A DNA stretch of 28,067 bases from Deltaproteobacteria bacterium (lineage in GTDB: Bacteria > Desulfobacterota > Desulfobacteria > Desulfobacterales > ETH-SRB1). This document shows positions 1 to 28,067 of the stretch, in pieces. Made by a program: the position numbers and the translations under genes. Every line of letters begins with the position of its first letter. Within the stretch, counting starts at the first letter, position 1. Under the pieces are notes generated by a model, which had not been told where the DNA came from, ran no database searches, and saw only the letters and a program-made list of their open reading frames with translations. Location: NCBI GenBank assembly GCA_019314185.1, contig JAFCZU010000006.1:1-28067 (forward strand), in the 5' to 3' direction.

Positions 1-311
1 AATCCATCAGCGGTCATGACAGACCTGTCTGTTCGGATAAGATATTCATTATCTTTTAAATCGCCGAACTGCTGAACCGATGATTTCCCAAGCTCAATAG
101 CGGCAAGTCCTGATTTTACGTCATCAATGTTTACAGGCGATATAAATCTTACCTGTATTAATGTTCCACCGGCAAAGTCGATTCCATACTTCGGCCCCTT
201 ATGAATTATTAAAGAAACCATGCTGATAACAATCATTATAATTGAAATAGAAAAAGCGATTTTTCTATTTCCGATAAAATTTATATTTATGTTGGGTTTG
301 ATAAACTGCAT
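1..311 (-). CDS. secF: Protein translocase subunit SecF, N-terminal part (cut by window edge)
   Basis: SecF pairs with SecD in the inner membrane and uses the proton motive force to help the Sec channel release exported proteins. About 103 residues are visible, starting at an ATG at 309-311 with a GGAA-type ribosome site a few bases upstream. One membrane helix covers roughly residues 18-36, followed by GIDFAGGT at 43-50, the hallmark of the first periplasmic domain of SecF. It lies downstream of secD on the same strand, the usual secD-secF order. The rest of the gene is outside the window. The identification is firm from the motif and the neighbour; whether the missing part is intact cannot be seen. 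Confidence 0.93.
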   Translation of the reverse strand, partial: MQFIKPNININFIGNRKIAFSISIIMIVISMVSLIIHKGPKYGIDFAGGTLIQVRFISPVNIDDVKSGLAAIELGKSSVQQFGDLKDNEYLIRTDRSVMTADG

Positions 312-330
312 TCATATTCCTTTTATGCCT

Positions 331-436
331 GCGTTAAGCGATTAGCTGTTAGCTCTTATGAAATCGAAGATGTTATTATGTTAATAACATCTTGATATAG
401 TTTGACTAATAGCTAAAAGCTAATGACTGATTGCTC
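331..436. repeat. Inverted array of 7-bp repeats around a perfect hairpin (secD-secF spacer)
   Basis: The left arm reads TTAGCTG, TTAGCTC, TTATGAA (342-362). The right arm reads CTAATAG, CTAAAAG, CTAATGA, CTGATTG (406-433). The arms are roughly reverse complements of each other. Between them, 367-378 and 382-393 form a perfect 12-bp inverted repeat with the 3-base loop TGT. There is no U-run typical of an intrinsic terminator on the minus strand, so it may be a processing or stability element within the secD-secF transcript, or simply a mobile repeat. Confidence 0.7.
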
Positions 437-444
437 ATTTCAAG

Positions 445-2022
445 TTAGATACTCAATCTTTTAATTTTCCTGTTCATCAATAGATAATCAAATACAAGCC
501 GTGTAATAACAAGGGAAGTAAAAAGGCTGGCAAGCACACCCAGGCTTAATGTCACGGCAAATCCCTTTACGGGCCCTGTACCGAACTGAAACAAAACAAG
601 CGCGGCGATAAGTGTTGTAACATTTGCGTCAAGAATAGTGAACGTTGCCTTGTTATAACCTGAAGCTACCGCCGCACGGATAGTTTTGCCGATAGCCATT
701 TCTTCTCTTATCCGTTCAAATATCAGAACATTGGCATCTACAGCCATTCCTATGGTAAGTATGATTCCAGCAATACCGGGCAGCGTCAGCGTAGCCTGGA
801 AACCTGCCAGCCCCGCCGCAATAAGGATAATATTTAAAACCAATGCCAAGTCTGCTATAAAACCCGAACCTTTATAATAGATAATCATAAATATGATTAC
901 AAGAAGACCGCCTATACACACGGAAATAATCCCTTTGTTAATTGAATCAGCTCCAAGGGAAGGGCCCACGGTTCTTTCCTCAAGTATCTTAACCGGCGCT
1001 GGGAGAGCGCCTGCACGAAGAGCAATGGCAAGATCGCTGGCTTCTTCTGTTGTAAAACTTCCGGTTATGCGGGCCTCGCCGCCTGTAATCTTTTCCTGAA
1101 TAACAGGCGCAGAATAAACCGTATTGTCTAAAATAATTGCAAGCCGTTTTTTTACATTGTTTTCTGTTATTTTGGCAAAGATCCTTCCACCTTTTTTATC
1201 AAAACTGATGGATACATACGGTTCGTTGTATTGTGAATCTATTTGAACCCTTGCATCTGTCAGGTTAGCTCCTGTTAAAAGCGTTTGTTTTTTAATAAGA
1301 AAGTGATCTTTTATTTCCCGCTTTGTTTCCGGATCTTCTGTGATATGAACAAGAATTTCGCTTCCACGTGGAACACTTCCCTTTAGAGCAGCATTAACAT
1401 CATGTGTTTCATCCACAAGTTTGAATTCTAAAAGAGCTGTTTTACCGATAAGATCTTTTGCCCTCTGTGTGTCCTTGATTCCGGGCAGTTGTATAAGGAT
1501 ACGGTTTTCGCCCTGAAGCCTGATATCCGGTTCACTGACGCCGAATTGATCTATTCGGTTTCTTATGGTTTCAAGAGCCTGCGCTGTGGCAAGTTTTTTG
1601 ATATGCCCGGTTTCTTTGTCAGGCAGATCCATTACTATGGTCAGGACCTCATCATCTGTTGATTTCGAAACGATACGCAGTTCTTTAAACTCCTTGTCTA
1701 AAAGAGTCTCAAACTTCCCAACATTTTCCTTTCCCTGCATCCTGAGAAATATCTTTGCGCCGTCAATCCTGTCTATGCTGAGATATCTTATCTGGTCTTT
1801 CCTTAAAACACCGCGGAGTTCATGGGTTATACGATCTATTGTACTTTCCACGGCTTTTTCCGTTTCGACTTCAAGGACAAGATGCATGCCTCCCTGAAGA
1901 TCAAGCCCGAGATTTATCTTCTTATGGGGCCACATCGCCGGCTTTATGGTAGGAAGTATATAGATGACAGCAACTATTATAACTGTAAGAACCAGAATGA
2001 GTTTCCAGGAAAGATTCTTCAA
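445..2022 (-). CDS. secD: Protein translocase subunit SecD
   Basis: SecD is the large partner of SecF in the inner-membrane SecDF complex that assists late steps of Sec export. The 525-residue product has a first membrane helix at about 7-26, then GLDLQGGMHL from residue 39, the conserved start of the first periplasmic domain. A large periplasmic region follows, then a five-helix membrane block over roughly the last 160 residues containing GMAVDANVLIFERIREE (around 425-440), a signature of the family. The start is a TTG at 2020-2022, placed 8 bases after AAAGGA; no better ATG was seen. Length is in the range of SecD proteins without long insertions. It is followed by secF and preceded by yajC, the common secDF-yajC grouping. 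Confidence 0.97.
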   Translation of the reverse strand: MKNLSWKLILVLTVIIVAVIYILPTIKPAMWPHKKINLGLDLQGGMHLVLEVETEKAVESTIDRITHELRGVLRKDQIRYLSIDRIDGAKIFLRMQGKENVGKFETLLDKEFKELRIVSKSTDDEVLTIVMDLPDKETGHIKKLATAQALETIRNRIDQFGVSEPDIRLQGENRILIQLPGIKDTQRAKDLIGKTALLEFKLVDETHDVNAALKGSVPRGSEILVHITEDPETKREIKDHFLIKKQTLLTGANLTDARVQIDSQYNEPYVSISFDKKGGRIFAKITENNVKKRLAIILDNTVYSAPVIQEKITGGEARITGSFTTEEASDLAIALRAGALPAPVKILEERTVGPSLGADSINKGIISVCIGGLLVIIFMIIYYKGSGFIADLALVLNIILIAAGLAGFQATLTLPGIAGIILTIGMAVDANVLIFERIREEMAIGKTIRAAVASGYNKATFTILDANVTTLIAALVLFQFGTGPVKGFAVTLSLGVLASLFTSLVITRLVFDYLLMNRKIKRLSI

Positions 2023-2490
2023 TGATATATTCCTTTATTAAGGATGAGTTCGTAAAAAATTGAATTCATCAGGTGTTAGGTGTTAAGTGTTAAGTTAAAA
2101 CAATTAGCTGCTCAAGTTTCGCACCCATAAAAACGCTTAAATATCAACAAGTTTTACATAAAATGAGATCAATATTTTTGATGAACATTTTTTCAAAATA
2201 AAAAAACAGACCCCGCGCCAATTAAAGCTTTGCGGATATTGCTCCTGCATTGATTTTGGCATAGCAATTGTCTATCTATTTGAAATTATACAATTTACTG
2301 CTATAATCAGACCATGCGGAACTTGAGTTATCTATTTATCAAGCTCTTAACACTTAAACCTGGCACTTAACACATTTCATTCTTTATCACATAAAAACCC
2401 CAGAATCAGTCAAATCGCCGGACAGTCAAATCAAAATCAGGTATCCGCGCGCGCTCGACATTCATCAATGGGGCTTTTAGAAAGCTTTTT
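2023..2490. other. Gene-free secD-yajC spacer with repeat units
   Basis: This 468-bp spacer has no convincing gene or RNA. It begins with a repeat unit (2043-2104). A second set of related units in the opposite orientation is near 2346-2372 (CTTAACA, CTTAAAC, CTTAACA). The rest is AT-rich and unremarkable apart from a GCGCGCGC run near 2448. Such a long gap between yajC and secD suggests repeat expansion in an otherwise compact operon. Confidence 0.5.
2043..2104 (+). repeat. Dispersed repeat unit: TTCGTAAAAA hairpin plus AGGTGTT heptads, copy 1
   Basis: GATGAGTTCG (2043-2052) and TGAATTCATC (2061-2070) form an imperfect stem around TAAAAAAT. Directly after come heptads AGGTGTT, AGGTGTT, AAGTGTT, AAGTTAA (2071-2098), then AAACAATT. 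The same order of parts recurs at 14824-14887 and, inverted, at 2957-3004. Confidence 0.75.
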
Positions 2491-2841
2491 TTATTTACTG
2501 TCTTTCCCCTGCTGGGGCTGTAACGCAGGCTGGTTCAATGCCGCAACATTGCTTCGATTAAGCTTCACACGAACTTTTTCCGCTATTTCCACTGTTATTG
2601 TGGTATCAGTTACACCTGTAATACGTCCATAAAGACCGCCGGTTGTTATTACCTGGTCTCCCTTTTTAAGACTGCCGATCATTGCACGCTGTTCTTTCTG
2701 CTTTTTTTGCTGGGGCCGGATCAACAAAAAATAAAATATAGCGAACATCAATATAATAGGAATAAAAGACGCGAATCCACCCGCACCCTGACCACCTGCA
2801 CCTGCTCCACCCTGACCCATTGCATATGCCAAACTAACCAA
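2491..2841 (-). CDS. yajC: Preprotein translocase accessory protein YajC
   Basis: YajC is a small single-pass inner-membrane protein associated with SecDF. I place the start at TTG 2839-2841 because AAGGAGG lies exactly 7 bases before it; this gives 116 residues, whereas the longest reading (to 2898) adds 19 residues with no ribosome site. The protein has a glycine-rich N-terminal stretch, a hydrophobic helix (FIPIILMFAIFYFLLIRP) ending in the typical RPQQKKQKE, and GDQVITTGGLYGRI, the conserved soluble domain of the family. The tail is rich in Gln. A TTGACA hexamer at 2918-2923 on the minus strand could be a -35 box, but no good -10 is spaced correctly. The secD gene follows after a repeat-filled gap. 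Confidence 0.94.
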   Translation of the reverse strand: MVSLAYAMGQGGAGAGGQGAGGFASFIPIILMFAIFYFLLIRPQQKKQKEQRAMIGSLKKGDQVITTGGLYGRITGVTDTTITVEIAEKVRVKLNRSNVAALNQPALQPQQGKDSK

Positions 2842-2956
2842 AATCAATCCTCCTTTTGAATTACTATTTAATTTTAATGTATTCGTAAAAAAAACCAAAA
2901 TTGCTATTTACAAAATATGTCAAGCGTTAACCATTTAATATGAAAATTAAATATTT

Positions 2957-3004
2957 TATCTTAACACCCAACATCTGATGAATTCGACTTTTTACGAATT
3001 CATC
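2957..3004 (-). repeat. Dispersed repeat unit, copy 2 (inverted)
   Basis: Read on the minus strand this is a perfect 10-bp stem, GATGAATTCG and CGAATTCATC, around an 8-base loop containing TAAAAAGT, followed by heptads AGATGTT, GGGTGTT, AAGATAA. It has the same architecture as the units at 2043 and 14824. It overlaps the stop codon of the upstream lipoprotein gene, so it lies at the 3' end of that transcript and could act as a 3' hairpin. Confidence 0.75.
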
Positions 3005-3629
3005 GATTTTCATTCCAAACCATTTCAGTACAGCCAAATACACTGGCTATAGTAAGTTTAATATCCGAGACGCTACCTCCAATACTTTTATCGTCTACCG
3101 GGAATCTGACAAGATAGACAGATTTCCATGGCGATATAAATGGGAAAAAGTGACATGTAACAGCATTAACTTTTTTAATTTTTCGAATTTCAACCGGTTT
3201 AAGCCGCTTGTTTTCCCCAACAGTCAAATATATTTTCCAGATAGAATCCTTTTTGCTGAAATCATTCCACTTTTTATCCGGAACATATGCAGCCAGCACA
3301 AAATCATTGTAAGCTGCAGCAGCCTTTTTTTGATCCTTTGCAAACTTTTCCTTTTCTGCGCCGGTAAGCTTGTGAAGCCTGATATACTCGATTGAATAGG
3401 CGTCTCTAAACTGAGAGGATTTAAAGGTGGCGGAAGCTATCAGTTTAACATCAAGCCCCATGTAAACACGTGCTTCCCTGGTCCATTTATCAAATTCTAA
3501 TTTATAAGAACTGCCATGATATGGATCAGATGATTCTTTAAGCCGTTTAATCGGTTCAACAACCTGACATCCGTAGCAAAGAATAACAACAATAATTAAT
3601 AATATTTTAACAAAATACTTATTTATCAA
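3000..3629 (-). CDS. Putative lipoprotein of unknown function
   Basis: I do not recognise this 209-residue protein. It begins with a short charged region and a hydrophobic stretch (residues 6-19) ending in LCYGC, so Cys21 is a plausible lipidation site. The lipobox is not canonical, with Cys at -3 and Leu at -4. The mature part is mixed alpha/beta in character, rich in Lys and aromatic residues, without repeats or known catalytic motifs. It sits between purB and yajC on the same strand with gaps of more than 100 bp on both sides, so it is probably its own unit. Its stop codon lies in a dispersed repeat, so the C-terminal few residues (MVWNENR) could have been set by repeat insertion. Surface or periplasmic location is inferred only from the signal. 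Confidence 0.75.
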   Translation of the reverse strand: MINKYFVKILLIIVVILCYGCQVVEPIKRLKESSDPYHGSSYKLEFDKWTREARVYMGLDVKLIASATFKSSQFRDAYSIEYIRLHKLTGAEKEKFAKDQKKAAAAYNDFVLAAYVPDKKWNDFSKKDSIWKIYLTVGENKRLKPVEIRKIKKVNAVTCHFFPFISPWKSVYLVRFPVDDKSIGGSVSDIKLTIASVFGCTEMVWNENR

Positions 3630-3757
3630 CTTTGATGATCCCGTAAAAAGCTATAATATGCCGCTCTGCTGCACTGTAACCGAAAATAACTTATCGATTA
3701 TATCAAAAAGTTATGTGGTTTAACTATTTGAAAGTACGGTATGTTGCTTCACCATTA

Positions 3758-5050
3758 CTAATCAAATACACGTTTAAAAATGGCGCTGATATACTTTAAA
3801 TGATAGCTTACGTCAAATATTTCTTTGATTTTTTCCTGACCGAGCTGATTGCAAATCTTTTTATTGTTCATAATCAGATCTTTAAAATCATGTTTTTCAG
3901 CCCATACCCGCATGGCCTCTTTCTGTACAATTTTGTAAGCATCTTCGCGGGACATCCCCGATTCTGCAAGGGCTATCAATACCTGCTGTGAAAAGATCAG
4001 GCCTTTTAGCGTATTAAGGTTTTCCTCCATTCTTTTGGGATATACAACAAGATTTTTTATTATACCTGTAACCCTGTTTAACATATAATCCATCAATATC
4101 GTGCAATCAGGGGCAATAATCCTCTCCACGGAGGAATGACTGATATCTCGTTCATGCCACAGCGGTATATTCTCTAAGGATGCAATTGCGTTTGATCGTA
4201 TAATACGGGCAAGACCACAAAGATTTTCAGAGCCGACAGGATTCCTTTTGTGAGGCATGGCTGAAGAACCTTTCTGGCCTTTTGAAAAAAATTCTTCAGC
4301 CTCAAGGACCTCGGTTCTTTGCAGATGCCTTATTTCAAAAGCCATTTTTTCAATTGATGAGGCCATAATAGCAAGAGTTGTAAAATATTCGGCATAACGG
4401 TCCCTTTGAACTATTTGTGTCGAGGCAGGAGCAGGTTTGAGCTTTAGTTTTTTGCATACATATGCCTCAACAACCGGAGGAATATTTGCGAATGTTCCCA
4501 CCGCGCCTGAAAGTTTTCCAAAGCTGACAGTTTCAACAGCTCTCTCAAATCTATCCCTGTCTCTGCGCATCTCATCATACCAGACCGCTAATTTCAACCC
4601 AAAGGTAATCGGCTCCGCGTGTATTCCATGGGAGCGTCCGATCATCACAGTATTTTTATACTTTAGAGCTTTTTTCTTTATAACATTTAAAAGTATGCCG
4701 CAATCTTTAAGAATAATTGTGCCGGCCTGCCTGAGAAGATACGCCATGCTTGTATCAAGAACATCTGATGAAGTAAGTCCCATGTGAACATATCTTGAGT
4801 CCGGCCCCACATGCTCTGCAACACTTGTTAGAAAGGCAATAACATCATGTTTTGTTTCAGCCTCAATCTCTTCGATTCTTTTAACTGAAAACCCGGCTTT
4901 TTTCTGTATATTTTCAAGCGACTTTGGGGGAATTTTTCCATTTTTTGCCAGCGCCTCACAGGCAAGTATCTCAACTTGCAGCCATGCCTTATATTTGTTT
5001 TCCTCTGTCCAGATATCTCCCATTACTTTTCTTGTATATCGCTTTATCAT
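3758..5050 (-). CDS. purB: Adenylosuccinate lyase
   Basis: PurB splits SAICAR to AICAR plus fumarate and adenylosuccinate to AMP plus fumarate in purine synthesis. The 430-residue product matches the usual length of the short bacterial form. Visible motifs are YVHMGLTSSDVLDT (about 87-100), the His-containing GRSHGIHAEPITFG (about 137-150) and SSAMPHKRNP (about 260-269), the fumarase/aspartase superfamily signature carrying the catalytic Ser. Superfamily members such as argininosuccinate lyase use other flanking residues; the TSSDVLDT block favours PurB. The ATG at 5048-5050 is preceded by AAGGAA at about 10 bases. It stands alone between a lipoprotein gene and a repeat-filled spacer. Confidence 0.97.
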   Translation of the reverse strand: MIKRYTRKVMGDIWTEENKYKAWLQVEILACEALAKNGKIPPKSLENIQKKAGFSVKRIEEIEAETKHDVIAFLTSVAEHVGPDSRYVHMGLTSSDVLDTSMAYLLRQAGTIILKDCGILLNVIKKKALKYKNTVMIGRSHGIHAEPITFGLKLAVWYDEMRRDRDRFERAVETVSFGKLSGAVGTFANIPPVVEAYVCKKLKLKPAPASTQIVQRDRYAEYFTTLAIMASSIEKMAFEIRHLQRTEVLEAEEFFSKGQKGSSAMPHKRNPVGSENLCGLARIIRSNAIASLENIPLWHERDISHSSVERIIAPDCTILMDYMLNRVTGIIKNLVVYPKRMEENLNTLKGLIFSQQVLIALAESGMSREDAYKIVQKEAMRVWAEKHDFKDLIMNNKKICNQLGQEKIKEIFDVSYHLKYISAIFKRVFD

Positions 5051-5072
5051 AATTCAATGTTTCCTTGAACTG

Positions 5073-5400
5073 GTTGCTCGTTGCTTGTTGCTTGTTATGA
5101 ATTGAGGAGCGAAGCGACACCATTATTCAAAATTCGATGTTGGACGTTCGACGTTCGACGTTCATCCCTTTTCTCTTCTAATCCTCTGACCTTCTGATCT
5201 TTTGCTTGTTGCTGGTTTTCTGGCCTCTGACATCCGACCTCTGTTTCTTTCTCTTCTAATTCCCGATCTCTAACCCGTGGGCAGGCACAGGGGCCAGCCC
5301 CTATTCTGGCATCTGATTCCTCTAATCCTCTAATCCTCTGACATCTGTTTCTTTTGCTGGTTGTTACTTTCAGCTCTACGCTCTATGCTCCCTGCTCACC
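5073..5400. repeat. Mosaic of different 7-bp degenerate tandem repeats
   Basis: The spacer between purB and the next gene consists almost wholly of short arrays with a period of seven: GTTGCTC/GTTGCTT/GTTGCTT/GTTATGA (5073-5100), GATGTTG/GACGTTC x3 (5136-5163), TCTGGCC/TCTGACA/TCCGACC/TCTGTTT (5219-5246) and GCTCTAC/GCTCTAT/GCTCCCT/GCTCACC (5373-5400). A TCTAATCC array of period eight lies near 5310-5340, and a GGGGCC-type GC-rich palindrome around 5278-5303. The last array runs into the stop codon of the upstream gene (5396-5398). Confidence 0.8.
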
Positions 5401-6154
5401 CTTCCGCAGGCATCCAGAGCGTTTCACCATCAAACCGAATTTCCTTTACCTGTTTATAATCGATTTGCTCAAGAAGAGCAAAAATCCTGTCCATCCGGTA
5501 AACAATAATTTTGTTTAAAGAAGCAATCAGGTTAAGATTAACACCCAGTTTTTTTTCTTTGATGTTGTAAATGTAAACAGTATGTTCTGAAAACTTTAAA
5601 AGTTTGCCCACTCCGGAGCTAAAACCCTCGCTGTCGGGTTCGTCGGCAAACTTGGAAAGTGTAATACCTTTGTGGTTAAAATACTCTGTTAAAAATTTAA
5701 AATGTATATTCCAGATGTTGTCTCCGGGTTGAACCACATATATTCCAAATGATTCTATCCTGTTCCCATGACCCTTACTCCTGGAACTTATATCTCGTTC
5801 AATAATATCGCCTGATTCAAGACGTATCTTATCAAGTAGTTCCTGCATAGGGATTGTTGCATCACCAATTTTGACAGATTCATCGGACCTGGCTATAATG
5901 TCAACCCCTTTTTCAACCCCGAACTCTGTTTTACGCTTCTGGATAAGGAACTGAAGCTCCTTATCCTTTTTCAATTTATTGTAATCTATGACAGTCTGAG
6001 ATTCAACCGGTAATCGAACTTTGGGAGGCATTTCTTTTGAAACAGAATCTTTCCCATCCTTTATTAATAACAATACTCCTGTGGCGGCAGTAACAACAAT
6101 AACCGCGCAGATTACAATAATATAAAAGATTTTCTTACTGTTTTTTTGAAGCAT
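5396..6154 (-). CDS. Membrane-anchored protein with LysM-like motif
   Basis: This 252-residue protein has one N-terminal membrane helix (about 10-31) after a short basic segment, so it is probably anchored in the inner membrane with its body outside. Residues 140-155, VVQPGDNIWNIHFKFL, look like the opening of a LysM peptidoglycan-binding domain (consensus V-x-x-GD-T/N-x-W-x-I), but the rest of the domain is atypical and interrupted. The C-terminal part has no motif known to me. The gene follows the RNase G gene by 6 bp on the same strand, so they are almost certainly co-transcribed. Function is unknown; a cell-envelope role is an inference from the anchor and the LysM-like segment. Confidence 0.7.
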   Translation of the reverse strand: MLQKNSKKIFYIIVICAVIVVTAATGVLLLIKDGKDSVSKEMPPKVRLPVESQTVIDYNKLKKDKELQFLIQKRKTEFGVEKGVDIIARSDESVKIGDATIPMQELLDKIRLESGDIIERDISSRSKGHGNRIESFGIYVVQPGDNIWNIHFKFLTEYFNHKGITLSKFADEPDSEGFSSGVGKLLKFSEHTVYIYNIKEKKLGVNLNLIASLNKIIVYRMDRIFALLEQIDYKQVKEIRFDGETLWMPAEG

Positions 6155-6160
6155 AAATTA

Positions 6161-7633
6161 TCACTTCTTCTGTTTTTCACAAACGATATTACTTTCCCCC
6201 GGAATCATCGCTTTGTCCCCTTTAATTACAATAAAGAGCTTACGCCTATCTTCCAGCTCAATTATTTCCTTGCGTTTTTTATTTAGTATATAGTCGGCAA
6301 CCTCAACCGGCACCATCGCTGCTACACCGGTTATCCCTTCTTTTAATGTTTCAAGACGAAGTTTGCGCAAAAAACTTACTCCAAGAGCTTCAGGAGATGG
6401 TATCAACCCTTTCCCTTTGCAATATTTGCAGTGATCAAAACTTCCGGATTCAATGGATGGCCTGATCCTCTGCCGTGACATTTCAATCAGCCCAAACTTT
6501 GAGATCTTTCCAATTTTTATCTTGGCCTTGTCTCCCTTTACATGGGTTTTTAAAGTCCTTTCAACTTCTACCTTATGCTTCGAATCTCTCATATCTATTA
6601 AATCAAGCACTATAAGCCCGCCCAGGTCCCTTAATCGCAACTGACGCGCAATCTCCTCGACAGCTTCAATATTAGTTGCAAATGCTGTCTGTTCAACAGA
6701 TTTTTTCTGGGTTGCCTTTCCTGAATTTACATCTATTGAAACCAAGGCTTCGGTTTGCTCTATTACAATAGAACCACCGGATTTTAACTTAACGCGGCTT
6801 TCAAATATGGATGCGATCTGAGTTTCAAGCTGATGTTTTGTAAATATAGGCTTGGCGCCCTTATAGAGTTTGACTATTTTGGTATGTTTCGGCGATATGA
6901 TATGCATAAAATCTTTTGTTTCACGATACACTGCAACATCATCTATAAGGATTTCGGTAACATCAGGTGTAAAATAGTCTCGGATGGATCTCAAAACCAG
7001 ATTTCTTTCCTTGTAAAGAAGCGCCGGAGCTTTTTTGTCCATCACATTTTTTTTGATGTTTTTCCATAATCGCAGGAGATATCTCACATCTTTGGCCAGA
7101 AGCGCCTTTGTACAATCTATACCAGCAGTGCGGACGATGATTCCAAATCCTTCTGGCAGGTTCAGCCCGTTTATTATATCCTTCAGACGCTTCCGTTCTG
7201 CTTCATCCTCAATTTTGCGTGAAATGCCCTTTGTATCGCTTCCAGGCATAAGAACCAGAAACCTTCCGGGCAAAGAAATATATGTTGTAAGCATGGCCCC
7301 TTTTTTCATGAAAGGATCTTTTGTGATCTGCACAACAAGTTCTTGGCCGCGCTTAACAATATTTTTTATGGAGGGTGTTCCTGACTGATTATCTTGATAG
7401 TATTCACTATGTATTTCATGTTTCTGCAGAAACCCGTGCCTCTCTAAGCCATAATCGACAAACACAGCCTGAAGACTTGGCTCTACACGAGCAATAACAG
7501 CTTTGTATATGTTGCCATGAGTAATTTCCCTTGCAGCGCTTTCAATATGAAATTCTTCCAGCTTGCCGTCTTTAACCTTTGCAATTCTGCATTCTTCAGG
7601 ATCTACCGCATTAATTAATATGTTACAGCTCAT
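6161..7633 (-). CDS. rng: Ribonuclease G (RNase E/G family)
   Basis: RNase G is an Mg-dependent endoribonuclease that trims the 16S rRNA 5' end and cuts some mRNAs. The 490-residue length equals the short RNase G form rather than RNase E. It opens with the RNase E/G N-terminal fold, then an S1 RNA-binding segment (about residues 37-130, including GNIYKAVIARVEPSLQAVFVD-type sequence). The catalytic block shows SIDVNSGK (about 297-304) and IVLDLIDMRD (about 336-345), which supply the two metal-binding aspartates. CKYCKGKG (about 399-406) is the Zn-link that holds the dimer together. The ATG at 7631-7633 lacks a close ribosome site; AAGGA is about 14 bases upstream. The LysM-like gene follows within 6 bp. 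Confidence 0.95.
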   Translation of the reverse strand: MSCNILINAVDPEECRIAKVKDGKLEEFHIESAAREITHGNIYKAVIARVEPSLQAVFVDYGLERHGFLQKHEIHSEYYQDNQSGTPSIKNIVKRGQELVVQITKDPFMKKGAMLTTYISLPGRFLVLMPGSDTKGISRKIEDEAERKRLKDIINGLNLPEGFGIIVRTAGIDCTKALLAKDVRYLLRLWKNIKKNVMDKKAPALLYKERNLVLRSIRDYFTPDVTEILIDDVAVYRETKDFMHIISPKHTKIVKLYKGAKPIFTKHQLETQIASIFESRVKLKSGGSIVIEQTEALVSIDVNSGKATQKKSVEQTAFATNIEAVEEIARQLRLRDLGGLIVLDLIDMRDSKHKVEVERTLKTHVKGDKAKIKIGKISKFGLIEMSRQRIRPSIESGSFDHCKYCKGKGLIPSPEALGVSFLRKLRLETLKEGITGVAAMVPVEVADYILNKKRKEIIELEDRRKLFIVIKGDKAMIPGESNIVCEKQKK

Positions 7634-7769
7634 ATATTTTTATTTTTTCCTTTTTTACCCGTTTGTTAAATTTGATGACTTCGTAAGTACTTATTTTTTG
7701 TTAAAATATGAAATTGCTATATACAAGTCAAATCATTTCTCTTAAAGAGAAGCATCAATGCTAATGAAC

Positions 7770-7874
7770 TCGTAAAAAGTCCAAATCTTCCACTTTGACC
7801 ACAATGTATAGCGTTGTTAGCTTTTATCATGCTCAACACATTGTGGTAGCAAATTGTTTTCGGACTTTTTACGA
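7770..7874. repeat. 105-bp palindromic element with TCGTAAAAAGTCC ends
   Basis: TCGTAAAAAGTCC at 7770-7782 and GGACTTTTTACGA at 7862-7874 are perfect 13-bp inverted ends. Nested inside, ACCACAATGT (7798-7807) and ACATTGTGGT (7838-7847) are perfect 10-bp inverted repeats. No coding capacity. It resembles a miniature inverted-repeat element and shares its end motif with the larger element at 15973-16136. Confidence 0.8.
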
Positions 7875-8081
7875 AACTGTCAGAGTTAAACCCAACAGCA
7901 ATTGCTTCACACATTTCATCGAATTACTGATTCCTGCTTGTCTTTAGAATTGTCCCTTTTTCGCAAAACTTTGATATTTTCGTAAAAAGCTACAAAAATT
8001 ATTTATCTAACACGACAAAAGTGTTTTAACACTACCAGACAAGACGGTTTGTGTCAATTAATCAACCAAAAATCAATATAC

Positions 8082-8112
8082 TTGACGCTGAAACTTTTTT
8101 TTGTGGTATAAG
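8082..8112 (+). promoter_or_regulatory. Putative sigma-70 promoter for the PP2C phosphatase
   Basis: TTGACG (8082-8087) is followed by GGTATAAG; TATAAG occupies 8107-8112 with a 19-base spacer, or GGTATA (8105-8110) with 17. About 90 bases of leader precede the ATG at 8200. Based on box similarity only. Confidence 0.45.
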
Positions 8113-8199
8113 AGTAAAGAATCTTGGCCCAAAAGACCAAGTTTTTCAAAGTAAAACAAAAAAGCTAATGTTTAAATAACTAGTCGAGCATAATTAACC

Positions 8200-8988
8200 A
8201 TGGTTACCATTGAATCGGCAGGCATTACCGACGTTGGTAAAAAGAGAAAAAATAACGAAGACTACCTGTTCCTTGATGACGATCAGAAGCTGTACGTTGT
8301 TGCCGACGGCATGGGCGGACATCAGGCCGGAGAAATAGCCAGCAAGCTTGTAGTAGAAACAATCCGGGACTATATGAAGCAATTCAAGGATGGGGGTAAA
8401 GCTGAAGAATTTGATAACTCAGACAAAACTCTCTCCAGGGAGGCCAACCGGTTATTAGCCTGCATCAACACGGCCAATAATGTCGTGTATAATGTCTCCC
8501 ATACAAAAAATACTTACAGCGGAATGGGCTCCACTGTATCGGCTGTATATTTCACCGACAAAACTCTTGTCTCCGCCAATGTTGGTGACAGCCCGATTTA
8601 TCTTGTTCGCAACGGAAACGTAGAGCTTCTGTCAATAACTCACAACCTGTTTTCCGAGATGGCGGCTCTTGATCCCGACATGGTCATGCAAATTAGCCCT
8701 GAATTTAAACATATACTCACCAGAGCCATAGGAACACAAAAAAGCGTAAAAGCTGATATCTGCGAAATTCGGTATTTCAAAGAAGATATTCTGGTTATTA
8801 GTTCCGATGGGTTGAGCTACAAAGTCTCTCAGGAAGAAATACTTGATATTGTAAATAAAGAGCGGCCCGACAAAGCCTGCCGCTCACTTGTAGAGCTGGC
8901 CAATAAGCGTGGGGGAGATGACAATATTACTGTTATTACTTTAAAGATAAAAGCTGTTAATAACACCTCAATTGGACAAAAAGCTTAA
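8200..8988 (+). CDS. PP2C-type serine/threonine protein phosphatase
   Basis: This 262-residue protein removes phosphate from Ser/Thr residues, usually opposing a Hanks-type kinase. All key motifs of the bacterial Stp/PrpC type are present: DVGKKRKNNEDYL (11-23, with the phosphate-binding Arg16), VVADGMGGHQAGE (33-45, with metal ligand Asp36), SGMGSTVSAV, ANVGDSPIYL, the late metal ligand in LVISSDGL, and GGDDNITVI near residue 240. Length is typical for a stand-alone cytoplasmic catalytic domain. No kinase gene is adjacent. PP2C phosphatases can accompany type VI loci as PppA, but this one is about 10 kb away with essential genes between, so I do not link them. The ATG at 8200 has only a weak ribosome site. 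Confidence 0.95.
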   Translation: MVTIESAGITDVGKKRKNNEDYLFLDDDQKLYVVADGMGGHQAGEIASKLVVETIRDYMKQFKDGGKAEEFDNSDKTLSREANRLLACINTANNVVYNVSHTKNTYSGMGSTVSAVYFTDKTLVSANVGDSPIYLVRNGNVELLSITHNLFSEMAALDPDMVMQISPEFKHILTRAIGTQKSVKADICEIRYFKEDILVISSDGLSYKVSQEEILDIVNKERPDKACRSLVELANKRGGDDNITVITLKIKAVNNTSIGQKA

Positions 8989-9469
8989 TTGATAGTTGTC
9001 GGGGCAAGAATCGGGGATCAGCGAGCTTAAAAAAAATCTTATTGTTTTAAATGGGAGTATTACCAGTTTGTTAAAATTGGAATGATATCCCACAGCATCA
9101 TCTATTTATCGGGCGGGGTAAACCCGCCTGCCGACCAGTCGTATTCTGAAAAACAGATAACCGACATGCTTGCTAAAGCAGGTGTAAAGGAAATCCAACG
9201 CCTTTCTTTCCAGGAACCGAATGATTCAGGGATTATTACTGGGGTGATTTGAATAATGCTTCCTGCAGGAATCGGACTCGCAAAACTGCTTTTTTTGCCT
9301 GTCTCGACCAAAGGGGATTATTATATCCTCTTTATTTTGCTTCGAACAACAAAATGCGCCATATGAAATAAGAGCAAAACATAATTTTCGGATGCTCCTA
9401 TGTACAATTTGTTCGGCAAGCAGAATGTCCTGTTGTAGCGATTATCAAAACAAGGAAATTGGTTAAGAA
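8989..9469. other. Spacer holding a gene remnant
   Basis: Besides the methyltransferase-like fragment at 9082-9252 this spacer holds a perfect 6-bp GC hairpin (GGCGGG, 9112-9117, with CCCGCC, 9123-9128) and no further recognisable gene. A 36-codon frame after the fragment (9256-9366) is not recognised. Confidence 0.4.
9082..9252 (+). pseudogene. Possible C-terminal remnant of an O-methyltransferase
   Basis: A 56-codon frame begins at ATG 9082 and ends at TGA 9250-9252. Its second half, with ITDMLAKAGVKEIQRL followed by NDSGIITGVI, resembles the last strand-helix-strand of SAM-dependent O-methyltransferases of the acetylserotonin type (consensus MLxxAGF, then SGIIxG). The catalytic and SAM-binding parts are absent and the upstream sequence is not coding for them. 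It carries the GC hairpin at 9112-9128 in its early part, where the sequence stops resembling the family. I read it as the end of a decayed gene; the match is from memory and short. Confidence 0.4.
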
Positions 9470-9766
9470 ATGATCAAGAAAAAGAAACCTGTCTTTAAAC
9501 TGACTTGTGAGTATTGTAAATTCTATCATTTGCGTATTTGTACAGCGTTCGGAAAACAGGTTAAGGGCAGCGACCCTGCTTGTAATGATTTTAAAAAGGC
9601 AGACGCTTTCTGGTGCAACAAGAACAGTTATCAAATACTTACGGTTGTCTGTCTAAACCGTCAGAACCATAATTGCCCTGGATGTGTTCATTGCCGGCAG
9701 GGGCAAGGCATACGAAGCTTTATGAACCAAAGACAGTTAGCGCTTTTTGACAGGTTTTCATCATAA
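9470..9766 (+). CDS. Small cysteine-rich protein, putative zinc-binding
   Basis: This 98-residue basic protein has nine cysteines at 13, 16, 24, 38, 49, 61, 69, 72 and 75, arranged as CX2C early and CX2CX2C late, with nearby His20, His67 and His74. That pattern suggests one or two zinc sites or an iron-sulfur site. There is no signal peptide and no helix-turn-helix that I can see. It lies 20 bp before the macrodomain gene on the same strand, so the two may be co-transcribed. I do not know its function; a nucleic-acid or metal role is only suggested by the cysteine spacing. The ATG has a weak AAGAA upstream. Confidence 0.65.
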   Translation: MIKKKKPVFKLTCEYCKFYHLRICTAFGKQVKGSDPACNDFKKADAFWCNKNSYQILTVVCLNRQNHNCPGCVHCRQGQGIRSFMNQRQLALFDRFSS

Positions 9767-9786
9767 AAACCAGAAATGAGATAAAA

Positions 9787-10242
9787 ATGAATACTGTAAA
9801 AGGCGACTTAATAAAATTAGCTTTGAATGGAAAATTCGATGTGATCATCCATGGATGTAATTGTTATTGTACTATGGGCGCAGGAATTGCAAAGACTATA
9901 AAGCATGAGTTCCCTGAAGCTTATAAAGCAGATTGCAAAACCGAAAAAGGAAATGAGTCAAAATTAGGGTCTTATTCATCCGTTGCAATTTATAAAGAAA
10001 ATCACCAAATAACAGTAGTAAATGCATATACGCAGTATAATTACAAAGGAAAAGGCGTTAAGGCAGATTATGAAGCTGTTAGATCTGTTTTTAAGTCGAT
10101 AAAAAATGATTTTTCAGGAAAAAGAATTGGATATCCTAAAATTGGCGCTGGTTTAGCTGGTGGCGACTGGAATATTATTTCAAAAATAATTGATGATGAA
10201 TTAAAAGATGAAAATCATACTTTAGTTGAGTTTTCATCATAA
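9787..10242 (+). CDS. Macrodomain protein, ADP-ribose-1''-phosphate phosphatase-like
   Basis: Macrodomains bind ADP-ribose and many remove it from proteins, nucleic acids or ADP-ribose phosphate. The 151 residues are essentially one macrodomain. It shows VKGDLIKLALNGKFDVIIHGCNC (residues 4-26), the glycine loop TMGAGIAKTI (29-38) and YPKIGAGLAGGDW (116-128), which fit the yeast Poa1p-like / DarG-like branch (HxCNCxxxMGxGIA). Catalysis cannot be proved by eye. The gene is more AT-rich in codon use than its neighbours, which suggests recent acquisition. No DarT-like toxin is adjacent; only the Cys-rich protein precedes it. Housekeeping use in tRNA-splicing by-product clearance or defence against ADP-ribosylation are both open. 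Confidence 0.88.
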   Translation: MNTVKGDLIKLALNGKFDVIIHGCNCYCTMGAGIAKTIKHEFPEAYKADCKTEKGNESKLGSYSSVAIYKENHQITVVNAYTQYNYKGKGVKADYEAVRSVFKSIKNDFSGKRIGYPKIGAGLAGGDWNIISKIIDDELKDENHTLVEFSS

Positions 10243-10312
10243 CAAGCGATATCATAATATGTTGATAGTCCAGAAGATTGCTTCGTCGTTTTGCTTTTCT
10301 AAATGATCAGAA

Positions 10313-10660
10313 TCAGGCAAGAAGATCCTTAATGCTTTTAAGCTCAATGCGGATATCGTCTAAAATATTTGTGCTTTTCTTTTCTTTCTTTTCGGGGGTT
10401 GTGGAGTTAAGATGTTGCTTTGCTCCCTGGATTGTAAATTTCTTTTCGTAGAGAAGTTCTTTGATTTGAAGAATTAATTCAACATCCTTTTTGCGGTACA
10501 GTCTCTGGCCTGACGATGTTCGCTTTGGGTTGATTTTTTTAAATTCGGTTTCCCAGAACCTTAAAACATATGTTGGAAGTCCTGAAATTTCACTTACTTC
10601 TCCGATCTTGAAATACAGCTTGTCAGACAGTTTTTTCATGTAATGCCGGCTGCTTTGCAT
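10313..10660 (-). CDS. MerR-family transcriptional regulator
   Basis: This 115-residue DNA-binding protein has the MerR winged helix at about residues 15-83: FKIGEVSEISGLPTYVLRFWE is the helix-turn-helix and GQRLYRKKDVELILQIKELL the wing and following helix. The short C-terminal part (about 84-115) is charged and helical, with no Cys-rich metal loop or ligand domain, so it belongs to the short MerR form found just after pheT in many Desulfobacterota and related bacteria. The first ATG (10658-10660) has no ribosome site; an alternative ATG seven codons later (10637-10639) is equally possible. It starts 14 bp after pheT and is likely translated from the same mRNA. Confidence 0.93.
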   Translation of the reverse strand: MQSSRHYMKKLSDKLYFKIGEVSEISGLPTYVLRFWETEFKKINPKRTSSGQRLYRKKDVELILQIKELLYEKKFTIQGAKQHLNSTTPEKKEKKSTNILDDIRIELKSIKDLLA

Positions 10661-10674
10661 TGCTGTTAAGATTG

Positions 10675-13101
10675 TCAGACAGGAAGCGACGCATTAAATT
10701 CCTTTATAAGCCTACCGGTAATCCCCCTGTGAATTGAATTTACTGTTTCATCCTCAAGTGTTTGCGTAGCTGATCTGTATGTAATTCTGAATGATATGCT
10801 TTTTTTGCCTGCCGGAACAGGACTTCCTTCATATACGTCGAACAAATGCAGATTTTCCACAATTTCTTCATCAAGGTCTTTAACCATCTGTAATATATTC
10901 ACTGCCTCGGTATCTTTGTCGACAATAAGTGTAATATCCCTTGATGTGGCAGGAAACTTTGGTATGGGCTGTGCTAAATTAATATCAGGCACAATTCCGA
11001 TAAGTTTGTCGAAATCGAGTTCAAAAACATATGCTTTCTGCTTTAAATCATAATTTTGCAGAACAAGAGGATCAACTTCTCCAAGCAGGCCGATTACGTC
11101 ATTACCAACAACGATCCATGCTGAATATCCCTGTTTTGTATAACAACAGGCATCAGGCTCTATAGCGGTAAAGGTTGTGCCTGTTATTCCAAGATTCCTT
11201 AAAAGCTCTTCAACAGCACCTTTTAAGTCATAAAAATCACAGCTTGTTTCCTTTGAGTACCAGGATGCATTAACCCTTGCGCCTGTCCAAAGACCCGATA
11301 ATACTTCAAACTCATCCGGCTGACTGTCTTCCTGCCCGGTATTCAAAAAAACATTGCCGATTTCAAACAGCTTAATATTCCTGTTCTGCACGGAAATGTT
11401 ATATTGCATTGTTCCAAACAGGCACGGTATGAGGGATGTACGCATTGTGGATTGATTTTCCGCAATCGGATTCAAAACGTGCATTACCTGTCTTTTGGGA
11501 TCATCAGCTTTAAGTTCGAGACGATCACATGACAATTTATTGATAAAACTGTAATTGATCGCTTCAGTAAAACCAAGACAGGCCATGAGTTGCTTAATGC
11601 GGTTTCTCAGGTCGATTTTTTTTGACGGCGGCTTTGCTTCCGCTGGTATTAGCGGAAAGGTCGTTGCAATATTATTATAACCGTACAATCGCGCAACCTC
11701 TTCGTCCAGGTCTTCGCATCTGTTTATATCTACCCTGAAAGATGGCGGAATAACTCGGAGCTTATCATCATTGATTTTTTCAACAGCGAATTCAATGGAC
11801 TTTAAATATTGCTTAATTGCATCCTGAGACAGACTTGTGCCGAGACGACGATTTGAAGCATCGACGCTTAGTGTGATTAGCCTTTCAGACACAGGATTTG
11901 GATATTCATCAATCATACCGTGAATTATTTTGCCGCCGCAGATTTCTGAGATAAGCTGCGCAGCACGGTTTAATGCTTTAACAGTGCCGTCAGGATCTGT
12001 TCCTCGTTCAAAACGGTGGGATGCATCTGTGGCAAGCCCTGTTTTTTTAGAAGTTTTCCGTATGCAGGCAGGGTCAAAGTATGCGCTTTCAACGAGAATT
12101 CTTGTGGTGGATTCTTCAATTTCCGAATTCAGTCCTCCCATGACTCCTGCAATGGCAACCGGTTTTTTACCGTCACAAATAAAAAGCATTTCTGTAGAAA
12201 GGAGCCGTTCTTTCTGGTCAAGGGTTGTAAATTTTTCCCCCTGTTCAGCAGTTCTGACAACGATCCTGTTTTCTGCAAGGCGGTCAAAGTCAAATGCGTG
12301 CAGCGGCTGGCCGGTTTCCATCATTACAAAATTGGTAATATCAACGATGTTGTTTATCGGTTTTAAACCAATAGAAATCAGACGGTCCTGAAGCCAGAAC
12401 GGAGAAGGTTCAATCTTAATATCAAAAACAAGCCTTGCGGAATATCTCGGGCAAAGATCAGTATCCATTATTGTAACAGAACTGAAGTGTGAAATGTTTT
12501 TGCTGGTATCTGTTGATTCAGGAACCTTAATTTCAGGATAGGATACCTTTATTTTCTGAAACGCTGCTATTTCCCGTGCTATGCCGATAATACCGAGACA
12601 ATCCGGCCTGTTCGGCGTAAGATCGATTTCAAAAACCGTGTCTGAAAGGTCGAGCGCATGATGGAGTTTGTTACCAACAACAAGATTCTGCTCGAGTTCC
12701 ATAATGCCATCGCCTGATAAGCCGAGGCCTAATTCGAATTGACTGCACAGCATCCCTTTTGACACCTCTCCCCGGATATTACTTTCCCCAAGTATAGTTC
12801 TATCAGGGAAACAGGTACCGGGAAGTGCACATGGAGCAAGCATATCCTTTTTTGCATTTGGAGCGCCGCATACAACAGGTATTGTTCTGTCGCCTGTATC
12901 CACTTTGCAAAGCTTGAGCTTATCAGCATTGGGGTGTGGGTTAACTTCGACAATACGACCCACCACAACAGTATCCAGGTAGCTGTAACGATCTGAAACA
13001 GCTTCAACTTCGAGCCCTGCCATAGTAAGTGCCTCAGCCAGATTCTCTGAATCCATTTTAATGGGGATATAATCTTTTAACCAGCTTAAACTAACTTTCA
13101 T
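10675..13101 (-). CDS. pheT: Phenylalanine-tRNA ligase beta subunit
   Basis: PheT forms the alpha2-beta2 phenylalanyl-tRNA synthetase with PheS and contributes tRNA binding and editing. The 808 residues fit the full-length bacterial form. It starts MKVSLSWLKDYIPI, has the EMAP/OB tRNA-binding domain at about 40-150 (VVGRIVEVNPHPNADKLKLC), the B3/B4 editing domain in the middle (SHRFERGTDPDG near 360), the B5 domain after it, a catalytic-like core and the ferredoxin-like anticodon-binding domain at the end (FPATSRDITLIVDKD). The ATG begins one base after the pheS stop (13103-13105), so translation is coupled. No frameshift or truncation seen. Confidence 0.98.
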   Translation of the reverse strand: MKVSLSWLKDYIPIKMDSENLAEALTMAGLEVEAVSDRYSYLDTVVVGRIVEVNPHPNADKLKLCKVDTGDRTIPVVCGAPNAKKDMLAPCALPGTCFPDRTILGESNIRGEVSKGMLCSQFELGLGLSGDGIMELEQNLVVGNKLHHALDLSDTVFEIDLTPNRPDCLGIIGIAREIAAFQKIKVSYPEIKVPESTDTSKNISHFSSVTIMDTDLCPRYSARLVFDIKIEPSPFWLQDRLISIGLKPINNIVDITNFVMMETGQPLHAFDFDRLAENRIVVRTAEQGEKFTTLDQKERLLSTEMLFICDGKKPVAIAGVMGGLNSEIEESTTRILVESAYFDPACIRKTSKKTGLATDASHRFERGTDPDGTVKALNRAAQLISEICGGKIIHGMIDEYPNPVSERLITLSVDASNRRLGTSLSQDAIKQYLKSIEFAVEKINDDKLRVIPPSFRVDINRCEDLDEEVARLYGYNNIATTFPLIPAEAKPPSKKIDLRNRIKQLMACLGFTEAINYSFINKLSCDRLELKADDPKRQVMHVLNPIAENQSTMRTSLIPCLFGTMQYNISVQNRNIKLFEIGNVFLNTGQEDSQPDEFEVLSGLWTGARVNASWYSKETSCDFYDLKGAVEELLRNLGITGTTFTAIEPDACCYTKQGYSAWIVVGNDVIGLLGEVDPLVLQNYDLKQKAYVFELDFDKLIGIVPDINLAQPIPKFPATSRDITLIVDKDTEAVNILQMVKDLDEEIVENLHLFDVYEGSPVPAGKKSISFRITYRSATQTLEDETVNSIHRGITGRLIKEFNASLPV

Positions 13102-13102
13102 A

Positions 13103-14110
13103 TCAAAACTGTTTTAAAAACCTTAAATCATTTTCATAAAATTTTCGGATGTCATCAATTCCGTATTTCAACATGGCAATCCGTTCTATACCCATCCCAA
13201 AAGCAAAACCAGTATAAACTTTTGTGTCGTATCCGACATTTTCGAACACCGCTGGATGAACCATACCAGCGCCGATAATCTCAAGCCATCCTGTTTGTGA
13301 ACAGACCCTGCATCCTTTTCCCCTACACATTACACAGGCAATATCAATCTCGGCGCTTGGTTCGGTAAAAGGGAAAAAACTGGGACGGAATCTAAGACTG
13401 GTATGAGCATCAAATATTTTGTGAATAAAAGTTGTAAGTATCCCTTTTAGATCTCCGAAAGATGTTTTTTTATCAACAAGCAGCCCTTCCACCTGCTGAA
13501 ACATGGGGGTATGTGTCAGATCGGAATCACACCGGTAAACCTTGCCTGGAGCAATAATCCTCAAGGGCGGTTTTCGTTTTTCCATTATCCTGGGTTGAGT
13601 GGGGGAAGTATGTGTTCGAAGAACTATGTTTTTAGAGATGTAAAATGTGTCCTGCATATCTCTGGCCGGATGATTTTTCGGTATATTCAGGGCTTCAAAA
13701 TTATAATAATCGGTTTCAACTTCCGGCCCTTCTACTATATCAAATCCCAACCTGGAAAAAATATCGCATATTTCCATGGTAATTTGTGTGATTGGATGCA
13801 GCGAACCCCGTTTTACAACTCTTCCGGGAAGAGAAACATCAATCCTGTTATCTGAACCCGCGGGTTCTGCTTCAAGCAATTTTAAGGCTTTTTTAAAAGC
13901 TGCATCAAGAAACTTTTTTACCTTATTTGCCTTTTTACCAGCATCCGCTCTTTTTTCCTGTGGAAGACTTGAGATACTTCTTAAGAATTGAGTAACCAAC
14001 CCTTTTCGTCCCAGATAACAGACTGAAAGGGTTTGGATACTTTCCGGGGTAGAAGCGGTTTTAAGCTTTTTAATCGCCTCTTGTTGAATCTGTTCAATGT
14101 TTTTATCCAC
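13103..14110 (-). CDS. pheS: Phenylalanine-tRNA ligase alpha subunit
   Basis: PheS carries the catalytic site that charges tRNA-Phe. The product is 335 residues, starting at GTG 14108-14110, 13 bp after the rplT stop. An N-terminal coiled-coil arm (about 1-90) that grips the tRNA precedes the class II core. Motif 1 region HPARDMQDTFYI, motif 2 GKVYRCDSDLTHTPMFQQVEG and motif 3 GFAFGMGIERIAMLKYGI are all present, as is FRPSFFPFTEPSAEIDI for phenylalanine recognition. Four cysteines in CVMCRGKGCRVCSQTGW form a zinc-knuckle-like insert seen in part of the family. The gene is in the usual rplT-pheS-pheT order. Confidence 0.98.
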   Translation of the reverse strand: MDKNIEQIQQEAIKKLKTASTPESIQTLSVCYLGRKGLVTQFLRSISSLPQEKRADAGKKANKVKKFLDAAFKKALKLLEAEPAGSDNRIDVSLPGRVVKRGSLHPITQITMEICDIFSRLGFDIVEGPEVETDYYNFEALNIPKNHPARDMQDTFYISKNIVLRTHTSPTQPRIMEKRKPPLRIIAPGKVYRCDSDLTHTPMFQQVEGLLVDKKTSFGDLKGILTTFIHKIFDAHTSLRFRPSFFPFTEPSAEIDIACVMCRGKGCRVCSQTGWLEIIGAGMVHPAVFENVGYDTKVYTGFAFGMGIERIAMLKYGIDDIRKFYENDLRFLKQF

Positions 14111-14123
14111 TTTTTCTTAAAGC

Positions 14124-14474
14124 CTATAACTGCTGCGCCGCAAGTTCGGTTATCCGGCCAAATCCTGAAGGATCAGATATTGCCAGTTCTGCAAGAACTT
14201 TGCGATCAATCTCAATATTGGCAAGTTTGAGTCCGCGAATGAATTTACTGTACGAAATGTTATGCATACGGACAGCCGCATTAATTCTTGCGATCCAGAG
14301 CTTTCTGAAATCACGTTTGCGTACTCTACGATCCCTGTACGCATACATAAGAGCTTTATCCACAGCATTTGCGGCAGTACGAAAAAGTTTGCTGCGGCCA
14401 CCACGAAACCCCTTAGCCAATTTCAAAACCTTTTTTCTACGTTGTCTTGCTTTAAAACCTCTTTTTATTCGCAT
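14124..14474 (-). CDS. rplT: 50S ribosomal protein L20
   Basis: L20 binds 23S rRNA early in 50S assembly. The 116-residue, strongly basic protein begins [20 protein letters not shown] and contains [15 protein letters not shown] and [21 protein letters not shown], standard L20 sequence, with the globular C-terminal half ([20 protein letters not shown]). AAGGAG lies about 9 bases before the ATG. The 101-bp gap to rpmI contains a CCATTTATGAATGG hairpin (about 14539-14552). L20 or its operon partner often represses the operon by binding its mRNA; whether that occurs here is not visible. Confidence 0.98.
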
Positions 14475-14575
14475 ATTTTTATTCTCCTTACATTAAGCTG
14501 GTGTTCATCCACAAATGATAGATTTTGGTTCGAAAGATGCCATTTATGAATGGACACTAACCATAAGACCGCCAT

Positions 14576-14773
14576 CTATCCATTCGGCAAAAGCAGTCTT
14601 AATTCTTTATTATTGGATTTATCAATAATATTGCTTTGTCTTAAAGACCTTTTACGTTTTGTGGTCTTTTTTGTTAATATATGATTTGCATGTGATTTCG
14701 AAAAGACGAATTTACCTGTGCCTGTTTTTTTAAAACGCTTGGCTGCTGCTCGATTTGTTTTTATTTTAGGCAT
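14576..14773 (-). CDS. rpmI: 50S ribosomal protein L35
   Basis: The 65-residue basic protein begins [20 protein letters not shown] and continues with [21 protein letters not shown], the standard L35 sequence, at its normal length. AAGGAGAAT lies about 8 bases before the ATG. It sits between infC and rplT as in most bacteria, but the gap to infC is unusually long (478 bp) and filled with repeats and hairpins. Confidence 0.98.
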
Positions 14774-14823
14774 GTTTTATATTCTCCTTAACTTGTGTCT
14801 ATGGATTAATCAACACTTGATTA

Positions 14824-14887
14824 TTTCGTAAAAAAACGAATTCATCAAGTGTTAAGTGCAAAGTATTAGGCATTAGGTTAAAACAAT
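14824..14887 (+). repeat. Dispersed repeat unit, copy 3
   Basis: TTCGTAAAAAAACGAATTCATC is followed by five heptads, AAGTGTT, AAGTGCA, AAGTATT, AGGCATT, AGGTTAA (14847-14881), then AACAATT. It matches the unit at 2043-2104 part for part, including the shared AAACAATT edge, although the two lie 12.7 kb apart in different operons. Confidence 0.75.
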
Positions 14888-15139
14888 TGTCTGCTTAACC
14901 ATACCCTTAACGCGTAACACCTTAGTGGTAAAATAGCTGCCTTTTTTTAACCTAAGTTGAGCGATTTTTTGCGAAGATATGTGCTGAGATCTTGATGCAT
15001 AAGGATTTGCAAAAACCACAGGCATACCCGTGGATATGTCGAGGATTTTTGCGAAGCCTTTATGCGCAAAAGATTGGCGCAAATCGAGTAAAAAACCACT
15101 CAATTTAGGTTTAAACATAGATGGCGTGAACTGTTGCAA
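14873..15139 (-). CDS. Doubtful 88-codon ORF between infC and rpmI
   Basis: The frame starts at TTG 15137-15139 (or ATG 15116-15118) and encodes a basic peptide with no motif that I recognise. Its last codons overlap a dispersed repeat and its start lies inside a hairpin. No ribosome site is apparent. It may be a fast-evolving small gene inserted in the operon, or non-coding spacer with a chance reading frame. I lean to non-coding. Confidence 0.25.
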   Translation of the reverse strand: MQQFTPSMFKPKLSGFLLDLRQSFAHKGFAKILDISTGMPVVFANPYASRSQHISSQKIAQLRLKKGSYFTTKVLRVKGMVKQTIVLT

Positions 15140-15180
15140 ATATCAGCCCACGCCATTATTAAGAACTAATTCTTAATAAT
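15122..15180 (-). promoter_or_regulatory. Twin hairpins in the infC-rpmI transcript
   Basis: ATTATTAAGAA (15155-15165) and TTCTTAATAAT (15170-15180) form a perfect 11-bp stem with the 4-base loop CTAA. Adjacent, TGGCGTG (15122-15128) and CACGCCA (15149-15155) form a perfect 7-bp stem with a 20-base loop. On the transcribed minus strand the first hairpin is followed by GGCGTGGG rather than a U-run, so it is not a standard terminator there; on the plus strand it is followed by ATTTGTTTTT. Possible roles are mRNA processing, attenuation or ribosomal-protein feedback; none is proven. Confidence 0.5.
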
Positions 15181-15251
15181 ATTTGTTTTTATAAACTAAA
15201 CCTTAGCGCAACAAGATCTTGGGAGACCTTTGGAAAATAAATACTTTATAA

Positions 15252-15791
15252 TCATTTTGGCGCTATGATCATCATCATGGTACGGCCTTCAAATTTAGGA
15301 TATTGCTCAACCAATGCAATGTCCTCGAGTTCTTCGGCAATTTTTGCGAGTAAATCCCTGCCGCGCTGCGAAAGCATAATTTCTCGGCCCCTGAAAATAA
15401 CGGTTACTTTTACCTTATCCTTTTTCCCAAGAAACTTCTTTATGTGCCCAATCTTGGTTTGCAGATCGTGATCACCAGTTTTAGGACGCACTTTTATTTC
15501 TTTAACCTGAAAGGTGCTTTGTTTCTTTTTTGCTTCCTGTTGCTTTTTGGTCTGTTCGTATTTAAAACGGCCATAATCCATTATTTTGCAAACAGGAGGA
15601 TTTGCATTGGGAGAGATTTCTACCAGATCAAGACCAAAATCCCCTGCGGTTGCAAGCGCCTTATAAGTTGGAAGAACACCAACCTGATTGCCGTCAGGAT
15701 CTATAACCCTTACCTCTTTTGCCCTTATTCTATTGTTGATATTTGTTCTGTCTGATCTGGACGGCCTGTTTGTTTTTCTGTGTATAGCTAT
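15252..15791 (-). CDS. infC: Translation initiation factor IF-3, probable AUA start
   Basis: IF-3 keeps the ribosomal subunits apart and checks start codons. The protein is recognisable over about 179 residues: NNRIRAKEVRVIDPDGNQVGV near the N-terminus, DLVEISPNANPPVCKIMDYG in the middle, and the C-terminal domain with FQVKEIKVRP and VTVIFRGREI. An in-frame ATG occurs only at 15579-15581 inside the protein (IMDYG), which would remove the N-terminal domain. Upstream, the frame is open to a stop at 15810-15812 and has no ATG, GTG or TTG. AGGAGG (15799-15804) lies exactly 7 bases before ATA 15789-15791, so I take ATA as the start. IF-3 genes are known to use rare starts (AUU in E. coli) for self-control. 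First gene of the rpmI-rplT-pheST unit. Confidence 0.95.
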   Translation of the reverse strand: MAIHRKTNRPSRSDRTNINNRIRAKEVRVIDPDGNQVGVLPTYKALATAGDFGLDLVEISPNANPPVCKIMDYGRFKYEQTKKQQEAKKKQSTFQVKEIKVRPKTGDHDLQTKIGHIKKFLGKKDKVKVTVIFRGREIMLSQRGRDLLAKIAEELEDIALVEQYPKFEGRTMMMIIAPK

Positions 15792-15804
15792 GCTTTCACC
15801 TCCT
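15789..15804 (-). promoter_or_regulatory. Ribosome site deciding the infC ATA start
   Basis: On the minus strand AGGAGG (15804-15799) is followed by TGAAAGC and then ATA. A GTG overlapping the ribosome site (15797-15799) is out of frame. The next ATA, two codons later, would have a 13-base gap, longer than optimal. Confidence 0.75.
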
Positions 15805-15972
15805 GAAGATTAACTTAATAAATTTAAAACCCCTTTTTTACGAAGTCATCAATATTACAAACTGTCTGCATATATAACAATATAAAGAAATGCAAGAAAA
15901 AAAATGATTTACTTTACGCATATGCATAATCCTTATAAAAAAACTTCCTGCGAAAACAGCAGAAAGCATTTT

Positions 15973-16136
15973 TGATGGCGTCGTAAAAAGTCACGAATGT
16001 AGCTATGGATGGCTACGTTAAAAAGTTTCATATACAAGGCGTAGTGATTTTTCAGAGTCGAAGGCATACATATAGTATGTTGAGAGTCTGAAAAATCACT
16101 GCAACGCAGTAGATGAAATTTTTTACGACGCCGTCA
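15973..16136. mobile_element. 164-bp MITE-like palindrome abutting the deaminase gene
   Basis: The left end TGATGGCGTCGTAAAAA (15973-15989) matches the reverse complement of the right end (16120-16136) at 16 of 17 positions. Nested inside, AGTGATTTTTCAGA (16043-16056) and TCTGAAAAATCACT (16087-16100) are perfect 14-bp inverted repeats, and CATAC/GTATG lie at the tip. The whole element can fold into one long hairpin. It has no coding capacity. The first three bases of its right end supply the TGA stop of the neighbouring deaminase gene (16134-16136). No clear target duplication could be read. Confidence 0.8.
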
Positions 16137-16634
16137 TTGTATGAGAGTATAGCTGGCCAACAGACTTCCCCTCCAGTATGTATTATCAAATTTTGAAAAA
16201 TATTTTTTAAAAAGCTCCAGACTCCTGTTACGTAAAATACTTGGCATAACCGGAATCAGGTTATTTCTAAACAAAGGAGCGGATTTTGTCAAATCACACC
16301 CCGTACATCCGCTCATTACATCTTCATACGCGTAAACTATTTCGCCAATTCCGCATAAAACAAGAGCACAATAACACATAAGACATGGTTCCAGGGTACA
16401 GAACAGGGTTATTTCTTTTGGTTCAATATTTTCCTTAAGACCAGCTAACTTCCTTACAGCGATAATTTCTGCATGATCAATTTCATTGATGGAGTTTCCT
16501 GTAGTACCTGTTCTTGATCCGGTCACAAGAATTTTATTCTGATATACCATCACGCATCCTACAGGAAATTCACCGGCAGAAAACGCTTCTCGGGCCAGGT
16601 CCAGCGCCTTTTCCATAAAATAATTATAATCCAT
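16134..16634 (-). CDS. CMP/dCMP-type nucleoside deaminase (TadA-like fold)
   Basis: The protein has the zinc deaminase signature: DHAEIIAVR (H54, E56 in this start's numbering) and TLEPCLMC (C84, C87), so it should hydrolytically deaminate a nucleoside or base. It resembles TadA in overall layout, but the block after the second zinc motif reads CYCALVLCGIGEIVYAYED instead of the CAGAMIHSRIGRVVFG expected of a tRNA adenosine deaminase, and it is rich in Cys. I therefore do not call it tadA; guanine, cytosine or another small substrate is possible. I chose the ATG at 16632-16634 (MDYNYFMEKAL), where family similarity starts; a longer reading begins at 16694. Its stop codon is the edge of the adjoining palindromic element, so the original C-terminus may differ. 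Confidence 0.82.
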   Translation of the reverse strand: MDYNYFMEKALDLAREAFSAGEFPVGCVMVYQNKILVTGSRTGTTGNSINEIDHAEIIAVRKLAGLKENIEPKEITLFCTLEPCLMCYCALVLCGIGEIVYAYEDVMSGCTGCDLTKSAPLFRNNLIPVMPSILRNRSLELFKKYFSKFDNTYWRGSLLASYTLIQ

Positions 16635-16694
16635 AAGTATAGGGATTCCCCTTTCTGACAGGATAACAGAATTGACTTGATTTAAAAAAACCAT

Positions 16695-16947
16695 CGTACC
16701 GATATCCTGTTTATCAACTAATTCTATCCTGTTAACGCTTCAAATGTACAGTATGTGATATAGATTGAAACTTTTGCAGCCTTCTTTCAAATTCTTTTTT
16801 CAGGAACTGGGACATAGCAAAATCTAATAATATTTTCGTTCCTAAAATTTTATTTCATGATTAGCATGAACATTATCCAGTCTATCCAGTTAATCCTGTC
16901 AAGGTTTTAACAAAATTTGCCCGCAGAGCCTTATGTTCTAAGTAGCG
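16695..16947. other. Spacer between deaminase and HsdR-N-like gene
   Basis: This 253-bp AT-rich region contains short direct repeats of the type ATCCAGTC/ATCCAGTT/ATCCTGTC near 16873-16899 and no gene or RNA that I can support. Confidence 0.4.
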
Positions 16948-17478
16948 TCATATTGAGCAGCTTCCATCAATTTCGAGAGCGTAAATAATTCTGGATTCCA
17001 TTGTGGTCTGCTTTGCAGAAATAGGCTTAAATTTTTTACCAGCTACATTTTTAATGATTTCAGGTTTTGAAGGTATTGAATCAAGACTATGTAAAATAAC
17101 ATTACCGGTTGATCCATCGATAATCTCTGCGTCTTCGCCGTTTGTTGCAACAACAAAAGGCACCTGATAATCTGCCACAAGCCTGGAGGCTGCCAGCACA
17201 CTACGGCGTCTGGTTACCAGGGAGCCAGGGGCATATTTAATTATCATACAAATTTTTCCTGATAATGTAACCATAAAATCAATAATTGAAATTGCACTTT
17301 TATCTCCAACTTTCACATAAAGTTCACAACCGATTTTGATATCTTTTTTTTGATAACCCTTATCATTGATAAGCAAACGAGCCAATTTTTGCCTGTATTG
17401 TTCGTCATGCGTGTCTTTTATGGTTTTACCTGTAATGAAATCGACAAGTTCACCGAGCACGAGATAACCTTTACCCAT
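16948..17478 (-). CDS. Stand-alone protein with HsdR N-terminal-like nuclease fold
   Basis: The 176-residue protein looks like the type I restriction enzyme R subunit N-terminal (HSDR_N) fold on its own, with no helicase. The pattern YVKVGDKSAISIIDFMV (with Asp67), then MIIKYAPGSL, then VPFVVATNGEDAEIID follows the order D, ExK, TNG of that family. At the second motif the expected Glu and Lys are Ile80 and Tyr82, so the usual metal-dependent cleavage site seems lost. No hsdM, hsdS or helicase is nearby. AAGGAATCAA precedes the ATG. It is probably a DNA-binding or structural relative rather than an active restriction enzyme; exact function unknown. Confidence 0.7.
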   Translation of the reverse strand: MGKGYLVLGELVDFITGKTIKDTHDEQYRQKLARLLINDKGYQKKDIKIGCELYVKVGDKSAISIIDFMVTLSGKICMIIKYAPGSLVTRRRSVLAASRLVADYQVPFVVATNGEDAEIIDGSTGNVILHSLDSIPSKPEIIKNVAGKKFKPISAKQTTMESRIIYALEIDGSCSI

Positions 17479-17515
17479 TTGATTCCTTAACTCCTCAAAA
17501 AAAAAGTAACATTTT

Positions 17516-18280
17516 TTACTTCAGAGGCCACAGATAAAACCTTTTCACTCCACTTGTCAATCTGCTTTGCCATTTTGCATTGTTATCGAGTTTACTGCGA
17601 AATCGTTGAACGCCAGCACAAATGGTGGATATGGCCTCGTCTGTATCGTCATCATTCAACCCTTTTTCCCCGTCTGGCAGAGCAATGCGCATAGCTTTGC
17701 GCAAACTGTCGAAAACCTGACAGCGCCAGTGCAGTTCTTGAACTCCCTGCTGAAACCAGATCTTCCGGGGAATACTCCAGACACTGCCTTGCAGATGCCT
17801 TTACCCATGTCATAAACACAAGCCTGTGGAGTGCAAAGTCTTTTTGTAATTTTTGCAGAAAAAGGTACAATATGATCTGCATGCTCACTTGGAACTTTCA
17901 CGTTGCCCAAGATAATTTCACTCAGACTGTCCATGCCGGTGCATCCCCATCCCAGATGAAGGATATATCCGCCGAAGAGCCCCATTGATTTACTTGTGGC
18001 ATGCTGGATAATCGTAACGATCAGATGCGTGGTTCGCGATAGTGGGAGATTCGCCTGAGGTAGACGCCCTCCCTGTCTGCGTACAACGCACAGGCAGGCT
18101 TGTACTTGAACAAAATTGATCGCCCCTTAAACTCAGGTGGCGCTGCTCGAAGCTCACTGCAGCCTGATGCGACATGCAGCACGTTCGGGGAACGTGTCCT
18201 ACAGAAACTATCGGCACAAAGATAGATGTAGGGCCTGTTCTCCGAACCGGCCGAAACTTAGTGCAGCCGGTTTGTTTCAT
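17516..18280 (-). pseudogene. Frameshifted remnant, probably of a transposase
   Basis: Three minus-strand fragments follow each other in two frames: 18280-17990, 17985 to about 17770, and about 17770-17516. They read on in sense as one protein: the first has an Arg/Cys/His-rich start (FRPVRRTGP, later TGRASTSGESPTIANHA), the second MGLFGGYILHLGWGCTGMDSLSE and ACVYDMGKGICKAVSGVFPG, the third QELHWRCQVFDSLRKAMRIAL. The DMGxGIxKAV...FPG segment recalls transposases from related sulfate reducers. The assignment to a family is from memory and no terminal inverted repeats were found. The 5' end overlaps the front of tssJ on the opposite strand. Confidence 0.5.
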
Positions 18281-18800
18281 AAAACCAAAAAATTATGCAA
18301 AAGTTATTTTCGTCTGCAATGCCGACAAGAAACCTGATCCTGTTCCTGTGCGGAGTTTTGGGGAGAGGGCAATAAAGATTGATTATAAAGCAGACAAAGA
18401 GCTAAATCTTTATGAAGGAAAATCCCATACCATCCTAATGTGTCTTTACCAGCTAAGTGATTCTAATATTTTTAATGAATTATCTAAAAGTAAAGACGGG
18501 CTTAATAAACTTTTAGGGTGCCTGCGTTTTGATGAAAGTGTAGTTGGATTTAAAAGGATTATTGTTCAACCCGGCGAAAATAAAACCGTATATCTTGACA
18601 GAGCTGAAAAAGCCAAATGGGTTGGACTGGTCGCGGGCTATTATGATCTGGCGCCCGGTCAAATTACCCATCTTTTTGAGATTCCGGTTGTTATTAAGAC
18701 AAAGGGGCTGTTGTTTAAGAAACGAACTGCAGAAATAGAAAACATGTCAATTAATCTGATTCTGGGCCCCAGCGCCATTCACAATATTGGAGATAAATGA
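18174..18800 (+). CDS. tssJ: Type VI secretion lipoprotein TssJ, abnormal 5' end
   Basis: TssJ is the outer-membrane lipoprotein that anchors TssM in the type VI membrane complex. The region from about residue 60 is recognisable: AIKIDYKADKELNLYEGKSH, CLYQLSDSNIFNEL, then LDRAEKAKWVGLVAGYYDL, matching the TssJ/VasD beta-sandwich. The first 45 or so residues are not TssJ-like and come from DNA occupied on the other strand by the transposase-like remnant, so the signal peptide is missing. Cys48, followed by NADKKPDPVP, sits where the lipidated Cys and proline linker would be, but the residues before it (KVIFV) are too few and lack the Gly/Ala at -1. The gene overlaps tssK by 4 bases (ATGA). As written, the product would not be lipidated. 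Confidence 0.75.
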   Translation: MQHVRGTCPTETIGTKIDVGPVLRTGRNLVQPVCFIKPKNYAKVIFVCNADKKPDPVPVRSFGERAIKIDYKADKELNLYEGKSHTILMCLYQLSDSNIFNELSKSKDGLNKLLGCLRFDESVVGFKRIIVQPGENKTVYLDRAEKAKWVGLVAGYYDLAPGQITHLFEIPVVIKTKGLLFKKRTAEIENMSINLILGPSAIHNIGDK

Positions 18801-20136
18801 TGATTTCGAAAAAACCGCTTTTTTGGCACCAGGGCCTGTTTTTACAGCCTCAGCATTTCCAGTATTTAGATCAATATTTCCAGTCTTTGCTGTCACCTGT
18901 GCTTCAGTACCACTGCCCCTATTTTTGGGGGGTTGTTGAAATGGAGGTTAATAAATCCGCCTTGGAAAATCGTACATTTGAGCTGTTTAAGGGGAGGTTT
19001 TTATTCCAGGACGGCACAGATATAGTTTCTCCAGGCAACTGTGTTATTCAGCCCCGATCATTTGATGAAGCATGGGTGGAAGCGGAAAAACCGTTTACAA
19101 TTTATTTGGGATTGCAAAGATTTGACAAGGCGGCACAAAATGTCACAGTACTTCCCGGCCTGGACGACCTGTCCGGTATCAGCACACGGTTTGTTGCCAC
19201 TGAGAATCCTGAAGAAATGGTAGATATATACGGGGGCGGGCCTCCGGCTCAGGTAAAAAGATTAAATTATGTATTGAAGATATTTTGGGAAAATGAAGTA
19301 AAAGAGCTGGGCAACTATTATCTTATACCTTTAGCCCAATTACAGCGGGATGGTAAGGAAATAAAATTCTCTCAAAAGTTTATTCCTCCAACAATATCTA
19401 TATCCGGTTCCGATGAGCTTGTGAAAATAATAAAAGAGATTCGTGATCAGGTGGCTTCACGCTGTCGCCAGCTCGAAGAGTATAAAAGTCCCAGGGAAAC
19501 TACAGTCTTCAGATTTTGAAGCAAGCTATATGATCTATCTTCTGGCTTTGCGTTCTTTAAACAGATTCGTGCCCGTTCTTTTTCATCTTATGGAGACGCC
19601 CAATATCCATCCCTGGGTCTATTATGGGGTATTAAGGCAGTTAGTCGGTGAATTGAGCACATTTTCAGAGCAGGTAAACGCAACAGGGGAGCTGTTTGAC
19701 GGGACAAGGGTGTTGCCGATCTATGACCATCAGAAGCTATGGCCCTGTTTTTCCGATGTTCATACTTTAATAACCGGTCTGCTTAATAGAATTATTATTG
19801 GCCCTGAACATGTAATCAGGCTGAAGCGTGATGGGGATTATTTTGCATCTGAGGATATTCCGGCCAACGTCTTTGACAGCCGGAATGTTTTTTATCTGGC
19901 AGTTAAGACGGATGATGACCCGAACAGTACTATTGAGTCCATCCGGACAATAGCTAAATTAAGCAGCCCCGAACATATTGGAACGCTTATTTCTAGAGCT
20001 TTACATGGGATTAAATTAGAGCAAAGTATGGTTCCACCTCCGGGATTGCCGAGGAGGCCGAATGTTTTTTACTTCCAGATAGATCATAACAGCCCCCAGT
20101 GGGCTGATGTGCAGCAGTCAAGAAACATCTCACTCA
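18797..20136 (+). pseudogene. tssK: Type VI baseplate protein TssK, frameshifted and 3'-truncated
   Basis: TssK links the type VI baseplate to the membrane complex. The first part (18797 to about 19498) reads KPLFWHQGLFLQPQHFQYLD, a hallmark of TssK, and runs to about residue 234. The frame then stops at 19517-19519 while the family sequence goes on in the next frame from about 19500 (LQSSDFEASYMIYLLALRSLN, later YFQIDHNSPQWADVQQSRNISL). One extra base between about 19480 and 19500 explains this. The two parts add up to about 445 residues, close to full length. The end is cut: after RNISL, near 20136, the sequence becomes the middle of TssF, so the last dozen or so residues are lost. Confidence 0.85.
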
Positions 20137-21234
20137 GGTTTTTCTTTAAAAGAGACTCTTTTCTCCTATCCAGGGCGGTCCTTTCCTGGCTATCGATTTA
20201 TACAAGAATATTTTATGTTGCCGGAAAAATTTCTCTTTTTTGACCTGACCGGCCTTGATAAATGGCTTAACAGGGGTGAGGGCTCGGATTTTGAGATCAT
20301 CTTTGAACTTGGAAATATCCAAATTGCAATGCCGGAAATAAAGCCGGAAAGCTTTATTCTTTTTGTTTCTCCTGCTATCAATGTTTTCCAACATGAAGCA
20401 GATCCCATCAGGGTTGATCATAAGCAGACTGAATACAGGGTAAGGCCGACGGCCGACATTAATAGCCACTATCAGACATATTCCGTTGACAGTGTAATCG
20501 GAATCGTGCAGGGATCTGTTGAACATCGTGAGTATGCACCCTTTGCATTTTTTGGTCGGCAGGAAGCCGAAGTTCCGATTTATAATATTAGCAGAAAAAA
20601 ATCTCTCGTTGATCAATCATCGAATGTTTATTTGAGTCTGACATATCCTCCTTCAGCCGAGCTTTCTGTTTCCGAGACCCTGTCTATCTCTCTTACATGC
20701 ACAAATGCTTCTCTTCCGGAAAATTTACAGCTCGGTGATATTTCCAGGCCCACTCAAACTTCGCCGGAGCTGATGGAATTTAAAAACATTCTTCCGCCTA
20801 CTGCCCCTGTCCAGCCCCCCATCGGGGGCAATATGCTCTGGAAATTTCTATCTCATCTCTCGTTAAATTATTTATCCCTCGCACGTGCCGATAATATAAA
20901 AGAGCTGCTGAGTCTTTATATTTATCCGGAGGGACAAAACAGGGCGAAGATTGCCTCCAACACAAAACGTATTGAAGAAATTCAAGACATTCAGGTTGTG
21001 CCTGTTGACCGGCTGATATCAGGGTACATGATGCGTGGCCAGGAAATTCGGCTTAAACTTAGAAAGGATAATTTCGCATCTACCGGAGATATGTTTCTTT
21101 TTGGATCTGTCATGGATTATTTTTTAGGCGTATACAGCAGCATGAATTGTTTTACTCAATTTTCTGTTGAAGAAAGCATAACAGGGGAGATATATTCATG
21201 GCCACCCAGGATTGGCGACAGACCTTTGACATAA
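20137..21234 (+). pseudogene. tssF: Type VI baseplate protein TssF, N-terminal part deleted
   Basis: TssF is a main component of the type VI baseplate wedge, of about 600 residues. Only about the last 365 remain. From codon 20137 the sequence reads GFSLKETLFSYPGRSFPGYR, then IQEYFMLPEKFLFFDLTGLD, strongly TssF-like, and it ends with VMDYFLGVYSSMNCFTQF and WPPRIGDRPL, the normal C-terminus. Roughly 230 N-terminal residues are absent and the tssK sequence abuts directly. An ATG at 20107 gives an open frame, but its first ten codons are out-of-frame tssK DNA. The tail overlaps tssG by 37 bp as in intact loci. Confidence 0.85.
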
Positions 21235-21897
21235 AAGAAGAACTCTTAAAAAACGGCAACCAATTTTCTTTTATTCAGGCAGTGCGGTTGCTTCATTATA
21301 TAATCCGAAAAGACCATCAGGATGACGGGCGCAAAGACAGTAATATTGGCCGATCCATCAGGGTAAGACCGAAATTATCCCTTGATTTTCCCGATACCGA
21401 TATCGATTCCATAGAAGAAATTTCCGCGTTCCGCTCAGGGACTAAACAGGCTTCTGTCAGATGCTTTACAGATGGAGCGTATGGAAATTGATCAATGCAT
21501 CTCCAGAATGGCGGCTATTCCTGAGGACCAGCGTTTTTTTCTGGGTGTTTCCGGGGCAGAACTGGGTTTAAACAGCTATCTTGGTCAGGAGATTGACGAC
21601 CGGATGGGTTCATTTCGGATCAGGATAGGTCCGATTGATGCCGATACCTTCCATGATTTTCTGCCGAATACCGGTAAGTTTGATACTATGGCACAACTTA
21701 TCCGTTTGTATATGGACAAGCCTTTGATATGGGAAAATGAAATGGTTTTAAACGCTGATGAAGTAAAAACGGTCCGTCTTGGCGAACAGCGCTGGTCACA
21801 CCTTGGCTGGGATACCTGGATGTTTTCGGATAAGAATTATCCTCACGATGTGAGCGCTAAGTTTCAAGAGCAGATAACGCGTAAGGCAGGGCTTTAG
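21198..21897 (+). pseudogene. tssG: Type VI baseplate protein TssG with out-of-frame internal deletion
   Basis: TssG joins TssF in the baseplate wedge and usually has 300-350 residues. The N-terminal part (21198 to about 21420) reads QFSFIQAVRLLHYI and RSIRVRPKLSLDFPDTDID, as expected. The frame then runs to a stop at 21489-21491, while the family sequence resumes in another frame at 21421 with FPRSAQGLNRLLSDALQ and continues through FRIRIGPIDADTFHDFLPN and LGWDTWM to 21897. About 75 plus 158 residues remain, so about 90-110 residues from the middle are gone and the junction changes frame. Confidence 0.85.
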
Positions 21898-21904
21898 CCC
21901 TGCC
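21885..21904. repeat. GC-rich hairpin at the tssG end
   Basis: GGCAGGGC (21885-21892) and GCCCTGCC (21897-21904) form a perfect 8-bp stem with loop TTTA, spanning the tssG stop codon. No U-run follows, so it is not a standard terminator. It may moderate read-through into tssH or be a dispersed repeat. Confidence 0.55.
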
Positions 21905-21935
21905 CTACGATTTTCCCCAAGAAAGGAGAAAGCTC

Positions 21936-24581
21936 ATGATAACCGTAGATATTAAATCCCTGTTAATTCACCTGAACCCGTTTTGCACAAACGCGCTTCA
22001 GTCGGCAGCCGGGCTCTGCGTTTCCCGATCCCATTACGAGGTTACGGTGGTGCATTTTCTGGTTAAATTTTTAGATGAACCCCAGTCTGACCTGCCTCTT
22101 ATATTCCGTCAGTTTGACATGGACCCGGGTCGTGTCAAAAAGGCGCTGGAGGAAACCCTTGAGGAATTCAAAACAGGAAATGCTGCAAAACCTGTTTTTT
22201 CACCCCTCCTTTTAGAACTTGTGCAGGATGCCTGGATGATTGCCTCCATTGACCTTGGAGAAAAAACAATACGTTCAGGGGCAATCCTTCTGGCCTTTTT
22301 GTCCAAACCTACATTTTTTGCATCAGGCAGATATGCGGATTTGTTGAAAACCATCGGCAGAGAAGCCCTGACAGCTCAATTTTGGAATATCACCAAACAT
22401 TCCATGGAAGAAAAGACAGCGGCCGCGGCTCTTGGAACTGGAGAAGCGGCGGAACGAGCAGGAGCAACAGGCGCCGGCACGGCACTGGGCCGATTCTGCA
22501 CGGATTTTACACAAAATGCCAGGGAAGGAAAGATTGATCCTGTTTTCGGCAGGAATAAAGAAATTCGCCAGATGATCGACATACTGGCGCGGCGGAGAAA
22601 AAACAATCCCATCTGTGTGGGTGAAGCCGGTGTAGGAAAAACAGCGGTGGTGGAAGGCCTGGCGCTGCGGATAACCGAAGGGGATGTGCCGGATATTTTA
22701 AAGGATGTGACCCTGCTTAGTCTTGATATGGGGCTTCTTGAGGCAGGAGCAGGCGTAAAAGGGGAGTTTGAAAACCGACTCAAAGGGGTAATAAACGAAA
22801 TCAAGGCCTCGGAAAAACCGATTATTCTCTTTATCGACGAGGCTCATACCCTGATAGGCGCAGGTGGGTCGGCAGGTGGCGGCGATGCCGCAAACCTGTT
22901 AAAACCTGCCCTGGCACGGGGTGAACTGCGAACCGTGGCGGCAACTACCTGGAGTGAATATAAAAAATATATCGAAAAGGACGCTGCCCTGGCGCGTCGT
23001 TTTCAGCCTGTAAAGCTTGATGAGCCGAGTGTTGAAACAAGCACTCTCATATTGAGAGGTCTCAAGGAAAATTATGAAAAGGCTCATAAGGTAATGGTCA
23101 GAGATGATGCGGTTCGGGCGGCGGCAGAGCTGTCCGACCGTTATATTACAGGGCGATATCTGCCGGACAAGGCGGTTGATCTTCTTGATACAAGCTGTGC
23201 CAGAGTCAAAATCAATATTACGACAAAACCGGACGTACTTGAAGACAAGGAGCGGAGCATCCAGGCGCTGGAGCGGGAAAAGACAGCCTTAGAGAGAGAT
23301 CAAGTCAATGGAATTGAGATTGATGAAGAGGAGCTGGCTGAGGCAATAAAAAATATAGCAATCTTGACTAAAGAAGCGTCTGAGCTGAAAGAAAGATGGC
23401 TCAAGGAGCAGGAAGCAGCCAATAAAGTTCTGGAATTAAGGGCTGGCATCCAGGGACTCGGTGATACAAAGGAGGATGAAAAGAAAGAAAAGAGTCTGAA
23501 AAAAGAGATGAAGAAGGCGAATCAGGCTCTGGAAAAGATCCAGGGAGACACCCAGCTTATCCGCATTGAAGTAGATCCCGATGTGGTTGCCAAGGTAGTC
23601 TCAGACTGGACAGGCATACCGCTTGGCAAGGTCCTGCGCGATCAGGCCCAGAACATCCTGAAGTTTGAAGATACGCTGAAAGAGAGTATCAAAGGCCAGG
23701 ATCATGCCTTGAGTATAATAGATGAGGTGATCAAGGCGTCAAAATCCGGGCTAAAAGACCCTGTCCAACCCATAGGAATCTTCCTTCTTGTCGGTCCCTC
23801 TGGTGTGGGCAAAACCGAAACAGCCCTTACGGTTGCCGACATTCTCTTTGGTGGAGAGCGTTCCGTTGTGAGTGTCAATATGAGCGAGTTTCAGGAGAAA
23901 CATACCGTGAGCCGCCTTATCGGATCTCCGCCCGGCTATGTTGGATATGGCGAGGGTGGTATGCTTACGGAGGCGGTGCGCCAGAAGCCATATTCGGTGG
24001 TGATTCTTGATGAAGTGGAGAAGGCACATATGGATGTGATGAATATCTTTTATCAGGTCTTTGATAAAGGCGTTCTCTCTGATGGCGAAGGAAGGGTTAT
24101 TGATTTTAAGAATACGGTGATCTTTCTCACAAGCAACCTGGCCACCGATGTGATTACGGAGATGACCAAGGGGGATGACACGCTTCCCGATGATGCAATT
24201 ATGAGCGCGGTGCGTCCCATTTTATCCCAGCACTTCAAACCTGCGCTTCTCGCCCGTATGGCTGTCGTTCCTTTTTATACATTAAGGGCAGACGCCATGA
24301 AGGGTATCGTCCGTCTCAAATTAGACAAACTTGCTAAACGGCTCATGCAGAATAACAAAATGAAGCTGGTATATAGTCCGGCAGTTGTTGATCAAATCAC
24401 AGCAAGGTGTACTGAAGTGGAAACCGGCGCCAGAAACATCGATTATATGTTAAGCGGTAATATCATGCCCCGCATGTCCCAGGAAATCTTGTCGCACATG
24501 ACCGAAGAGGGCATGCCTTCGGAGGTTCACCTCGATCTGAACAAGGACGGGTCGTTTAAGATGAAATTTAAAACCGAGTAA
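21936..24581 (+). CDS. tssH: Type VI secretion ATPase TssH (ClpV)
   Basis: ClpV is the AAA+ ATPase that takes apart the contracted TssB-TssC sheath for reuse. The 881-residue protein is complete. The N-terminal domain (about 1-160: [20 protein letters not shown]) is of the ClpV type, which binds TssC. The first AAA+ module has Walker A GEAGVGKT (about 229) and Walker B LFIDEA (about 298). A coiled-coil middle domain covers about 430-540. The second module has GPSGVGKTE (about 620), ILDEVEKAH (about 690) and [19 protein letters not shown] lies 7 bases before the ATG. Unlike its upstream neighbours it shows no damage. No TssB or TssC substrate is encoded in the window. Confidence 0.96.
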
Positions 24582-24717
24582 AAGGGGAAACATTTGTTTC
24601 ACGCAAGCGCGAAGTACGCAAAGAAAAACGTAAAAGGACTTTCAAAGTTGTAGGTTGGGTTGAGCTAAGCGAAACCCAACATAAGGCTTTGCGGTGAATT
24701 GCAAAATGAGGTGAAAG
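24582..24717. repeat. tssH-vgrG spacer made of two dispersed-type repeats
   Basis: TTTCACGCAAGCGCGAAG, with more ACGCAAAG units (24597-24630), forms a short degenerate array. GTAGGTTGGGTTGAGC (from 24651) with its inverted half GCGAAACCCAACAT (24669-24682) forms an imperfect palindrome. Sequences like both are common non-coding repeats in unrelated bacteria. The vgrG ribosome site (GAGGTG) follows at the end. Confidence 0.55.
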
Positions 24718-27366
24718 ATGGACTATCTTAGCAAGAAAAAATTCGATTTTGTGTCTTCTGCCCTGTCCACAGACACATTCGGTGTGGTCAGGTTCAAGGG
24801 CTCTGAAGGCTTTTCCATGTGCTATGAGTTTGAGATAGATCTGGTCTCTAAAAATGCTGAAATAGACCTTACCGAAGTTCTCAAAAATCCTGTCACATTT
24901 ACCATACTGCGGGAGGACGGTGACATCCCTTTCCACGGTATCCTGACACAATTTGAACAGCTTCATGAGGTGGATGAATATGTCTTTTATCGTGCTGTCC
25001 TGGTTCCGAAACTGTGGTGGCTTTCACTGACCCACCACAATCAGGTTGTTTTGAACAAGACCGTACCCGAAATAATCGAAGATGTTTTGAAAGACGGCGG
25101 CCTTACATCTCTCGATTTTGAGTTTAAACTGGAGAAGGAATACCCAAAGTGGGAATATATCTGCCAGTATAGCGAGAGCTATCTCAATTTTGTGTCTCGC
25201 TGGATGGAGCGGGAGGGGATGTATTACTATTTTGAGCAAACAGAGGGTGGTGAGAAAGTAATCATCACCGATACACACATTGCCCACACCGAGATGCCTG
25301 AAGGAAAGACCATGTATTATTCTCCACCCTCGGGTCTGGCTGAGTTTCACCGGGAGGAGATTATTAATGCTTTTATCTGTAAACAGAAGATGCTCCCCAA
25401 AACGCTTCGTCTCAAAGATTATAACTACCGCACGCCTTCTCTGGAAATTTCAGGCAGCGCTGAAGTTTCAGCACAAGGCAGGGGAGAAATCTATATCTAC
25501 GGCGAGCATTTTAAAACTCCGAAGGAAGGTAATCAGCTCGCAAAAATCAGGGCGGAAGAATTTCTATGTCAGGAAAAGCGGTTTCATGGCGAGAGCACCA
25601 TTCCATACCTGAGGCCGGGATATCTCTTTGATCTCGATGATCACTACAGGGGGAGCTTTAACCAGAAATATCTTACAATTGAACTTGAACACGAAGGGAG
25701 CCAGACAGCCTTTCTTATGGCCGGTATTCAAAAAGGGCTTTCTGAAGTGGAAAAACAGCCTTATTACAGAAACAGCTTTGTATCCATACCTTCCAATGTC
25801 CAGTATCGACGAGAGCGTAAAACAGAGAAACCCCGTTTTTACGGCACATTAAACGCAAAGATCGATGCCGCGGGGAGTGGCAAATACGCAGAATTAGACG
25901 ATCAGGGACGCTACAAGGTTATCCTGCCTTTTGATATGAGCGGCCGGAAAGACGGCAAGGCTTCAACCTTCCTGCGCATGACCCTGCCCTATGTCGGGAC
26001 AGATCACGGTATGCATTTCCCCTTACACAAAGGCACAGAAGTGCTGCTTACATTTATCGACGGCAATCCAGATAGACCGATTATAAGCGGTGCTGTACCC
26101 AATCCTGATTATCCGAGCATGGTCAATACAGGTAATGTCACAGGCGCCGGTATACGGACAGCAAGCGGCAACCAGATATCAATGCAGGATAATGAAGGAC
26201 ACGAGAGGATTTTAATCGGTTCCGGCGATGGCAAAACACGCATCATATGCGGGGCAGGGAGTAGTTCGAAACTGCTGACACAGAGTGACTATCAAGCTAA
26301 CTGTGCCGATTATTATATGACCCTGGCAAGCTCTGGCACCACAATTGCGAACTCTTTCAGCTGGAGTGCCATGTCCGGCTCACTGGTACCCCAGGTAGGA
26401 ATTAACCTCCTCAAGCGGTGGAGCCAGGAAGTGGCTGAATGCGATGAACTGGGACACCGGATGGGTGCTATTGATAAAGGTACGCATTTAAAAAATTGGA
26501 CAAAGACCCAGGAAACACTTCTCTCGGTGACACCCTCGGTTCTGAGTGTCATGTTTAATAGCTGGATAATGTCTTCATTAGCAAAGCATTTAAAGCGGAA
26601 AGGACTCGTGAGAGACGACAGCGAATATGGGCAAATTGCGCAGGAATTTACCGCAAAGTTTAAAGACAAAGGATTGATGGCGAAGTGGAAATGGCTTACG
26701 GAGCACACCCGCTATCTGCAATTAGTTGCCAGGGCCTACGGATTTGGCACAGCCGGTTCGTATGGGGTTGCCCTTGTGTCTCATATCCCGCAAAAGATAG
26801 GAAAGTGGGAATCGAGTGATTTTGTAAAAGGTCTTATTGATCCGAGATGTGCTTCGTTAATAAAGTTAAACAAAGCGTCGCCCGATGTTCTTATTGCTTC
26901 AACATCGGGGCATGTCGATATTGCCGGCGATAAGGGTATCCACCTGTATTCGGGTGAAGAACTCCATATCGAAGCGCTTGAAGAAGCAACGATACAAAGC
27001 CAGAACCTGATATTAACCGGGGAAGCTCGGGGACGGAAGGGGCTGATTGCCATAAACAGAGACAATGAACCCAAAATCGAGCTTGAAATGAAGCAATCTA
27101 AAATCATTCTCGATGATATCACGGGTATTGAAGAGAGCACCGGGGCATCGCTGATAAAACTCAATATTCATCCGCTTGATAAACCGGATGATGTTATTGG
27201 TACGATACAGATTAAAAATCCGAATGCCGGTTATTCTGCCAAGAAACAGGCGACGGAAATCACGCTGGAAAATGACAAATGCCTCGTAAAACTGGACAGC
27301 GTAAAGGATAAGTTGGAAATCAGTATAAGACAAGATAAAAAATCTGATCCTATCGCACAGATCTGA
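24718..27366 (+). CDS. vgrG: Type VI spike protein VgrG with helical insertion
   Basis: VgrG trimers form the puncturing tip of the type VI tube and carry effectors. Of 882 residues, about 1-370 are the gp27-like base (WMEREGMYYYFEQ, then LRPGYLFDLDDHYRG) and about 380-510 the gp5-like OB fold (GRYKVILPFDMSGRKDGK, MHFPLHKGTEVLLTFIDGNPDRP). From about 515 to 700 the repeating beta-prism is interrupted by a mostly helical, partly hydrophobic segment (NSFSWSAMSGSLVP, LLSVTPSVLSVMFNSWIMSS, YGFGTAGSYGVALV). The beta-helix resumes at about 730 (SGHVDIAGDKGIHLYSGEEL). There is no obvious enzymatic motif. GAGGTG precedes the ATG at 4 bases. The coding sequence is undamaged and is followed at once by a tail-like ORF and a DUF2169 gene. 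Confidence 0.95.
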   Translation: MDYLSKKKFDFVSSALSTDTFGVVRFKGSEGFSMCYEFEIDLVSKNAEIDLTEVLKNPVTFTILREDGDIPFHGILTQFEQLHEVDEYVFYRAVLVPKLWWLSLTHHNQVVLNKTVPEIIEDVLKDGGLTSLDFEFKLEKEYPKWEYICQYSESYLNFVSRWMEREGMYYYFEQTEGGEKVIITDTHIAHTEMPEGKTMYYSPPSGLAEFHREEIINAFICKQKMLPKTLRLKDYNYRTPSLEISGSAEVSAQGRGEIYIYGEHFKTPKEGNQLAKIRAEEFLCQEKRFHGESTIPYLRPGYLFDLDDHYRGSFNQKYLTIELEHEGSQTAFLMAGIQKGLSEVEKQPYYRNSFVSIPSNVQYRRERKTEKPRFYGTLNAKIDAAGSGKYAELDDQGRYKVILPFDMSGRKDGKASTFLRMTLPYVGTDHGMHFPLHKGTEVLLTFIDGNPDRPIISGAVPNPDYPSMVNTGNVTGAGIRTASGNQISMQDNEGHERILIGSGDGKTRIICGAGSSSKLLTQSDYQANCADYYMTLASSGTTIANSFSWSAMSGSLVPQVGINLLKRWSQEVAECDELGHRMGAIDKGTHLKNWTKTQETLLSVTPSVLSVMFNSWIMSSLAKHLKRKGLVRDDSEYGQIAQEFTAKFKDKGLMAKWKWLTEHTRYLQLVARAYGFGTAGSYGVALVSHIPQKIGKWESSDFVKGLIDPRCASLIKLNKASPDVLIASTSGHVDIAGDKGIHLYSGEELHIEALEEATIQSQNLILTGEARGRKGLIAINRDNEPKIELEMKQSKIILDDITGIEESTGASLIKLNIHPLDKPDDVIGTIQIKNPNAGYSAKKQATEITLENDKCLVKLDSVKDKLEISIRQDKKSDPIAQI

Positions 27367-27367
27367 G

Positions 27368-27553
27368 ATGGATCTTTCGGCAAAAAGAATCAGAGTGATG
27401 GCAGAGACAGCCGTCGAGATCGATACTGCTGGAGTAAAGATAGGACAGGGTAAGCAAATGTGTAAATCGGTTGATGTGGGCTCCGACAGCACACGCATCA
27501 ATTTCAGAGGAAGCGAATTTAATTTTAACGGTAAAAAGGTCAAACTCGGTTGA
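27368..27553 (+). CDS. Small ORF continuing the VgrG beta-helix
   Basis: The ATG lies one base after the vgrG stop, in another frame. The 61 residues have alternating beta pattern (LSAKRIRVMAETAVEID, later INFRGSEFNFNGKKVKL) like the repeats of a gp5/VgrG tip. It is either a separate short tip protein translated by coupling, or the true end of VgrG separated by a frameshift near 27360. It has no PAAR-type HxxH motif that I can see. Confidence 0.55.
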   Translation: MDLSAKRIRVMAETAVEIDTAGVKIGQGKQMCKSVDVGSDSTRINFRGSEFNFNGKKVKLG

Positions 27554-27564
27554 ATGGGAACGGT

Positions 27565-28067
27565 ATGAATATTCACAAGCAGGATGTACACTCAGCCTTT
27601 TCAAAGGTATTTCAAGCAAAAGGTAAAAATCACCTGGCCATTACAATTATGAGCGCCTTTCCGTTTGACCGACCGTCTGAAATGCTGGATGAGAGCGATC
27701 TCTGGAGTGCCGCCGGTTCCGCCCTGTCGAGCCATGATGTGCTCGACATGTTTATGCCCAAGCAGAATGGAGAGATCCTGGCAGCAGGGAAGTTTTTCAG
27801 TCCCGGCAGGATGCCCGTTCGGGCAGGCAGTGTTCGAATATCTGTCGGTTCTAAGAGTAAAACATTGCATGTTTTCGGTGATCGTCGCTGGATAAAAAAG
27901 GCCGGTATGGTAAGCGGCATTTCGGATCCGCAGCCGATGACCGAAATGAAAATTACCTATGAAAATGCTTTCGGGGGTTCCGGTTTCAAGCGGAATCCAT
28001 TGGGAAAAGGAATGGAAGAAAAAGATGCTGAGGGCGCGATACCCCTGTCAAACATAGAGTATCCGGA
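27565..28067 (+). CDS. DUF2169 protein (type VI-associated), cut by window end
   Basis: The frame opens at ATG 27565 and is open to the window end, 167 codons. It matches the N-terminal half of DUF2169 proteins: AAGKFFSPGRMPVRAGSVRI, SKTLHVFGDRRW and the typical ITYENAFGGSGF. DUF2169 proteins sit next to vgrG in type VI loci and are thought to act as adaptors or chaperones loading effectors onto the spike. An effector would be expected just downstream, outside the window. A GGGAA lies shortly before the start. Confidence 0.85.
   Translation, partial: MNIHKQDVHSAFSKVFQAKGKNHLAITIMSAFPFDRPSEMLDESDLWSAAGSALSSHDVLDMFMPKQNGEILAAGKFFSPGRMPVRAGSVRISVGSKSKTLHVFGDRRWIKKAGMVSGISDPQPMTEMKITYENAFGGSGFKRNPLGKGMEEKDAEGAIPLSNIEYP

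Follow-up and report, generated by a model that had tools for sequence, protein, structure and literature searches.

In the window, meaning the whole stretch of 28,067 nucleotides analysed here, the initial annotation saw tssK run directly into the middle of tssF, and proposed that a type VI secretion system (T6SS) locus had suffered a large deletion. This raises the questions of whether the two genes were joined by a deletion, and what has been left of the secretion system.

The junction of tssK and tssF

That tssK passes straight into mid-tssF is confirmed by the Pfam placements (Table 1) and by a DNA alignment with a relative, L001. TssK coding extends to about position 20135, where it ends in ...SRNISL, and TssF coding takes over from 20135/20137. 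The second part of tssK shares 93% identity, over 82% of the query ORF, with P0206 (464 aa), the closest TssK listed. P0206 carries 19 residues beyond NISL that are missing in the window, in agreement with the claim that TssK is readable to RNISL and lacks its tail. On the other side, window positions 20135-21426 match L001 (1502-2805) at 92% DNA identity. The alignment begins inside the intact tssF of L001, against which the junction is sharp. Upstream of the match, L001 continues through this intact gene (577 residues), preceded by a tssE-like gene (137 aa, 51% identity to the TssE of locus L033). TssF is kept from residue 213 of 577, with 37% lost; the loss had been put at the N-terminal 40%, and the start near residue 235. 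At the DNA level the right-hand parent of the junction is represented by L001 only, and we infer the left-hand parent from the P0206 protein. These co-linear matches to the TssK and TssF families are too long, and their E-values too low, to have arisen by chance.

Alignment with intact TssK and TssF of relatives bears out both truncations at the junction. Among the matches listed, such intact relatives are known at 88-93% protein identity, and the closest are full length (577 aa for TssF P0001-P0003, 463-465 aa for TssK P0206-P0208). A short TssF was not found as a functional form in relatives, P0001, P0002 and the L001 protein all having 577 aa. A scan of genome contigs with the TssF piece found two relatives, L001 (93% amino acid identity) and L002 (60%). 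Within the class, TssF matches occur in 102 of 389 genomes (126 rows). By hand count 113 of these rows cover nearly the whole query, starting at residue 8 or before and ending at residue 356 or beyond; the 13 partial rows, not all of which need be decayed, lie in eight genomes, and one has an internal stop. The protein collection also holds a cluster of shortened TssK, marked as window-encoded, with three sequences on two contigs (the longer of 39,390 bases) that are not necessarily independent assemblies.

Table 1. Positions of T6SS features in the window, and the evidence for each.
Feature	Position	Strand	Evidence
tssJ remnant	18303..18800	+	PF12790, E 4.9e-16; L033 TssJ residues 15-180 at 18303-18797, E 1.7e-44
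tssK, first part	18797..19519	+	PF05936 profile 1-207, E 1.3e-42; aligned with relatives including P0206 and P0207
tssK, second part, other frame, ends ...SRNISL	19497..20135	+	PF05936 profile 203-413 of 429, E 1.7e-53, on the ORF at 19443-20243
tssK/tssF deletion junction	20133..20137	+	Start of L001 alignment at 20135 and reference distances; about one base common to the inferred parents
tssF, 3' part, residues 213-577	20137..21234	+	PF05947 (TssF) profile 227 to its end, 608, E 6.2e-91 (Pfam), on the ORF at 20107-21234; 93% identity to L001
tssG, first part, ~76 codons	21198..21425	+	PF06996 profile 3-68; L001 and L033 tssG
tssG, last part, other frame	21424..21897	+	PF06996 profile 190-303; L033 tssG 189-338 at 21424-21873
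tssH (clpV)	21936..24581	+	Open, 881 codons; alignable end to end with L002 ClpV
vgrG (tssI)	24718..27366	+	Open, 882 codons; PF05954, E 2.5e-81; PF04717
DUF2169 gene, cut by window end	27550..28065	+	PF09937, E 1.4e-32

Gene order in intact loci and extent of the proposed deletion

Eight stretches around the tssF genes of relatives were fetched, and three of them (L033, L038 and L040) contain both tssK and tssF. All three have the order tssJ-K-L-M-tagF-A-B-C-hcp-E-F-G-H, preceded by a weak FHA_C-like gene (22.1 bits in L033, below the Pfam cut-off of 23.7 for T6SS_FHA_C, and 24.8 in L038, above it); in L033, genes J to E were verified by Pfam. These intact T6SS loci, from genomes of the class to which G001 belongs, resemble the remaining J-K...F-G-H genes of the window in content, order and strand. 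They differ in having a longer tssG, the weak T6SS_FHA_C-like gene before tssJ, and 10.5-11.1 kb between tssK and tssF, which agrees with the earlier statement that several genes normally separate the two. Measured between the break points, the distances in these three loci are 10,529, 11,067 and 10,555 bases. The run from K to F is not universal, since tssK was not found within the other five stretches. L034-L036 and L039 have the order G-F-E-hcp-C, with B and A as well in L035, L036 and L039, while the same genes in L037 are followed by part of tagF, and the stretch stops short of the expected place of tssK. The 2.1-Mb MAG G001, to which L001 belongs, was dropped as a source of an intact locus, having no tssK, tssC or tssM match.

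The initial annotation had tssB, tssC, hcp, tssE, tssL and tssM absent between the joined genes, and a search with 13 L033 proteins as queries gave no convincing match to any of them in the window. For tssL, tagF, tssA, tssC and tssE there was none at E <= 1; the matches for tssM (E 0.46), tssB (0.010) and hcp (0.90) were short, lay away from the junction and were attributed to chance. The proposed ancestral order, from comparison with relatives, would be tssJ-K-L-M-tagF-A-B-C-hcp-E-F-G-H-vgrG. A single deletion of ~10.5 kb, taking the last 19 codons of tssK, the first 212 of tssF and all that lay between them (tssL, M, tagF, A, B, C, hcp and E), explains both the join and the absences, provided that the ancestor was arranged like L033, L038 and L040. 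Such an ancestor is supported by the presence of tssJ and tssK upstream in the window. With ends almost without homology, the deletion probably arose by illegitimate recombination.

The simplest explanation, as had been proposed, is thus one deletion removing all of these genes, although several successive deletions would be indistinguishable from it. It is unlikely that the missing genes were lost in such steps, or were moved elsewhere: with tssG cut by a second deletion and the left end missing too (see below), stepwise erosion of the same locus is plausible, but a clean join of two points within one conserved run needs one event only. For the main deletion, one event rather than several is the inference adopted here.

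Further lesions and the genes that remain open

The initial annotation did not include three further lesions: a frameshift in tssK upstream of the junction, an internal deletion in tssG and the loss of the start of tssJ. Together with the main junction they are packed into ~3.1 kb (18303-21428). The tssK lesion, near 19497, is a +1 frameshift caused by an extra base next to a short run of A (three only), where the window reads SPRE|TTVFRF followed by a stop and relatives read SPREIQSSDF. Programmed frameshifting in tssK was considered, since P0123, a TssK relative at 72-73%, switches frame at nearly the same codon (SPRE|FNPPIF...), which is probably due to chance together with the length filter of the search. 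The idea was rejected, as a query of 240 aa favours truncated hits and the nearest full-length proteins (P0206, P0207) show no break in the frame.

In tssG the middle of the gene is missing, with ~340-360 bp lost at 21424-21428, out of frame. The L001 tssG matches the window to ...GAAATTTCCG and diverges after it; between the corresponding break points, L002 has 357 bp, L033 336 and L038 and L040 339 each. After tssG (21880-21911) there is a small palindromic repeat of the AGGGCT..AGCCCTGC type, which also occurs twice between tssE and tssF of L001 (~573-637). At the left end, the mature part of TssJ is recognisable, while the first ~14 residues, the start of the signal peptide, are not, and the frame extends upstream into unrelated sequence. 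In the three loci with tssJ another gene lies ahead of it, and a search of the window for that gene gave no match at E <= 1. Besides the main event, the proposed decay would include a smaller out-of-frame deletion in tssG, a one-base insertion in tssK and removal of the left part of the locus as far as the beginning of tssJ.

Nine of the ten neighbouring housekeeping genes tested (secD, yajC, purB, Rne/Rng, pheT, pheS, rplT, rpmI and infC) score above the cut-off of an NCBIfam model and match it over almost its whole length. The remaining one, tadA-like, has an open frame and matches the greater part of its model, but with a score below the cut-off (79 vs 150 bits). A broken infC was considered and dropped: a simple ORF list gives it as a 109-codon gene because its first part has no ATG, GTG or TTG start, but the open frame (15252-15809, minus strand) has 185 codons and matches positions 3-168 of the 170 in the model.

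Of the components of a functional T6SS, the sheath and tube genes (tssB, tssC, hcp) are not found within the window. The membrane complex is represented there only by tssJ, without its start, no tssL being found and the tssM match being the short one above. For the baseplate, tssE is not found, and tssF, tssG and tssK are all broken, each being intact in relatives (L001 for tssF, L002 and L033 for tssG, P0206 for tssK). ClpV and VgrG are open. With the sheath (TssB, TssC), tube (Hcp) and membrane complex (TssL, TssM) gone and the baseplate broken, this copy of the T6SS would be unable to build an injection machine, a loss of function predicted from the gene content.

That ClpV and VgrG are still readable may reflect either a recent loss or their use by another system. 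According to the latter explanation, ClpV, VgrG, the DUF2169 protein and perhaps the tail of TssF are working parts for a second, complete T6SS elsewhere. This is unlikely: it fits the open, full-length ClpV and VgrG and the purifying history of the TssF remnant (below), and some genomes of the class do have two or three near-whole tssF rows (e.g. G031, G041, G176 and G373), but a recent loss accounts for the same signals, and what is left of tssK, tssF and tssG seems to be of no use in its present form. It is distinctly improbable that the locus is a stripped-down one, in which selection maintains intact ClpV, VgrG and the DUF2169 gene as a spare module that delivers for a second T6SS located elsewhere in the genome.

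A further explanation, and a very improbable one, is that the junction is an artefact, i.e. a chimeric read, an amplification chimera or a wrong gap closure that joined distant parts of an intact locus: the full-length state of the nearest TssF and TssK listed would fit this, as would the absence of the junction pattern from viral contigs, the sole collection scanned for it, but such an artefact must also account for three other lesions (in tssG, tssJ and tssK) within ~3 kb of a contig where nine of ten housekeeping genes tested are clean, and the single base or so shared by the inferred parents at the join makes collapse over a long repeat unlikely. In the viral contigs, three stretches fitted a pattern for TssF relatives and none was confirmed. 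The window is best read as containing a T6SS that decayed recently, the host being deltaproteobacterial (Desulfobacterota-like), and we regard it as highly probable that the locus has decayed through a deletion of ~10.5 kb joining tssK to tssF, plus the smaller lesions.

Age, genomic setting and precedents

Between the tssF remnant and L001, dN is 0.036 and dS 0.235, a ratio of ~0.15. This low ratio alone gives no sign of relaxation in the remnant. The unique amino acid changes, counted as window:L001 against three outgroups, are 14:7, 10:10 and 11:9, and those of an intact control (P0001) are 18:7, 8:11 and 9:9. There is no clear acceleration; most of the divergence would therefore have arisen while tssF was under selection, and the loss of the system appears to be recent.

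The block of genes from pheT to HSDR_N is syntenic with genome G025 up to window position 17532 and with G023 up to 17465, after which G023 has other ORFs. In neither genome was a TssF match found. The GC content of the T6SS part is 43-51%, compared to 36-44% in the preceding 18 kb. The end of synteny just before the locus, and the difference in GC, suggest that the T6SS locus was inserted in this lineage, though loss in both G025 and G023 is possible. The segment from where synteny with G025 stops to the tssJ remnant (17533-18302) has no blastn match to the fetched loci. Three ORFs of 17516-18280 have no Pfam family, and 17656-18126 (minus strand) has no match to plasmids. ARAGORN found no tRNA and Rfam gave no hit at gathering scores, so nothing in the window points to insertion at a tRNA. 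The housekeeping DNA of G001 is only 67-78% identical to the window (matches of at least 300 bases), whereas the T6SS DNA of L001 is 92% identical; either the locus has moved between lineages, or the 3.1-kb contig of L001 has been mis-binned. Five short dispersed repeats of the window (2043-2110, 2960-3004, 5100-5173, 14817-14923 and 15981-16140) each have several to many further copies in G025, and some of them also occur in G023, G191 or G001.

The decay of a gene cluster is an event of an ordinary kind, and similar large deletions in T6SS loci have already been published for Salmonella. SPI-19 of Salmonella Enteritidis has an internal deletion of ~24 kb (PMC2907695), after which three core components are left, one in truncated form (PMC2907695, PMC2908676), and SPI-6 of Saintpaul SARA29 has one of ~15 kb (PMC2908676); the authors consider each system probably non-functional. 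The Salmonella islands are like the window in that a large internal deletion takes core T6SS genes (PMC2907695, PMC2908676), and unlike it in belonging to another phylum and having other break points, the join in the window lying inside two baseplate genes and being accompanied by further small lesions. A literature search of titles and abstract openings found no title on T6SS decay in the deltaproteobacterial (Desulfobacterota-like) group.

For annotation, the locus carries a warning, as counting the pieces of TssK, TssF and TssG together with ClpV and VgrG would wrongly call a T6SS present. The locus may have been inserted in the lineage and then decayed, and it offers a clean example of the loss of a contact-dependent weapon in an environmental bacterium.
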